A stretch of DNA of 64,000 nucleotides. Origin: Prochlorococcus sp. AG-402-N21 (GTDB lineage: Bacteria; Cyanobacteriota; Cyanobacteriia; PCC-6307; Cyanobiaceae). The notes below the pieces were generated by a model. The model ran no database searches. It saw only the letters and a list, made by a program, of their open reading frames with translations, and was not told the DNA's origin. Where the stretch lies: the NCBI GenBank assembly GCA_003216435.1, contig QCIW01000005.1:1-64000 (forward strand), written 5' to 3'. The stretch's first letter is position 1; the number at the start of each line of letters is the position of its first letter. Made by a program: the position numbers and the translations under genes. Shown here in pieces: positions 1 to 64,000 of this stretch.

Positions 1-650
1 CTAAGAAGCTCTGCATGCTTTGCTTCTTTATCTCTTTGATACTAATTGTGCTGATCAGAAGTTGTATTAGTTGTTGCATAAGAGAAGGTTATGGTCTACA
101 TTGATTGATGCGCATCTGACGAGTTTGGATACGCAGCTCACTTAACGTTAAGACGAGAGTTTTCACGTGATGTGGGCACTTCCAACAAAGGAGAAGATCA
201 TTTTCCTTGGTTGTAAGTTCCAAAGACAGTCACTTATGGCTGTTGTACCTTAGTCTTCAAAATTTTTTTGAAGTAATTAAGGACTGAACCTGGACAACTG
301 AAAAGTTTAGGAACTGACGCTTTTATCGCGTTCCTAGAGATTTGATAATTTTTTATTAAATCTGTAGGGATGAATTTGCGATAAAGGTGTGAGGTCCCGT
401 CAAAAGAAATTAAGTTGCTTAATCCCCTTTAATGCATTGAGAAAATAAGTTTCACGGCTTATCTCATGTAAAGGTGTTACAGGTGGATGCAACGACCGGA
501 TCTGAGATCTCGGAAAGACACTAGGGAGAAATTCTAAAGTGCACTCTTTGAAACCTTCAATAAATTCGAAGGAGCAACAACTGCTATAAATCAATTATTA
601 GCGGGTGAAGCAAATCAGGCTGAGTAGAAATATCTACAACAGGGTTTGAT
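1..650 (+). promoter_or_regulatory. rRNA operon leader and promoter region
   Basis: No convincing protein gene is visible here in any frame. It directly precedes the 16S gene, so the rrn promoter and the 5' leader must lie in it. A possible -10 box (TATAAA) is at 585-590, but no good -35 box is seen, so the start of transcription is not resolved. A hairpin has arms at 308-314 (TAGGAAC) and 330-336 (GTTCCTA). Just before it, at about 290-300, the leader reads CTGGACAACTG, which resembles CTTGACAACTG in the 16S-23S spacer at about 2633-2643. A repeated leader/spacer box of this kind could be an antitermination or processing signal; that is inference. Confidence 0.4.
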
Positions 651-654
651 CTAC

Positions 655-2137
<1,483 letters not shown>

Positions 2138-2154
2138 CAGGGAGACAAAAAACT

Positions 2155-2191
2155 GATTATTTTTGAGCTTAATTATTCTCAAGAAATAATC
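2155..2191 (+). other. hairpin in 16S-23S spacer
   Basis: Just after the 16S 3' end, 2155-2167 (GATTATTTTTGAG) pairs with 2178-2191 (CTCAAGAAATAATC), with one bulge or wobble. A second perfect 8-bp hairpin follows, AAATAGGA (2233-2240) with TCCTATTT (2250-2257). Both lie between 16S and tRNA-Ile, where RNase III-type processing structures are expected. The role is inferred from position. Confidence 0.5.
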
Positions 2192-2313
2192 CTGTCACCT
2201 TAGGTCGATCGGTACCTCAGATTGAGATCTAAAAATAGGAGTTAATTATTCCTATTTATTTTTCATTTTCAGTTCCTAAACTTGTCTAGGTCACACCCAA
2301 CAATGGTTCTCCT

Positions 2314-2387
<74 letters not shown>

Positions 2388-2396
2388 TTCGGTGTT

Positions 2397-2469
2397 GGGG
2401 GTATAGCTCAGTTGGTAGAGCGCCTGCTTTGCAAGCAGGATGTCAGCGGTTCGAGTCCGCTTACCTCCA
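2397..2469 (+). tRNA. trnA: tRNA-Ala (UGC)
   Basis: The acceptor GGGGGTA pairs with TACCTCC, allowing one G-T pair. The anticodon loop TTTGCAA is at 2428-2434 with anticodon TGC at 2430-2432. The T arm contains GGTTCGAGTCC. It starts 9 nt after tRNA-Ile in the rRNA spacer, the usual arrangement for picocyanobacteria. No CCA is encoded. Confidence 0.97.
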
Positions 2470-2834
2470 CTGATTAATCACCAGATATCTAATTAAAGAT
2501 ATGGAGAAAAATTTGTTGATGTGATTTAGACCTAAATGACTGAAAGACCCTAGCTTCCTATCATTCCAATTGGTTGATAATAAGCTGGGCTCTCGGTAAT
2601 TCAAATGAATTGCTGTGAACTTCAGTAGAACCTTGACAACTGCATAGATTGAGTCTGGAAAGAATTAAGCATTTCATAGATGCGTGATTTTTTATGTGAT
2701 TTGAAATAGTTTTAATGAACTATTTCTCTTCTTAAAATCATAAGAAATCATCTTTGATTTTTAAATGAAGGCCTGACTTTATAACCTTTAATTAGATGTT
2801 TTAATTACTTTTAATTGAAATTATGAAGTTCAAT
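2470..2834 (+). other. tRNA-Ala to 23S internal spacer
   Basis: This 365-nt stretch is transcribed spacer with no gene. It contains the block CCTTGACAACTGCATAG near 2631-2647, a motif typical of cyanobacterial spacers and echoed in the operon leader near 290. The rest is AT-rich and probably forms the stem that brings the two ends of pre-23S together for processing. Confidence 0.7.
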
Positions 2835-5710
<2,876 letters not shown>

Positions 5711-5809
5711 TTTTGGCTTCTTTAAAAAGTTTTTTTCAATCCAGACTTTTAATTATTTATAATTAAATAATTCTATGCAGTTCTCAAGGCTCTTCTTGAG
5801 AATGTTTTT

Positions 5810-5926
5810 CCTGGTGTCCATGGCGGTGTAGACCCACTCCGATCCATCTCGAACTCGGTTGTGAAATGCATCAGCGGCAACGATATTTGGGGGGCAGCCC
5901 CCTGAGAAAATAGCTCGATGCCAGGT
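5810..5926 (+). rRNA. rrf: 5S ribosomal RNA
   Basis: The terminal helix is formed by CCTGGTGTC at the 5' end and GATGCCAGG at the 3' end. Internal CCGATCCATCTCGAACTCGG is a standard 5S block. At about 117 nt it has the usual length. It lies 100 nt after 23S and closes the rRNA operon. Confidence 0.95.
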
Positions 5927-5942
5927 AAAACATTTTCACAAA

Positions 5943-6005
5943 GCTAATTCTCTTTGATATGAATTAGCAAAAAAAACCACCTATTAACCTAGGTGGTTTT
6001 TTTTG
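5943..6005 (+). terminator. rrn operon terminator, probably bidirectional
   Basis: There are two hairpins in a row. The first is GCTAATTC (5943-5950) with GAATTAGC (5961-5968). The second is AAAAACCACCT with AGGTGGTTTTT around an 8-nt loop (about 5974-6002), followed by a T run. Because the second is flanked by A and T runs, it can also terminate mutM, which converges from the other side and stops at 6017. Confidence 0.85.
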
Positions 6006-6016
6006 TATTTAAGATT

Positions 6017-6880
6017 TCATAATTGACATTGTGGACACCAATGAGTACTTCTACCTGCGATTTTTTGACGTTTGATTTTTGTCCCACATTTTTTACATGG
6101 TTCGTTTTCCCTTCTGTAAACAAGTGATTGTCCTCCATAGTTCCCATTTAAGCCTTCTAAGTCGCGAAAATCACTGAAAGTAGTACCTCCTTCCCCAATG
6201 CTGATTTTTAATATCTCCACAAGCTTCACACAGAGTTTATTGAGTTCGAACTCTTTGATTTTGCCTGATTCTCTTGTAGGAAGAATTCCTGCAGCAAAAA
6301 GACTCTCATCAGCATAAATATTTCCTGTTCCAGCTACTATTGTTTGATCAAGTAAAGCTGATTTGATTGATCTAGTCTTGCCTTTTAATTTTCTCTTTAG
6401 GTAAGAAGAGTTGAATTCTTCGCTGAAAGGCTCTGGACCAAGTGTTTTTAACCCTTGAATATTTTCTGATGGGTAACTATTTGGTTCAATCCACCAAAGT
6501 TGCCCAAAGTTTCTCATGTCGACAAATCTAAGCTCGGTCCCTTCTTTATCCCAAAAGCGAACTCTTGTATGAGAACAGGGAATACAAGGTTTTTGGTGAA
6601 TTTGAAATTGACCAGTCATTCGTAAATGAACTATTAGCCAGCCACCATGACTTTTGAAGGAATTAGAACTATTTTGCTTTTGCAGAGATGCAATCAAATA
6701 TTTCCCTCTTCTGGACCATTTAACAACTTTTAGCCCTTTAAGTCTTGAAAGGAATGTCCTTGAACCACCTTCACTGGCGATAGATCTTTCTTTTAGGACC
6801 TCTACTTTTTGGATAGAAAAATTAGAAATTTTTTGCTCTAATCCTCTGCGTACAGTTTCAACTTCAGGAAGCTCTGGCAA
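6017..6880 (-). CDS. mutM: formamidopyrimidine-DNA glycosylase
   Basis: Base-excision repair enzyme (Fpg) that removes oxidised purines such as 8-oxoguanine and cleaves the abasic site. The 287-aa protein starts MPELPEVETVRRGL, giving the catalytic N-terminal Pro-2 and Glu-3. The helix-two-turn-helix segment with TIVAGTGNIYADE is near residue 185, and a zinc finger of two CxxC pairs (CKKC, CPQC) closes the C-terminus. Length is standard. The start is 5 nt downstream of the psaE stop, so the two are probably co-transcribed. Pairing a photosystem gene with an oxidative-damage repair enzyme makes sense in a phototroph and is conserved in the genus as far as I recall. Confidence 0.97.
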   Translation of the reverse strand: MPELPEVETVRRGLEQKISNFSIQKVEVLKERSIASEGGSRTFLSRLKGLKVVKWSRRGKYLIASLQKQNSSNSFKSHGGWLIVHLRMTGQFQIHQKPCIPCSHTRVRFWDKEGTELRFVDMRNFGQLWWIEPNSYPSENIQGLKTLGPEPFSEEFNSSYLKRKLKGKTRSIKSALLDQTIVAGTGNIYADESLFAAGILPTRESGKIKEFELNKLCVKLVEILKISIGEGGTTFSDFRDLEGLNGNYGGQSLVYRRENEPCKKCGTKIKRQKIAGRSTHWCPQCQL

Positions 6881-6885
6881 TAGAT

Positions 6886-7101
6886 TTATGCTTCCTCAAG
6901 CTCGTATGAGGCAAAGTTATTTGTATTGAGGCCACCTTCCTGACCACTGTAAACTTTATAGTCAACTTTTTCGAATCTGACTGTAATTGGATACTTGATA
7001 GGAGGGTTGGACTTATCTATTGAAGCCACTTTCCCGGTTTGGTTGAACCAGTATGATTCAGGGCGCTTTATTCGCACGATGTCACCCTTTGCAATAGCCA
7101 T
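6886..7101 (-). CDS. psaE: photosystem I reaction centre subunit IV
   Basis: PsaE is a stromal-side SH3-like subunit of photosystem I that helps dock ferredoxin and supports cyclic electron flow. The 71-aa product begins [18 protein letters not shown] and contains [13 protein letters not shown] and the conserved [12 protein letters not shown] near the end, all typical of the family. It is the first gene of the psaE-mutM unit. The 126 bp to the divergent gene at 7228 should hold both promoters. Confidence 0.97.
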
Positions 7102-7227
7102 TGTGTGATTTAACGTATCTAACCTCTAAGATTATCGCGAAGAGCGTATTACTTTGCTTCAGCGTCACAGAATGTCGTTGCGGATATTTATCACTCTGTC
7201 AGGATTTAACTCTAGTTAATCATTTTT

Positions 7228-8268
7228 GTGAGTTCGTCTATTTCTCCAGAAAACACTTTGCTTCAATTGGATTTGCCAGATCCAAGCAGAGATGATCTAA
7301 GTAGTGTCGAGTTTTTAAATCGCTTAGAGAAGGCGTGGTCAATTTGTGAGAAGGTTGATTTGCAAACGGAAATATGGAGAGGGAGAATTCTTCGTACTGT
7401 TAGAGATCGAGAGAAAAGAGGAGGAGAAGGGAGAGGTGCTGGATTTTTACAGTGGTTGAGAGAAATGGAAATTAGTAAAACACGCGCTTATCAATTGATT
7501 CAGTTGGCAGAATCTGCTGAAGAACTTGTAGGAGGTGGAATTCTTTCTGAAGAAAGTGTTAATCAGTTTTCAAGAAGAGCTTTCATTGAGACGGCACAAT
7601 CTTTACCGGAAGTGCAACAAATGATTTCTGAAGCTGCTAATGAAGGTCAAGAAATCACTAGGAAACAAGTTCGACGACTTTCCGATGAATTTACAGCAGT
7701 AACAAGTGAATTATTACCTGAAGAGATTCGAGAGAGAACACAATCTAATTTGCTGCCACCAAAAATTGTTGCACCACTTGTTAAGCAACTTGCCAAATTG
7801 CCTGAACTTCAACAAGAGGACTTCCGGGAACAATTAAGCGAAAATCCTGAAGTTCAATCTATTAAAGAGATAACTAATAATGCTCGTTGGATAACAAAAT
7901 CGATGGAAGCTTCTTTATCTTTAAATAGTTTCCAAAATGTTGATCTAAACCTTGAAAAGGCTATCCAAGAAGCTCAGCGTTTAGACTCTTTAGGAATGCT
8001 TTCTGATGCATTTGGCCAGGCTAGGGCAATTGAGTCTGCAGTTGTAAAGCTATTTATAGCGTGGAAAAGACTCGGAGGATTATATGAAAGGTTATGGATT
8101 GAAAGTGGAAGTAGCACCCCATACTTAAGAGAAGTTCTTGAGGCGCTTCAGGTTGTTACTGGTTCGACTATTAGGATTTCTATCGGAGAGCTCGAAGGAG
8201 GGAAGAAAGTTCGATTACAGATAGTTGAGGAAGCTCATGATCAAATAGAACCACCAGTTATTAGTTGA
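7228..8268 (+). CDS. conserved protein of unknown function, possible DNA-binding
   Basis: The 346-aa soluble protein starts at GTG (7228); no better ATG is available upstream of the conserved-looking sequence. It is rich in Glu, Leu and Arg. A helical segment near residues 75-100 (EISKTRAYQLIQLAESAEEL) resembles the helix-turn-helix or KorB/ParB-like regions of DNA-binding proteins. Residues 110-150 are also helical and charged. I do not recognise a named family. It diverges from psaE, and its stop codon directly abuts the stop codon of the convergent LysM gene, leaving no spacer. A regulatory role for photosystem genes is only a guess from the position. Confidence 0.8.
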   Translation: MSSSISPENTLLQLDLPDPSRDDLSSVEFLNRLEKAWSICEKVDLQTEIWRGRILRTVRDREKRGGEGRGAGFLQWLREMEISKTRAYQLIQLAESAEELVGGGILSEESVNQFSRRAFIETAQSLPEVQQMISEAANEGQEITRKQVRRLSDEFTAVTSELLPEEIRERTQSNLLPPKIVAPLVKQLAKLPELQQEDFREQLSENPEVQSIKEITNNARWITKSMEASLSLNSFQNVDLNLEKAIQEAQRLDSLGMLSDAFGQARAIESAVVKLFIAWKRLGGLYERLWIESGSSTPYLREVLEALQVVTGSTIRISIGELEGGKKVRLQIVEEAHDQIEPPVIS

Positions 8269-9039
8269 CTAAGGAGTTATTTCTTTGCAGAGGTCTTCTA
8301 ATAAAGAATACTCGAAGTCTTCTTGAGGGGTGATCCATTCTCTCCACTTTGCTTTGGCCCCAGTCCTGTTAATTATTCTTTTAGAACATTTCACTGCTAG
8401 GAACAAATATTTTCCATTTTCATGAATAGAGTTAGCAATTAAATTTCCATCCTGTGACTTCCAACTAGACCAATTTACTTTTAAAGGTCCATAAGTTCTC
8501 CAATCTGGGTAGGAAGTTTCATTGTGAGAGATCACGCTATCCTGTGAATTGGTTTGAGAAGAATTAGTTAAAATATTGGGCTTTAAATTTTCTGTTGAAG
8601 ATATTTCTGAAGGATTACTTTTTAATTTTTGTTCATTATTATTAGGTTCAGATTTGAAGCCATCAAAAGGAATAGAAAGCTTTTGACCAACATAGATACT
8701 GTCAGGACTGGTTATATTATTCAATTCAATCAGCTCTTCTTTTTTAAGATTATATATTTTTGATATTTCAGTAATTGACTCTCCTTTTTTTACTGTGTGT
8801 ATCTTGTAATCACTCTCTTTGATTGGAAGTTTTAAAGTTTGACCTTGCTTTAATTGATTTGCATCAAAAATATTATTTGCATCCATTATCTCCCTAATTG
8901 TTAAATTATTCTCTTCTGCCAATTTTGTGAGTGTATCTCCTTTTTGAATAGTTATAGTTGTACCAAGACAAGGTATAGCAATCAAACTAAGGAAAGCAAG
9001 TGTGGAGAAAATTTTTTGTTTGTTCATTTTTTTTCTCAA
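8269..9039 (-). CDS. exported LysM-domain protein
   Basis: The 256-aa protein has a basic N-terminus and a hydrophobic signal segment (about residues 9-26), so it should be exported. Two LysM modules, which bind peptidoglycan, follow at about 29-72 (IQKGDTLTKLAEENNLTI) and 80-124 (HTVKKGESITEISKIYNL). A Ser/Asn-rich linker spans about 125-175, and a C-terminal domain of about 75 residues with WRTYGPLKVNWSSWKS has no relative I know. No peptidase motif is evident, so it may be a wall-binding or scaffold protein. A second in-frame ATG four codons in is an equally possible start. Confidence 0.85.
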   Translation of the reverse strand: MRKKMNKQKIFSTLAFLSLIAIPCLGTTITIQKGDTLTKLAEENNLTIREIMDANNIFDANQLKQGQTLKLPIKESDYKIHTVKKGESITEISKIYNLKKEELIELNNITSPDSIYVGQKLSIPFDGFKSEPNNNEQKLKSNPSEISSTENLKPNILTNSSQTNSQDSVISHNETSYPDWRTYGPLKVNWSSWKSQDGNLIANSIHENGKYLFLAVKCSKRIINRTGAKAKWREWITPQEDFEYSLLEDLCKEITP

Positions 9040-9126
9040 TCTGTCTTTAAGATAAAACTTTTTTTAAGGTATGCCATTGCATATGACCCATTTTAACTGC
9101 CTAATTGAATTGTCAAACCATAGGCT

Positions 9127-10506
9127 TTAACTTATAAGTCTCTTTAGTAAAGATGGATCAAGCTTGTAAGGAGGATATCTAAAATTGAGATCAAGCCAAA
9201 AAGGTTTTTTAAAGATTGTTTTCTTATTGGAAAATGTTTCAAAACCTGAGTATCCGTGATATCTACCCATCCCACTGGCACCGACACCTCCAAAAGGTAA
9301 CTCAGGGATACCAGCTTGAAGAACTACGTCATTGATGCAAAGACTTCCTGAGCTTGTTGTGTTTATAATTTTCTCTTGTTCTAAAATTGATCCCCCAAAT
9401 ATATACATTGCAAGAGGTTTTGGATTTTCTCTTATTTCAGTTAGCAGTTTTTCTAATTTCTGAAACTTAAGAATAGGTATTAGTGGGCCAAAGATCTCTT
9501 CTTCCATAAGAGGGTCATTACGATCTTCAATATTAATTAATGTAGGACTTATCCGATTCCTATTTTCGTCAATATCTCCACCATAAATAACTTGATTTTT
9601 TATTTTTGCATTTTCAAGTAGAGCTTTTAATCTTTTAAAATGATGCTTATTGATTATTTTTCCTAGATTTTTAGATTGCAGTGGTTGATTCCCATAAAAA
9701 TAGGAGATCGTAGACTTCATTGATTTAACTAGTGGTTTATATAATTCTTCTTTAATTAAAATATGATCTGGAGCTATACATGTTTGACCTGAATTGAGAC
9801 CTTTCCCCCAAATGATTCTTTTTGCTGCGATTTCAATATTGGTCCCTTCTAAAATGATGGCAGGACTTTTCCCTCCTAGCTCTAGCGTTACAGGCGTTAA
9901 ATGATTTGCGGCTGCTTGCATAACTTTTTTACCAACTTCGCTACCTCCCGTAAAAAATATATGATCAAAGGATTTAGAGATTAATTCCTTCGCTATATAT
10001 CCATCTCCTTGAATTACTTGAACAACATTTTTGGGAAAATATTTGGGAATTATTTTCGCTATCAATTCAGAGGTATTTAATGCGTGCTCAGATGGTTTGA
10101 TTACGGCTGTATTCCCTGCAGCAAGAGCACTTATCAATGGCTGAATGGTAAGCGAAAAAGGGTAATTCCATGGGCCTATTATTAGAGCACATCCTAGTGG
10201 TTCAAGCTTAATAGTTGCAGAACCTGGTTTTAATGAAAGGGGAACTTCAATCTTTTGTGGTCTCATCCATGCTTTTAGATTGGTCTCAGCTACTTTCAAT
10301 TCTTGAAGAATAGCTATCACTTCGAAGAAGGCCTCGGTTGAGGGTTTTTCTAGATCATTTTTAAGAGCATTTATTATTTCCTTTTCATTTTCCTTAACCA
10401 TGTCTCGAATGCGTTTAAGTTGAACCCTTCTCCATTCTTCTGAATTGCTATGCCCTGATAGCACTGGATGACGCAGTTCATCTATAAGGAAGTCTTCTTT
10501 TGGCAA
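9127..10506 (-). CDS. aldehyde dehydrogenase, class 3 type
   Basis: NAD(P)-dependent oxidation of aldehydes to acids. The 459-aa length without an N-terminal extension and the sequence GPWNYPFSLTIQPLISALAA place it with the fatty-aldehyde (class 3) group. NAD-binding FTGGSEVGKKV is at 185-195, the general base Glu-209 lies in LELGGKSPA, and the nucleophile Cys-243 lies in NSGQTCIAPD. PELPFGGVGASGMGRYHG near 403 is the conserved C-terminal motif. Likely substrates are fatty or lipid-peroxidation aldehydes, by analogy with cyanobacterial homologues. It appears to be transcribed alone. Confidence 0.93.
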   Translation of the reverse strand: MPKEDFLIDELRHPVLSGHSNSEEWRRVQLKRIRDMVKENEKEIINALKNDLEKPSTEAFFEVIAILQELKVAETNLKAWMRPQKIEVPLSLKPGSATIKLEPLGCALIIGPWNYPFSLTIQPLISALAAGNTAVIKPSEHALNTSELIAKIIPKYFPKNVVQVIQGDGYIAKELISKSFDHIFFTGGSEVGKKVMQAAANHLTPVTLELGGKSPAIILEGTNIEIAAKRIIWGKGLNSGQTCIAPDHILIKEELYKPLVKSMKSTISYFYGNQPLQSKNLGKIINKHHFKRLKALLENAKIKNQVIYGGDIDENRNRISPTLINIEDRNDPLMEEEIFGPLIPILKFQKLEKLLTEIRENPKPLAMYIFGGSILEQEKIINTTSSGSLCINDVVLQAGIPELPFGGVGASGMGRYHGYSGFETFSNKKTIFKKPFWLDLNFRYPPYKLDPSLLKRLIS

Positions 10507-10816
10507 ATTACTTTTTTAGTAGTAACTATGGTTTAGCAAATTTGATTGAACAATTGTAGAAAAATTCTTTTTCAATCAAGCTCAAAAACCTAAAATTTCT
10601 TGAGAGGCAAGGTTTTTGTTGAAAAAGAGAAGATAGGATCATTTTGTTGGAAGTATTATTTAAGCCGTCATCAACCTGCTAATTAAAGCAAGTATTTGCT
10701 TGAGAGATTGATTTTTGCAGACCAGAGACTTACTCTTCATTGGAGGAATTTTGAGGATGGGAAAAATTTTCCTATTTCCAGGCTTCTTTTTATTCAACAT
10801 TATTAAGCTGTAGTTA
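10507..10816. other. intergenic region with a hairpin
   Basis: Promoter region between divergent genes. It contains a 9-bp inverted repeat, CAAAAACCT (10583-10591) and AGGTTTTTG (10610-10618), with an 18-nt loop. A hydrophobic 18-codon ORF with ATG at 10757 and TAG at 10811-10813 ends 3 nt before the next gene; GGAGG at 10742-10746 lies some 10 nt upstream of it. It could be a leader peptide or chance. Confidence 0.4.
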
Positions 10817-11548
10817 ATGAAAAATCGTTTTATAATTAATAAACTATATAAATATAGTTTATTAATTATAATTCTTACTATTCTTTTCCTTTGCTATAAA
10901 AATGTTAATATTGAGGTTGTTAATAAATTTATAGAGGAAAATCAATATAATATTGAAAATATTGGGATTTACTCTGCATTTCTTGTTGTAATTCTCAGAG
11001 CTATTAGTATTTTAATTCCTATAATTCCAGGTACCTACTGTTCTATTATTGCCGGATATGTTTACGGGATAAAATCAGGATTATTACTTATTTTTATTGC
11101 TGATTTTTTATCTTGTTCCGCTTCTTTCTTGATTTCCAGGAAATTAGGTAGAGATTTTGTAAGAAAATTTCTGGGATCTAGTCAAATGATTAGGATTGAG
11201 AGGATTTCTAAAAAATATTTAGAGAACAATATCTTTTTAATCACCGGATGTTTGATGACATCCTGGTTTGACTTTGTGTGCTATGCAGTTGGGCTGACAA
11301 AATTTCCATGGAAAAAATTTATGCCAGCGTTAATTCTAAGCATAGTAATTTCAGATATTCCTTTTGTCGCCACAGGATATACACTAAGCAAATTAAACGG
11401 TATGAACTTTAAGCAAATTATAAATGGTGATATCCCTTTAATAGAAGGACCTTACCTGATATTATTTATATCATCGGTAATTACTATATTTGGGCTTGGC
11501 TTTTTAAATTTATATCTCCAAAAAAAATCAAATCTCGAAGACATGTAG
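10817..11548 (+). CDS. TVP38/TMEM64 (DedA-superfamily) membrane protein
   Basis: The 243-aa integral membrane protein has five to six hydrophobic segments. The family signature is visible: RAISILIPIIPGTYCSIIAGYVYGI at about 62-86, followed by a helix with the SCSASFLISRKLGRDFVRKF motif (about 100-120) and a later GLTKFPWKKFMPAL segment. Members of this superfamily act in lipid scrambling or membrane homeostasis; the substrate here is unknown. The gene is more AT-rich than its neighbours. Codons 5-18 carry a perfect 18-bp inverted repeat (listed separately), which could fold over the translation start. Confidence 0.87.
   Translation: MKNRFIINKLYKYSLLIIILTILFLCYKNVNIEVVNKFIEENQYNIENIGIYSAFLVVILRAISILIPIIPGTYCSIIAGYVYGIKSGLLLIFIADFLSCSASFLISRKLGRDFVRKFLGSSQMIRIERISKKYLENNIFLITGCLMTSWFDFVCYAVGLTKFPWKKFMPALILSIVISDIPFVATGYTLSKLNGMNFKQIINGDIPLIEGPYLILFISSVITIFGLGFLNLYLQKKSNLEDM
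10831..10870 (+). repeat. perfect 18-bp inverted repeat in early coding sequence
   Basis: Positions 10831-10848 are the exact reverse complement of 10853-10870, separated by TAAA. The element starts 14 nt after the ATG of the TVP38-type gene. In mRNA it would form a long, almost entirely A-U stem close to the ribosome initiation region. It is coding, so it may also simply reflect AT-rich codon choice, but 18 perfect pairs are unlikely by chance. Confidence 0.85.
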
Positions 11549-11680
11549 TTTCTAAGTAGATACTGATTCACCTTTAGTTTAAGTTTATGTAATGATTCCA
11601 TAATTTTTTAGTAATTTTTTTCATATATGAATTTAATGATTCTATAGTTTTAAAAATACAGCAGAATCAAAATTCATACT

Positions 11681-11938
11681 GTGGAGACTGGTCAAAGCCC
11701 AAGTAAGTTTTCTGTTAAACCTTTGGCAACATTTGATGAAATATGGGAAAAAATTCTAACCATACTTAATTCTCAGGATAGAGAAGAAGCTGATAAAGCA
11801 GAGTCAGAAATAAATGAACCATATTTTGGGGCTAAAGAGATAACTGTAAGACGAAGTGATAGATCCATAATTGCATTTGCTTCTCTTTCTGAAATTCAGA
11901 ATAATTCAGATGAGTGGGCTGTTTATAAGGAAAGATAA
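11681..11938 (+). CDS. small conserved-looking protein, unknown function
   Basis: The 85-aa soluble acidic protein starts at GTG (11681). No motif is recognised. The middle (residues 35-60) is charged, with NEPYFGAKEITVRRSDRSII resembling a short beta-hairpin core. It has no membrane segment or signal. It stands alone, with AT-rich spacers on both sides. The even residue use suggests a real gene. Confidence 0.6.
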   Translation: METGQSPSKFSVKPLATFDEIWEKILTILNSQDREEADKAESEINEPYFGAKEITVRRSDRSIIAFASLSEIQNNSDEWAVYKER

Positions 11939-12226
11939 ATATCTTGCTATTCTTTTGATTTCTTTAACGAATTGAATTTTTTTAACAGTTATATTTAGAT
12001 AAATACCTTCGCCAGAAATTAAGTTAAAGCTATCAATTCATTATCGAATGTATTGATTATAAGATATTAAAACTTAAAATATTTTAGCTTTTTAACTTCT
12101 ATTTTTACAGATTGCTAAATGTATTTTTTAGTTATTCGATTTAAATAGAAGTATCTATCGACTTTATTTTTGGAATTCAAATCCTAAACACAAGAATAAT
12201 TCTTATAATAAAGAAAGAGTGGCTAC
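11939..12226. other. AT-rich intergenic spacer
   Basis: I see no gene of useful length in any frame. It must include the promoter of the following small gene, but no clear -35/-10 pair stands out in this AT-rich sequence. Confidence 0.5.
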
Positions 12227-12523
12227 TTGGGAGTATTTCTTTTCCAAGGTTCATTCAAAAACCTTCTTATTTTAGATTTAAGGGTTATTACTTTGAGATT
12301 ACAATTCATCCTTGGAATATCTAGTCTTGGTCTTGACTTACTTAGACCAAATGGAGGGGTTGGTTTTGTGCTCTTGATAACTGGAATATTTGTCACTGCC
12401 ATATCTTTGTATGTTTTTTATAATGTTATTTCGGATGTTGACTCTGTCTTGGATAAACAAAGAAAGAAAGAAGCTAAAGATTTGCAGAAGGAAAAGATCC
12501 TTCGTTTGTATCCTAAGAAATAA
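12227..12523 (+). CDS. small membrane protein, unknown function
   Basis: The open frame begins with TTG at 12227 (98 aa), but the more likely start is a TTG near 12293, giving about 76 aa. The product has a hydrophobic stretch GVGFVLLITGIFVTAISLYVFYN (a clear membrane helix), perhaps a second near its start, then a very basic, charged tail (DKQRKKEAKDLQKEK). This hydrophobic-then-charged layout recurs in several small proteins in this window. Function unknown. Confidence 0.6.
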   Translation: MGVFLFQGSFKNLLILDLRVITLRLQFILGISSLGLDLLRPNGGVGFVLLITGIFVTAISLYVFYNVISDVDSVLDKQRKKEAKDLQKEKILRLYPKK

Positions 12524-12578
12524 CTGAAAATGTAGTTATATAGATTAAGGAGATTACTTTTCGAAAAAGTAGAAGCTC

Positions 12579-12671
12579 TTATAAAAAGACTTCTGGAACA
12601 GAGCGTATAATTTCTTTTTTAAATTGCTTGTAAATAAATATACCTAGCAATGATAAAGCAATTACAGGCAT
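12579..12671 (-). CDS. possible 30-aa membrane microprotein
   Basis: Reverse-strand ORF of 30 codons starting MPVIALSLLGIFIYKQFKKE. One short hydrophobic helix is followed by basic residues and a mixed tail ending SVPEVFL. It converges on the gene ending at 12523. No strong ribosome site is seen. It has the same design as other small membrane proteins here, but its short length leaves chance possible. Confidence 0.35.
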   Translation of the reverse strand: MPVIALSLLGIFIYKQFKKEIIRSVPEVFL

Positions 12672-12870
12672 TTCAAGAGAATCTTATTCAATAGAATTTT
12701 AACCAGCCACCTTTCCTTTGCAATTTAAAATTTTACCAAAATATGTTTCATAATTTGCTGTTTGCCAGTTAAGTTATGAAGTGAATCAAATTAATCTCAA
12801 TAAACTAAGAAATATTTGTAGAACTGGCAATAGAAATCGAGAAATAATTCAAATAATCTAGATTTGTATA

Positions 12871-12908
12871 AAAAGAAACTCTTGCCGATATTGGCAAGAG
12901 TTTCTTTT
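12871..12908 (-). terminator. strong terminator for hli
   Basis: AAAAGAAACTCTTGCC pairs with GGCAAGAGTTTCTTTT around GATATT, a perfect stem of about 16 bp flanked by A and T runs. It sits 50 nt downstream of the stop of the Hli gene on the minus strand. The symmetry allows it to act in both directions. Confidence 0.9.
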
Positions 12909-12960
12909 TATAAAGTCAAATTAAAAAATTGAGGATCCTAATAAATAGGTTTAATCCTAT

Positions 12961-13068
12961 TTAGAAAATACCGGGTATGATTTGCCCTGTTGTTGCGTAA
13001 GAGCCGAAAGCTGCTACGAAGCCAATCATTGCAGCCCAACCGTTTAATTTTTCTGCTTCAGGTGTCAT
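12961..13068 (-). CDS. hli: high-light-inducible protein (short Hli)
   Basis: The 35-aa protein reads MTPEAEKLNGWAAMIGFVAA, followed by FGSYATTGQIIPGIF at the C-terminus. It has the single-helix Lhc-like signature ExxNGxxAM, here with Trp-Ala in place of the common Arg-x. Hli proteins bind chlorophyll and carotenoid in the thylakoid and protect photosystems under stress. The gene has its own strong terminator, so it is probably a monocistronic, stress-responsive unit. It is close to a second Hli in this window (36641-36787), sharing AEK-NGWAAM and TGQ-IPGIF. Too short to appear in ordinary ORF screens. Confidence 0.92.
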   Translation of the reverse strand: MTPEAEKLNGWAAMIGFVAAFGSYATTGQIIPGIF

Positions 13069-13293
13069 GGGAAGATTTTGAATATTTCTATTAATATAAA
13101 GCAAACATAAAGATGGCGTGGGTTTGGCGTGGCTGGTATGTGTTAGTAAAAATTATTTCAAGTATTAGGAAATTAAATGATTTGAATTTTTCTATTCTTC
13201 CTATCTCTATCCATTCTGCCTTTTTCTGGATATCGCTTGATTTAATTTTCTAATTTATATTGGAAGATTCTCTACTCAATAAGGAAATAGTTT

Positions 13294-13422
13294 TTATTTC
13301 CTTTGTCTTAATTCTTGAACGATGTCATCCCATTTTTTGCCAGCTTTTTCTTGTTCTGCTTGCTTACCTTTTTCAATTAATTCCGATGTGATTTTTGTAA
13401 GATATTTTTTTAGACGTTTCAT
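13294..13422 (-). CDS. 42-aa basic helical protein, unknown function
   Basis: Found by direct translation. It begins MKRLKKYLTKITSELIEKGK and ends KKWDDIVQELRQRK. It is very rich in Lys and Glu with alternating charges, likely one amphipathic helix or short coiled coil. No membrane segment is present. It lies between the hli gene and the SRAP gene on the same strand, with AT-rich spacers on either side. Function unknown; small basic helical proteins may bind nucleic acid or a partner protein. Confidence 0.6.
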   Translation of the reverse strand: MKRLKKYLTKITSELIEKGKQAEQEKAGKKWDDIVQELRQRK

Positions 13423-13542
13423 CTTGAATATCCGAGAGGTTTTTCTCATTCAATTGACATTACCAAATAACTTTATGAGATCTCTATCTCAAGAATATTC
13501 AGTAATTTCAAATTAAATTTTGAATAGGTCTAATCCTTAAAT

Positions 13543-14208
13543 TTAATTGGATTTTTCAATTATTAAACTATTGAAAAAATTCATCTGAGAATTATTCAAC
13601 CTTCTTACAGGTTCTGCCATCCAATCGAAATGATCCCATTTCTTTAATAGTGTTTCCAGCTCGTTTAGTTCGGATTTATTTTTTGTTTGCATTATCCATT
13701 TTTCTTCTAAACCATTCGGAATAATAACAGGCATACGATTATGTAGTGGTTTAATCAATTCATTTGGCTCAGTAGTCAATACACAGCAGCTCTCCAGTTC
13801 GCTTCCATCTAAAGACATCCATCTACTCCAAATTCCTCCTAACCAAAAGGGCGTTGAATCTTTTTTTCTTATTCGATATCCTTTCTCAAAAAATGCAGTA
13901 GCAGGTAAAAGACATCTTTTGTAATTCCAACTATTCCTAAATATTTTTTTTTTCATAACAGTTTCGGACCTTGCATTAAACGGTCTTGGAGTAACAGTGT
14001 TAAACGGATCTTTGCTCCATTGAGAAATTAATCCCCAAATCATTATTGAAGTTGAAGTCTTACCTTCGTTTTTTAGTACTATTACAGGATCAGATGGTCT
14101 TATTATCTCTTGAGAAGAGAAATTTTCTTGAAAATTCTGTGGGAGCTCTTTTCTTAAAAGACAAGGTAGTTTCTTAAATTGTGTTTTCAGCTCATATCTT
14201 CCGCACAT
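13543..14208 (-). CDS. SRAP/HMCES (YedK) abasic-site protein
   Basis: The family crosslinks to abasic sites in single-stranded DNA through the N-terminal cysteine and so protects stalled forks. The 221-aa protein begins MCGRYEL, so Cys-2 becomes the catalytic residue after Met removal. Family blocks follow in order: RPFNARSETV (about 90), a RCLLPATAFFEKG segment near 110, SCCVLTTEPNELIKPLHNRMPVI near 150, and the active-site His in LHNRMPV. Length is typical of bacteria (about 220). It is often DNA-damage linked, but no clear LexA site is seen upstream. Not in an obvious operon. Confidence 0.92.
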   Translation of the reverse strand: MCGRYELKTQFKKLPCLLRKELPQNFQENFSSQEIIRPSDPVIVLKNEGKTSTSIMIWGLISQWSKDPFNTVTPRPFNARSETVMKKKIFRNSWNYKRCLLPATAFFEKGYRIRKKDSTPFWLGGIWSRWMSLDGSELESCCVLTTEPNELIKPLHNRMPVIIPNGLEEKWIMQTKNKSELNELETLLKKWDHFDWMAEPVRRLNNSQMNFFNSLIIEKSN

Positions 14209-14296
14209 AGGATTTATGAAATATCTAATAAAGGGTACTTTTGTTATTCAACATTGAGGCGACCTTTAATTTGAGAACAAAATTGGTTTTGTGATT

Positions 14297-14650
14297 TTAT
14301 TCAAATTCACCTGGAACGATTTCTTTAAGTTCCCCTGCCTTGACTTCTTTTAATAGACCTTTAACAAGTCCCCACATTGGGAAGCCTGTTGTAAAGGCAA
14401 TAATTAAGGCTGCGATTAATGAGTTTTTAGGGGAGAATGTCAAGATTTCAAAAATCGCTGTAAACATAATTGTTAGTCCAGTTAATGCCGCAACAAAATT
14501 AGATATAGATAAAAAGCCTTCCAATGGCAGTGGCGATAACTGCTCTGTCTTCCATCGTTGGATCTTTACTTGAATTATATATATAAAAACACATAAGAAA
14601 AAAATAACCAAGGAGCCTCCAAACCAAGCGATAGTGGTAATTTCAATCAT
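14297..14650 (-). CDS. small membrane protein, three helices, unknown function
   Basis: The 117-aa protein has hydrophobic segments at about 8-28 (WFGGSLVIFFLCVFIYIIQV), 48-68 and 74-95, a basic loop at about 29-33 and an acidic C-terminal tail (KEVKAGELKEIVPGEFE). No family is recognised. The ATG start has no upstream alternative. It is in the same orientation as the neighbouring small genes but separated by spacers. Confidence 0.7.
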   Translation of the reverse strand: MIEITTIAWFGGSLVIFFLCVFIYIIQVKIQRWKTEQLSPLPLEGFLSISNFVAALTGLTIMFTAIFEILTFSPKNSLIAALIIAFTTGFPMWGLVKGLLKEVKAGELKEIVPGEFE

Positions 14651-14740
14651 GCTTGAGGTTAAGAAAGTATCGAATCAATATAAGAATATTATCTCCTAGC
14701 TTTTTCTTTTCTCTGAAAGCAACTGTTAAAAATTAAGTTT

Positions 14741-14875
14741 TTATTTTTTTAATAATCTATCTGTATTCTTGTAAGCCGGGCTCCAAACCATGTAAGAGAC
14801 AGTACAAATCATTAGGATCGCGATCATAGAAACCCCAAAAAAAACCTGTTGTATAGGATCTAAAACAAGAAACAT
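14741..14875 (-). CDS. 44-aa single-helix membrane protein
   Basis: Found by direct translation. The protein begins MFLVLDPIQQVFFGVSMIAI and continues through a Met/Ile-rich helix to MVWSPAYKNTDRLLKK. One membrane span (about 11-32) is followed by a polar basic tail. It is similar in size to small photosystem subunits, but I do not recognise it as one. It lies 90 nt upstream of the 117-aa membrane gene on the same strand and could share a transcript with it. Confidence 0.65.
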   Translation of the reverse strand: MFLVLDPIQQVFFGVSMIAILMICTVSYMVWSPAYKNTDRLLKK

Positions 14876-15286
14876 TTAATCAAAACATGAATTTAGATTT
14901 TAATAGTAAAAAGTTGGAAACGTGATTAAAAAGCCCCTTAATATCTATGATTACTCTAGGAAAGGCCTATATCTAAGGAATATTCTTCGAGTTAATAGTC
15001 TAAATACTGTTCAATGTAAATATGAGTTGTTTCCCAATGACATTCAAGCCTTAATGGGTCGAACTTTCGTCAAATAATTTGAGCTTAAAGAAGTAGTAAA
15101 TTATTCTTATTGTTAGGTGGACAGTTTCTATCTAGAAAATAGTTATGAGTCTTTGCACAGGTGCGAAAAATACGTGCTGGGCTCAAAGAGGGTGAATGTT
15201 ATCTCGCCCTCTTCTCTTTTGGTAATTTTTACCGATGTAAAAATTGTGTGAATTGTCTATTTCTTAAATAAGAATTTCAAAAAACG
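14876..15286. other. spacer with a candidate attenuator
   Basis: The first 260 nt hold no gene. At 15145-15195 there is a 16-codon ORF (MSLCTGAKNTCWAQRG) whose last sense codons and stop lie in the 5' arm of a hairpin formed by AAGAGGG (15186-15192) and CCCTCTT (15207-15213), followed by CTCTTTT. The 47-aa gene at 15287 follows. Described under findings as a possible leader-peptide attenuator or small RNA. Confidence 0.45.
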
Positions 15287-15430
15287 ATGAACAAAACAAT
15301 TCATTGGTTTCAGGAATTATTGGAGTCAATGGGCAATGCTCTATTCCATCCATACAAAGACAATAGTCTTCCATCTATTGAGGCCCAGCCATTTAGAGAC
15401 GATCCTTATAAAAACAGAGGCATAGCATAA
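15287..15430 (+). CDS. 47-aa soluble protein, unknown function
   Basis: Found by direct translation. It starts MNKTIHWFQELLESMGNALF and ends FRDDPYKNRGIA. The N-terminal half is a likely amphipathic helix; the C-terminal half is Pro- and Asp-rich. It has no signal or membrane span. Amino-acid composition is protein-like, with Trp, His and Pro. It is preceded by a hairpin with a short ORF that may control it. No family recognised. Confidence 0.65.
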   Translation: MNKTIHWFQELLESMGNALFHPYKDNSLPSIEAQPFRDDPYKNRGIA

Positions 15431-15476
15431 GCTGCAGTAGGTTTAAACAATCGATAAGACTTGTTTATTTGAAAGA

Positions 15477-15686
15477 CTACGCGGCAATTTTTTCGTTACC
15501 TAGTTGCTCTGCTATCAATTGATCAATGACATCACCTTTAGATTTTTTCTTTAAATAACTTGTAAAATCAAGTGGCTCCTGCATTTTGCTTTCAGCATCT
15601 TCGCGAACATTGTTAAGAGCTATTAGGAAGATTGTGCTTACTAAAGCGAGGGATGCATAAAGTAGAAGTAAATTATCAAGAGACAT
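15477..15686 (-). CDS. 69-aa single-helix membrane protein
   Basis: MSLDNLLLLYASLALVSTIF forms one N-terminal membrane helix (about 4-24). The tail of about 40 residues is soluble and charged (REDAESKMQEPLDFTSYLKKK, then GDVIDQLIAEQLGNEK). The topology suggests a membrane-anchored partner protein with a cytoplasmic helix. No family recognised. Confidence 0.7.
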   Translation of the reverse strand: MSLDNLLLLYASLALVSTIFLIALNNVREDAESKMQEPLDFTSYLKKKSKGDVIDQLIAEQLGNEKIAA

Positions 15687-15853
15687 AATGTAAATTCTAA
15701 ACTCTTTGAATATCTCTTTGATTTAGGCAAATGCAAGATTATGTACTTGTTCCCTAATGTATTTTTGAAATAGTTTTCTCCATCGTTCATCTGCGAAGTT
15801 AAATTTCTCTGATTGATTTCTGAATATAAAACCTTTGCTTCTGATTATTTGGC

Positions 15854-15985
15854 TCAATCTTTACGCCCTTTTTTAATCATGAAGACAGGTAAACCTATTG
15901 TAAAAATAATTCCTGTTAATAAAACAGATAATCCTAATGGGGACAAGATGTCAACACCTATACCTTCTTGAGCAAATATGACCAT
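15854..15985 (-). CDS. 43-aa single-helix membrane protein
   Basis: Found by direct translation. It begins MVIFAQEGIGVDILSPLGLS, continues with a hydrophobic helix (VLLTGIIFTIGLPVFMI) and ends KKGRKD. One membrane span has a basic cytoplasmic end. It converges with nothing and is followed downstream, after 167 nt, by the 69-aa membrane gene on the same strand. It resembles small thylakoid proteins in size, but I cannot match it to a named subunit. Confidence 0.65.
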   Translation of the reverse strand: MVIFAQEGIGVDILSPLGLSVLLTGIIFTIGLPVFMIKKGRKD

Positions 15986-16042
15986 CTTATTTAGGTGTTT
16001 TTGGGCGGATCGATTTTTTATCCACACTAACTATAATTTAGA

Positions 16043-16288
16043 TTAGCTGAAACCTGGTTCAAAGGGAAAAACTTGCTCACTGCCAAACATATCCTCAACA
16101 TTTAAATCCTTTGTTACTTCTATGTCTATATCTTTATTATCTTGGGAAGTCTCGGGCACTATTTCAATAGCTTTATCCTCTCTATAGTCTTCTGGTGGTG
16201 TCCAGCCTTGCATTAAGGCCTCACTACTAGTAACACTTGTAAAGAGTATTGCTAAAATTAGTACTAGCCTAATTAATAAGCGTTTCAT
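16043..16288 (-). CDS. small exported protein with DMFGSE motif
   Basis: The 81-aa product has a clear signal peptide (MKRLLIRLVLILAILFTSVT, cleavage likely after SSEA). The mature part is short and acidic, ending NVEDMFGSEQVFPFEPGFS. The motif E-D-(M/L)-F-G-x-E, followed by aromatic and Pro residues, is shared with the exported protein at 19797-20030. Function unknown; it is probably a periplasmic or lumenal small protein. Confidence 0.7.
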   Translation of the reverse strand: MKRLLIRLVLILAILFTSVTSSEALMQGWTPPEDYREDKAIEIVPETSQDNKDIDIEVTKDLNVEDMFGSEQVFPFEPGFS

Positions 16289-16576
16289 GTTTTTTCCTTT
16301 ATTGGATTAAACTTACATCGATTCTTATTCAATTTCCATTAAATTTGATTGATTCCTTTAAAATCAATGTATCTCTTGAAAACTTTGGAGAAATCTACTT
16401 GAGGTGTTAGTTGTTCGCATTGTAATTATGGCAAGTTATTAGAACTCTTCTGAGTAGGCGTTGGTATTTATTGGCTACTTATTAGAGGTATTTGATTGCT
16501 TTTCTTTGTTAGATTTATTCCAATTTTTAAACAAGACCTTAAGTGATTGTCCCCTTAATCTTTTGGGCGGATGTTT

Positions 16577-17020
16577 TTATTTCGGCCCTTTTTGTAGTTG
16601 ATGAAGAGCTACATTAATATGCTTAGGCCGGGTTCTTGAAATACGAAAACCTGATTCTGTACGTTGTAGTAAAACTAAATTGAGGAATGCCTCAGCTGTA
16701 GGAATTTCATCTTTGGTGAAAAAGATTGTTTTCCAAGGCAACCTTGTGCCTTTTTGCTCTAAAGACCAGCTTCTAAGAATAACTTTATCTCCATGGCTTA
16801 AAGTTTTCATATATTTAATTTTCAAATCTACTACAGGCATCTCAAATCCACTGTTGGAAAGATCTGCATAAGATAAACCTACATTTGCAAGAGCATTGAC
16901 TCGCGCCTCTTCAAGCCAGTTTAAATAAGATCCATGCCACATGACACCTGCATGATCCGTATGTTGAGGTAAAACAACCTTTCTCAGAAGCCATGGATTC
17001 TTTGTTTCCATTTCATCCAT
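16577..17020 (-). CDS. hotdog-fold acyl-CoA thioesterase (4HBT/YbgC type)
   Basis: The 147-aa protein contains the 4HBT signature HTDHAGVMWHGSYLNWLEEA at about 20-39, with the catalytic Asp in TDHAGV. A second beta-strand block, VVDLKIKYMKTLSHGDKVIL, follows near 63-82. It hydrolyses an acyl-CoA thioester. In cyanobacteria one member of this family is the 1,4-dihydroxy-2-naphthoyl-CoA thioesterase of phylloquinone synthesis, a plausible but unproven role here because no men genes are adjacent. The second Met, three codons in, is an alternative start. Confidence 0.85.
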   Translation of the reverse strand: MDEMETKNPWLLRKVVLPQHTDHAGVMWHGSYLNWLEEARVNALANVGLSYADLSNSGFEMPVVDLKIKYMKTLSHGDKVILRSWSLEQKGTRLPWKTIFFTKDEIPTAEAFLNLVLLQRTESGFRISRTRPKHINVALHQLQKGPK

Positions 17021-17321
17021 CAGATTTCGTTGCTATTTACATTCCTATTCTGGTTTCTAAAGGTGATTTCCGATGAATTCTTATTAATAAAAGTTTTTTA
17101 TTTTGACTCTCTAGACCCTTTGCATTATCGAAAGCTTTTTGATGGCTGGTAGCTTTTGTAGTTAAAGCCGATTATTTTTTCTACTTAAGCAATTTTCTGC
17201 AAAGTAAATGAAGATTTTTATTATTAGTGAAATTGAGTAGATTTCTATTCAAGAGGATAAGGACCTTGTTTATGAGATTTATCAGCAAAAGAAAGTGTCC
17301 TCAAATTAAGGAGAACTTTTA
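17021..17321. other. intergenic spacer
   Basis: No gene seen. The 3' end carries a good Shine-Dalgarno, AAGGAGAAC, 6 nt before the ATG at 17322, which fixes the start of the next gene. Confidence 0.6.
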
Positions 17322-17585
17322 ATGACACGATACAAGTGCCCTTATTGTCTACCTCGATATCAGTTTTCTCAGCAAAGATCTGATGGAGTAATGGTATGCG
17401 GACAATGTGGTGAGCCTTTGCTAAAGGTCCCATTGATTAGACCAACTCAGATTATTGCCCTTATTGCAGTATTATCATTGATCGCACCTTTTATTTTGAT
17501 GATATTTGATTATATGAAAGAGTTAAATAGGGATCATTCTCAACCAACTTTGCTCTCACTTGCTAAGAAAAATATTCAATTCTAG
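17322..17585 (+). CDS. zinc-ribbon membrane protein
   Basis: The 87-aa protein has an N-terminal zinc ribbon with two CxxC pairs, CPYC (6-9) and CGQC (26-29). One membrane helix follows at about 43-65 (IIALIAVLSLIAPFILMIFDYM), then a short polar tail. A strong Shine-Dalgarno sets the start. Zinc ribbons coupled to a membrane span occur in small assembly or regulatory proteins; the function is unknown. Confidence 0.8.
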   Translation: MTRYKCPYCLPRYQFSQQRSDGVMVCGQCGEPLLKVPLIRPTQIIALIAVLSLIAPFILMIFDYMKELNRDHSQPTLLSLAKKNIQF

Positions 17586-17699
17586 GATAATTGATTTAAT
17601 CTTCTAAATTTTTTAGAAGTAACTTTTGGTCTGTGATTATTTATACGACTTTTCTAAAGAGCTTTTAATGATGGGTTGTCACGAATAATGAGTGGTACT

Positions 17700-17740
17700 A
17701 ACCGAAGATAGTGATATTTACCGAATACATTTCTTCGGTT
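17700..17740 (+). other. 9-bp hairpin in leader of next gene
   Basis: AACCGAAGA (17700-17708) is the exact reverse complement of TCTTCGGTT (17732-17740). It lies about 60 nt before the coiled-coil gene and is probably in its leader. It has no T run, so it is more likely an mRNA structure or protein-binding site than a terminator. Confidence 0.5.
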
Positions 17741-17801
17741 TACTTCCTTCTTACTTCTAAACACTTCAGGCAAGGTGGTGGAGTTCCTTGCACAGAACAT
17801 T

Positions 17802-18047
17802 ATGTACACATCTTTATTCGATTCTTTTCTCTCCCCTATGCGGACAGTTTATGTTGTTTCTGATAGTCAACTAGAACAGATCAAGCGAAATCAACGACAA
17901 GAGGAACTCGATAACATCGAGCTTTCCCGAAAGAGGCTTGAGGAAACTTATCAATCAAAAGTAAAAATTCTTGACGAGAGAGAACAAGAACTTCAAGAGG
18001 AGCTCAAATCTCTTACTTCTTCAAAGGAAGAAGAAGTCAAAACTTGA
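17802..18047 (+). CDS. coiled-coil protein, unknown function
   Basis: I choose the ATG at 17802 (81 aa); an in-frame GTG at 17775 would add 9 residues. The N-terminus MYTSLFDSFLSPMRTVYVVS is followed by a long charged coiled coil (EQIKRNQRQEELDNIELSRK to the end, rich in Glu, Lys and Gln). It is probably a structural or adaptor protein. Followed by a strong terminator, so it is a single-gene unit. Confidence 0.75.
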   Translation: MYTSLFDSFLSPMRTVYVVSDSQLEQIKRNQRQEELDNIELSRKRLEETYQSKVKILDEREQELQEELKSLTSSKEEEVKT

Positions 18048-18082
18048 AAAATTCTCTTAAGTGCGGTTGATCATTGAGTCAA

Positions 18083-18114
18083 AAAAAAAGGGACCATAGT
18101 GGTCCCTTTTTTTT
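18083..18114 (+). terminator. strong bidirectional terminator
   Basis: GGGACC-ATAGT-GGTCCC (18090-18106) is flanked by a run of A on the left and T on the right, extending the stem to about 13 bp. It ends the coiled-coil gene on the plus strand and can also serve the minus-strand gene ending at 18157. Confidence 0.93.
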
Positions 18115-18156
18115 GAATTTTAGCTGATCATGAAGTTATCACGATAAAGGCATCAA

Positions 18157-18561
18157 TTACTTGCTCTTAAAATATCGGTGCTTTATAAGGTCTTCAATAT
18201 TTGGCCAAGCCGCGATTAATTCTTTAAGGGCTTTTCTATTTGGGGTATATAAAATGCATGAGAAAGCACTAACTATATAAGCTACAAACCACCAATGATT
18301 TAAAGCATAAACAGAAATAAATGAGAAGAGAAAGCTCCCTAAAAAAACGAAAAATAAAATTCGATTAATTATTTCAACGGGAGATTTTTTTAATCTTTGG
18401 AATGTTCTACTTGATGGTCTTCTTTTTTCTTGTTCTTGTTGTCGCTCTTGATCCCACTTTTCTTTTTCTTGATCAAGAGTCTCGCTTGATTGAACAACGT
18501 TTTCCAATTGTTCTTTTGTTAGGTTTTCTAAAGGGGCAGAGTTTTGATTGGTGGATGCCAT
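18157..18561 (-). CDS. membrane protein with charged N-terminus, unknown function
   Basis: I choose the ATG at 18561 (134 aa, MASTNQNSAPLENLTKEQLE); an upstream start at 18618 would add 19 residues. The first 60 residues are a charged coiled-coil-like stretch (QEKEKWDQERQQEQEKRRPS). Two hydrophobic helices follow at about 70-90 and 95-115 (ILFFVFLGSFLFSFISVYAL, WFVAYIVSAFSCIL), then a short soluble C-terminus with AAWPNIEDLIKHRYF. No family recognised. Confidence 0.7.
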   Translation of the reverse strand: MASTNQNSAPLENLTKEQLENVVQSSETLDQEKEKWDQERQQEQEKRRPSSRTFQRLKKSPVEIINRILFFVFLGSFLFSFISVYALNHWWFVAYIVSAFSCILYTPNRKALKELIAAWPNIEDLIKHRYFKSK

Positions 18562-18611
18562 GCTATTTAGACCCGTTAGATACTTTAGAGATTGCAATCT
18601 CTTAATTGACA

Positions 18612-18770
18612 TTACCAATCAGGGTATATGAAATCCTCTCCGATTGGTTCCTCGTAAAAGGTTCCGGTATTTATGCCTTTCTTATAGTTATTAATTAGTT
18701 GTGTGTAATTAGCAATTGCAGGAATAAGATTCCTGTGGCGGTTTTGGGTGTTTTCCTCGATAAAAGACAT
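18612..18770 (-). CDS. small soluble protein, unknown function
   Basis: I choose the ATG at 18770 (52 aa), preceded by AAAGGG; the longer frame to 18800 would run into the upstream terminator stem. The product begins MSFIEENTQNRHRNLIPAIA and ends EEPIGEDFIYPDW. It has no membrane span. The aromatic, acidic C-terminus is distinctive. It precedes the 134-aa membrane gene by about 50 nt on the same strand, so co-transcription is likely. Confidence 0.6.
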   Translation of the reverse strand: MSFIEENTQNRHRNLIPAIANYTQLINNYKKGINTGTFYEEPIGEDFIYPDW

Positions 18771-18795
18771 TAAGACCCTTTCTTTAAATATTGGA

Positions 18796-18842
18796 TTCAA
18801 GCATTAAAAAACCCTCATGGAGAGGGCTTTTTAATGCTTGAA
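18796..18842 (-). terminator. very long hairpin terminator
   Basis: TTCAAGCATTAAAAA (18796-18810) pairs with TTTTTAATGCTTGAA (18828-18842), and inside it CCCTC pairs with GAGGG around ATGGA. That is 20 pairs with one A-C mismatch. On the minus strand the GC core is followed by TTTTTT, so it terminates the DUF4278 gene, which stops 15 nt upstream. The long AT flanks are more than a terminator needs. Confidence 0.9.
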
Positions 18843-18856
18843 TTGGTGTATTGTTC

Positions 18857-19030
18857 TTACTTTGCGTAGGTAACTCCCCTATAAGCAAGGTTTGAATACA
18901 GCCCTTTCTTTGCTTCATTCCTGCAAGTGTTGTAGTACTTACGGCGATAAGTTAATTCAACGCAGTTTTTTTGTTGGACAGGCTCTTTGTGCTGAACATA
19001 GTTATGTCCACGATAAAGAAGAGTAGTCAT
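18857..19030 (-). CDS. DUF4278-type small protein
   Basis: Found by direct translation: 57 aa beginning MTTLLYRGHNYVQHKEPVQQ and ending with YSNLAYRGVTYAK. The YRG-x-Y motif occurs at the N-terminus and again at the C-terminus (YRGVTY), with a Tyr/Arg-rich centre (ELTYRRKYYNTC). This matches the DUF4278 proteins common in marine cyanobacteria, whose function is unknown. It is followed by the long hairpin terminator. A palindrome (19114-19133) lies upstream. Confidence 0.8.
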   Translation of the reverse strand: MTTLLYRGHNYVQHKEPVQQKNCVELTYRRKYYNTCRNEAKKGLYSNLAYRGVTYAK

Positions 19031-19113
19031 GAATTCACTCCGAATATTGACTTAAGTCCCCGTTCCTTGGCTTAAGTCGTAATGCGGCTCGCAAATGTAG
19101 CGAGTTGAACGTT

Positions 19114-19133
19114 TTTGTAGCGGTTGCTACAAA
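19114..19133. promoter_or_regulatory. palindromic operator candidate
   Basis: TTTGTAGC-GGTT-GCTACAAA is a perfect 8-bp dyad, 84 nt upstream of the DUF4278 start. A further half site, AATGTAGC, is at about 19094-19101. The symmetry and repeated half site suggest a binding site for a dimeric regulator. A HIP1 octamer (GCGATCGC, 19243-19250), rare in Prochlorococcus, is nearby. Confidence 0.4.
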
Positions 19134-19321
19134 TATATTTATAGCAGCCTGGTTATCGCTCGTGTAGTTCATGAAGATACAAAACTCCTTTTTGAAGGGG
19201 AGTGGTATTGCAAATAGTTGGATAGGGGGTTATTAAGAATCAGCGATCGCACCTAAAGTGATCTATTCTCTTATTTCAATGGCCTTAATGCTTTTCTCTC
19301 TTCCATTCCAGGGATTTATAA

Positions 19322-19522
19322 ATGAGAAAAGATAAGCAGGCGCTTTTGGACGCTAGGCGCAAATGGGAAAGCGATATTAATAAGTATAAAGAGTTCCTGA
19401 AAGGGGAAATCCAAACTTTTGATGGAAGATTGGGCGCAGAAGAATATATAGAGCTTGCTAAAAATCAGATAGAAATTATTGATTTAGAGTTGGCTCTAGA
19501 TTCTATTGAAGAATCTCATTAG
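19322..19522 (+). CDS. 66-aa helical protein, unknown function
   Basis: The protein begins MRKDKQALLDARRKWESDIN and is charged throughout, predicted as one or two long helices, with GEIQTFDGRLGAEEYIELAK in the middle. It has no signal or membrane span. No family recognised. It precedes a two-gene unit at 19654-20030 by 131 nt on the same strand and may belong to it. Confidence 0.65.
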   Translation: MRKDKQALLDARRKWESDINKYKEFLKGEIQTFDGRLGAEEYIELAKNQIEIIDLELALDSIEESH

Positions 19523-19653
19523 TAAAGAAACAGGGAAAAGCTCGATAAGAGGAATTTTGCTTCAAGTATCTTCACCTTAGGCAAAGGTTGTTTACGTTCA
19601 AAGCCAAAAATAAATTTTCGACCTTTAATTACTTAAGAGCTGTCTATCTGACA

Positions 19654-19800
19654 ATGAACCATTTTTTGGCGACATACATTGATTTTCTTCAAAGCTTAGG
19701 AGTAGTCATAGTGATTGGCTTTATTGCGTATAGTATTAAGAATATTCTTTTTAAGGTGGAACAAAGGATTGAGGAAGTAGAAGTCAGGGTTGAAAAATGA
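19654..19800 (+). CDS. small single-helix membrane protein with coiled coil
   Basis: I prefer the ATG at 19654 (48 aa); a TTG at 19588 would add 22 residues. The hydrophobic helix LGVVIVIGFIAYSIKNILF is followed by a heptad-like tail (KVEQRIEEVEVRVEK). Its stop overlaps the ATG of the next gene (ATGA at 19797-19800), so the two are translationally coupled. A membrane-anchored coiled coil beside an exported protein suggests a small membrane complex. Confidence 0.65.
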   Translation: MNHFLATYIDFLQSLGVVIVIGFIAYSIKNILFKVEQRIEEVEVRVEK

Positions 19801-20030
19801 GATTTATTTTTACTTTTTGCACCTTATTCTTATTCCTTTTGTTGCCGTTTATAGCTTATGCAGAGGAACAGGATTTTGGATTCAACGAGAATCAAGAAAT
19901 AGTTGTATCTAAGCAAATAGAAACAACTACAAAAATGACTCAAGGAGAAATTGAGGATCTATTTGGTCCAGAGCCTTACTTGGGGCCAACTTCTTGGATT
20001 GGTTCCAAGCAGGATGAAACTGAAAGATAA
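19797..20030 (+). CDS. small exported protein with DLFGPE motif
   Basis: The 77-aa protein has a signal peptide (about 1-22, ending AYAEEQ) and an acidic mature part. The motif EIEDLFGPEPYLGP near the C-terminus parallels VEDMFGSEQVFPFEP in the exported protein at 16043-16288. The two are the same size and both exported, so they may be distant paralogues. The start overlaps the stop of the preceding membrane gene. Confidence 0.7.
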   Translation: MRFIFTFCTLFLFLLLPFIAYAEEQDFGFNENQEIVVSKQIETTTKMTQGEIEDLFGPEPYLGPTSWIGSKQDETER

Positions 20031-20122
20031 CAGTTCTTAGACCTCTAATTCAATTATTTTTTGGCGATCAGAGAAGGACACAAATGACATTAGATTCAAT
20101 TAAAGCTATTTCATATGAGAGA

Positions 20123-21832
20123 TTAAAGTAATAAATATCTCTGAGCTAAAGGTAGAATTTCTGCTGGTTCGCATGTAAGTAATTGACCATCCGCAAATAC
20201 CTCATAGGTCTGTGGGTCTACTTTCATTGAAGGTCGCTTATTATTATTTCGCATATTTGACTTGGAAAGATCTCTTGTGTTCGCGACAGCGAGACAAGTT
20301 CTCTGTAAATTAAGTTTTTCTGGAACTCTTGCGTCCATAGCTGCTTGACTCAAAAAAGTAATACAGCTACTAGAAATAGCATTTCCTAAAGATCCAAACA
20401 TAGGCCTCCCATAGACAGGTTGAGGAGTTGGTATTGAAGCATTGGCATCTCCCATTTGGGCCCAAACTATGCTTCCTCCTTTTATTATCATTTCTGGCTT
20501 AACTCCAAAGAATCCTGGTTTCCAGAGGACTAGATCTGCAAGCTTTCCTTCTTCTATAGATCCTACATGATGGCTTATTCCATGAGCTATTGCTGGATTG
20601 ATAGTTACTTTCGCGATATAGCGTTTTAATCTATTGTTGTCATTTCTAGCGGTATCTTCAGGGAGAGTACCTCTTTGCATCTTCATTTTGTGAGCCGTTT
20701 GGAAAGTACGACTAATTACTTCCCCTACTCGTCCCATAGCTTGTGAATCACTAGCTATGATCGAAAAAGCCCCAAGATCATGCAGAATATCTTCGGCAGC
20801 AATGGTTTCGCGTCTTATTCGTGATTCGGCAAAGGCTACATCTTCCGGAATCTTGGGATCTAAATGATGGCAAACCATAAGCATGTCTAGATGTTCTTCA
20901 AGAGTATTTTTCGTATAAGGTCTTGTTGGATTTGTACTACTTGGAAGGACATTGGACTCTTCGCAAATTTTTATAATGTCGGGAGCATGACCACCACCGG
21001 CACCTTCAGTGTGAAAAGTATGTATTGTTCTACCATTAATTGCTTTAATTGTGTCTTCTACAAATCCAGCTTCGTTCAGAGTATCTGTATGGATGCAAAC
21101 TTGAACATCCATTTCATCGGCAACTTGTAAACAACAATCAATAGAGGAAGGAGTCGTCCCCCAATCCTCGTGAAGTTTTAAGGCGCATGCACCAGCAATT
21201 ACTTGTTCTTTTATGGCGTTCAAGTTACTTGCATTGCCTTTCCCGAAGAAACCTAGATTTATAGGTAATGCTTCTGAAGCTTGAAGCATTCGGGAAATAT
21301 GAAATGACCCAGGTGTGCATGTGGTGGCATTTGTCCCTGTAGCTGGCCCGGTCCCACCGCCAAGCATGGTTGTAACACCACTCGCAAGAGCAGTCTCTAT
21401 CTGTTGTGGACAGATGAAATGGATATGGCTATCAATAGCACCGGCTGTAAGAATTTGTCCTTCTCCAGCTATAGCTTCAGTACTTGGCCCAACTAAGATG
21501 GTTACACCTTCTTGTGTGTCTGGATTACCTGCCTTACCTATACCCACAATTTTGCCATTTTTAATACCTACATCAGCCTTGACAATTCCCCACCAATCAA
21601 GAATTAAAGCATTTGTAATTACCGTATCTACTACCCCTTCATCTCGAGTTAACTGTGATTGCCCCATCCCATCTCGAATAACTTTCCCCCCTCCAAATTT
21701 GACTTCATCTCCATAAACTGTTCTGTCTTCTTCAACTTCAAGTATTAAGTCTGTATCAGCTAAGCGTAATCGATCTCCAGTTGTAGGACCATATGTTTGT
21801 GCATAAGCCCGGCGAGAAATGTGAAAAGACAT
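20123..21832 (-). CDS. ureC: urease alpha subunit
   Basis: Catalytic subunit of nickel urease, which hydrolyses urea to ammonia and carbon dioxide. The 569-aa protein has every active-site residue: His-136 and His-138 (SHIHF), the carbamylated nickel-bridging Lys-219 (LKLHEDWG), His-248, His-274, the flap Cys-321 and His-322 (VCHHLDP), and Asp-362. Numbering is offset by two from the Klebsiella enzyme. It is the last gene of ureDABC, 7 nt downstream of ureB. A full length and intact active site indicate a working enzyme. In Prochlorococcus it makes ammonium from urea for glutamine synthetase. Confidence 0.99.
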
Positions 21833-21839
21833 AATGAAT

Positions 21840-22157
21840 TTAATCTAAATCTCCGTTTACTAATCCGTTAAATCCAACGGCTCTTCGATTCCCAGCAAAA
21901 GGAACAAGATTAACTTCACGCATGTCTCCTGGCTCGAAACGAATTGCAGTTCCTGCGGGAATATCTAGACGCTTCCCAAAAGTGATTTTGCGTTCAAATA
22001 CAAGTCCATTATTGGCTTCGTAGAAATGGAAATGAGACCCTACTTGTATTGGCCTATCAGCTTTATTTGAAACCATGACATGAGTAACTTCTCTGTTTTT
22101 GTTAAGTTCAATGGTTCCATTTTCTGTAATTAATTCGCCTGGGATTAGAGAACTCAT
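21840..22157 (-). CDS. ureB: urease beta subunit
   Basis: The 105-aa structural subunit carries the family signature [18 protein letters not shown] and [10 protein letters not shown]. It packs with UreA and UreC in the (abc)3 enzyme. Length is standard for the three-subunit bacterial form. It lies 8 nt after ureA and 7 nt before ureC. Confidence 0.98.
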
Positions 22158-22165
22158 TTGATGAA

Positions 22166-22468
22166 TTAGCGAATAGGGTTATGAAGAGTTACAAGCTTTG
22201 TTCCATCAGGAAAAACAGCTTCTATTTGAACCTCATCTATTAAATCTGGGATCCCTTCCATTACTTGGGATTTAGACAACCAGTTTGTGCCTTCTGCCAT
22301 CAAATCTGAGACACTTTTCCCATCTCGAGCGCCTTCTAGTATTTGAAAACTGAGCCAAGCTATTGATTCAGGATGGTTAAGCTTTAACCCACGATTCAAT
22401 CTCCGTTCTGCAAGTAGAGCAGCTGTAACAACATGGAGCTTGTCTTTTTCTTGCGGACTTAAATTCAT
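22166..22468 (-). CDS. ureA: urease gamma subunit
   Basis: The 100-aa protein starts [20 protein letters not shown] and contains [21 protein letters not shown] and [13 protein letters not shown]-like C-terminal blocks typical of UreA. It follows ureD by 67 nt on the same strand. That spacer holds an imperfect NtcA-like dyad that I judge too close to the ATG to be a promoter. Confidence 0.98.
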
Positions 22469-22535
22469 ATGATTTTTAGTACATATGTATATTTACAAAT
22501 TATTTTTCTATTTAAAGTTCGCTATGGACACTTTA

Positions 22536-23438
22536 TTAGACAGGAACTTCTTGCATTGGCCAAATTCTTAGATATCCAGGAGGGGATAATTTTCGCAGAA
22601 TTCTCGATTGTTTCCATATTCTATAAAACCAAAATCGAGCATCTTTAGTAGAAGAACCGATATATCTTGCGGAAATACCGTTCTTTAACTGGCTACAGGC
22701 CATAGAGCCATGTAATCCTGATCTTTCTTCACGACATTTTTTTAGGAAGTCTGGGAGAGATTCCTTGGATATAAATTCTGGCATTATCCAAATTAATGAT
22801 CCAAAAACAGGTTGATTATTCATTCCATGAATTGAGCTAAGAGAATCACCACTTAATTCCAATCGATCTATGAATTCTAAATGCAGCTTATTTGCCAATT
22901 GTCTTTTTATTTCTAGTGAAGACCTCCAGCTACCATTCTCAAGTGTTTCGCCTGCGGCTGTTCTCCCAAGTCTTACAATATCTACGCATAGGAAACTTGA
23001 TGTCGAAGATAGTGAGACAATCATATTTTGTTCATATAACCCTCCTTTATACATGATCAATTCTTGAGGAATCCATTCTAGATCTGAATTTTTCTCAAGA
23101 TGAAAAGAACATTTTTGTTTTGACCATTTTCCTTCTGGGAATAATAAAGATCTACCCACACTTCCATAGACTTTTTGAGCGGCTACTGTAGAAACTAAGG
23201 CACTTGTATTGATACCTCCATGAATATTTATCGAAAGCTGATCCCCTCCTACCAAACCTCCAGCACTATGAAGAATTGGTAATTCGCATCTGCCATCTTT
23301 ATTAGAAAATGCTTTCATCATTTTTAAGGGAGCTTTGCATTTTCCTTGATGTAAAGTATTGATCGCAGTTGAATCTTGATTTGTTCGGGAGTTAGTAAGA
23401 AACCTTAGGTCACATCTCCCTTGCCATGGTTGACTCAT
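22536..23438 (-). CDS. ureD: urease accessory protein UreD
   Basis: UreD (UreH) forms, with UreF and UreG, the complex that loads nickel into apo-urease. The 300-aa protein has family blocks HSAGGLVGGDQLSINI (about 75-90), AQKVYGS (about 105), LEWIPQELIMYKGG (about 134) and DIVRLGRTAAGE near 170. It is the first gene of the minus-strand urease operon and diverges from ureE across 93 bp that must carry both promoters. No consensus GTAN8TAC site for NtcA is seen there. Confidence 0.96.
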   Translation of the reverse strand: MSQPWQGRCDLRFLTNSRTNQDSTAINTLHQGKCKAPLKMMKAFSNKDGRCELPILHSAGGLVGGDQLSINIHGGINTSALVSTVAAQKVYGSVGRSLLFPEGKWSKQKCSFHLEKNSDLEWIPQELIMYKGGLYEQNMIVSLSSTSSFLCVDIVRLGRTAAGETLENGSWRSSLEIKRQLANKLHLEFIDRLELSGDSLSSIHGMNNQPVFGSLIWIMPEFISKESLPDFLKKCREERSGLHGSMACSQLKNGISARYIGSSTKDARFWFYRIWKQSRILRKLSPPGYLRIWPMQEVPV

Positions 23439-23531
23439 CGTATTAATTGAGCAGACTTAGTCATCTTGCTAAAGGTACGTTCCTGAAATGAAAAAAACAT
23501 ATAAGCTTTTCAACAAGCATACAAATAAAGA

Positions 23532-23969
23532 TTGTCCAAACAACCAATCCATCTAACTTGTAGGTCTAAAAGAAGTGCAGACAAAAATTGTCTCATTCTT
23601 CCTTTAACAGCAGGAGAAAGAACCCAATTAAGAGGAAGAAGAATTACTTCTGATGGAACTGAAGTCATTCTTTTGTTACCTCGTGGGAGCAAATTATTGC
23701 CAGGAGAATTTTTAGGAGGAAATAATCCTAAAATAACAGTTGCCGTAACTGCTTCGGAAGAAGAATTACTTAGAGTAAAGTCTCACTCTCAATCATCTTT
23801 ATCCAAAGCTGCATACCATTTAGGTAATAGACATGTAGAGGTCGAAATCTGTGAAAATGAGTTATTCTTATTAAATGATCTGGTTATGCATAAAATGTTG
23901 AAAGGACTTGGTTTCAGTATAGATGTTGTAGAGAGAGAATTTTTTCCGGAGCATGGCGCTTATGAGTAG
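23532..23969 (+). CDS. ureE: urease accessory protein UreE (nickel chaperone)
   Basis: UreE delivers nickel to the urease maturation complex. The start is TTG (23532), giving 145 aa; LTAGERTQLRGRR near 26 and AYHLGNRHVEVEI near 95 are family motifs, the latter containing the metal-binding His. The protein ends EREFFPEHGAYE, lacking the His-rich tail of the Klebsiella protein, so it should have low nickel-storage capacity. It starts the ureEFG unit, 14 nt before ureF. Confidence 0.95.
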   Translation: MSKQPIHLTCRSKRSADKNCLILPLTAGERTQLRGRRITSDGTEVILLLPRGSKLLPGEFLGGNNPKITVAVTASEEELLRVKSHSQSSLSKAAYHLGNRHVEVEICENELFLLNDLVMHKMLKGLGFSIDVVEREFFPEHGAYE

Positions 23970-23983
23970 TAATACGAATTGCA

Positions 23984-24655
23984 ATGAAACTTGAACTTTT
24001 ACAGTTAACAAGTCCTGCTTTGCCTATAGGGGCTTTTAGTTATTCAGAAGGGCTTGAATGGTTAGTGCAAAACGAAGTTATTACAAACGAACAGACTCTT
24101 TATGAATGGATTCAAAGTGAACTTGTGAGGGGGCAAGTAAGAATTGAAGCATGTTCTATTTCTAATATTATGGATGATTTTGATATGTGGAGAAAGACTA
24201 ACGATGATAGATATAGAGAGCAAATCATTCAATCCAATTCACGGATTCTTTCATTGAGAGATTCCTCTGAAGTACGTTCACAACAATTGCAAATGGGACG
24301 CTCGCTTATACAACTTTTAAAAGAACTTGGTCATTCAATCCCATTTGAAATTTGCGATGTAACTTGGACTATAGGTTTTTCATGGGCTGGAATTTGTTGG
24401 GAAATATCTAAAATTGATATGATAGAAGCATATTTATATAGCTGGATTGCAAATCAGTTAAGTGCATCATTGAGATTGTTGGCATTAGGACCTACTAAAG
24501 CGCAGAAAATTCAAAATAAACTTTTGCCACTTATTCAAGTTCAATCTGATATTTTGTTAAAGCAAAACCCAAGTGAATTATGGACAAGTGATATAGGAGC
24601 TACGATGGCCCAGCAGTCTCATGTAGAACTTTATTCAAGATTATTTAGAAGCTAA
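23984..24655 (+). CDS. ureF: urease accessory protein UreF
   Basis: UreF bridges UreD and UreG and gates the GTPase. The 223-aa protein starts [20 protein letters not shown], with the diagnostic [13 protein letters not shown] block, and has the all-helical composition of the family. Its stop overlaps the ureG start (TAATG at 24653-24657), so translation is coupled. Confidence 0.96.
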
Positions 24656-25272
24656 TGAGTAGTAAATTGAGAGTTGGCATCGCTGGACCAGTTGGTTCTG
24701 GGAAGACAGCTATTATTCATAGCCTATGTAAAAGGCTTAAAAGTAAATTCGAGATAGCTGTTGTTACTAATGATATATACACACAAGAAGATGCTAATTT
24801 TTTAACGAAAGAAAAGGCCTTAGAACCTGATCGTATTAAAGGAGTTGAAACAGGAGGATGCCCTCATACTGCAATTAGAGAGGATTGCTCTATAAATCGA
24901 AATGCCGTTGAAGATCTCGAACATAAATTCTTAAAGTTGGACTTTATCTTTGTCGAAAGTGGTGGAGATAATCTTGCGGCTAGCTTTAGCCCAGAATTAG
25001 TTGACACCTGTATTTATATTATTGATGTTGCAGCAGGCGATAAAATTCCCAGAAAAGGCGGACCTGGAATAACGCGCTCAGATTTGTTAGTTATTAATAA
25101 AATTGATTTAGCGGATATGGTAGGAGCAGATTTAAGAATTATGGCGAGAGATACATCGTTAATGAGAGGTAAACGTCCATGGTGTTTTGCGAATACCAAA
25201 ACTGGAGAGGGGATAGAAAAAATTGAAGAGTTTTTGTGCTTTCAAATACCAAATGCCAAAGATTTCGTATAG
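24655..25272 (+). CDS. ureG: urease accessory GTPase UreG
   Basis: SIMIBI-class GTPase that powers nickel insertion. The 205-aa protein has the P-loop [11 protein letters not shown] (about 11-21), the nickel-binding [13 protein letters not shown] motif (Cys-Pro-His, about 66-78), the Walker B-like [11 protein letters not shown] and the guanine-specificity motif NKIDL near 150. It is the last gene of ureEFG, 136 nt before urtA. Confidence 0.98.
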
Positions 25273-25317
25273 AGAGATACTGAATAATATTTTTGTTTCA
25301 AGGCAATTAAAAAAAAA

Positions 25318-25356
25318 GTTCTTTTTGATACAAAACGATTGATATTTTTTTAGATA
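25318..25356 (+). promoter_or_regulatory. possible NtcA-type promoter of urtA
   Basis: GTT-CTTTTTGA-TAC (25318-25331) matches the NtcA consensus GTAN8TAC in five of six fixed bases. TAGATA begins 19 nt later, close to the usual 20-24 nt spacing to a -10 box. Transcription would then start near 25363, which favours ATG 25408 over 25372 as the urtA start. NtcA control of urea transport is known in cyanobacteria; this particular site is inference. Confidence 0.4.
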
Positions 25357-25407
25357 CCTTCTTTCATATCCATGAATTTGGGTGTTATCTCAAAGTTTTT
25401 GTTTTTC

Positions 25408-26688
25408 ATGAAGCTATCTAAACGAATTTTTGCAGGATTGGCGACTGCCTCTTTAGCTACGACATTAACTGCTTGTGGAGGTTCTGACACCTCGGGAAGT
25501 GCTTTTGATGACTCAGTCACGGTAGGTATCTTGCATTCACTATCTGGGACAATGGCAATTTCAGAATCAACTCTTGTTGATACTGAGAAAATGGCTATTG
25601 AGGAAATCAATGCAGCAGGTGGTGTTTTTGTAGACGGAAAATTTTATAAGATTGAATATATTGTTGAAGATGGTGCTTCTGACTGGCCAACCTTTGCTGA
25701 AAAATCTAAGAAGTTAATTGATCAGGATGGTGTTCCAGTTGTATTTGGAGGTTGGACTTCTGCAAGTCGGAAGGCAATGCTTCCTGTGTATGAATCTAAG
25801 GATTCATTCCTTTACTATCCAATTCAATATGAAGCTCAAGAATGCTCTAACAATATTTTCTATACAGGTGCAACGCCTAATCAGCAGTCTGAACCAGCTA
25901 CTGACTTCATGTACAAGCGCTCACCAGCTGCTGGAAAACCATTTTTCTTGGTTGGCTCAGATTATGTCTTCCCAAGAACCTCTAATACGATTACAAAAGC
26001 TCAGGTAGCGCAATTAGGAGGGAAGGTTGTAGGAGAAGATTATTTACCTTTAGGGAATACAGAGGTTGCTCCAATTATTTCGAAGATAAAAGTTGCTCTT
26101 CCTTCTGGTGGAATAATTATCAATACATTAAATGGCGATCAGAATGTAGCTTTCTTTAAGCAAATTCAAGACGCAGGAATTACACCTGCAAATGGTTACT
26201 ATGTTATGAATTATTCAATTGCAGAAGAAGAAATAAGCACAATAGGTCCTGAATTCCTTGAGGGACATTATGGTGCTTGGAATTATATGATGTCTATTGA
26301 TACTCCTGCATCCAAGAAATTTGCAGCTAGTTTCAAAAAGAGATGGGGCGAAGATCGCGTTGTAGCTGATCCTCAGGAGTCAGCATATAACATGGTTTAT
26401 TTATGGAAACAAGCAGTGGAAGCTGCTGGAACCTTTGATGACAATGCAGTTAGAGAAGCTTTAGTCGGTCAGACATTCAACGCTCCACAAGGTCCTGTTG
26501 AAGTTATGCCTAATCATCACCTATCTCAAACAGTCAGGATAGGTCAAATTAACTCATCTGGTGGCTTTACAATCCTTGAAGAAACTGGAGTAGTTACTCC
26601 TCAGGCTTGGAATCAAAAGCATCCAAGTTCAAAAGGGTATGCATGTGATTGGACTGATTCTTCAAAAGGTGAAAAATACAAGCTATAA
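25408..26688 (+). CDS. urtA: urea ABC transporter, substrate-binding lipoprotein
   Basis: Periplasmic urea receptor of the FmdD/branched-chain amino acid receptor family. I choose ATG 25408 because MKLSKRIFAGLATASLATTL ends in a lipobox LTAC (Cys-23); ATG 25372 would add 12 residues before the signal peptide. The mature protein has VTVGILHSLSGTMAISES and VPVVFGGWTSASRKAMLPV, typical of UrtA. Total length is 426 aa. A GC-rich hairpin after the stop separates it from urtB, which should leave this gene more abundant than the membrane parts, as binding proteins usually are. Confidence 0.96.
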   Translation: MKLSKRIFAGLATASLATTLTACGGSDTSGSAFDDSVTVGILHSLSGTMAISESTLVDTEKMAIEEINAAGGVFVDGKFYKIEYIVEDGASDWPTFAEKSKKLIDQDGVPVVFGGWTSASRKAMLPVYESKDSFLYYPIQYEAQECSNNIFYTGATPNQQSEPATDFMYKRSPAAGKPFFLVGSDYVFPRTSNTITKAQVAQLGGKVVGEDYLPLGNTEVAPIISKIKVALPSGGIIINTLNGDQNVAFFKQIQDAGITPANGYYVMNYSIAEEEISTIGPEFLEGHYGAWNYMMSIDTPASKKFAASFKKRWGEDRVVADPQESAYNMVYLWKQAVEAAGTFDDNAVREALVGQTFNAPQGPVEVMPNHHLSQTVRIGQINSSGGFTILEETGVVTPQAWNQKHPSSKGYACDWTDSSKGEKYKL

Positions 26689-26715
26689 AGTAATTTTTAC
26701 TTTATAAATACTTAA

Positions 26716-26742
26716 GAATAGGAGCCTTTATGGCTCCTATTC
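26716..26742 (+). terminator. hairpin between urtA and urtB
   Basis: GAATAGGAGCC pairs perfectly with GGCTCCTATTC around TTTAT (11 bp), followed by TTTTAT. It is 27 nt after the urtA stop and before urtB. Probably a partial terminator or 3'-end stabiliser that raises urtA mRNA relative to urtBCDE. Confidence 0.8.
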
Positions 26743-26767
26743 TTTTATAAAAAATGATTTAAAGCTA

Positions 26768-27925
26768 GTGCAACTTATTATTGAAAGTCTGTTTAATGGT
26801 GTTGCTATTGGCTCAGTTTTGCTTGTCGCAGCACTTGGCCTAGCAATAGTTTTTGGACTAATGGGTGTTATCAACCTTGCTCATGGAGAGTTGATGATGC
26901 TCGGGGCTTATTCAACTTATGTAACTCAATTACTCTTTAAGCAAATTCCTATGCTGAAGCCCTTTTATGACATATATGTCATAGTGGCGATAGGAATTGC
27001 TTTTATTGTTAGCGGCGTAGTCGGGATATTGTTAGAGCGATCGATTATTAAACGTCTCTATGGAAGTCCTCTGGAAACATTACTTGCGACATGGGGTGTG
27101 AGTCTTATCCTCCAACAATTTGTAAGAAGTGTACCGCTCGCTTATGGCAGTGGTGTAGTGGTTGCACTTTTAATCGCCTTATCTTCCCCTCTATTGCTAC
27201 CTGATGATTTGCTAGCCGGCACTAAAGGAAAATTCATCAAAGCAGGAACTTGGTTTCTCTCAGCTATTGCCGGTATTACTACTGGTGGTATTTTATCTTC
27301 TTTAGTTAGCAAGTTGGGGAGAGCAAGTGCAAGAAATGTTGATGTAACTGCTCCATCTTGGATGAGAGGTGGTATCGAAGTTTTTGGAACAACATTTCCT
27401 AAAACTCGTTTATTAATAATTCTAATTACACTTATTTCAGTTGTTTTGGTTAGTATTTTTCTTAGTAAGAGTTCTTGGGGAATACGTATTAGGGCGGTAA
27501 CACAAAATAGATCAATGAGTGACTGCTTAGGGATTTCAACGGAAACAGTTGACGTTTTAACTTTTGGCATCGGTTCTGGTTTGGCTGGAGTTGCTGGTGT
27601 TGCAGTCTCATTGCTTGGTTCAGTAGGTCCTAATGTTGGGGGTAGTTATATAGTTGGATGCTTTATGGTTGTGGTTCTAGGTGGAGTTGGCAATTTATTA
27701 GGAACGATTATTGCGTCTTTATCTATTGGAGTGATGACAGATCTTATAGGAGCGGGCAGACTTTTAACGATATGGCCAACGATGCCTTCTCCACTAGCAT
27801 CAACCATAGACTTTTTTGCTACAACAAGCATGGCAAGAGTAATGATATTTGCTTTGATAGTCATTTTTTTGCAGTTTAGACCTGCAGGATTATTTCCTCA
27901 GAAAGGTCGCATGGTGGAGTCATAA
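26768..27925 (+). CDS. urtB: urea ABC transporter, permease UrtB
   Basis: LivH-type permease of 385 aa with a non-ATG start at 26768. GLAIVFGLMGVINLAHGELMMLGAY near 25-49 is the family signature, and FGIGSGLAGVAGVAVSLLGSVGPNVG near 260 is the conserved second block. It contains about eight to ten membrane helices. Followed 3 nt later by urtC. Confidence 0.96.
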   Translation: MQLIIESLFNGVAIGSVLLVAALGLAIVFGLMGVINLAHGELMMLGAYSTYVTQLLFKQIPMLKPFYDIYVIVAIGIAFIVSGVVGILLERSIIKRLYGSPLETLLATWGVSLILQQFVRSVPLAYGSGVVVALLIALSSPLLLPDDLLAGTKGKFIKAGTWFLSAIAGITTGGILSSLVSKLGRASARNVDVTAPSWMRGGIEVFGTTFPKTRLLIILITLISVVLVSIFLSKSSWGIRIRAVTQNRSMSDCLGISTETVDVLTFGIGSGLAGVAGVAVSLLGSVGPNVGGSYIVGCFMVVVLGGVGNLLGTIIASLSIGVMTDLIGAGRLLTIWPTMPSPLASTIDFFATTSMARVMIFALIVIFLQFRPAGLFPQKGRMVES

Positions 27926-27928
27926 ATT

Positions 27929-29056
27929 ATGAATAACTCTCGAAAAACCCAAGCTTGGATATCTTTAATGATTTGGGTGGTAATCATTGCTGCAATTATT
28001 GCTGCTCCAGCAGTTTTGCCAGTTTTTAGATTGAATCTATTAGGTCGTTATCTATCACTCGCAATTGTTGCTCTTGGAGTCGATTTGATCTGGGGATTTA
28101 CAGGTTTATTAAGTTTGGGCCAAGGCATTTTCTTTGCTTTAGGGGGTTATTGTGCGGCAATGTACCTTCAGCTCAACAGTGCATTTGAGTTCCCTAATGG
28201 AATCCCGGAATTTTTTGGCCTATATGGAGTGGAAAAACTACCTTTCTTTTGGGAACCTTTTAACTCTCCGATTTTTGCATTAATAGCAATCTGGTTAATA
28301 CCTTCACTTGTTGCTGGAGTTTTAGGCTTCTTGGTTTTTAGAAATCGTATTAAAGGAGTTTATTTTTCAATTCTTACGCAAGCATCTTTATTGGTCTTTT
28401 TTAATCTTTTCAATGGGCAACAAAAACTAATTAACGGCACCAATGGTTTGAAAACAGATGTAACACTTCTTTTTGGCCAAATGGTTGGCTCTGATGTTGT
28501 CCAAAGATGGTTTTTCTGGATATCTGCAGTGCTGGTCATTTTTGCCTGGTTGTTTTCTAAATGGATTGTTCGTGATCGCTTTGGAAATATTCTTATAGCT
28601 ATCCGTGATGATGAAGCTAGAGTTAGGTTTACTGGCTATAACCCTACAATTTTTAAAACAATTATTTTTGCAATAGCAGGAGGTTTGGCAGGTATATCAG
28701 GAGCTTTATACACAGTTCAATCTGGAATAGTTTCTCCACAGTTTATGACAGTGCCATTTTCAATTGAGATGGTTATTTGGGTTGCAGTAGGAGGTAGAGG
28801 AACTCTGTTAGGTGCAATTTTGGGTGCCGTAGTGATTAATTATGCCAAGAGTCTGGTTAGTGAGGCTCTCCCAGCAAGTTGGATGTTTATTCAAGGAGGT
28901 TTATTTATTTTGGTCGTAACAGCTTTGCCTGAAGGTGTACTTGGTTGGATTCAGCGAGGAGGTATAAGAAACTTGCTTGTAAAAGTAGGCTTTTCTCGTA
29001 ATATAGCTACTTACCCAAAGCTTGAGATTGCTGATAGAGAGGACATGAAAGTATGA
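27929..29056 (+). CDS. urtC: urea ABC transporter, permease UrtC
   Basis: LivM-type permease, 375 aa. Signature DLIWGFTGLLSLGQGIFFAL is near 50-69 and FAIAGGLAGISGALYTVQSG near 248-267, with the VAVGGRGTLLGAILGA block after it. It pairs with UrtB as the membrane channel. The stop overlaps urtD (ATGA). Confidence 0.96.
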   Translation: MNNSRKTQAWISLMIWVVIIAAIIAAPAVLPVFRLNLLGRYLSLAIVALGVDLIWGFTGLLSLGQGIFFALGGYCAAMYLQLNSAFEFPNGIPEFFGLYGVEKLPFFWEPFNSPIFALIAIWLIPSLVAGVLGFLVFRNRIKGVYFSILTQASLLVFFNLFNGQQKLINGTNGLKTDVTLLFGQMVGSDVVQRWFFWISAVLVIFAWLFSKWIVRDRFGNILIAIRDDEARVRFTGYNPTIFKTIIFAIAGGLAGISGALYTVQSGIVSPQFMTVPFSIEMVIWVAVGGRGTLLGAILGAVVINYAKSLVSEALPASWMFIQGGLFILVVTALPEGVLGWIQRGGIRNLLVKVGFSRNIATYPKLEIADREDMKV

Positions 29057-29808
29057 GCAGTCCGCTTCTTCAGCTTAAAGATATAACAGTTAGTTTCGAA
29101 GGTTTTTTAGCCTTAGAGAATCTAAACCTATCTCTTCAACCAGGAGAATTAAGAGCAGTCATAGGACCCAATGGAGCAGGTAAGACAACATTTCTAGATG
29201 TAATTACTGGTAAGGTAAGGCCAACTAATGGGGATGTAATTTTTAAAGAGCAATCTCTTATAGGTAAACGCGAGCATCGTATTGCGAGACTCGGTATTGG
29301 AAGAAAATTTCAAAGTCCAAGAGTTTTTGAGAATTTATCTGTATATGACAATCTTGCTTTAGCAGTAGCTATCCCTAAGAAACCTTTTCCTCTTTTGCTA
29401 GGAAGATTACAAGGATTGCAAATAGATCGTATTAGTCAACTAATGAATATTATTAATTTGAATTCTCGGGCAACTAGCCTTGCTGGTTCACTCTCTCATG
29501 GACAAAAGCAATGGCTGGAGATCGCTATGCTGGTTGGCCAAAAACCAGATCTATTACTTGTTGATGAGCCTGTTGCAGGTCTTACTGACGAAGAAACAGA
29601 ATTAACAGCAGATCTTTTAAAATCTTTATCAGGAGAAAATACTGTTCTAGTCATTGATCACGATATGGAATTTATTAGACGACTAGATAGTCCTGTAACA
29701 GTCTTGCACCAAGGCCAAGTTTTATGTGAAGGATCAATGGAAACAGTTCAAAATGACCCGAAAGTTATTGAAGTTTATCTAGGCCAACCCGAGGAGGAAA
29801 AGCTATGA
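29053..29808 (+). CDS. urtD: urea ABC transporter, ATPase UrtD
   Basis: LivG-type ATPase of 251 aa. Walker A is GPNGAGKTTF near 38-47, the signature motif here is LSHGQKQWLE (replacing the more common LSGGQ), Walker B is LLLVDEPVAG near 170, and the His switch is in VIDHDMEF. It overlaps urtC upstream and urtE downstream by 4 nt each. Confidence 0.96.
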   Translation: MSSPLLQLKDITVSFEGFLALENLNLSLQPGELRAVIGPNGAGKTTFLDVITGKVRPTNGDVIFKEQSLIGKREHRIARLGIGRKFQSPRVFENLSVYDNLALAVAIPKKPFPLLLGRLQGLQIDRISQLMNIINLNSRATSLAGSLSHGQKQWLEIAMLVGQKPDLLLVDEPVAGLTDEETELTADLLKSLSGENTVLVIDHDMEFIRRLDSPVTVLHQGQVLCEGSMETVQNDPKVIEVYLGQPEEEKL

Positions 29809-30512
29809 CACTTTTAGAGGTTACTGGTTTAAACACCTACTATGGAGAAAGTCATATTCTTCGAGATGTAGATATAAATTTAAATAAAGGAGAAATGGTT
29901 TGTCTGATTGGTAGGAATGGTGTTGGAAAAACTACTTTGTTGAAATCTATCATTGGTTTGTTAAAGCCTAGAAAAGGTGAAATTTCTTTTGAAGGTAATT
30001 CAATAATCAGAAAAAGACCATACCAAAGAGCCCGTTCTGGGATAGCTTATGTACCTCAAGGGAGAGAAATTATTCCTTATTTAACTGTTGAGGAAAACCT
30101 AAATCTCGGAATGGAAGCACTTCCAGGAGGTATTTCAAAAAACAAAGGAATTGATCCATTCATCTTTGATCTTTTTCCGATACTGCAAACCTTTCTTTAT
30201 CGAAAAGGAGGAGATCTAAGTGGAGGTCAACAACAACAATTGGCAATTGGAAGGGCATTACTCGGTCGCCCAAAAGTTTTATTACTTGATGAACCAACAG
30301 AAGGAATCCAACCAAGCATTATTCAAGCCATTGAGTCTGCGGTTAAAACAATAATTTCTGAAACAGGAATAAGTGTTCTACTCGTTGAACAGCACTTGCA
30401 TTTTGTACGTCAAGCTGATAGGTATTATGCAATGCAGCGTGGAGGAATTGTTGCCAGTGGTCAAACGAAAGATCTTAGTAAAGTTGTGATTGAAAAATTT
30501 CTCAGTGTTTAA
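29805..30512 (+). CDS. urtE: urea ABC transporter, ATPase UrtE
   Basis: LivF-type ATPase of 235 aa. Walker A GRNGVGKTTLL (about 37-47), Q-loop with YVPQGREIIPYLTVEENL, signature LSGGQQQQLA, Walker B VLLLDEPTEGIQPS and His switch in LLVEQHLHF are all intact. It closes the urtABCDE operon, completing a full urea uptake system next to urease. Confidence 0.96.
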   Translation: MTLLEVTGLNTYYGESHILRDVDINLNKGEMVCLIGRNGVGKTTLLKSIIGLLKPRKGEISFEGNSIIRKRPYQRARSGIAYVPQGREIIPYLTVEENLNLGMEALPGGISKNKGIDPFIFDLFPILQTFLYRKGGDLSGGQQQQLAIGRALLGRPKVLLLDEPTEGIQPSIIQAIESAVKTIISETGISVLLVEQHLHFVRQADRYYAMQRGGIVASGQTKDLSKVVIEKFLSV

Positions 30513-30629
30513 AGATTTTTTCTCTTATTGTTGTGTTTCTAATGGGTTTGGTTCAGTTCATCACAACTAATTTAATTATGCATATAAGCTTTTATTATTT
30601 AAAAAAGGAATTGATCAAGAGGCTTGGCT

Positions 30630-30839
30630 ATGAATTATGACCCAGACTTACTGGTTGAATATTTAAGTTCCCCCTCTGGCCTTGAAAATATTGTTTTGGT
30701 AATTATTTTATTTGCTATTGTTAATGTAATTTTTATTTTCTACGCAGTTAAAAATAGTTTCGGACGTATTAAAGAGGAAACAAAAAAAAGAAAGATTCAA
30801 AAGGAAAAGCTTGATAGGCTCTCTCCTAAAAAATCTTAA
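30630..30839 (+). CDS. 69-aa single-helix membrane protein
   Basis: I choose ATG 30630 (MNYDPDLLVEYLSSPSGLEN) over TTG 30624. One hydrophobic helix (IVLVIILFAIVNVIFIFYAV) is followed by a strongly basic tail (EETKKRKIQKEKLDRLSPKK). Same layout as other small membrane proteins here. It lies just after the urt operon but with its own spacer of about 117 nt. Function unknown. Confidence 0.7.
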   Translation: MNYDPDLLVEYLSSPSGLENIVLVIILFAIVNVIFIFYAVKNSFGRIKEETKKRKIQKEKLDRLSPKKS

Positions 30840-31017
30840 TTTTCAAGAGCTTCATAGATTTAAATTACCTCTGGAAATTAGAGTCTCTTTTTCTCTGGTA
30901 GCTGCATTCAAGGATGAAAGAGAGAGACTAAAGATTCATTTGAGATTAGATTTTTGGGAAAATACTCTTAAGAAACTTTTGGAAATATTGTATTGGGATT
31001 AAAGCTCGTTTTGTATC

Positions 31018-31221
31018 TCATGCAAACGCAAGTTGAACGTGATCTATTGTCCCAATTTTAGTTGAAATTTCGGCCTCTCTTTTTCTTCGAATAGTTCGCT
31101 TTGGATAGTATTTTTGAGGTCTAATACGTAGACATTGGCCAAGTCCAATAGGTGAACAAGTTGCTGAATTGCAGTCTTCTGCTCGGAAGACAGCGTAGGG
31201 AGATGCAGGAGAATTAATCAT
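31018..31221 (-). CDS. 67-aa protein, unknown function
   Basis: It begins MINSPASPYAVFRAEDCNSA and has three cysteines (residues 17, 22 and 30), in CNSATCSPIGLGQC, then a basic stretch (RIRPQKYYPKRTIRRKREAE). The clustered Cys residues could bind metal or form a disulphide. No membrane span. Upstream, 31234-31247 is a dyad with one mismatch to a cyanobacterial LexA-type box. Confidence 0.6.
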   Translation of the reverse strand: MINSPASPYAVFRAEDCNSATCSPIGLGQCLRIRPQKYYPKRTIRRKREAEISTKIGTIDHVQLAFA

Positions 31222-31394
31222 ACAACTATCGATAGTACATATATACTAATAACTGTACTTACCTGCTGTCAACACTTTTGTTGTATGGGTCCAGCTAAGA
31301 AAGCTACTTGTGGGGTAAGGAGGATAAGGCAGAACAGATATATGTAAGCTATTTCTAGAAAGTTTTCTACTCAGCTGAATTTGTTAATTAGAAC

Positions 31395-31649
31395 CTAGTG
31401 ATGGTGATGATGTTCGTGAACACTATGCTTGTTTGGCTTTTCATGATCCCCATGCTTTTCGCAAGGCATCCACTTGTTTCCCATTTTATGAGCACCTTTA
31501 CAGCCGAATTTTTTGGCGGCTTTTTCGGCCTCTATTTTGCTTTCGAAAAGAGCAGGCATCGGGCTATCTCCTTTTTGCTGTGAGCAACTTATTAGAGGCA
31601 GAGATAATCCTAATATGAAGATCATTTGAAGGAATGACTTTTTTTTCAT
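31395..31649 (-). CDS. DUF3721-type lipoprotein with His-rich tail
   Basis: The 84-aa protein has a lipoprotein signal ending LISC (Cys-22). The mature part contains MPALFESKIEAEKAAKKFGC and KGAHKMGNKWMPC, the core of the DUF3721 family of marine cyanobacteria. It ends in a run of histidines (HEHHHHH), with further His and Glu before it and Cys residues nearby. Together these suggest binding of a transition metal at the cell surface. Function is not established. The gene appears to stand alone. Confidence 0.8.
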   Translation of the reverse strand: MKKKSFLQMIFILGLSLPLISCSQQKGDSPMPALFESKIEAEKAAKKFGCKGAHKMGNKWMPCEKHGDHEKPNKHSVHEHHHHH

Positions 31650-31836
31650 GAAATTCTTCTAGTAGCTTTTGACATTATCTTAGATTTTATTCAATAGTAA
31701 TTGAACTATATTCTTTCTATGCCTTATTCAAAAAGCTTTAAAGCAAAAATGCAGATAAAATATAAATAAGAAAAATGCATCTAAGGAAAATAATGAGTAA
31801 TTTATGTTTATTTTGCTATAACTAGCGCCAATTCCC

Positions 31837-32022
31837 ATGACAGCATCAGCACCAACTAAACCAGCAGCGAAGAAAAAAGTTATACAGAATAATCAATCAT
31901 TTTATGCATCGTCACAATCAAGATTTGCCGGCTCTAAGCTTATACAGAACTTGGGTTCATCTACTGAGGGAGTTCAATTTAATTTTGCAGGTAGTTTGAG
32001 AACTGCTTATGGAAGGGACTAA
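31837..32022 (+). CDS. 61-aa basic protein, unknown function
   Basis: It starts MTASAPTKPAAKKKVIQNNQ and ends FNFAGSLRTAYGRD. Rich in Ala, Lys, Ser and Asn; probably unstructured at the N-terminus, with a more hydrophobic Gly/Phe repeat-like centre (SRFAGSKLIQNLGSS). No membrane span. It precedes two microprotein genes at 32029 and 32132 with almost no spacing, so the three probably form an operon. Confidence 0.65.
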   Translation: MTASAPTKPAAKKKVIQNNQSFYASSQSRFAGSKLIQNLGSSTEGVQFNFAGSLRTAYGRD

Positions 32023-32028
32023 TTAGAA

Positions 32029-32124
32029 ATGGACTTATTAAAAACCCTTTTAACCGTTGCAACTTGTCTCGGCATTGGATGGGCCTTAAGCAAAGGAATC
32101 ATGTTCGGCTTAACACATATTTGA
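32029..32124 (+). CDS. 31-aa membrane microprotein
   Basis: Found by direct translation: begins MDLLKTLLTVATCLGIGWAL and ends SKGIMFGLTHI. It is nearly all hydrophobic, one membrane helix. It starts 6 nt after the preceding gene and is followed 7 nt later by another small gene, so it sits in a three-gene operon. Confidence 0.6.
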   Translation: MDLLKTLLTVATCLGIGWALSKGIMFGLTHI

Positions 32125-32131
32125 AAAATGA

Positions 32132-32251
32132 ATGGAATTTCTACAGTCTCATGATTTGCATCATTTTCAACTTTGGACCCCTCTAATAGGGGGACTTATT
32201 TTGTACCTTGGACTAAGAGTTCGTATTGTAAAAGTAGAAGACGAAGAATAA
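32132..32251 (+). CDS. 39-aa membrane microprotein
   Basis: Found by direct translation: begins MEFLQSHDLHHFQLWTPLIG and ends LRVRIVKVEDEE. His-rich N-terminus, one hydrophobic helix (PLIGGLILYLGL), then a charged tail. Third gene of the 31837-32251 cluster. Layout (His-rich end, helix, charged end) resembles small thylakoid subunits, but I cannot assign it. Confidence 0.6.
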   Translation: MEFLQSHDLHHFQLWTPLIGGLILYLGLRVRIVKVEDEE

Positions 32252-32390
32252 TTGAGAGACAATTCTGCTAACTATGGAAAGTGGTTATGAATTAAATCAA
32301 AGTCACAATGGTATTTAATACGTAAAACAGGTGTACTTTTCCCAATAAGACCTAGGACTATTTCCCTATCTAACTCATTAGGGAGTTTTC

Positions 32391-32522
32391 TTAAGATTTC
32401 CCTCCAAGTGAGAAGACATTTATTCCTTTTGATTGTAAATATATTGCTCCGACTAAGCCGATCAAGTTTAATCCAATTACAAATAACCAGATTTTCCAGG
32501 GTTGGTTGTTTTTTTGCTCCAT
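32391..32522 (-). CDS. 43-aa single-helix membrane protein
   Basis: Found by direct translation: begins MEQKNNQPWKIWLFVIGLNL, continues with a hydrophobic helix (IGLVGAIYLQ) and ends SKGINVFSLGGKS. It converges on the three-gene cluster ending at 32251. The longer minus frame over the same bases (32272-32574) lacks these features and is judged a shadow. Confidence 0.7.
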   Translation of the reverse strand: MEQKNNQPWKIWLFVIGLNLIGLVGAIYLQSKGINVFSLGGKS

Positions 32523-32574
32523 ATTCAGATCTCAAGGGAGTAGTGATTTTGGATCTCTCTTCTGAGAGTACCAA

Positions 32575-33015
32575 CTATCTTTTTTTCGAATCAACCTAAC
32601 TTCTAAAATTCTTATAAAAGCCCTTGCTTGTAATATTAAGAATTCAGTTCAAGCGAATCAATTTCTTCTTTAAATAATTATAATAAATTTGAGTAAAGAT
32701 TTTCTTATTAAATCATTAATTGGTATATTACTTTTTTTGCTAGACTTAAGAATATGCTCAGAATCACTATAAAAGTATCTATATGTTAGATAAAAATTCA
32801 TTCCAGAGAGTTGAATTTGGACGAATTTGATTAAATATCTTTTAAAAAATCGAAAATGTAATTTTGATTGTATATTTAGAGGTAAATCTTCAAGAATAAT
32901 CATTTCTTATTGAATACTTTTCAATCTAGCTCTGTTTCAAAATACATGAAAAGTAGCTAAGGTTACTAAAAAAAAAGATCATTAGCCTAATATTGAATGA
33001 GTTGTAAGTGAATAA
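32575..33015. other. AT-rich spacer
   Basis: Apart from the doubtful reverse ORF at 32670-32903, nothing recognisable is present. It should include the promoter of the poly-Asp microprotein at 33016. Confidence 0.4.
32670..32903 (-). CDS. doubtful 77-aa ORF
   Basis: The frame starts MIILEDLPLNIQSKLHFRFF and is rich in Phe, Ile, Lys and Ser, with basic clusters (RYLIKF, LRKSLLKF-like). No motif, no clear ribosome site, and composition is what AT-rich noise gives. It may be a real fast-evolving gene, but I cannot separate that from chance. Confidence 0.3.
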   Translation of the reverse strand: MIILEDLPLNIQSKLHFRFFKRYLIKFVQIQLSGMNFYLTYRYFYSDSEHILKSSKKSNIPINDLIRKSLLKFIIII

Positions 33016-33153
33016 ATGAATGAATTTCAGGCAATTACTTTATCTAGCTCATTAGCATTACTTGCTATAACTTGGTTCTTCTTCGGCTTTAAAGACGATG
33101 ATGATGATGATTTTGGTCAAATGCGACCAATAATGCAACGTATTAATAATTAA
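33016..33153 (+). CDS. 45-aa membrane microprotein with poly-Asp loop
   Basis: Found by direct translation: begins MNEFQAITLSSSLALLAITW, then FFFGFK, then six consecutive Asp residues (GAC followed by five GAT codons), then FGQMRPIMQRINN. One membrane helix with a very acidic juxtamembrane cluster and a basic tail. The acidic cluster could bind a divalent cation or a basic partner. No family recognised. Confidence 0.65.
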   Translation: MNEFQAITLSSSLALLAITWFFFGFKDDDDDDFGQMRPIMQRINN

Positions 33154-33212
33154 TCCTCTAATTTGTGATATTTGTAACCAGGTTGCCATTCGTAATATGC
33201 AAATAAGGTCAA
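33150..33212 (-). CDS. possible 20-aa ORF, tyrosine-rich
   Basis: Reverse-strand TTG-started ORF with sequence MTLFAYYEWQPGYKYHKLED. The residue mix (Tyr, Trp, Pro, Gly) is unlike AT-rich noise. Its stop overlaps that of the convergent poly-Asp gene by four bases. No ribosome site is visible. It may be the tail of a decayed gene. Confidence 0.25.
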   Translation of the reverse strand: MTLFAYYEWQPGYKYHKLED

Positions 33213-33284
33213 AATAATAAATTTTGATAAAGATCTTCAGGAGCTAAAGTTATAGGTTAGTTACTATTTCTTCTAGTTTAAATT

Positions 33285-33551
33285 TTAAATTCTCCCGACT
33301 TTCTTTCTTAGGTTTTTTATAAAAGTAATTCCAACCCCTGGAATAGACATCAAGTCTTTATCTGCCGCTGCAATTATCGCTTCTGGAGTCTTGTAGCCTG
33401 CATCAAAAAAAACTTTACAGTTTTTAATCCCGATTCCAGGAAGTGTTGTTAGGTTTTCACATTTTTCTGAATCTTCAATATTCTTACTTTCTTTCTTGAA
33501 GAATAGAATTAACTTTGATTTCAGGAGTGAAAACTTTGTACGAATAGTCAT
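33285..33551 (-). CDS. helix-hairpin-helix protein
   Basis: I choose ATG 33551 (88 aa, MTIRTKFSLLKSKLILFFKK); the frame is open to 33572. The C-terminal 50 residues hold two helix-hairpin-helix motifs, LTTLPGIGIKNCKVFFDAGY and LMSIPGVGITFIKNLRKKVG, the pattern of non-specific DNA-binding (HhH2) or DUF4332-like domains. It probably binds DNA or nucleotide-bound partners. No neighbouring DNA-repair gene supports a narrower role. Confidence 0.75.
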   Translation of the reverse strand: MTIRTKFSLLKSKLILFFKKESKNIEDSEKCENLTTLPGIGIKNCKVFFDAGYKTPEAIIAAADKDLMSIPGVGITFIKNLRKKVGRI

Positions 33552-33846
33552 GAAGATACATATCTTTATCATACTTAGTATTACTTTTTATTTGTAAAAA
33601 GCAAACTTTCCCAAGTTTTGAATATCATCATTAAGACTAATTGGTATAAGCTAGTACAGAATAAGGCACATAGAATCTAAGTGATCTTCTTAATATTCAA
33701 AAGTTAAATGATAAGTAGGGGGCGGAAGTATTTTAGATATGATTTGCTATCGGCGAAGTTCAAAAGGACACCTATTAAAAAGGTAACAATATAGAAAATA
33801 TATAGACATCGATTCAAGTCAACTTTGTTAGTATTTTCACCATGAT

Positions 33847-34029
33847 TTATCCTTTGCATCCAACATCCTCACTTGCTTTGCAATGATGAGGTTTGTAGTT
33901 ATGGACCATTTCTTGAGGTATGAAATCATAAATATCGATTGGAAAGTTATAAGAAATTCCGCCAGCAATTGTTGTTAAAAAAATTAAACATACACATTTT
34001 GACCTTTTATTTAAGATTGAGAAGCCCAT
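33847..34029 (-). CDS. small possibly exported protein, unknown function
   Basis: 60-aa ORF starting MGFSILNKRSKCVCLIFLTT, with a short hydrophobic segment that may be a signal peptide, then FPIDIYDFIPQEMVHNYKPH and four Cys in total, two near the C-terminus. AAAGGA lies immediately before the ATG, closer than usual. It is the gene downstream of the CRP-family regulator on the same strand, 26 nt after its stop. Composition is plausible, but evidence is modest. Confidence 0.45.
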   Translation of the reverse strand: MGFSILNKRSKCVCLIFLTTIAGGISYNFPIDIYDFIPQEMVHNYKPHHCKASEDVGCKG

Positions 34030-34055
34030 TTCCTTTTAATAAATCATGAGAGATT

Positions 34056-34706
34056 TTAACTCAAAGATTTGGTAAGATTTTTCTGATCAAAGATCATTAT
34101 TTTTTGGTTGTCAATCTTTAAATAGCCGGAATTTCTTAACTCACCTAATAGACGACAAACGGTACCTCGTGTAGATCCAATTGATTTTGCAATTTCATGG
34201 TGAGAAAGAGTGAGATCAATAGTTATACCTTTCGATTCTTGAATTCCAAAGTCCTTGCAAAGAATCAAAAGAAAACCAACTAATCGAGAAGGTGTATCTG
34301 GCTGAGCCAATGTTTCAATCATGGCCTCAGCATGCAAGATACGACTAGATAACCCTTCAAGTAAAGTCAATCTAAGATCTCTATCGAGTTCTATTGCGTT
34401 TTTTGCTGAGGATATAGGTGCAGCATCCATTTCCACCTGTGTTAAAGCGGTAAGAAGATAACTCTTTTTTGATTGGTGTTCATTCAAAAGAGAGGTGATA
34501 CCAATAAGACAATTCTCTTTTAACAAACTAATTGTTGTTTCTTCTCCAGATTGGCATATTCGTGATAAGCGAACGACTCCCTTTTTAATTAGGTAAATTT
34601 TTTTTGCACGTTCTCCAGATAAAAAGATTACTCTTGATTTATCTAATCTCTCACTATCCGCACCTTTTAAGGATTTAAATGTTTTTAAGAGTATTTTGGA
34701 ATTCAA
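34056..34706 (-). CDS. CRP/FNR-family transcriptional regulator
   Basis: The 216-aa protein has the cyclic-nucleotide-binding-like beta-roll at about 20-110 (VIFLSGERAKKIYLIKKGVV) and a C-terminal helix-turn-helix near 165-200 (LSHHEIAKSIGSTRGTVCRLLGELRNSGYL). This places it beside NtcA and PtrA in the family, but the N-terminus is unlike NtcA, so it is a second paralogue. The effector and targets are unknown. It lies just downstream of a ferredoxin on the same strand, 36 nt apart, so the two may be co-transcribed, hinting at redox or nutrient sensing. Confidence 0.9.
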   Translation of the reverse strand: MNSKILLKTFKSLKGADSERLDKSRVIFLSGERAKKIYLIKKGVVRLSRICQSGEETTISLLKENCLIGITSLLNEHQSKKSYLLTALTQVEMDAAPISSAKNAIELDRDLRLTLLEGLSSRILHAEAMIETLAQPDTPSRLVGFLLILCKDFGIQESKGITIDLTLSHHEIAKSIGSTRGTVCRLLGELRNSGYLKIDNQKIMIFDQKNLTKSLS

Positions 34707-34742
34707 AGTGATTGTTAAATACAGTTGAAGAGGGTTTAATTA

Positions 34743-35054
34743 TTATCGTTGTTCCCAGACGACATCAAATTGATTGGCAACTAAGTACAAATTTGACTTA
34801 GGAAATGCCTGACATAGAAGAACATAACCTTCTTCTTGAAGTTCACTTCGGAGACCCATTGCATCCATATCTACTGAACCTTCTTTTAATAACGCAGCAC
34901 ATGTACAACACATTCCAACAAGACAAGAACTTGGTAATTCCACACCTGCATCAGTAGCAGCTTCTAATACTGTCTGATCAGACCTGCAGCTAAAATTTTT
35001 TTGAACTTGGTCAATCTCAATATTGATTTTAAATACAGAATTAGACATTTTCAT
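34743..35054 (-). CDS. plant-type [2Fe-2S] ferredoxin
   Basis: The 103-aa protein has the cluster motif CLVGMCCTC (CX4CX2C, about 43-51) plus a fourth Cys in VLLCQAF near 79. The fold matches photosynthetic ferredoxins, but the acidic N-terminal loop and CCTC variant differ from the main PetF, so it is a divergent paralogue, perhaps for a specific acceptor. It is preceded by the DUF3764 gene and followed by the CRP-family regulator on the same strand. Confidence 0.9.
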   Translation of the reverse strand: MKMSNSVFKINIEIDQVQKNFSCRSDQTVLEAATDAGVELPSSCLVGMCCTCAALLKEGSVDMDAMGLRSELQEEGYVLLCQAFPKSNLYLVANQFDVVWEQR

Positions 35055-35149
35055 CCAGACGAATCAAGTCCATAATGCCTTATTTGTTACACATAAAGAA
35101 AGCTTTCTATACAAAGAGCTATTTCACTTTCGCTGCAATCAGTTTGAAC

Positions 35150-35428
35150 TTAGTTGGCCAAGTAACTTGTGATAACAGTCGAATCATAAATATGGCCTCC
35201 AGCTTCAATCATTTCTCTTGCCCCTTCAAACATTGCTTTTGCTGCTCCTTCTTCTGCTTGATGGATGACTATAACTGACTGAGGATCATCCTTATTTATT
35301 CCTCTATATAAGGTTTTTATTCCGGCCTCTTGATGCATTTTGGCTGCTTCGGGACTATCAAACAATGCAGCCCATTTTTCAAAATGAACAGAAATCCTGA
35401 AGGTGAATGTAGTTGTTTCAATTGTCAT
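35150..35428 (-). CDS. DUF3764-type protein
   Basis: The 92-aa protein reads like a dimeric alpha-beta-barrel domain: FTFRISVHFEKWAALFDSPE, then TLYRGINKDDPQSVIVIHQA, then MFEGAREMIEAGGHIYDSTV. I recognise the DUF3764 family of marine picocyanobacteria, of unknown function. It is the first of three same-strand genes (this, the ferredoxin, the CRP regulator), with a spacer of about 95 nt to the ferredoxin. Confidence 0.8.
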   Translation of the reverse strand: MTIETTTFTFRISVHFEKWAALFDSPEAAKMHQEAGIKTLYRGINKDDPQSVIVIHQAEEGAAKAMFEGAREMIEAGGHIYDSTVITSYLAN

Positions 35429-35530
35429 TCGAAAAAATGCTAAATGCCAGCAAAGTTTGTTTACGAATTATATGTGTCTATTAGAAACAATGTGATTTAA
35501 ACCCAAGTGCAAGAAAATTGCTCTATTAAT

Positions 35531-35680
35531 TTATTTACTTAGAGGAATGTCAACTCTAGAAGCTTGTTTTTCGATCTCTTCAATAAAACTAGATAATGCT
35601 GATTGAGAAAAAGTCTCAAGAATCTCCCAATCCATTTCGACAGGTAAATTGATTTTTCCATTACTCGAGTGCTCTTCCAT
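35531..35680 (-). CDS. 49-aa acidic protein, unknown function
   Basis: Found by direct translation: begins MEEHSSNGKINLPVEMDWEI and ends EEIEKQASRVDIPLSK. Likely a soluble helical domain; the LPVEMDWEILETFSQSALSS stretch is amphipathic. No signal or membrane span. It is upstream of the DUF3764 gene on the same strand, with a 102-nt spacer. Confidence 0.6.
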   Translation of the reverse strand: MEEHSSNGKINLPVEMDWEILETFSQSALSSFIEEIEKQASRVDIPLSK

Positions 35681-36261
35681 CAAATTTGTAATTTTTTATA
35701 AGAGCAAAATTACTCTATTTTTTATGCAATGCAACCAAAGAAAATTTATAGGCAGTCAAAAAAGTACCTATTGATACCTTTGTGAGCATGAAAGAAGTTA
35801 AAAAAGACTGACTAATTAAGCTCCCTAGAGGAAACTGAAGCCAGGAGGTACGGATTGATACTTTTCCACAATTATTGTTTTTCTCTGACAAGGTCAAAAG
35901 ATTATGACAATTACAAAGAGATGCATTCCTTTATACACTGATCCTGAGATCCATTGGGATACTTGACTTTTTGCTCTCTCCCCAATCATGTAATTAATCC
36001 ACTTATTACTTTGTCACTAGCAAGGATCATTCCATCCAATACTAATGCTGGGTGTGAAAATGTGGAAAACTCTGGCTTAGAATTATGTTCAGCATCAATG
36101 CCTTGTAGAAAAGTCGATTTTAAATCCTCAATTTGTTTTTGCGCTTTGAAGCTGAGGTGGGTATTTATTGAAAAATAGATTTGCTTTCTCTTTCGACGAT
36201 TTAGAGAAAATGGGTATAAAAAATGTAACTGTGTAAATTAGAAAAATAGAATGTAATCTCT
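35681..36261. other. spacer with a start-less reading frame
   Basis: No standard gene found. On the minus strand, 35986-36168 is a 60-codon open frame that reads like protein (for example AQKQIEDLKSTFLQGIDAEH, then FSHPALVLDGMILASDK) but has ATA where the ATG should be. It may be a decayed gene or use a rare start. See findings. Confidence 0.35.
35986..36168 (-). pseudogene. possible small gene lacking a standard start
   Basis: The 60-codon frame runs from an ATA (where NTHLSFKAQK would follow Met) to TGA. Internal sequence is protein-like and includes GIDAEH, SKPEF, HPALVLDG and ASDKVISG. No ATG, GTG or TTG lies in frame upstream before a stop. A point mutation ATG to ATA would explain it; a sequence error or a non-standard start is also possible. 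Confidence 0.35.
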
Positions 36262-36405
36262 ATGGACAAAAAGCAAAAAAAAGAAAAAAAAGAGGTGGAA
36301 TCAGAAAGGTCAAATAAGCTGATCTTAGGTGGTGTTATTACAGCAATCGCTTCCATAGCTTTGCTGATTTATATTGTCAGCTCCAAAATCCTCTATTTAA
36401 GTTAA
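36262..36405 (+). CDS. 47-aa single-helix membrane protein
   Basis: Found by direct translation. A very basic N-terminus (MDKKQKKEKKEVESERSNK) is followed by one membrane helix (LILGGVITAIASIALLIYIV). Same charge-then-helix plan, reversed, as the neighbouring microproteins. It begins 93 nt downstream of the start-less reading frame on the other strand. Function unknown. Confidence 0.65.
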   Translation: MDKKQKKEKKEVESERSNKLILGGVITAIASIALLIYIVSSKILYLS

Positions 36406-36640
36406 ATAGTTTTGACTCATTTCATTCTAAACTCCTTTGAGATTCTGGCAGCTTTTTTATTTTTCACTTGTCTGGGCAAGGAAAATCCCACTTAGATATG
36501 TATTAGGTAATACCCTTCAAGATATACCAATATATATAAATATCCTTTGTATAAATTTTATTAGCTAGACTTTGTAGTCGATTTAGCTGAATTGATCACT
36601 TTATGTAGATAAGTTTGAATTAACCTATATTTGATTTCTT

Positions 36641-36787
36641 ATGAAAGAAAAAATCACCACATGGCTGTCTGAAAACTTTAAACCTGACGAGGCTGAAAAG
36701 TACAACGGATGGGCTGCAATGTTGGGTATCGTTTCTGGTGTTGGTGCTTATGCAGTAACAGGTCAACTTATTCCTGGGATCTTTTAG
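36641..36787 (+). CDS. hli: high-light-inducible protein (Hli)
   Basis: The 48-aa protein has a short polar N-terminus (MKEKITTWLSENFKPDEAEK) and the Hli helix YNGWAAMLGIVSGVGAYAVT, ending QLIPGIF. It is close to the Hli at 12961-13068, which has only 35 aa; the N-terminal 13 residues are the main difference. A strong terminator follows at once, so it is a single-gene unit. Likely pigment-binding and stress-induced, as for the family. Confidence 0.93.
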   Translation: MKEKITTWLSENFKPDEAEKYNGWAAMLGIVSGVGAYAVTGQLIPGIF

Positions 36788-36810
36788 CCCGATTTTACTC
36801 CAATGTTTTT

Positions 36811-36836
36811 GAGGGCCATATGTCGGCCCTTTTTTC
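36811..36836 (+). terminator. hli terminator
   Basis: AGGGCC (36812-36817) pairs with GGCCCT (36825-36830) around ATATGTC, directly followed by TTTTTT. It lies 24 nt after the hli stop codon. A classical intrinsic terminator. Confidence 0.93.
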
Positions 36837-37419
36837 GTGTTGCGATATCTACCTAATTCTTATCTATAGATTCTTTTGGTTTAAATTATTGATTCAGTTT
36901 TCTAATTATCATTTAAATTTAGGAGGGTAAATCCAAAATTAACACTAGAACACTAGAACACTTAGATAATTATTTTATAGCAACTAACTATATTTAAATT
37001 TATATAAATGAATAGCTCTTTTGCCTGTGAGAAGAAGGAGAGACCTATAAATCTGGCAGAAATTTTAAATTGATTCTGTTATATTTAATAAAAGTGTTTA
37101 AAACCTTTTTTCGTAGTTATAAAAACTACTAAATAGAAATTTATATTCGCTTTGATCTCCAGCCGTACCTTTCTGCAAATACATCAAAAATATTTTGCCA
37201 ATGATTAATTATGGCCAATCATAAGGAAGCATATCTACCTTCTACTAGTAAAATCTAGATATGCTTTTAATGATATCTCTACTTAGAGCTATCTAATACG
37301 TATAGCTAAGGAAAGTAAGTCTTCTGTAAGCCTATCAAGAAGTTGATCTGAAATATTTTGTTCACAATGAACAGCAGGAAGCTGAGAACCGACTAAAAAA
37401 TAGTAACTTTAATTGTTCG
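36837..37419. other. long AT-rich spacer with a hairpin
   Basis: No firm gene. Minor items: a 21-codon ORF at 37008 on the plus strand; a 25-codon TTG-started minus ORF at 37141-37218 ending in IFDVFAERYGWRSKRI; and a perfect 11-bp inverted repeat, AAGCATATCTA (37227-37237) with TAGATATGCTT (37256-37266). The hairpin lacks a long T run. These may be remnants of decayed small genes. Confidence 0.4.
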
Positions 37420-37605
37420 ATGCTTTCTACTGCTACTCGAATTCGTGTTCAAGAGATTATTTGTCGCATTGAAAGACAGGAAAAAGTCGAACTATCTGAA
37501 AGAATCTATTTGAGTAAAATAGCATCAGTCTCAATTATTGTTAGAGGATGGTTGAATAAGGGGTTAGGTTCTGAAGCATTAAACATAGACCAAGATATTT
37601 ATTAG
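37420..37605 (+). CDS. 61-aa conserved-type protein, unknown function
   Basis: It begins MLSTATRIRVQEIICRIERQ, then EKVELSERIYLSKIASVSII, ending GLGSEALNIDQDIY. I recognise the pattern (STATRxRVxxI-xRI) from short proteins found repeatedly in Prochlorococcus and marine Synechococcus, of unknown function. Helical and soluble. It stands alone between long spacers. Confidence 0.7.
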   Translation: MLSTATRIRVQEIICRIERQEKVELSERIYLSKIASVSIIVRGWLNKGLGSEALNIDQDIY

Positions 37606-37687
37606 AATGACTATTTGTGAAAGAAAATGTATATCTATATACAGATAGATAGCTTTTATTATTGTTTAATTAAAAAAAAACTATCAG

Positions 37688-37921
37688 ATGGCAGAAGAAG
37701 CAGGGACAAAAGAATGTGATGTTTTTATTGATAGTAAGAATAAGATCGAAAAAATCTTGTATAGACTTAGTTCAATTGATAATACCGAGCATATCTGCAG
37801 TCAGTTGAAATCTTCTTATAAGCTTATAGATGGTATGCATGAATTAAAAAAAATAAGAGTTAAGAAATCTAGAATAAATAGGATTAAAAATGATAAAAGT
37901 TTATCTATCATGAAGACTTAG
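37688..37921 (+). CDS. 77-aa basic helical protein, unknown function
   Basis: It begins MAEEAGTKECDVFIDSKNKI and becomes strongly basic towards the end (KKIRVKKSRINRIKNDK). Two Cys occur, in KECDV and HICSQL. Likely helical and possibly nucleic-acid binding because of the Lys/Arg tail. No family recognised. The leader is A-rich with no clear Shine-Dalgarno. Confidence 0.55.
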   Translation: MAEEAGTKECDVFIDSKNKIEKILYRLSSIDNTEHICSQLKSSYKLIDGMHELKKIRVKKSRINRIKNDKSLSIMKT

Positions 37922-38079
37922 ATTTAAAAACTTTTATTCCATTTGAAGTTCATATTGATCAGTTTGAGCTGCTTTCATCAAAGTATATGGATTAATTCAA
38001 GATAGAATTATTTCTGTGTATTTAACGACATTGGCTATTATTCTTATGGAGTATAGTAATTCAATTAAATATAATTGAA

Positions 38080-38202
38080 ATGTATCTTAATTTCCTTAAG
38101 AGAGCCGAATCTAAAAATACAAAGTTGATAACTTTAGGTCTATCTTTATTTCCTTTTTTATTAATACTGATCAATTATAGATTGATTGATTTAATCTTTT
38201 GA
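38080..38202 (+). CDS. 40-aa single-helix membrane protein
   Basis: Found by direct translation: begins MYLNFLKRAESKNTKLITLG, then a helix LSLFPFLLILINYRLIDLIF. A basic amphipathic start and one strongly hydrophobic span. No recognised family. It is AT-rich like the surroundings, so chance cannot be excluded. Confidence 0.5.
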   Translation: MYLNFLKRAESKNTKLITLGLSLFPFLLILINYRLIDLIF

Positions 38203-38337
38203 TTAAGCAAGTGAATATAAGAAATATTAATCTTTAAACCCTTCTCATAAGATAATAATATTCAAATAGATGAAGAGTTATTCTGAAAATCAGGTTCCTT
38301 TTATTTAGTTAAATATTGTAGACTTGTTCAATAAAAA

Positions 38338-38366
38338 AAGAGCTAGTTACTATGTAACCAGCTCTT
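38338..38366 (-). terminator. terminator of the 33-aa mini-gene
   Basis: AAGAGCTAGTTAC and GTAACCAGCTCTT form a 12-of-13 pair stem around TAT. Read on the minus strand it is followed by TTTTTTT, and it lies 26 nt after the stop of the 38393-38494 gene. Confidence 0.85.
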
Positions 38367-38392
38367 AAATAATTAATAGGATTCAACGATTC

Positions 38393-38494
38393 CTATATAA
38401 ACCTATTAATTATGAAACCTTTCAAGGCAGGAGCCAGAGAATGGCAAACTGATTTTCTTCCCATTGACTCCTGACCGATTGGTAGATGCGACAA
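38393..38494 (-). CDS. 33-aa protein with an extreme Shine-Dalgarno
   Basis: Found by direct translation. TTG start; sequence begins MSHLPIGQESMGRKSVCHSL and ends APALKGFIINRFI. The 13 nt just upstream of the start codon (AGGAGGTGATCCA, positions 38507-38495) are perfectly complementary to the 3' end of the 16S rRNA in this window. Spacing from GGAGG to TTG is near 8 nt, ideal. With its own terminator 26 nt after the stop it forms a complete unit of roughly 170 nt. One Cys, no membrane span. Strong ribosome sites are uncommon in this genome, so high translation is likely. Function unknown. Confidence 0.65.
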   Translation of the reverse strand: MSHLPIGQESMGRKSVCHSLAPALKGFIINRFI

Positions 38495-38673
38495 TGGATC
38501 ACCTCCTTTATGAAACTTTCTATAAATTAGCAAGAAATATCTTTTGGTGCTGTAGGCAATAACACAATTTGCTGAAAATAAAGCAATACAATTGGCCTAT
38601 ATATACTATTTATGCGGATATTTAACTAGATAATTATCTCCTATACCCCTAACTTTCATAAAGCTAGTCTTCA

Positions 38674-38850
38674 TTATTTTGGAGGGATCGAGAACCAGAC
38701 TCTTTCCTTTAACTCATCATCAGCAAGCCATTCCTTATATTCATTTGCGAAAGCAAGTCTGTCTTCCCCTTCTAATTCATTGATTCTGGCCAGAGCATGG
38801 TCTAAAGCTACCTCGAGGGACTTCATGGCTTGACCTTCACGAGAAGACAT
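38674..38850 (-). CDS. 58-aa acidic helical protein, unknown function
   Basis: Found by direct translation: begins MSSREGQAMKSLEVALDHAL and continues ARINELEGEDRLAFANEYKE, ending RVWFSIPPK. Entirely soluble and helical, with protein-like composition. It is upstream of the 33-aa mini-gene on the same strand, about 180 nt apart. No family recognised. Confidence 0.7.
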   Translation of the reverse strand: MSSREGQAMKSLEVALDHALARINELEGEDRLAFANEYKEWLADDELKERVWFSIPPK

Positions 38851-39302
38851 AAATATTCCTTTGCTTTCTATATTTTATCTAATTTCACAACTAAAGCCAT
38901 ATGACCTGAATCCTTGTGGATAAAGATATCTTTCGTGCAGAAAATTAAGTACATTGCTTTTGGCAATGCTAATTTCAGTCCTTTTGAAATTCTCTAGTCA
39001 ATTAGAGCGACCCAGGAGAACGCTGATCCTATCCCAATCCATATTTCTGCTCTTAAGAGTTGACCATTTTCCCTGTTAACTCCAATGAGTGATACCCATT
39101 GGGACCTGATTTTATTTGATTTTAAGGAGTTTCTCGAGACTTACAAGTAATTCAATGCCTGTTAATAATCCTCTATATCATTCTCTACTATTTGATTTTT
39201 AGTGCAAAAGTTGAGGTGTAGGCCTCTTCTTTTATAGCTATTATTCCAGTCATTGTAGTGAATAAGGTAATCTCAATAATGAAGATAGTGGTCAATGATT
39301 TT
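38851..39302. other. spacer with only doubtful ORFs
   Basis: No supported gene. Short frames include a 21-codon plus-strand ORF at 39085-39150, a 21-codon minus ORF at 39188-39253 and a start-less minus frame ending at 38994 with protein-like sequence (VNRENGQLLRAEIWIGIGSA). Without comparison to other strains these cannot be told from chance. Confidence 0.4.
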
Positions 39303-39434
39303 TTACCTTAGGCCTGAAACAAAGAAATACCAGGTAAAGACTATTGCATTTAAAACAATGGCTAACGAAATAACAATGATTTTAAATTTTATTCCCACTT
39401 GCGCTGAGTCTGCACCAGCTTGTATTTCCTTCAT
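39303..39434 (-). CDS. 43-aa single-helix membrane protein
   Basis: Found by direct translation: begins MKEIQAGADSAQVGIKFKII and ends with a helix VISLAIVLNAIVFTWYFFVS, then GLR. A polar start and one membrane span. AAGGA lies before the ATG region only weakly. Function unknown. Confidence 0.6.
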   Translation of the reverse strand: MKEIQAGADSAQVGIKFKIIVISLAIVLNAIVFTWYFFVSGLR

Positions 39435-39577
39435 TTAAATTTCGATCTCTTTCTCTTTTTTAGCTTATCTAGATTAATTTTTCATTCCTGTGGTAGAGAG
39501 GTTTAAGTAAGGGAAATGATCAAAGATAAAAATTTTGACCTTAATGTGGTTAACTTCAACTAAATTGACAATTCAAA

Positions 39578-39841
39578 ATGATTGCATTCATAATTTTTTT
39601 ACTTGGTTTGTTGGTTGGTTGGGCCTTGACTCGACGGAGATGGATAACAGTTGAACGGCAGAAAGCTAAAAGTGAAATGAATGATGAAATAGATCTAAGA
39701 GCTACCCCTGATAACTATCTTTCAGAAGTACAGCGTATGAAAAAACGGTATATAGAAGCCAAGTGGCAAGAGAGAGTCGACTGGGCTAACAAGAATCGTT
39801 TGACAGATTCAAAATTTGCACCTGAACATCAGAAGGATTAA
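39578..39841 (+). CDS. membrane-anchored helical protein, unknown function
   Basis: The 87-aa protein has one N-terminal membrane anchor (MIAFIIFLLGLLVGWALTRR) and a charged helical soluble part (VERQKAKSEMNDEIDLRATP, then RMKKRYIEAKWQERVDWANK). It resembles a signal-anchored partner protein. It is the last small gene before the tRNA pair that closes this region. Confidence 0.75.
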   Translation: MIAFIIFLLGLLVGWALTRRRWITVERQKAKSEMNDEIDLRATPDNYLSEVQRMKKRYIEAKWQERVDWANKNRLTDSKFAPEHQKD

Positions 39842-39924
39842 CTGATCAATTTTCGAATATTTTTAAGAAATTCTTGTAACACTTTTACTGTCCTCACATA
39901 AAAGCTTATCCCTAAAGATCTCAG

Positions 39925-39996
<72 letters not shown>

Positions 39997-40006
39997 TTGT
40001 GGAAGG

Positions 40007-40088
40007 TGGGCCGGGTTGGATTTGAACCAACGTAGGCATAGCCAGCGGATTTACAGTCCGCCCCCTTTAACCACTCGGGCACCGACCC
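40007..40088 (-). tRNA. trnY: tRNA-Tyr (GUA)
   Basis: The acceptor GGGTCGG pairs with CCGGCCC; the anticodon GTA maps to 40052-40054. It has the long variable arm of a class II tRNA (82 nt) and T arm GGTTCAAATCC. It lies 10 nt upstream of tRNA-Thr on the same strand, probably co-transcribed. Confidence 0.96.
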
Positions 40089-40196
40089 ACGCACATTCCA
40101 CATGAGGAGATTATCAGTTAGAGGTGATTTGAATGGAAAATTTTGGGCGTTTTGCAAGAGGATGGATATTATTTAGAAGCATTATTAATTTGGATC

Positions 40197-40637
40197 ATGC
40201 AGTTATTATTAATCAATGGTCCAAATTTGAACCTTCTTGGTAGGAGAGAAACAGATATATATGGGACTACAAATCTTGAATCTATAGAAGAGGAATTAAG
40301 GGGAAAGGCTATTAAAGAAAATGTTGACCTAGATTGCTTTCAAAGTAATTCAGAGAGTGAAATTGTCGAGAGAATACATGATTCATTTAAGAAAGTAGAT
40401 GGAATACTTATTAATGCAGGTGCCTATACACATACTTCAATTGCAATTAGAGATGCCCTCTTAGGCGTTTCCATTCCATATGTTGAGTTGCATTTAAGTA
40501 ACACTTATGCAAGAGAAGATTTTCGTCATCAGTCTTACCTTTCGGACAAAGCTATTGGATTAGTAAGTGGTTTCGGCATTATGAGTTATCAACTTGCTAT
40601 GCAAGGTCTTCTAAATCATATAAGAACATCAAATTAG
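40197..40637 (+). CDS. aroQ: 3-dehydroquinate dehydratase, type II
   Basis: Third step of the shikimate pathway (dehydroquinate to dehydroshikimate). I choose ATG 40197 (146 aa), because family members begin [16 protein letters not shown]; the frame is open from 40143 but the extra 18 residues are not family-like. Catalytic Tyr lies in ETDIYGTT, and [17 protein letters not shown] and [19 protein letters not shown] carry the conserved Asn and His. Followed 12 nt later by a miaE-like gene. Confidence 0.96.
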
Positions 40638-40649
40638 TGAGATTAGAGT

Positions 40650-41255
40650 TTGAAAAAATACGATAAATCCAAATTCAAAATAAAGTGGTTATCTAGTTCA
40701 ACTAGTGATGCTTGGTTGAAACAGGCAATTGAGCATCCAATTGAAGTCCTTATTGACCACGCACATTGCGAGAGAAAAGCTGCTGGAGTTGCTCTTCAAT
40801 TAATGTTTCGTTATCTCTGCGAACCTGGACTTTCTGAAGTCCTTAGCCCTCTGGCAAGAGAAGAATTAGAGCATTTCGAGAGGGTCTTAAGTCTTCTCTC
40901 TTCAAGAGGACAATCGCTGAAACAGTTAGCTGCGCCTCCTTATGGTGCTGTTTTGGCTAAGAATATAAGGAAGGATGAACCATCTAGAATGCTTGATAGT
41001 TTTTTGGTTGCAGGGTTAATAGAAGCCAGAAGTCACGAGAGAATGTCTTTACTTGCCTTGAATAGTCCTGACAAAGAATTGAGAGCCTTATACAAGGATT
41101 TGCTCCAAAGCGAAGCTCGTCATTTCTGTCTCTATTGGACTCTTTCTGAAGAGCGTTTTGAAAGGAGGATAATTCTTACAAGATTGGAAGAATTGGCTCA
41201 AATAGAAGCTAGTGCGCTTTCTAAGTTACATCCTTATCCTAGGTTTCACAGCTAA
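40650..41255 (+). CDS. miaE: tRNA-(ms2io6A)-hydroxylase-like diiron protein
   Basis: MiaE hydroxylates the 2-methylthio-isopentenyl adenosine next to the anticodon in tRNAs reading U-starting codons. The TTG-started 201-aa protein has the ferritin-like metal ligands: Glu/His in DHAHCERKAA (about 37-46), EELEHFERV (about 70), EARSHERM (about 128) and SEARHF near 150. Length is typical. It forms a unit with aroQ upstream. Confidence 0.88.
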   Translation: MKKYDKSKFKIKWLSSSTSDAWLKQAIEHPIEVLIDHAHCERKAAGVALQLMFRYLCEPGLSEVLSPLAREELEHFERVLSLLSSRGQSLKQLAAPPYGAVLAKNIRKDEPSRMLDSFLVAGLIEARSHERMSLLALNSPDKELRALYKDLLQSEARHFCLYWTLSEERFERRIILTRLEELAQIEASALSKLHPYPRFHS

Positions 41256-41350
41256 AATTTTAATGAAAGTTGAGAAAAATTTGAGACATTTTATTAAGAA
41301 ATTGTTTGTTTGATTTTCTACTTTTAAACATACTTTTTCTAAACAGGGAA

Positions 41351-42112
41351 ATGTTAACTAGTAATTTGAAATTTAACTCTAATCCAGAAGCGCAACTCAT
41401 TCTTATTGGTGTTGGCCCAGGTGATCCTTCCTTGTTAACTCTTGCTGCTGTAGAAGCTATTAAGCAAGCAACTGTGGTTGCATTCCCTGTGCCTAAATTT
41501 GGAGGTAATAGTTTTGCTGCTGATATAGCTTCTCCTTGGATAGAGCAAGGGAAAAAAAAGATACCTTTAATTTTCCCGATGGTTTCAGAACTTGAATTAA
41601 AGAAACAGGCTTGGAGGGAAGCTAGTGAGAAATTGGCTTTTGAAGTTTCGAATGGTGAGCAAGTAGCTTTTTTATGTGTCGGAGATGTTTCTTTATTTGC
41701 TACCGGGTCTTATTTATTACTTGATATAAAGTCGAATTATCCTGAATGTCCAATCAAAATTATTCCTGGAATTAATTCTTTTTCTGCTGCAGCTGCTGCT
41801 GGGCATTGCCCTCTTGGGATGCAACAAGAACAGTTACTAATAACACCTACCCCAGAAGAGCCGGAAACTTTAGAGTCTTTGTTGCAGGAGGCAAGATCAT
41901 TAGAAAGAATTCTTGTTTTGATGAAACTTGGGAAAAGATGGTCTTGGGTTAGACCTTTGTTAGAGAAGATGAATCTTTTAGAAGAGACTTTATTCGCTAA
42001 GAAAGTTGGTTTTCCTGATCAAAAGATTATGTATTCAATAGATGTGCCTCCAGGTGAGTGTGATTATTTCTCTTTATTATTAGTGCGACAAAATTGGAAT
42101 AAAATTCTTTGA
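41351..42112 (+). CDS. cobI: precorrin-2 C20-methyltransferase
   Basis: Corrin ring methylation in vitamin B12 (pseudocobalamin) synthesis. I choose ATG 41351 (253 aa); GVGPGDPSLLTLAAVEAIK is the SAM-binding start of the family and FLCVGDVSLFATGSYL is the second conserved block. IPGINSFSAAAAAGHCPLG is also typical of CobI/CbiL. The frame is open upstream, but those residues look spurious. Followed by the convergent dus gene. Confidence 0.94.
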   Translation: MLTSNLKFNSNPEAQLILIGVGPGDPSLLTLAAVEAIKQATVVAFPVPKFGGNSFAADIASPWIEQGKKKIPLIFPMVSELELKKQAWREASEKLAFEVSNGEQVAFLCVGDVSLFATGSYLLLDIKSNYPECPIKIIPGINSFSAAAAAGHCPLGMQQEQLLITPTPEEPETLESLLQEARSLERILVLMKLGKRWSWVRPLLEKMNLLEETLFAKKVGFPDQKIMYSIDVPPGECDYFSLLLVRQNWNKIL

Positions 42113-42122
42113 TAAAAAGAAT

Positions 42123-43118
42123 TTAGTTAAGACTATTTATTTTTTGATTTAAGAGTGAAATCGTTTCATGTGGTGTTTTGGCTTTTACGAGACAATTAGC
42201 AAATGCTGAAGATCCACTGAAACCAGTGCAGGTCCATTTGAGATGTTTTCGAGCAATAAGTAGACCATGATCACCTTTGGCTTTTAATAGTTCTTGAAGA
42301 TGTTCAAGGGCGATATTCAGTCTTGTCTTTGGATCTGGATCTTTTATTGGTTCTTGACCTTCTAAAAAGGAATTAATTTGTCCTACAAGCCAAGGAGAAC
42401 CAAGACTACCTCTTCCAATCATTAATCCATCAGCATTAGAAATTTTCAAGCAATTAATTGCATCATTGGAATTTTTGATGTCTCCATTTGCAATTACTGG
42501 AATTCCTAGAGCTTTTTTCACCTCTGCAATGGCAAGCCAATTTGATTTTCCTGCAAAACCTTGTTTTCGAGTTCTTCCATGAAGTGTAAGGAGTTGTGCT
42601 CCAGCATCTTGAAGTAGAAGTCCGAGGCTAACTGGATCAGAAGATTTCTCACACCATCCAAGCCTTGTTTTTACGGTGACAGGAATTTTTACAGCATTTG
42701 AAACTTCACTTACTAATTCTGCCGCTAAATTCCAATTCTTTAAAAGAGCACTTCCGCCTCCTTTTTTGGCGATTTTTTTTACAGGACAGCCCATATTGAT
42801 ATCAATTAGAAATGCCCCAGCGTCTTCTGCTCGCTTAGCCGCATCTATCATTGATTGCAGACGAAAATCAAAAAGTTGTACTCCAATAGGACCTTTTTCT
42901 TTTGAGAGTTCTTCTACTTTATTTCTTCCATACCCAAGCTCCAGGCTTCTGGCGTTTACCATCTCAGTGAAAAGTAAAGATTCTGGAGCCCATCTTCTGA
43001 CTAGTTTCCTGAAGATTTGATCAGTTACTCCTGCTAGCGGTGATTGCAACACGACACTTTTGAGAACTCTCTTTGTTCCATTTCCAGGAAGAGTTATCTT
43101 GGAAATATTTTTTTTCAT
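42123..43118 (-). CDS. dusB: tRNA-dihydrouridine synthase
   Basis: FMN enzyme that reduces uridine in the tRNA D loop. The 331-aa protein has LQSPLAGVTDQIFRKLVRRW at the start, the catalytic Cys in DINMGCPVKKIAKKGGGSAL (about 101-120), VTVKTRLGW near 150, LHGRTRKQGF near 180 and IANGDIKN and IGRGSLGSPWL near 215-245. It is DusB-like, but the exact uridine it modifies cannot be set from sequence. It is transcribed towards cobI. Confidence 0.93.
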   Translation of the reverse strand: MKKNISKITLPGNGTKRVLKSVVLQSPLAGVTDQIFRKLVRRWAPESLLFTEMVNARSLELGYGRNKVEELSKEKGPIGVQLFDFRLQSMIDAAKRAEDAGAFLIDINMGCPVKKIAKKGGGSALLKNWNLAAELVSEVSNAVKIPVTVKTRLGWCEKSSDPVSLGLLLQDAGAQLLTLHGRTRKQGFAGKSNWLAIAEVKKALGIPVIANGDIKNSNDAINCLKISNADGLMIGRGSLGSPWLVGQINSFLEGQEPIKDPDPKTRLNIALEHLQELLKAKGDHGLLIARKHLKWTCTGFSGSSAFANCLVKAKTPHETISLLNQKINSLN

Positions 43119-43140
43119 TATTCGGTTAATAAGAAAACCC

Positions 43141-43362
43141 TTAAAGGTTTTTACACCAACTTATTGATGGATCATTTTTGTTATTTAATTGTGAAAGGCA
43201 CACAATATCTAAGCTTGCTTTTATAGCAATAGGTAGCTGTGAGATTACTAGAACAGTAAAAGCTATTCCCATCCATGGAGTATGCAGACTAAAAACTTTT
43301 TGTTTTTTGTGTGAATTCTTTTTAAAAGGACCTTGTTTTTTGGGCAGCATTTTCTTTGGCAA
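43141..43362 (-). CDS. 73-aa single-helix membrane protein, unknown function
   Basis: A very basic N-terminus (MPKKMLPKKQGPFKKNSHKK) is followed by one hydrophobic helix (WMGIAFTVLVISQLPIAIKA) and a short polar tail with two Cys. It lies just upstream of dus on the same strand, 22 nt apart, and diverges from der. No family recognised. Confidence 0.7.
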   Translation of the reverse strand: MPKKMLPKKQGPFKKNSHKKQKVFSLHTPWMGIAFTVLVISQLPIAIKASLDIVCLSQLNNKNDPSISWCKNL

Positions 43363-43444
43363 AACTTCTTACATAAATCAGTATGAAGAATCATTGCCCT
43401 AATTGGTCTATAAAGGATTAATAATTTTATGCAGGTAAGTAGAG

Positions 43445-44815
43445 TTGGTTCGTCCTGTTGTAGCGATTATTGGCCGTCCAAATGTCGGTAAGTCGACCTT
43501 AGTGAATCGCCTATGTCGGAGTCGGGAAGCCATTGTTCATGACTTGCCAGGTGTTACTCGAGATCGCAGTTATCAAAATGGTTTTTGGGGTGACAGAGAA
43601 TTTAGGGTTGTAGATACAGGCGGACTTATTTTTGAGGATGATAGTGAGTTCCTGCCCGAAATTAGAGAGCAGGCAAACCTTGCGTTAGCAGAGGCTTCAG
43701 TCGCTCTAGTAATTGTTGATGGTCAACAAGGTATCACTGCGGCAGATGAATCTATCGCGGAATGGTTAAGAGCTCATCCTTGCAAAACCCTTGTCGCTGT
43801 AAACAAATGTGAATCACCAGAACAAGGAATTTCTATGGCAGCTGAGTTCTGGAGACTTGGATTGGGACAACCTTATCCAGTTTCTGCAATTCATGGAGTT
43901 GGGACTGCAGAACTTCTTGATGAAGTGGTATCGCTGCTCCCTCCTAGACAAAAAGAAAATGAAGAGGACGATCCTATCGAAATCGCAATAGTTGGCAGAC
44001 CAAATGTTGGGAAATCTAGTTTGTTAAATTCCATTTGTGGAGAATCACGATCAATAGTTAGTCCAATTCGTGGCACGACAAGAGATTCTGTTGATGCGAG
44101 TCTTAAGAGAGAAGGAAAATTATGGAAATTAATAGATACAGCGGGTATTAGAAGAAGAAGAAGTGTTGATTATGGGCCAGAGTTTTTTGGAATTAATCGA
44201 AGCCTTAAGGCCATAGAAAGAAGCGATGTTTGCGCATTGGTTATTGATGCTTTAGATGGAGTTACTGAGCAAGATCAAAGATTAGCTGGGAAAATAGAGA
44301 ATGATGGACGAGCTTGTGTTCTAGTGGTCAACAAATGGGATGCGGTAGAAAAAGATAGTCATACGATGTCAATGATGGAAAAGGACATTAGATCGAAGCT
44401 CTATTTTCTCGATTGGGCAGATATGTTGTTTACTTCGGCGCTTACTGGGCAGCGAGTTGAAGGAATGTTTGCTGTTGCAGCTTTAGCTGTTGAGCAACAT
44501 CGTCGACGCGTTAGTACTTCTGTGGTAAATGAAGTGCTAAAGGAAGCCTTGAGTTGGCGAAGTCCTCCGACTAGCCGAGGTGGGAGGCAAGGACGTCTTT
44601 ATTATGGAACGCAGGTTGCAACTAGACCCCCCAGTTTTACTCTTTTTGTGAATGAACCAAGGTTATTCGGAGATACTTATCGGAGGTATGTCGAGAGACA
44701 TCTGCGAGAAGGTTTAGGTTTTCAAGGTACACCTCTCAAATTGTTTTGGAGAGGGAAGCAAAAACGTGATGCAGAAAGAGATATGGCTAAGCAACAACAT
44801 GACACTTCTTCTTGA
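43445..44815 (+). CDS. der: ribosome assembly GTPase Der (EngA)
   Basis: Essential double GTPase for 50S subunit assembly. The TTG-started 456-aa protein has two GTPase domains, with [10 protein letters not shown] near 10 and [10 protein letters not shown] near 185, NKCE and NKWD specificity motifs, and a C-terminal KH-like domain with [10 protein letters not shown]. It diverges from the small membrane gene upstream. Followed 3 nt later by an EcfT-like gene. Confidence 0.98.
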
Positions 44816-44818
44816 TTA

Positions 44819-45703
44819 ATGGATTGGTTACGCAAAGTTCCTATCGGGCAATATGTAGCTGGTGAGAGCGGATGGCTCCGTGTACTTGATCCAAGAATGA
44901 AAATAGTTTGGGTTGTATTTTTTTTGACAACCCCGGTTCTCGCAAGTTTGGAGTGGAGGTTTGCTTTGGTTATTGCTCTTTTCTTACTTACATTCCTAAG
45001 TGGATTACCGTTTCGTATTTGGTGGAGATCTCTGAGCTTCTTGTTGTTTTTATCATTATTTATAGGTCTATTAGCTATGTTCTTGCCTGCTAGTGAGTCA
45101 TCAGTAACTGTGATGGTCAGAAATCCAGAAGAGTTACCAAATGCAATTGCTACAGGATCTTCATGGGAATTGGCAAAATTAGGACCATTGATTATCGATA
45201 GACGTTCAGCTGAATTAGGCTTTAAAAGCGCGACTTTAATTTTTACAGTAGTTCATAGTGTCAATTTAATGTTAATAAGTTCATGCCCTGAAGATCTTGT
45301 ATGGGCATTAAGTTGGTTTTTGTCACCTCTATCTATAACAGGTTTACCTATAGATAAGATTAGTTTTCAGTTGCTTTTGGCATTGAGGTTTATGCCTTTA
45401 GTTCAAGAGGAATTGCAAAATCTTTTGAGATCTCTCGCGACGAGGGCAATTAGCTTTAAAAAACTTGGGTTGAAAGCTTCTTTTGCTTTGCTTCTTTCTG
45501 TTGGCGAACGTTTGTTGGCAAATATTTTGTTGAGATCAGAGCAAGGAGCTGATGCACTTATTGCAAGAAATAGCTTATTGTTCCCATCTCATTATCTCAA
45601 GCCTAAAGCTTCTATCTTGAAATTTTCTTTGGTCAATCTGATTTCTATTTCTTTTTTGATGGTTGGATTAATTGTTAGATTCAAATTTGGTACTTACTCA
45701 TAA
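44819..45703 (+). CDS. EcfT/CbiQ-family transporter membrane protein
   Basis: The 294-aa protein is the T component of an energy-coupling factor or cobalt-type ABC transporter. YVAGESGWLRVLDPRMKIVW near 13-32 is the family start, five to six hydrophobic helices follow, and the cytoplasmic coupling motif region contains SLATRAISF and SEQGADALIARN (the Ala-Arg pair that contacts ATPases). No S component or ATPase is adjacent, so the substrate (cobalt, biotin or other) is open. It is coupled to der with 3-nt spacing. Confidence 0.88.
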   Translation: MDWLRKVPIGQYVAGESGWLRVLDPRMKIVWVVFFLTTPVLASLEWRFALVIALFLLTFLSGLPFRIWWRSLSFLLFLSLFIGLLAMFLPASESSVTVMVRNPEELPNAIATGSSWELAKLGPLIIDRRSAELGFKSATLIFTVVHSVNLMLISSCPEDLVWALSWFLSPLSITGLPIDKISFQLLLALRFMPLVQEELQNLLRSLATRAISFKKLGLKASFALLLSVGERLLANILLRSEQGADALIARNSLLFPSHYLKPKASILKFSLVNLISISFLMVGLIVRFKFGTYS

Positions 45704-45771
45704 ATAAACACACTTTGAACATTTGAGGTTCTTAAGAGGTAATGTTTTGATAGAGGCAAAAATTTTAAAAA

Positions 45772-46038
45772 TTGAGTGCTGAGAGATATCTCAATCATCC
45801 TACTTTTGGGATGCTCTATTTAGTTTCCCCTGCAGGAGAGGGAAGAGATGTATATGCAACTTTATATGCTCAAAAGATGTTTTTCTTGGTTACTCTTCAA
45901 CCAAGAGGCGCACAATTTGAGGTTGTCCCATATATGGACGCTAGGCATCATGCTGAGATGAATTTAATTCGCTGTAGAAGAGAGAGGTCAGCTGAATTGG
46001 AAAGATGGAAAGAATTATTTAATCAAACTTTTATTTAG
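45772..46038 (+). CDS. pipX: PipX, PII-interacting regulator
   Basis: PipX binds either PII (GlnB) or NtcA and acts as an NtcA co-activator under nitrogen limitation. The TTG-started 88-aa protein reads RYLNHPTFGMLYLVSPAGEG, then FFLVTLQPRGAQFEVVPYMD and the two C-terminal helices (HHAEMNLIRCRRERSAELER). Length and sequence are characteristic. It is followed 9 nt later by pipY, the conserved pairing. Confidence 0.97.
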   Translation: MSAERYLNHPTFGMLYLVSPAGEGRDVYATLYAQKMFFLVTLQPRGAQFEVVPYMDARHHAEMNLIRCRRERSAELERWKELFNQTFI

Positions 46039-46047
46039 GAATAAATT

Positions 46048-46683
46048 TTGACTGAATCTTTAGTTCAAATCAAGAATTCTTTGCCTACAGAAGTAAATTT
46101 ATTGGCAGTTAGCAAGTCTCACCAAGCTTCTTCTATCCGTTCATTTTTTCATAAAGGGCAATTGGATTTTGGAGAGAGTCGGCTTCAAGAAGCATTACCT
46201 AAAATAAATGATTTATCTGACCTAAACGGAATATGTTGGCATTTTGTTGGTCGATTGCAGTCAAATAAAGTTAGGGGGGTAGTTAAGAACTTTAACGTAA
46301 TTCACTCTTTACATTCTTTAGCCTTGTCTGAAAGAATTGCAAGAATTTCGGAGGAAGAAGGACGACATCCAAAAGTTTTTCTTCAGATAAAACTTCGAGA
46401 AGATATTGCAAAAGTTGGATTTTCAAAAGAAGAGCTTTTGAGTGTATGGCCAAAGCTAATGGAATTGCCCAATATTAATATCATCGGATTGATGACAATT
46501 GCTCCCATTACACTTGAGTTGAATGAGAGAAAGAAACTTTTTAGAGATTGTCGAGATTTGGCGAATAAATTGAAATTAAAGGAGTGCTCTATGGGGATGA
46601 GTAATGATTGGAGAGAAGCAGTTGAAGCCGGAGCAACTTGGATTCGTGTGGGTTCTCTACTGTTTGGCAAGCGGTTGAAATAA
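46048..46683 (+). CDS. pipY: PLP homeostasis protein (YggS/PipY)
   Basis: Pyridoxal-phosphate-binding protein without catalytic domain 2; controls PLP and amino-acid pools. The 211-aa protein has the PLP Lys in LLAVSKSHQASSI (about 18-30), FGESRLQEALPK and WHFVGRLQSNKVR near 68, and the C-terminal GMSNDWREAVEAGATWIRVG. It is in the pipX-pipY unit typical of cyanobacteria. Confidence 0.95.
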   Translation: MTESLVQIKNSLPTEVNLLAVSKSHQASSIRSFFHKGQLDFGESRLQEALPKINDLSDLNGICWHFVGRLQSNKVRGVVKNFNVIHSLHSLALSERIARISEEEGRHPKVFLQIKLREDIAKVGFSKEELLSVWPKLMELPNINIIGLMTIAPITLELNERKKLFRDCRDLANKLKLKECSMGMSNDWREAVEAGATWIRVGSLLFGKRLK

Positions 46684-46845
46684 TTCAATTTTCTTCGAGA
46701 TATCAATAAAAGCAATTAAAAACCTTGCCCCCGCTTTAAAGGAACGCTATTTATTTAAGTATCAGGATCGATTCTTTTTTTTAGAATGCTTCTGTAGTTG
46801 GTTTGAACACCAACTTGCTCAAATTATCCCGAGAGGATTTAACTG

Positions 46846-47421
46846 GTGTCGCTTATTTCCCGTCTTCGTGCTGTCGTTGCTGGTGACGACTATTTAGATA
46901 GCGATTTTGATGAGCTCGATTACGAAACTGGAGATGATTTTGACTCAGGGAATAGGAGTCAAAGAGATACTGCTGGTCAAATGTCAGCTCTTTCTCAGTC
47001 AAATCCTTTTGAGATAAGAGACAGTTCAGTATCTTCTAATGTTATTGGTATGCCAGGTATTTCTACTACTAGCTCCGAAGTTAATTTAATGGAGCCCAGA
47101 AGTTTCGATGAAATGCCTAGAGCAATACAAGCTTTGCGTGAAAGAAAGACCGTTATACTCAACCTGACCATGATGGAGCCTGATCAGGCTCAAAGAGCTG
47201 TTGATTTTGTTGCTGGAGGCACTTTTGCAATAGATGGTCATCAAGAAAGAGTTGGAGAGAGTATTTTTCTCTTTGCACCCAGTTGCGTAAATGTAACTAA
47301 CTCTTTTCAAGAAGAAGCTTCGCCTTCCACAGTCGTCAATAAGGACAGTGAATCGTTATCAAAAGAAGTTGTTACAGCTCCTGAACCAGCTTGGGGAGAC
47401 TCAATAGCAACAGCTCTATAA
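46846..47421 (+). CDS. sepF: cell-division protein SepF
   Basis: SepF tethers FtsZ to the membrane. The GTG-started 191-aa protein has a short amphipathic N-terminus ([20 protein letters not shown]), an acidic linker and the DUF552 beta core with [40 protein letters not shown] and [20 protein letters not shown]. Length matches cyanobacterial SepF (Cdv2). The proC start follows 5 nt later. Confidence 0.95.
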
Positions 47422-47426
47422 GCTAA

Positions 47427-48248
47427 GTGCCTGTATCTCTTGGTGTTATTGGCTTGGGGAGAATTGCTCAATCTCTTCTAACCCCTTTAATTGATAGGGG
47501 TGACTTTCTACCTCATCAGATTCTTGGAGTTGTTGGGAGTGAATCAAGCGTTGGGAAAGCCGTAAAGAATTTTCCGAAGGGTTTACGTGTTGTTTCTTCA
47601 GATAATCCTAATGCAGATGAGGTTTGGAGTTCTCCAATAAAACTATTAGCTGTTAAGCCTCAGCAATTGAGTGAAATTAAGGAGAAGAAAGAAGAAAATC
47701 AACAGCTAACTGAAAAACCATTGATGATTTCTTTGTTAGCAGGTGTTACTTTAAGCAGACTTCAAAAGCTTTTTCCTGGACATATTTGTGTTCGCGCTGT
47801 CCCAAACACACCTGTACTTGTTAAAGCAGGTCTGACAGGATTAGCCTGGGGAGATGGGATAACTAGTGAACATAGATTGATAGTAAAAAAAATTTTCACT
47901 CCCATTAGTGAAGTTTTTGAATTACCTGAAAAACAGTTGGACGCATTTTTAGCATTAACTTCTTCGGGGCCTGCATATGTAGCGGTAATTATTGAAGCAT
48001 TATCTGATGGTGCGGTAGCGGCAGGATTACCTCGCTCTATCTCAAATTATTTATCTCATAGAACTTTGGCTGGAACATCGTTATTACTTAAGGAAAAAGA
48101 TTTACATCCAGGACAATTAAAAGATATGGTTGCATCTCCAAGTGGAACAACTATTACAGCTCTAAGACATCTGGAAATGGCTGGATTACGATCTGCGTTA
48201 ATTGAGGCTGTTGTCGCCGCTGCAGAGCGAAGTCGGGAAATTGCATAG
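47427..48248 (+). CDS. proC: pyrroline-5-carboxylate reductase
   Basis: Final step of proline synthesis. The GTG-started 273-aa protein has the NAD(P)-binding LGVIGLGRIAQSLL (about 4-17), VRAVPNTPVLVKAGLTGLAW near 130 and the C-terminal family motif DMVASPSGTTITALRHLE near 235. Its 3' end overlaps the convergent glycosyltransferase by 51 bp. Confidence 0.97.
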   Translation: MPVSLGVIGLGRIAQSLLTPLIDRGDFLPHQILGVVGSESSVGKAVKNFPKGLRVVSSDNPNADEVWSSPIKLLAVKPQQLSEIKEKKEENQQLTEKPLMISLLAGVTLSRLQKLFPGHICVRAVPNTPVLVKAGLTGLAWGDGITSEHRLIVKKIFTPISEVFELPEKQLDAFLALTSSGPAYVAVIIEALSDGAVAAGLPRSISNYLSHRTLAGTSLLLKEKDLHPGQLKDMVASPSGTTITALRHLEMAGLRSALIEAVVAAAERSREIA

Positions 48249-49433
48249 GGTTATTGAATTTTTTCCACTGAGTAGAGTTGAATAGAGACTTTCAAGAGAA
48301 TCTATATTTTGCTTTAGAGTGTATCTTTCCTGAATTCTTATACGCGCTCTTTTCCCAAGCTCACAAGTAAGTAAAGGTTGATCTTTTAAGACTGGCAAAA
48401 GAGTCCTTAATTGAGAAGTCACATTTTCCGTATTTAGAACGATCCCAGCTCCATTTTCAAGAACTTCACCATCTGCACCAGCGTCAGTTGCGATACAGGC
48501 TGTTTCAGTTGACATAGCTTCTAGTAATGCAATTGATAAACCTTCAACAAGACTAGGGAGAAGAAAAACTTCCGCACATTGTAAAAGAGCTATTTTGGTT
48601 TCTAAGTCTGATTCATACCCCCACCATAGGACATCATTTTCTTTATTTGTGAGTGAGTTGTTCTCAAGGGTTGGGCGAAGGGGACCATCCCCTACGATTA
48701 CTAGACGACAATTTTCTGGCTCTACTTGACGCCAAGCGCGAAGAAGTGCCTCTACATTTTTTTCGGAAGCAATCCTTCCCATATAGAGAAAAATACGATA
48801 TTTACCTAGTTGTTTGCGCACATGACGTTGTATATCAGTTTCATTATCCACTCTTAAAGGTAGCCATAGGTCTGGATCGACACCATTAGGGATGACTTGT
48901 ATCTTTGTTTCTTTTACACCAAGTTTGGCAAGAACTTCTGCCTGCATCTCAGAAAATACTATAACTTTGTCATACTTGGCTAGAGATGGTGCGTAAAGTT
49001 GGTATGTAAGTTGTTGTGTACTTGCAGTTAAATTTCTTAGCCTTGAATCAAAAGCTGGGTGAAAAGTTGCTATAAGAGGAACTCCTAATTGATGGCAAAG
49101 TTCTGGAAGTCTGAAGTCAAGAGGAGAAAGTGTAAGACTTGCGTGAACTAAATCGGGCTTGAGTCTCTCAAGTGATTCTCTTAATTCTCTTTGGGCACGT
49201 AAAGAAGGTATCGTGTAAACCTGAGATTTAATTAGATATGGAAGACTTACATCGGGATCATTCGCTAAAAGGGAAGTTCCTTTATTTTTAGGATTACTGG
49301 GATTATCGAAGTGGATAAAACTTATCGTATGACCTCGTCTCCTAAGCGCCTCAGTGGTACTTAGGCCGTAGCTTACATTTCCGCAGAATGGCGTTTTTTT
49401 TCCCAGCCAGGCGATGTGCGTCACCAGCTGCAA
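48198..49433 (-). CDS. GT4-family glycosyltransferase
   Basis: The 411-aa GT-B enzyme has an N-terminal acceptor domain (HIAWLGKKTPFCGNVSYGLS) and the nucleotide-sugar domain with VIPNGVDPDLWLP near 180 and the EX7E-type motif in LPSLVEGLSIALLEAMSTET near 300. By position and sequence it could be the digalactosyldiacylglycerol synthase DgdA of cyanobacteria, but I cannot confirm that without comparison. The C-terminal 16 codons run into the proC coding region on the opposite strand. Confidence 0.88.
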   Translation of the reverse strand: MQLVTHIAWLGKKTPFCGNVSYGLSTTEALRRRGHTISFIHFDNPSNPKNKGTSLLANDPDVSLPYLIKSQVYTIPSLRAQRELRESLERLKPDLVHASLTLSPLDFRLPELCHQLGVPLIATFHPAFDSRLRNLTASTQQLTYQLYAPSLAKYDKVIVFSEMQAEVLAKLGVKETKIQVIPNGVDPDLWLPLRVDNETDIQRHVRKQLGKYRIFLYMGRIASEKNVEALLRAWRQVEPENCRLVIVGDGPLRPTLENNSLTNKENDVLWWGYESDLETKIALLQCAEVFLLPSLVEGLSIALLEAMSTETACIATDAGADGEVLENGAGIVLNTENVTSQLRTLLPVLKDQPLLTCELGKRARIRIQERYTLKQNIDSLESLYSTLLSGKNSITLCNFPTSLCSGDNSLN

Positions 49434-49616
49434 TAGATTAACGATATTTGTAAGTTAGCAGTGTTAAGGCATTTTCAGACAGAGCTCGTAATAATGTAAG
49501 GAAGGCAACAATTAATCAAAATGATCTAAGCATTCTTTTTTGATGTTTATTAGTGGAATTTATTCATAAGTGTAAAAAAAATTTTTAATCTAATGAATCA
49601 GTATCTATATAGAAAA

Positions 49617-50456
49617 CTAACCTAATTTGGAAGAGGGTAGATTGACAACATCTTCTAACATCTTTAATGAATTTACTCTTTTATGTAGATGATTTCCTAT
49701 CCACTTGTCTACTACTCTTAATAACTTAAGCCATACCTCTTTTGGACCTAGGAGTTCTCCATTTTTTTTTATAGGAAGAGTAGGATTAAGTAGTCTTTGA
49801 AGTAAAGCTAGCTCAGATGGATTTAATTGAATTTCGGCATTGGGAATAGATCCAATAATAAATCCTTCTTCAGGTATAAGACTACACTTCCATTCCCATT
49901 TCCCTAGAGGAGGTTCTAATTCTAGACCTGTTCTGGAACATGTTTGCACAGGTAAGCCATATCCGCCTAGGGCTAGAAGATGGATACAAGCTTGAAGGGT
50001 TTTAGCTAATACCAATCTTTGATCTTCTTGAAAGGTTGTTATTTCTTCTAGTCTTTCAAGGTGAATGAGGATTGTGTTGAGAATATTGGGTTGAGGATCA
50101 TTATTGGCAACCAGCATTAAGCTCAGTTCCGCAAGAGTTTGTGCGGCAGCAAGTGTTTCTATATGTTCTCCTAGTTTGCTAAAGCTTTTTAACACTTTTA
50201 TCTGGCGAACTCTTTTAAGCCCCCTTTTTCCTGTTATTTGTAAGTCGAGATATGTTAGGGGTGCAGCTGCGGCAAGTCTACTTTTTGGTCGACGTGCTCC
50301 TGGTATAGCAAGACGAGTAATTCCTTCATTGTCACTAAGAAGAGTAAGTAACCTGTCGTTTTCTCCGAGAGGACCGACTTTAAGAGAGAGACCTTTTATA
50401 CGATTTTCTATGGTCAATTGTAAGCTTTGTTTTTTATTTGTTGGACCAGTTCCCAT
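49617..50456 (-). CDS. recO: DNA repair protein RecO
   Basis: RecO loads RecA in the RecFOR pathway. The 279-aa protein has the OB-fold start RIKGLSLKVGPLGENDRLLT and LAIPGARRPKSRLAAAAPLT near 50, then helical domains with LGGYGLPVQTC (about 165) in which the usual zinc Cys set is reduced. Its start lies 43 bp inside the end of deoC, so expression of the two is probably coupled. Confidence 0.93.
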   Translation of the reverse strand: MGTGPTNKKQSLQLTIENRIKGLSLKVGPLGENDRLLTLLSDNEGITRLAIPGARRPKSRLAAAAPLTYLDLQITGKRGLKRVRQIKVLKSFSKLGEHIETLAAAQTLAELSLMLVANNDPQPNILNTILIHLERLEEITTFQEDQRLVLAKTLQACIHLLALGGYGLPVQTCSRTGLELEPPLGKWEWKCSLIPEEGFIIGSIPNAEIQLNPSELALLQRLLNPTLPIKKNGELLGPKEVWLKLLRVVDKWIGNHLHKRVNSLKMLEDVVNLPSSKLG

Positions 50457-51100
50457 CCAAAACTAGTTCCAATTTGATCGGCTCCAGAGTCAATAACTTC
50501 TATTGCATGAGGAAGAGTTTTAATACCTCCGACACCTTTTACTAAGCATCTACCTTTAGTAAGCAATGATAATTCTTTAATTTGTTCTTTGGAGATTGCT
50601 GGTCCAAATCCATTGCCACTTTGAATAGCGGTAACTCCAGCATCTATAGAAGCTTCAATTGCTGTTGATAATTTTTCTTTAGAGAGATTAGACATATCAA
50701 GTATTGATCTGACCGGGAGTCCAAATTCAACCAATTCTGCAAGTTCTTCAGCAAAGATATTTATTTCTCCATTTTGCAAGGCAAGGAAATTAGGAACAAC
50801 TTCTAATTCATCGGCTCCTTGAATTGCTGCCCACTCGGCTTCTTTCTTTTTTAAAATAGATGGGATATCTCCAAATGGAAAAGCAATTACAGCAATGAGT
50901 TTTGTTGAAGACTTTACGCCAAGTCGTTTTTTTGCATTTGCTAATTGCAACAAATTTGTGCACAATCCTGAAAAATTAAACTGATTAGCAATCTTGCAGA
51001 TTTGATCTAGAGATTCTTCTGATAAATGTGGATTTAAGACGGCTTGGTGAATAAATCCAGTTATTTCATCTAGCTGGTAGCGTGAATTTTCTCTATTCAT
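50414..51100 (-). CDS. deoC: deoxyribose-phosphate aldolase
   Basis: Class I aldolase that splits 2-deoxyribose-5-phosphate. I choose ATG 51100 (228 codons), just after the hpf stop; longer frames reach ATG 51148 or 51217 by running into hpf. The Schiff-base Lys lies in KGRCLVKGVGGIKTLPHAIE near 180, and the second conserved block is ADELEVVPNFLAL near 100. The three genes hpf, deoC and recO run head to tail on the minus strand. Confidence 0.92.
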   Translation of the reverse strand: MNRENSRYQLDEITGFIHQAVLNPHLSEESLDQICKIANQFNFSGLCTNLLQLANAKKRLGVKSSTKLIAVIAFPFGDIPSILKKKEAEWAAIQGADELEVVPNFLALQNGEINIFAEELAELVEFGLPVRSILDMSNLSKEKLSTAIEASIDAGVTAIQSGNGFGPAISKEQIKELSLLTKGRCLVKGVGGIKTLPHAIEVIDSGADQIGTSFGWELVQQIKNKAYN

Positions 51101-51113
51101 GAAATCTAAAGTC

Positions 51114-51701
51114 TTACCCTTTAGCCTGGATAACTCCGTACCCTCCATGATTTCTCTTATAGATAACTTGGAGCTCTTTCGTTTCTTCTTCTCTAAAGAA
51201 ATAAAAGTCGTGATCAATTAAGTCAAGTTGATGCCTTGCTTCTTCAAGGCTCATTGGACTCATTTGAAAATACTTTCTTCTAATTCCAGGATTAGGGAGA
51301 TGAGCTTCTTTCTTTTGGTCTGGAGAAGTGCTAATTGTGCTATCAACTAGAACTTCTTCGGTTTCTCCAATTTTGAGACTTTTGCTTCCATGGTTTTGAT
51401 GATGATTATTATGACGCTCTTTGTATTTGCGTAACTGTCTAGAAAGTTTGCTGGCCACAAGGTCAATACTTGCATAAAGATTTTCGCTTCGTTCTTGTGC
51501 CCTGATTACAGTGCCATTAGCGAAAACAGTAACCTCGGCAATTTGTTGTGGAACTCTTGGATTACGAGCTACAGAAAGATGTACATCTGCTTCTTTCACA
51601 ATTTCATCAAAGTGATGAACAGCTTTCTCAAGTTTTAACTGTGTGTATTCACGAAGCGAAGGAGTTAGTTCAAGATTTCGCCCATGGATAAGCAGCTTCA
51701 T
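51114..51701 (-). CDS. hpf: ribosome hibernation promoting factor, long form
   Basis: Also known as LrtA (light-repressed transcript) in cyanobacteria. The 195-aa protein has the N-terminal HPF domain (MKLLIHGRNLELTPSLREYT, then DVHLSVARNPRVPQQIAEVT, then EENLYASIDLV-type block) and the C-terminal dimerisation domain (KYFQMSPMSLEEARHQLDLI and FRE-EETKELQVIYKRNHGGY). The long form drives 100S ribosome dimers in darkness or starvation. Its first 18 bp overlap the start of lipB on the other strand, so its promoter lies inside lipB. Confidence 0.95.
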   Translation of the reverse strand: MKLLIHGRNLELTPSLREYTQLKLEKAVHHFDEIVKEADVHLSVARNPRVPQQIAEVTVFANGTVIRAQERSENLYASIDLVASKLSRQLRKYKERHNNHHQNHGSKSLKIGETEEVLVDSTISTSPDQKKEAHLPNPGIRRKYFQMSPMSLEEARHQLDLIDHDFYFFREEETKELQVIYKRNHGGYGVIQAKG

Positions 51702-52403
51702 TTAAATCCTCCGACGCCAGGTGATACTGGAAAGGTAGTTGTTAATTATTTAACAGAAAATAGGACTTCTTCTTTTCTTTTTCAGCCAAAAGAGTTAGTC
51801 CAGTTTGAGACTGCTTGGAATTGGCAGAGTTCTTGGCGAGAAGATCTTTTACGAGATCCCTTTATGAGCCAGGCTATTTGGTTATTAGAGCATCATTCTT
51901 GCTACACACTTGGAAGAGGAGGGGATAGGGAAAATATACTTTTTGATACAAGCAATTCATCTTTAGATTTTCACCGTATTGATCGAGGTGGTGACATTAC
52001 TCATCACATTCCAGGTCAATTGGTTATCTATTTAGTGATTGATCTGCGCAGATATAAGACTGATTTACATTGGTATTTGCGCCAGTTGGAAGGGGTCTTA
52101 ATCGATACTCTTAAAGTTTTGGACCTTCCTGGAGAGAGAATGCAAGGTTTTACAGGCGTTTGGTGTGAAGGATATAAGGTTGCTTCAATAGGGGTGGGTT
52201 GTCGAAGGTGGGTAACTCAACATGGAATGGCCTTAAATATTAGTTGCGAGTTGGAGGGTTTTAATAAGGTTTTGCCTTGTGGCTTAGATTCTTCGACAGT
52301 AGGTAAGTTGGAGCAATGGATACCTGGTATTACAGTCGAGGAGGTTTGTCCAATAATCAAGAAAAGTCTAAGTGATCGTTTTACTTTAGATTGGATGAAT
52401 TAA
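51684..52403 (+). CDS. lipB: octanoyl-transferase
   Basis: LipB moves octanoate from acyl carrier protein to lipoyl domains, needed by the E2 protein encoded at 55144. The 239-aa protein has RGGDITHHIPGQLVIYLVID near 112-131, TGVWCEGYKVASIGVGCRRW near 165 with the catalytic Lys, and VLPCGLDSSTVGKL with the catalytic Cys near 205. The ATG at 51684 overlaps the 5' end of the divergent hpf; no later start keeps the family N-terminus. Confidence 0.94.
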   Translation: MDKQLHLNPPTPGDTGKVVVNYLTENRTSSFLFQPKELVQFETAWNWQSSWREDLLRDPFMSQAIWLLEHHSCYTLGRGGDRENILFDTSNSSLDFHRIDRGGDITHHIPGQLVIYLVIDLRRYKTDLHWYLRQLEGVLIDTLKVLDLPGERMQGFTGVWCEGYKVASIGVGCRRWVTQHGMALNISCELEGFNKVLPCGLDSSTVGKLEQWIPGITVEEVCPIIKKSLSDRFTLDWMN

Positions 52404-52480
52404 GTCAAAAATTGAAGATTATTTATAGTTGAATTGAAAATTGTCTTTGCAATTTTGGCGAAAAAAGGAGGCCTCTGAAA

Positions 52481-54454
52481 ATGTTTTTGAGAAGAAAAAA
52501 AATTGGGAATGGGCCAAAGCTTGCTGAAGCTACTTGGAGAATGACCAAGAAGGAACAACGAGCTTTGGAGTTCCATCGCTATGTCAATAATTTTGTTCGT
52601 GTTGATCAAATGTGGCCTTGGTTGAAAGCCCACTTTGGTGATGTCCTTGCTGTTGATGCTCCTCATGCAGCTCACCCTGAAAGTTATAGCTATGCCGCAT
52701 TATCGGAAAAAATTGATACTTCAGCTTCAGCTTTTAGAAGTTTTGGAATTGGTAGAGGAGATGTTGTTGCACTTTTCGCCGAAAATAGTCCGCGTTGGCT
52801 TGTTGCTGATCAAGGTATTATGAGGGTAGGTGCCATTGATGCAGTTCGAGGAGTTACTGCTCCTGTAGAGGAACTTAATTTTATTCTTGATGATTCAAAA
52901 GCGATTGCTTTGGTTATTCAAACAGCAGATTTATGGCATAAGCTTGCGCTCTCAGATGATCAGAAAAGTAGATTAAAGTTAGTTTTGCAACTCGAGGGTG
53001 AACCAGCAGAAGGAGTTGTTGGATGGGATGAATTTCTTCTGAAAGGTTTTGGAGAAGCTTTTTTACAGCCAGGTGATGAAAGAGATTTTGATACTTCAGA
53101 AAGTGCTACAGCAACAATTCTGTATACCTCTGGAACAACGGGTAAGCCAAAGGGTGTGCCTTTGAGCCATGGAAATCTTTTGCACCAGATCAGATCACTT
53201 GCATGTGTAGCAAATCCTTTGCCTGGATCTGCCGTATTAAGTGTTTTGCCTATATGGCATTCGTATGAAAGAAGTGCTGAATATTATTTTTTTTCTTGTG
53301 CTTGTACCCAGACTTATTCAACTATAAAACAATTGAAATTTGACTTGCCAAGAGTGAGACCGATAGTTATGGCAACAGTTCCGAGGCTTTGGGAAGCAAT
53401 TCAAAATGGTTTTGATGATGCCGTAAAACAAATGCCAATATTTAAGCAGTTATTGATTAAGACAGCTCTTGAAAATAGTGGCTCTTACAAGTTGGCGATA
53501 AGGAAATCTCAAAATCTTTTAATAAGAAAACCTAAAGTCTTTCAAAGGCTTATTTCTCTCTTGGAAGTTGCTTGTCGTTTTCCTTTCCACCGCTTTTCAT
53601 GTTCTCTTCTTTGGCCCAAAGTTGTAAATCAACTTTGCGGTGGGAGGTTACGTTTTCCTATTAGTGGTGGAGGTGCTATTGCTCCTCATGTGGACCTTTT
53701 CTTTGAATCATTAGGAGTTGAATTATTGGTTGGTTATGGGCTTACAGAAACCAGTCCTGTGGTTGCTTGTCGTCGTCCGTGGCGAAATATTAGAGGTAGT
53801 TCAGGTCCTCCATTGCCTGAAACATATCTTCGGGTAGTTGATAGTGAAACCAACACTCTTAAAAGAGTTAATGAGTGTGGTTTGGTAATGACTAAGGGTC
53901 CGCAAGTTATGAGTGGCTATTTGAATAGGCCAGAGGAGACAGAAAAGGTTTTGGACGAAAATGGCTGGTTTAATACTGGTGATTTGGGAATGTTATTGAG
54001 TGATGGATCACTGGTACTTACCGGTAGAGCAAAAGACACTATTGTTTTAAGCAACGGAGAAAATATTGAACCTGGCCCTCTTGAAGAGGTTCTGGTGGCA
54101 AGTCCTTTGATTGAGCAGGTTATGTTGGTTGGTCAAGATGAGAGGCAGCTAGGTGCTTTAGTGGTTCCGAAAATCGAGGCAATTTTAACTTGGGCAAACG
54201 ATAAAGGATTGGTTTTGAACGGAAATTTAGGAGGTTCCCCAGGGAATGAAAAACTTAGACAATTCTTGAGAAGAGAAATTAATCTTTTACTTTCCTCACG
54301 TTCAGGTTCTCGTGCTGGCGAGAGAGTTTTTGGGGTGGCCTTAGTTGAGCCATTTACTATTCAAAATGGCTTACTCACTCAAACTCTTAAGCAAAGAAGA
54401 GACAGGATTGCCTTGAGGGATTCTCAAGTTATATCGGAAATTTATATAAGTTAA
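52481..54454 (+). CDS. fadD: long-chain acyl-CoA / acyl-ACP synthetase
   Basis: AMP-forming enzyme of 657 aa. The AMP-binding signature ILYTSGTTGKPKGVPLSHGN is near 210-229, GYGLTETSPVVACRR near 425 and TGRAKDTIVLSNGENIEPGP near 515 are the adenylation core, and the catalytic Lys region is degenerate but present near the C-terminus. In cyanobacteria this enzyme recycles free fatty acids to acyl-ACP (Aas). A strong ribosome site AAAGGAGG is 9 nt before the ATG. Confidence 0.93.
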   Translation: MFLRRKKIGNGPKLAEATWRMTKKEQRALEFHRYVNNFVRVDQMWPWLKAHFGDVLAVDAPHAAHPESYSYAALSEKIDTSASAFRSFGIGRGDVVALFAENSPRWLVADQGIMRVGAIDAVRGVTAPVEELNFILDDSKAIALVIQTADLWHKLALSDDQKSRLKLVLQLEGEPAEGVVGWDEFLLKGFGEAFLQPGDERDFDTSESATATILYTSGTTGKPKGVPLSHGNLLHQIRSLACVANPLPGSAVLSVLPIWHSYERSAEYYFFSCACTQTYSTIKQLKFDLPRVRPIVMATVPRLWEAIQNGFDDAVKQMPIFKQLLIKTALENSGSYKLAIRKSQNLLIRKPKVFQRLISLLEVACRFPFHRFSCSLLWPKVVNQLCGGRLRFPISGGGAIAPHVDLFFESLGVELLVGYGLTETSPVVACRRPWRNIRGSSGPPLPETYLRVVDSETNTLKRVNECGLVMTKGPQVMSGYLNRPEETEKVLDENGWFNTGDLGMLLSDGSLVLTGRAKDTIVLSNGENIEPGPLEEVLVASPLIEQVMLVGQDERQLGALVVPKIEAILTWANDKGLVLNGNLGGSPGNEKLRQFLRREINLLLSSRSGSRAGERVFGVALVEPFTIQNGLLTQTLKQRRDRIALRDSQVISEIYIS

Positions 54455-54526
54455 TTTCTTGATGTGAAAAATTTAGTTGACCTAAAGTTCTTCCGCTGAG
54501 ATCCTTGATGCTTATTGAATCAAAAA

Positions 54527-54973
54527 ATGACTGAAGGTACAACCATTTCGATTAAACGTTCTCTTGCAGTTAGAGCTGTTGTGACCCCTTCTTGGAAAGA
54601 AGAGGCTGAAAAAGAGATAAGCAATGCAATTTCCACAACAGATGAACAATTAGCTCAACTTGAGAAAGAAGGGCAGCAAGTGGTTAATGATGTTCGTAAT
54701 CAGAGCTCAAACCCATTAGATCCAAGAGTTCAAGATCAAGTTGCACAGATTCAGCAGCAAGTATCTGGAAAAAGATCTGAGCTTGAAGAACAAAAACGGA
54801 ATTTACTTCAGCAACAATCTCAAGTAAGAGAGCTAGAAATGGAACAAATTGTTGAGCAGGGGCAGATGGAAAGTTTGTGTGATTTAAAGGTTGGAGATAA
54901 TTTGGTTGAAAAAATGCAAGTATCTATACTCATCAGAGATGGGGTTGTTGAAGCAATAGAAGGGATTGCTTAG
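54527..54973 (+). CDS. YlqD-family coiled-coil protein
   Basis: I choose ATG 54527 (148 aa); a TTG at 54515 adds four residues. The N-terminus TISIKRSLAVRAVVTPSWKE and C-terminus KVGDNLVEKMQVSILIRDGV match the YlqD family; between them lies a long Gln/Glu coiled coil (QIQQQVSGKRSELEEQKRNL). Function in cyanobacteria is unknown. It precedes pdhC by about 170 nt. Confidence 0.85.
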   Translation: MTEGTTISIKRSLAVRAVVTPSWKEEAEKEISNAISTTDEQLAQLEKEGQQVVNDVRNQSSNPLDPRVQDQVAQIQQQVSGKRSELEEQKRNLLQQQSQVRELEMEQIVEQGQMESLCDLKVGDNLVEKMQVSILIRDGVVEAIEGIA

Positions 54974-55099
54974 GACCGTTAAGTAATTAAGGATTTATTA
55001 ATTGATCGCACAACTTTGGTTGGAGAGTTTTCACTATGCAATTAACATTTAAAAGTTACGCTGTTTAACTATCTTCTATTTTGAAGGAAGCTATTCAAA

Positions 55100-55144
55100 A
55101 TGGCTAACACTAATCCCTATAAACCTCTTGTAAAGACTAGATAA
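55100..55144 (+). CDS. 14-aa leader ORF upstream of pdhC
   Basis: The peptide MANTNPYKPLVKTR is preceded by a strong AAGGAAG ribosome site 9 nt from its ATG. Its stop overlaps the pdhC start (TAATG, 55142-55146), the arrangement used for translational coupling. It may be a leader peptide that sets pdhC expression; see findings. Confidence 0.4.
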   Translation: MANTNPYKPLVKTR

Positions 55145-56532
55145 TGGCGACACACGACATTTTTATGCCTGCACTTAGTTCAACTATGACTGAGGGCAAG
55201 ATTGTTGAATGGCTAAAACAACCTGGTGAGAAGGTTGGTCGTGGGGAATCGGTTTTGGTTGTTGAATCTGATAAGGCTGATATGGATGTTGAAGCATTCC
55301 AGGAGGGGTATTTAGGTGCGATTTTGATGCCAGCAGGTAGTACAGCCCCTGTAGGGGAAACGATTGGTTTAATTGTGGAAAGCCAGGAGGAAATAGAGGC
55401 AGTTCAATCACAATCGAATCAACTTGCAGATCAACAAGTTCAGAAAGACAAAGAACCTGAAGGTAAAAGCAATATTCAGGAGCCCTCTAAAGACTTAAAA
55501 GAAAAAGAATCTGTTTCCCCTCAAGCAGAATTGCCAGCTCCTATATCAGCTCCACAGCCACCAGTAACCAGTGCGAAGAAAAACGGGAGGATAATTGCGT
55601 CTCCAAGGGCAAAAAAATTAGCTTCTCAATTGGGAGTTGATTTATCTGTGCTAAAAGGGACAGGTCCTCATGGACGTATTCAAGCTGAAGATGTCCAGAG
55701 AGCACAAGGTCAGCCAATCACTGTCCCTTGGATTGCTGAAAGTGATTCTCCAGCATCAGTTTCTATGCCGAAGGATTTCCTTAGAGATTCCTCATCTAAT
55801 TCGTCGAAGAAAACTATAAAGAAAGAAGAGCCTAGTATGGGTAATAGCTTTGGTTCGCCTGGAGATACAGTCCCATTCAATACTCTTCAGCAGGCTGTTA
55901 ATAGAAATATGGAAGCAAGCCTGACTGTTCCTTGCTTCAGGGTTGGTTATACAATTACCACTGATAAACTAGATGCTTTTTATAAAGAAGTCAAACCTCA
56001 AGGGGTTACTATGACAGCACTCTTGGTTAGAGCTGTTGGGAAGACTCTTGCTAGGCATCCTCAAGTAAACGTAGCTTTTAGTGATCAAGGAATGTCGTAT
56101 CAAGGCCAAGTAAATGTTGCAGTTGCTGTGGCTATGGAAGATGGCGGGTTAATTACACCTGTATTGAAAAAGGCTGATAGTACCGATCTTTTTGAATTAT
56201 CTCGTCAGTGGTCAGACCTTGTTAAGCGTTCTAGAAACAAGCAGCTTCAGCCAGACGAGTATAGCTCTGGTACTTTTACGCTCTCTAATTTAGGCATGTT
56301 TGGAGTTGATAGGTTTGATGCCATTCTTCCTCCAGGCACAGGAGCTATTCTTGCAGTGGGAGCATCTCGTCCCAATGTTATTGCTGGTAAGGATGGCTCT
56401 ATTATGGTTAAGAGACAGATGCAAGTTAACCTAACTGCAGATCATAGGGTTATTTATGGAGCAGATGGAGCATCTTTCTTGAAAGATCTTGCTCACTTAA
56501 TAGAGGCTAAACCTGAAAGCCTTGCCTCTTGA
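55144..56532 (+). CDS. pdhC: pyruvate dehydrogenase E2, acetyltransferase
   Basis: Dihydrolipoamide acetyltransferase of 462 aa. The lipoyl domain at 3-77 has the lipoylated Lys in VVESDKADMDVEA. The peripheral-subunit-binding domain at about 150-185 (ASPRAKKLASQLGVDLSVLK) follows a Gln/Lys/Pro-rich linker. The catalytic domain ends with DHRVIYGADGASFL, containing the His and Asp of the active site. It feeds acetyl-CoA to fatty-acid synthesis; lipB at 51684 supplies its cofactor. Confidence 0.96.
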   Translation: MATHDIFMPALSSTMTEGKIVEWLKQPGEKVGRGESVLVVESDKADMDVEAFQEGYLGAILMPAGSTAPVGETIGLIVESQEEIEAVQSQSNQLADQQVQKDKEPEGKSNIQEPSKDLKEKESVSPQAELPAPISAPQPPVTSAKKNGRIIASPRAKKLASQLGVDLSVLKGTGPHGRIQAEDVQRAQGQPITVPWIAESDSPASVSMPKDFLRDSSSNSSKKTIKKEEPSMGNSFGSPGDTVPFNTLQQAVNRNMEASLTVPCFRVGYTITTDKLDAFYKEVKPQGVTMTALLVRAVGKTLARHPQVNVAFSDQGMSYQGQVNVAVAVAMEDGGLITPVLKKADSTDLFELSRQWSDLVKRSRNKQLQPDEYSSGTFTLSNLGMFGVDRFDAILPPGTGAILAVGASRPNVIAGKDGSIMVKRQMQVNLTADHRVIYGADGASFLKDLAHLIEAKPESLAS

Positions 56533-56592
56533 GTGAATAATTTTTGAAAAACGTGATTATCATTTAAAGATTCTTGCAAATTTAAAGTTACT

Positions 56593-57717
56593 TTGTTTGT
56601 GGCTGATTTAATCGACTCTTATCTCAGTTCTTATGATTATGAGCTTGATCAACAGTTAATAGCTCAAACACCTATAGAACCTCGCCATCAAGCGCGTTTA
56701 ATGGTTATAGGGGAAGAGAGTAAAGATAAAGAATTGCCCGGATCTCACAAAGTGTGGGATTTTAAGGAGGAATTAAATGCTGGGGATTTATTGGTCTTAA
56801 ATGACACTCGCGTCCTTAAAGCTAGGTTAAGTGTTCGTTTATCAAGTGGTGCTTTAGGAGAATTATTTGTTTTGGAACCTCTTGGGAATGGACGTTGGTT
56901 GTGCCTGGGTAAACCTGGGAGAAAAATGAAGGTAGGAGGTGATTTAATGCTTGAGGCTGAAGAGAATACCCCAATTGAATTAAAGTTAATTAGCAAAGAC
57001 AATGAGAGTGGAGTACAAGTAATTCAATTCCCAGAGCAGTATTTTGATAGAGGGAGTATTCAGCACTTACTAGATGTTTATGGAAAAATTCCTTTACCTC
57101 CTTATATAAAACGCAATGAATCAAGTGATAATGATAGATATCAAACACGTTATGCCGTAAATCCAGGAGCCGTTGCAGCTCCTACGGCTGGACTTCATTT
57201 CAGTGATGAGCTTTTATGTGCTTTGAAGGAGAAGGGGGTTTTACAGGAACGATTAACTTTGCATGTTGGTCTTGGGACATTCCGGCCAATCAAAACTGAG
57301 AATCTAAATAATTTAGCTTTACATAGTGAATGGGTTGAAATTAAAGAAAAAGTAGTTAAAGCTATTGAAAATTGCCATTCAAAAGGTGGTCGTGTTTTTG
57401 CTGTTGGGACAACATGCGTTAGAGCTCTCGAAGGTGCTTATCAACTTGGAGGCAAAAAACTAAAAGCTGTCAACACAAAAGTTGATCTTGTGATAAAACC
57501 TGGCTATCAGTTTGGAGTAATTGATGGATTGTTAACGAACTTTCATCTCCCTAAAAGTTCATTATTGCTACTTGTATCTGCTTTGATTGGGAGAAAAAGA
57601 TTACTTAATCTTTATGATAAAGCTATTAGTAATAAATATCGCTTTTATTCTTACGGAGATGCAATGTTAATTAAGCCAGAGGCAATTATGCCTCTGGCTC
57701 GCTCTCGTAATAAATAG
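56593..57717 (+). CDS. queA: S-adenosylmethionine:tRNA ribosyltransferase-isomerase
   Basis: Makes epoxyqueuosine in tRNA wobble position 34. The 374-aa protein starts at TTG 56593 or the nearby GTG 56599. [20 protein letters not shown] near 24-43, [13 protein letters not shown] near 70 and [20 protein letters not shown] near 190 are family motifs, and [20 protein letters not shown] lies near 310. It converges with cysK, leaving 1 bp between stop codons. Confidence 0.96.
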
Positions 57718-57718
57718 A

Positions 57719-58699
57719 TTAGGCAGGTTGTTCAATAATGCCGGTAGGCACGTTTTCAAACATTACTGACGAGAGATAACGTTCTGCAAGATCAGGAAGT
57801 ACTACAACAATAGTCTTACCAGCAAATTCTTCTTGCTTAGCTAATCTAATTGCAGCTGTTGCTGCAGCACCGCAGGAAATTCCAACTAACAATCCCTCTT
57901 CTTTTGACAGACGAAGAGCCATTTCTGTTGACTCTTCATTTGTGACTTGCTCGACTCTGTCGACTATAGAAAGGTCAAGATTTTTTGGGATAAAACCTGC
58001 ACCAATTCCTTGGATTTTATGCGGTCCAGGCTTTACTTCATCGCCATTTATTGTTTGAGTTATGACTGGACTATGGCTTGGTTCAACTGCTACTGACAGG
58101 ATGGATTTTCCTTTTTGCTGTTTAATATATCTCGATATCCCTGTAATAGTTCCTCCAGTTCCTACCCCAGAGACTAAGACATCAATTTCTCCGTCAGTGT
58201 CGTCCCAGATTTCAGGTCCTGTTGTTTTGAAGTGAATATCTGGATTTGCAGGATTGTCAAATTGACCTGGCATGAAATATTTCTTAGGGTCACTCTCTGC
58301 AATCTCTTTCGCCTTTGCAATAGCTCCAGGCATTCCCTTGGAAGCTTCAGTAAGAATTAATTCTGCTCCAAGTACTGCCATTACTCTTCTACGCTCTAAA
58401 GACATAGATTCAGGCATTGTGAGAATAAGTTTGTACCCACGGGCAGCTGCAGTAAAAGCCAAGGCAATTCCGGTATTCCCAGAAGTTGGTTCTATAATCG
58501 TTTGATTTTTTCCGAGCAAACCTTTTTGTTCAGCATCCCAAATCATGTTCGCTCCAATTCTGCATTTCACGCTATATGCAGGATTCCGGCCTTCTATTTT
58601 TGCTAGGACGGTAGCTTTTGCCCCTTTTGTGACTGAGTTGAGCTTTACTAAAGGTGTTTGTCCTATTGCAAAACTGTTGTCTTCGAAAATCCTTGCCAT
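57719..58699 (-). CDS. cysK: cysteine synthase A (O-acetylserine thiol-lyase)
   Basis: PLP enzyme making cysteine from O-acetylserine and sulphide. The 326-aa protein has the PLP Lys-44 in [10 protein letters not shown], the substrate loop [20 protein letters not shown] near 67-86, and the conserved [15 protein letters not shown] near 178. The upstream trans-sulfuration genes on the same strand make this a sulphur amino-acid cluster. Confidence 0.97.
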
Positions 58700-58785
58700 T
58701 TTGAAAGGTATTTGTGCTCTAAGTGAAATTTAGTCAAATACATCACGATTCAGTGAATTTATAAGGATTATCTTTCATTTATTAC

Positions 58786-60255
58786 TTATTCGTTTAAAGC
58801 TTTATTGAATTCTTCCCATAGGGATTGGGGGTCTTCGAGACCTACGGAAACCCTCAAAAGATGTGAAGGAACACCACATTTTTTTGCCCATTCCAATTCA
58901 TTGTAGTGAGCTAAAAGCACGTAGGGGCACACTAATGTGAAATTTGTACCAAGACTGGGACCTTTGCAAACTTTCAGAGAGTCATAAAATTTCTTTGCTT
59001 TTTTTAGACCTCCAATTAGCTCGAAGGAAAGAAGACATCCGTACCCAGAATTTGGCCTCATTATTTTTCTAAAATTCGAACAGTCTTCAGGATGAAGAAC
59101 TCTTTTGACTTCGGGATGTTGTTCTAGTTTTCTTTTTAATTTCAAGCATGCATCATTTAATTTGGGTAGACGTTCTTCTACATCCTGGCTAGCAGTTTCA
59201 AGGGCAATTGCATCTGGGTCAGCTAATGGCGTACTACAAGTGTTGAGTAATGATTCTTTGAGTTCGTCCTTCCAAGGAGATTTGGAACTAATTGTTAAAG
59301 AGCCTGCAAGGATATCTCCTCTGCCAGCAAAGCTTTTGGTTAATGAAGTGAAGATAAGATCTGAATAAGGTTTAGGGTCTATATTTATCGCAGAACCAAT
59401 AGTGTCATCTGCAATTATAGGAATTCCTCTCTCTCGAGCTAGTTTACTTACAGTTGGTAAATCAATACATTGAAGCATTGGATTGCTAGGTAACTCAACA
59501 ATTACTGCCGCAGGTTTTCGACGATCAAGTTCTGCAGCCAATTTGCCTTGGCTTGCTTCTGTTACAAGTTCACTACCTCCAAAAAGCGCCTGAGGTAATT
59601 TCAGAACATCAACATAAGGAAATCCCAGTTGGAGAAATGATCTGTGAGGGCGAATTTGTCTGATTATTTCAAGAGCTTTATTTAATGCTGCCATTCCTGA
59701 TGGTTGTAGTTGTATCAGATCAGCAGGACAGTCGTAGATATTTGATAATCGATTAATCAGGATATTTTTTGCAATAACTCCTTCTTCTTTGAAGGGAGCA
59801 TGCTCTTTCCCGAGTGCTATAGCTGCTAGACGAGAAGATGCTCCAAGACCCGTGTGTTGCCAAAAAGCTTTAGCAAAAGGAGTGGTTTTATTATCTGTAA
59901 TTAGACAATTAAGACCGCAAAAATTTTGGATAACAGTTTTACTATCGATGTTTGCTTCGCAATAAAGTTGTGCTTTCTGTGCGATTTCTAGGCTTGGGAA
60001 TGGCCACCCACTTCCTTCTTTAATATTGCTCATCTTAATAGCTTTTTTAGCTACCTCAGCGACAAGAGGATTTAGCCCAAAACGTGGGTATATTGTTTTG
60101 AGAGTTTTTATACATCTTTCTTCTTTTTCTTCGTAATCAATAACGTCTTGCCATCGAGGAAGTGCTACGGATACAGCATGGGGACTATCTGGAAGAGATT
60201 GACCTAAATCTTCACCTCTCCAGCATGGTTCTAATAGTAGGTTTCGCTTTTTCAA
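58786..60255 (-). CDS. trans-sulfuration PLP enzyme with N-terminal extension
   Basis: The TTG-started 489-aa protein belongs to the Cys/Met metabolism PLP family (cystathionine gamma-synthase and relatives). A 110-residue N-terminal extension (from SLPDSPHAVSVALPRWQDVI) precedes the usual domain. The PLP Lys is in FTSLTKSFAGRGDILAGSLT near 315. Its start overlaps the stop of the next gene upstream by four bases (TTGA), so the pair is translationally coupled. The exact reaction of each partner cannot be set by reading alone. Confidence 0.88.
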   Translation of the reverse strand: MKKRNLLLEPCWRGEDLGQSLPDSPHAVSVALPRWQDVIDYEEKEERCIKTLKTIYPRFGLNPLVAEVAKKAIKMSNIKEGSGWPFPSLEIAQKAQLYCEANIDSKTVIQNFCGLNCLITDNKTTPFAKAFWQHTGLGASSRLAAIALGKEHAPFKEEGVIAKNILINRLSNIYDCPADLIQLQPSGMAALNKALEIIRQIRPHRSFLQLGFPYVDVLKLPQALFGGSELVTEASQGKLAAELDRRKPAAVIVELPSNPMLQCIDLPTVSKLARERGIPIIADDTIGSAINIDPKPYSDLIFTSLTKSFAGRGDILAGSLTISSKSPWKDELKESLLNTCSTPLADPDAIALETASQDVEERLPKLNDACLKLKRKLEQHPEVKRVLHPEDCSNFRKIMRPNSGYGCLLSFELIGGLKKAKKFYDSLKVCKGPSLGTNFTLVCPYVLLAHYNELEWAKKCGVPSHLLRVSVGLEDPQSLWEEFNKALNE

Positions 60256-61421
60256 GTCAATAGTTCTAGTCCATTTTGAAGATCTTTACTTAGATCATTT
60301 AAATCTTCACATCCCACGGAAAAGCGTACTACCGAGTCATCAATGCCAAGAAAAGCTTTAGTTTTTGCGTTGACAGAGGCATGTGTCATTGATGCAGGAT
60401 GACAAACAAGACTTTCAATGCCACCAAGGCTTTCGGCCAATGTGAAGTAATTTAGGCTACGGCAAATAGAAAATGTTTGCTTTAAATTGGCTTTTAAGCT
60501 TGCTGTGATAATTGCGCCACCTGCACTCATCTGTTTTAAAGCAATGTGATGTTGTGGATGGTCTTCTCTGAATGGATATCTTACCCAGTTGACCGCAGAA
60601 TTTTTTGCTAGCAAATTAGCTAATGCAGTAGCACTCTTAATTTGCTGATTCATTCGGAGAGTTAATGTTTTTACTCCGCGTGTTATCAACCAACAGTCAA
60701 ATGGCGATGGCTGTAGACCGAGAGATTTTTGAGCAAATTTCATTCTTTCTTCCCATAAAGGATCTTGAGTGCAAACTGCACCTCCAAGTGCATCAGAGTG
60801 TCCATTTATGTATTTGGTTGTACTCATTAAAGACAACGTTGCGCCCAGCTCAAGCGGTTGTTGTAATACTGGGGTCGCAAAGGTGTTGTCTACAACAACT
60901 GGAATTTTGTTTTGATTGGCTATGTCACAAACTTTTTTCAGGTCGATTATTTTCAGGAGTGGATTTGTAGGGCTTTCAAGCCATATCATTGCTGGTTTGA
61001 CTTCATTTATTTTCTTTAAAGAAGAAGGGTTTGTGAAGTCAGCCCATGATACTTTTACCCCAAATTTCTTAAAGATTTTTTCAAATAATCTAACGGTGCA
61101 TCCATAAAGATTTTCTTCGCATAAAACAACATCTCCTGAGTTTAAGGACGATACAATTGCTGTTATTGCGCTAACTCCGGATCCAAAAACAGTTGCATAC
61201 TTGCAATTCTCAATTGATGAAAGTACAGATTCAAGGATTTTGAAATTTGGATTTCCAGAGCGGGTATAATCAAAACCTTTTGGATTCCCATGCTCAAATG
61301 TTGAGCTGGGGAAAATAGGTGGCATTACAGTTCCAGTATCTTCTGCAAAACTATCTCCATGGTGAATGACTCTTGTGCTTAGTCCTGGAAGTTGACCTAT
61401 GGATTTTTGTTTGGATTCCAC
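60252..61421 (-). CDS. cystathionine gamma-synthase/lyase family enzyme
   Basis: The 389-aa PLP enzyme has the standard length. The Lys lies in LSLMSTTKYINGHSDALGGA near 195-215; PPIFPSSTFEHGNPKGFDYT and RSGNPNFKILES near 34-65 and SLGGIESLVCHPASMTHASV near 330 are family motifs. It should catalyse a trans-sulfuration step to or from cystathionine. First of a coupled pair with the 489-aa enzyme, followed by cysK on the same strand. Confidence 0.93.
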   Translation of the reverse strand: MESKQKSIGQLPGLSTRVIHHGDSFAEDTGTVMPPIFPSSTFEHGNPKGFDYTRSGNPNFKILESVLSSIENCKYATVFGSGVSAITAIVSSLNSGDVVLCEENLYGCTVRLFEKIFKKFGVKVSWADFTNPSSLKKINEVKPAMIWLESPTNPLLKIIDLKKVCDIANQNKIPVVVDNTFATPVLQQPLELGATLSLMSTTKYINGHSDALGGAVCTQDPLWEERMKFAQKSLGLQPSPFDCWLITRGVKTLTLRMNQQIKSATALANLLAKNSAVNWVRYPFREDHPQHHIALKQMSAGGAIITASLKANLKQTFSICRSLNYFTLAESLGGIESLVCHPASMTHASVNAKTKAFLGIDDSVVRFSVGCEDLNDLSKDLQNGLELLT

Positions 61422-61464
61422 ATCTTTAAAAGTAAATCATTAAAACAATAGATAACTAAATGAG

Positions 61465-61490
61465 AAAGCTCCCGTGTATGCGGGAGCTTT
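61465..61490 (-). terminator. rpsD terminator
   Basis: AAAGCTCCCG and CGGGAGCTTT form a perfect 10-bp stem around TGTATG. On the minus strand it follows the rpsD stop by 25 nt. The trailing T run is short, so it may also function as a processing site. Confidence 0.8.
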
Positions 61491-61515
61491 GAAAAGAAAA
61501 AATATTTGATATTTT

Positions 61516-62124
61516 TTATACTTTTCTTGAGTAGTACTCAACAACAAGTAGTTCATTGACTTCTATTGCCACCCACTCACGCTCACATTGGCCAGTAATC
61601 TTGGCGGACATCTTTTGTTTGTCTAAATCAAGATGAGGGGGAACATTCGCAAGGCCTGGGAATTCAATATTAGCTTCCGCTAATTTTTTACTCCCTTTTC
61701 TCTCTCTAATTGCAATTACATCCCCAGACTTACATTGATAACTGGCGATATCTGTAATTCGGTTATTAACAGTGACATGGCCATGATTAACAAGTTGTCT
61801 TGCCCCAGGGATAGTAGGTCCAAATCCAATCCTGAAACAAATGTTATCTAGTCTGTTTTCTAAGAGCTTCAATAAATTTGTTCCTGTTGATCCTTCTTGA
61901 GCTCTTGCTTTTTTTACATAGCGTACAAGCTGTCGTTCAGATATTCCATAGTTGAAGCGAAGCTTTTGTTTTTCTTCTAGACGGATCGCGTATTCAGAGC
62001 GCTTGCGACGGGCTTGGCCGTGCTGACCGGGGGGATGTGACCTTTTGGCGGCCTTCCGGGTGAGACCTGGCAGGTCTCCCAAGCGACGCGTGATCCTCAG
62101 ACGAGGCCCACGGTATCGAGACAT
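61516..62124 (-). CDS. rpsD: 30S ribosomal protein S4
   Basis: Primary 16S-binding protein. The 202-aa protein starts [20 protein letters not shown] and has the S4 RNA-binding domain near 92-150 ([32 protein letters not shown]). Length is standard. It has its own terminator and appears to be transcribed alone. Confidence 0.98.
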
Positions 62125-62206
62125 AAGTTAGAAATTAGAGGACAATTGTGATTGAAATGCACCAAATTGGCAAATGAGACCCAAAATGGTAATTCATACT
62201 CACTAG

Positions 62207-62467
62207 TTGAATATTCTAGCTCTCAAAATGCTCACAGCCCTAAATCGATTTTTGGTTTGGTGTCTTTTGCTCATCATTAACTTCTATCGTAAATGGATAT
62301 CACCTCTCTCAGGCCCTAAATGCCGATTCATCCCAACATGCAGTGAATATGCAGTTGAAGCAATTACTCGTCATGGCCCATGGAGAGGCGGGTGGCTCAC
62401 TGTTAGAAGACTATCTCGATGCCATCCATTTACTCCTTGTGGCTGTGACCCAGTCCCTGACGAATGA
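62207..62467 (+). CDS. yidD: membrane protein insertion efficiency factor YidD
   Basis: The 86-aa protein has the DUF37 core: [20 protein letters not shown], then [20 protein letters not shown] and [13 protein letters not shown], with the conserved Cys set. A TTG at 62207 or the ATG at 62228 could start it. Its stop overlaps the next ATG (ATGA at 62464). Confidence 0.93.
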
Positions 62468-62775
62468 AATCATTAATTTTAACTCTTTATAGCCGTACTG
62501 GCTGTTGCTTGTGTGAGGGGTTGGAACAAAATTTGAAAAGCATTTCTTTGAAGGATTTAACTCCTCCTTTAGAACTTCATGTAGTTGATATTGATTCTGA
62601 TGTAATGCCTAAGAGTGAAAGAAATAGCTTGAATTTAAGAGTCCCTGTAATGGTTATTTACTGCAAGGAGAGTCAAAAGAGATTAGAGCTCCCTAGAGTT
62701 TCTCCAAGGATTCAAAATAAAGAGCTTTTTGCTTGGATGCAAAAAACAATAAAAAATTTACTGGAGTCTCTATAA
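62464..62775 (+). CDS. glutaredoxin-like (DUF836) protein
   Basis: The 103-aa protein has a thioredoxin fold with the redox motif CCLC in [20 protein letters not shown] (residues 14-17) and the cis-Pro in VPVMVIY near 55. Likely a small thiol-disulphide oxidoreductase; the partner is unknown. It overlaps yidD by four bases and precedes murE by 7 nt. Confidence 0.85.
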
Positions 62776-62782
62776 GAAATTT

Positions 62783-64000
62783 ATGACTTGGAAACTTCAT
62801 TCATTAATGCAGGAAGTGGGACTCGAGATACCTGAAGGTTTTTCAAATCCTCTTATTGAAAGTGTGAGTTGTGACTCTCGCCAAGTAAAAAGGGGAACTT
62901 TATTTCTTGGAATTCCTGGCGAGACAGTTGATGGAGGCCTTTTTTGGCCTCAGGCTTTTGAGTCAGGAGCAGTTGCAGCTGTTATTGGTGTAGGAGCAGC
63001 AACGTTAAACCCTCCAGCTCCTCATGATGCTGTAATTATTCTCGAAGAGCCTGTAGCGCAATGGATTGGGGAGTTGTTGTCAGTATTCTGGAATAGGCCT
63101 TCTTCTAAACTTTGCTTGATAGGTGTGACTGGAACAAATGGGAAAACAACCACTACACATCTGATTGAGTATTTAAGTAAATCTGTTGGTAATTCTTCAG
63201 CTTTGTTTGGAACTTTAGTGAACCGTTGGCCTTCTCATGAGGAAACATCAATTAATACCACTGATGGAGTAGATGTTATACAGGAAAAACTCTCTTCTGC
63301 CGTTAATGCTGGTGTTCAGTTGGCTGCAATGGAGGTTAGTTCTCACTCATTGGTTCAATATCGTGTTGCGGGATGTCGTTTTGCTGGTGCAATATTTACT
63401 AATTTAAGCCAAGACCACTTGGATTATCACGATTCGATGGAAGAATATTTTAAGGCAAAGGCGAGTTTGTTTAATGAGCCTTATTTTGATTCTAATGATT
63501 CAAGAGCCGTCGTTAATATAGATAATAAGTGGGGAGCATTGTTGGCTGACCAGCTTCATGATCGATGTTGGAAATGTTCTTTAAATGATGATTATAGTAA
63601 TTCTGAAAAACCCGAACTTTATGTTAGTAAGTTGCAAATCACATCTAACGGTGTGAGCGGTCTCCTCAACACTCCTGTTGGCATGGGATGTTTTCGCTCT
63701 CCTTTAGTTGGTAACTTTAATTTGATGAACTTAGTTCAAGCTGTTGGATGCTTGATTCAACAAGGAATACCTTTGCAAGAAATTTTGGACGTTGCTATTG
63801 ATTTTCCAGGTGTTCCTGGCCGTATGGAGAAAGTAGCTTTAACGAATGTAGATAATATATCCAATATGCCTCTTGTTATAGTCGACTATGCTCATACACC
63901 TGATGCTCTGAAAAATGTGTTATTAGAGTTACGGCCTTTTGTCCGTGGGAAAATTATTTGTGTATTTGGTTGTGGTGGAGATCGAGATCGAGGTAAAAGG
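62783..64000 (+). CDS. murE: UDP-MurNAc-tripeptide synthetase MurE, cut by the window end
   Basis: Adds the third amino acid (meso-diaminopimelate in cyanobacteria) to the peptidoglycan precursor. The visible 406 codons start MTWKLHSLMQEVGLEIPEGF, with the ATP P-loop GVTGTNGKTTTTHLIEYL near 115-132, the MEVSSHSL motif and FTNLSQDHLDYH near 210. The frame runs to the window end without a stop, so the last quarter, including the substrate-specificity DNPR region, is outside. Confidence 0.95.
   Translation, partial: MTWKLHSLMQEVGLEIPEGFSNPLIESVSCDSRQVKRGTLFLGIPGETVDGGLFWPQAFESGAVAAVIGVGAATLNPPAPHDAVIILEEPVAQWIGELLSVFWNRPSSKLCLIGVTGTNGKTTTTHLIEYLSKSVGNSSALFGTLVNRWPSHEETSINTTDGVDVIQEKLSSAVNAGVQLAAMEVSSHSLVQYRVAGCRFAGAIFTNLSQDHLDYHDSMEEYFKAKASLFNEPYFDSNDSRAVVNIDNKWGALLADQLHDRCWKCSLNDDYSNSEKPELYVSKLQITSNGVSGLLNTPVGMGCFRSPLVGNFNLMNLVQAVGCLIQQGIPLQEILDVAIDFPGVPGRMEKVALTNVDNISNMPLVIVDYAHTPDALKNVLLELRPFVRGKIICVFGCGGDRDRGKR

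Follow-up and report, generated by a model that had tools for sequence, protein, structure and literature searches.

Results

Parts of a candidate mini-gene on the minus strand

We find that a 33-codon open reading frame (ORF) in Prochlorococcus sp. AG-402-N21 is probably a real, self-contained microprotein gene of Prochlorococcus that is translated through an extended Shine–Dalgarno helix, as judged by comparing its sequence with that of its relatives. The window that was analyzed is the entire 64,000-nucleotide stretch taken from contig QCIW01000005.1. The parts assigned to the unit, and the evidence used to place them, are as follows.

38524..38529, minus strand: candidate −10 promoter element TAATTT (consensus TANNNT), placed by the position of the hexamer relative to the GGAGG box
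38495..38507, minus strand: extended Shine–Dalgarno box AGGAGGTGATCCA, recognized by complementarity to the 16S rRNA 3′ end and by conservation across genera
38481..38506, minus strand: 26-nt box conserved at the nucleotide level, GGAGGTGATYCATTGTCGYATCTACC, comprising the ribosome-binding box, the start and codons 2–5
38393..38494, minus strand: 33-codon ORF MSHLPIGQESMGRKSVCHSLAPALKGFIINRFI, recognized by an open frame in relatives and an invariant TTG
38396..38422, minus strand: C-terminal module KGFIINRFI, adjoining the stop, recognized by synonymous excess and by its reuse in a second mini-peptide
38371..38411, minus strand: hairpin AATTAATAGG / CCTATTAATT, which overlaps the final codons and the stop codon, supported by arm-swap energies and covariation
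38338..38366, minus strand: intrinsic terminator, a 13-bp stem followed by a T run
2125..2137, plus strand: 16S rRNA 3′ tail, the pairing partner of the box

The minus strand reads AAAGGAGGTGATCCA at 38509–38495, and the 16S rRNA encoded in the same 64-kb window ends in ...GGCTGGATCACCTCCTAA. An earlier note on this DNA, made from the sequence alone, had drawn attention to a perfect 13-nt match to the 16S 3′ end, and the complementarity of positions 38507–38495 to positions 2125–2137 bears this out. Its placement of a TTG start directly 3′ of the box likewise holds, with TTG at 38494–38492, TAG at 38395–38393, and a product of 33 aa, as does the terminator that it had located 26 nt past the stop, where the stem (38366–38338) forms 13 pairs and runs into the T tract. 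A comparable stem and T run is found downstream of the ORF in most relatives.

Matches to Rfam families in the window comprised only rRNA, tRNA, the Glutamine-II riboswitch, and the ureB-type sRNA, and none was located at the mini-gene. The sole RF01704 match (Glutamine-II riboswitch, the type found in the Yfr6 mini-gene leader) lies at 19051–19114 on the minus strand. Positions 21391–21676 on the plus strand score 119.6 bits to RF02514 (5′ ureB small RNA), a match that could stem from conservation of the ureB coding sequence and need not indicate an sRNA.

Pairing of the box with the 16S rRNA tail

The duplex formed by the full box and the 16S tail has a calculated energy of −24.5 kcal/mol, and that of the HL form is −21.6 kcal/mol (members occur as 33-codon LL and 40-codon HL versions). 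As background we took a 424-kb sample of the same genome, whose 329 ORFs with a length of 120 aa or more gave −19.3 kcal/mol, an upper bound, as the best tail pairing at any candidate start and −5.8 kcal/mol as the median. The mini-gene box is thus the strongest tail pairing in the 424-kb sample, in agreement with the earlier remark that the site stands out among mostly weak ribosome sites.

Exact matches of 10 to 13 nt to the 16S tail also occur elsewhere, including one other 13-mer in the 424 kb, and therefore match length by itself is weak evidence; the case is carried by position and conservation. Among the matches listed, no other lies directly 5′ of a start codon as in the mini-gene. The sequence AGGAGGTGATYCADTG occurs once each in 20 of 201 genomes of the family, and 19 of these 20 sites are the mini-gene, with the remaining one inside a GroEL-like coding tail. 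Within the 12-nt GGAGGTGATCCA, three positions vary: position 3 (A to G) and positions 10 and 11 (both C to T). With every one of these replacements, the base can still form a standard or G-U pair with the 16S rRNA.

The "ideal spacing" originally ascribed to the box applies to its GGAGG core but not to the full 13-nt helix. Because the latter abuts the start codon, the complete helix is incompatible with TTG in the P site. We infer that the box acts as a Shine–Dalgarno element and not as some other RNA signal.

Promoter, leader, and hairpin

In most LL members, a TANNNT hexamer is present 23 to 24 nt upstream of the GGAGG box, with 25 and 26 occurrences at −24 and −23, respectively, among 57 distinct upstream regions (counts that may overlap), and in HL members it is found at −24 in 83 of 96. 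The spacing of the hexamer would place transcription initiation near 38516–38518 and, because it sits 23 to 24 nt upstream of the box, would leave a leader of about 23 nt.

Only LL members have the hairpin that overlaps the stop codon (arms at 38411–38402 and 38380–38371); it is absent in HL. Folding each LL member with its own arms gives a mean energy of −11.6 kcal/mol; exchanging arms among members weakens this to −9.9 kcal/mol (SD of means 0.22). Covarying arm pairs include AGA/TCT, AGG/CCT, and AACAGG/CCTGTT. The earlier note had also offered a second reading, in which the plus strand mimics the 16S tail and acts as an RNA decoy. This reading is unsupported because every conserved signal (the −10 box, start, frame, stop, and terminator) is on the minus strand.

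Distribution across genomes

A DNA search of 60 relatives recovered the unit in several genera. The earlier suggestion that other genomes be searched for the ORF together with its box proved productive: with a 26-nt pattern permitting up to three mismatches, the unit was recovered in 120 of 400 Cyanobiaceae genomes, almost invariably as a perfect match even though three mismatches were allowed, and a reversed control pattern gave no match in the same 400 genomes. Note that the count of 120 includes one genome (G194) whose three-mismatch match does not resemble the unit. Box-carrying genomes span about a dozen genera, and the conservation of the unit, as read from these sequences, is beyond chance. 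A protein profile recovers the family in essentially the same genomes as the nucleotide pattern, and thus the latter did not simply overlook members whose box has decayed.

Genus g17, which holds MED4, carries the unit in 60 of 68 genomes. The eight genomes of this genus without it are near-complete HL genomes, and the unit is therefore dispensable in at least eight cases. A contig of this genus, which we take to be MED4, bears a 40-codon ORF at 662008–662130 on the plus strand. Outside the family, 213 genomes of the class yielded just two matches, each with two mismatches and unlike the unit in sequence, and a scan of named genomes for the box returned matches in Prochlorococcus records only. 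Viral contigs contained no exact match to the box and phage records gave no tblastn match to the peptide, and on these searches we rejected a phage or viral origin.

The neighboring genes vary between genera, and consequently the unit stands alone, with no fixed downstream gene. This variation, together with the terminator directly 3′ of the unit, also led us to reject a role as leader peptide for a downstream gene.

Evidence for translation

All 48 distinct 33-codon (LL) versions and all 91 distinct 40-codon (HL) versions keep the sense frame open, whereas neither of the other two sense frames is open in any of them. The TTG start is invariant across members, and the stop is TAG in LL and mostly TAA in HL. 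Peptides range from 26 to 40 aa, and the differences in length amount to whole codons. An open frame in every member, in-phase indels, a −10 box, a terminator, and the synonymous excess at the C terminus described below all agree with the earlier view of the locus as a self-contained mini-gene.

Selection on the codons is unevenly distributed. Among single-base codon variants, 9 of 16 are synonymous in LL codons 24–33 (0.56) and 12 of 16 in HL codons 32–40 (0.75), compared with about 0.23 expected for each. In the middle of the ORF the observed and expected synonymous fractions are nearly equal (0.27 versus 0.25, and 0.26 versus 0.27). Codons 2–5 are kept at the nucleotide level, with no synonymous change at TCG and CTA, and the context of the last codons of the nonapeptide is almost fixed as TTT ATA TAR. 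The expectation of conservation with synonymous-rich change was accordingly correct for the C-terminal module and failed for the middle, which changes as if neutral, and for the N-terminal box, where conservation acts on nucleotides.

The synonymous excess within KGFIINRFI indicates that this segment is translated. As far as these substitution patterns reveal, purifying selection at the amino acid level is confined to the C-terminal module, so that in most members the bulk of such selection appears to fall on these last nine residues, and the middle resembles a linker. We also noted a frame on the antisense strand of the mini-gene that is uninterrupted in 80 of 91 distinct ORFs from HL (for example, locus L081, 2954–3094, minus strand) versus 9 of 48 from LL; this open frame in HL is possibly a by-product of codon choice.

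Separable modules

The two ends of the gene occur independently of one another. A second mini-peptide, exemplified by MLTRLFAHLSIKSLLKAKGFIINRFI, ends in the same KGFIINRFI followed by a stop, starts with ATG, and has no Shine–Dalgarno sequence. Longer relatives of the C-terminal motif that resemble a membrane helix occur at L296 (G067) and L306 (G076). Conversely, five genomes carry the box and N-terminal part with no C-terminal module, and one of these, G088, retains only the 12-nt box, the start, and the first codons. The loci concerned are as follows.

Second mini-peptide: L294, about 1933–2013 (G027); L293, 398–475 (G131); L291 (G065); L292 (G014)
Box and N-terminal part, module absent: L009/L066 (G011); L010/L077 (G027); L013/L298 (G102); L065/L297 (G126); L308 (G088)

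Because each half occurs in genes that lack the other, and because G027 bears both halves apart from each other, the box half and the C-terminal half are separable.

Discussion

Proposed mode of expression and alternative explanations

Comparison among genomes demonstrates the gene with its box, start codon, frame, and C-terminal module, as well as the hairpin of LL members. We propose that the TANNNT promoter would give rise to an mRNA whose leader is about 23 nt long. To this mRNA the 30S subunit would be recruited by a long Shine–Dalgarno helix of 11 to 13 bp involving the whole free 3′ tail of 16S rRNA. Initiation would then take place at the invariant UUG, a peptide of 26 to 40 aa would be made, and transcription would end at the terminator of the unit itself. 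The most economical guess for the product is a small regulatory or protein-binding peptide that acts via its C-terminal nonapeptide. With the extended helix, peptide output would vary with access to the 16S tail, as in the rpsU system of Flavobacteriales; by analogy with that system, such dependence on ribosome state is conceivable, and we advance it tentatively, as a proposal that is more apt to be wrong than right.

Conservation of the first 26 nt exceeds what coding requires, and because codons 2–5 are kept as nucleotides the 5′ end may have an RNA role. Taken further, this would make the transcript a dual-function or mainly regulatory RNA, acting through the invariant 5′ 26 nt as a seed and through its hairpins at the 3′ end, with the ORF secondary. 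Such a reading would accommodate the retention of the 26 nt where the C-terminal module has been lost (G011, G027, G102, and G126), the residual 12-nt box, start, and first codons of the module-less G088, and the covarying LL hairpin over the stop, and dual-function RNAs have been proposed in Prochlorococcus for Yfr6 and Yfr9 (PMC2518516). Nevertheless, the nine C-terminal residues are under clear amino acid-level selection, the frame is never broken, and the hairpin is absent in HL, and we regard a dual-function or mainly regulatory RNA as unlikely. Pairing with the ribosome could also run past the tail, given that the box plus GUCGYAUC after the start can pair with the tail and with the 3′ strand of helix 45 over about 24 bp, with UU of the start codon bulged, at −39.9 kcal/mol (CAT form) or −37.9 kcal/mol (TAT form). 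In this way the mRNA would bind immature or free 16S rRNA and serve as a sensor or trap in ribosome assembly. Past the 13-nt match, the additional pairing outdoes 4962 (CAT) or 4872 (TAT) of 5000 shuffles and 311 (CAT) or 310 (TAT) of 311 real ORF starts, and all changes seen at box positions 1–20 keep the pairing. However, this pairing was noticed after the fact and is only moderately improbable by shuffling, and it is broken by three of the four change types seen at positions 21–26, and for these reasons we treat it as a lead only. Moreover, mature ribosomes contain helix 45 in its folded state, and a duplex spanning the start codon would prevent initiation. We accordingly give the sensor or trap very little weight. 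A broader version, to which we assign a slight chance, holds that the mini-mRNA is a ribosome sensor assembled from a tail-pairing box (possibly reaching into helix 45), a neutral linker, and a C-terminal nonapeptide acting in the exit tunnel or at termination; if true, the unit would report on or hold ribosomes and would yield no conventional protein.

The small, mostly basic peptide with its own terminator also invites comparison with type I toxin-antitoxin units, in which a small membrane-active peptide is paired with an antisense RNA. Pairs of this type have been proposed for Yfr6/Yfr14 and Yfr8/Yfr9 (PMC2518516), and in G067 and G076 the C-terminal module has relatives that resemble a membrane helix. 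Yet the helical hydrophobic moment of the peptide lies within the range of shuffled peptides, by which we rejected a membrane-active toxin, no conserved antisense signal was seen, and the gene is single copy with a middle that is free to change, making a toxin-antitoxin arrangement highly improbable. Finally, the second exact 13-mer in 424 kb of the same genome might suggest that the match is a coincidence in front of a spurious small ORF, an explanation that becomes next to negligible given that 120 of 400 genomes from about a dozen genera preserve the unit in its entirety and that the C terminus shows codon-level selection.

Relationship to known systems

The proposed microprotein gene has a working likeness to rpsU of Flavobacteriales, in which a 9- to 13-bp helix lets ribosomes lacking bS21 make more bS21 (PMC9976891). 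Both cases involve a single gene with a 9- to 13-bp helix to the 16S tail in bacteria that otherwise seldom use Shine–Dalgarno initiation. In contrast, rpsU encodes bS21 and its helix and autoregulation have been tested experimentally, whereas the mini-gene is known from sequence comparison, starts with UUG, belongs to a different phylum, and encodes a peptide with no match to the bS21 family. We do not claim membership in an rpsU-type class because the peptide matches no ribosomal protein family.

Among Prochlorococcus transcripts, Yfr6 is similar in being an in-phase mini-gene of about 33 codons that was formerly listed as a noncoding RNA (PMC1242208, PMC2518516, PMC2864571). Its leader is long, with the ORF starting at nucleotide 97, and contains a riboswitch, unlike the short leader predicted here. 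The two are distinguished by their positions in MED4 (662008–662130 for the mini-gene versus 627729–627972 for Yfr6) and by the Glutamine-II riboswitch, which is absent from the mini-gene leader. We also rejected Yfr17 (MED4 664667–664930), which is 2.5 kb away and differs in place and gene orientation. By these positions, the mini-gene appears to be none of the named Yfr RNAs that could be placed.

Cyanobacterial microproteins such as Norf1 and Norf4 likewise have short stand-alone transcripts for a conserved protein of unassigned function, as described in the accessible portion of their report, which mentions no extended Shine–Dalgarno box for them and states that Norf4 homologs are lacking in marine Synechococcus and Prochlorococcus (PMC5126843). 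The peptide has no match in Pfam or NCBIfam, and GFIINRF appears in none of the papers searched. An earlier account reported 113 new small ORFs in MED4, and the ORF described here may already be listed, nameless, among them.

Prochlorococcus has been reported not to rely on Shine–Dalgarno initiation (PMC5607370). Despite this, many Prochlorococcus genomes keep one gene with a near-maximal Shine–Dalgarno helix, an invariant UUG start, and a conserved microprotein. If the reading as a translated microprotein gene is correct, it reveals a widespread gene family that is missing from the protein-family libraries we searched, and it would provide, outside Bacteroidota, a concrete and testable case in which access to the 16S tail makes translation selective.
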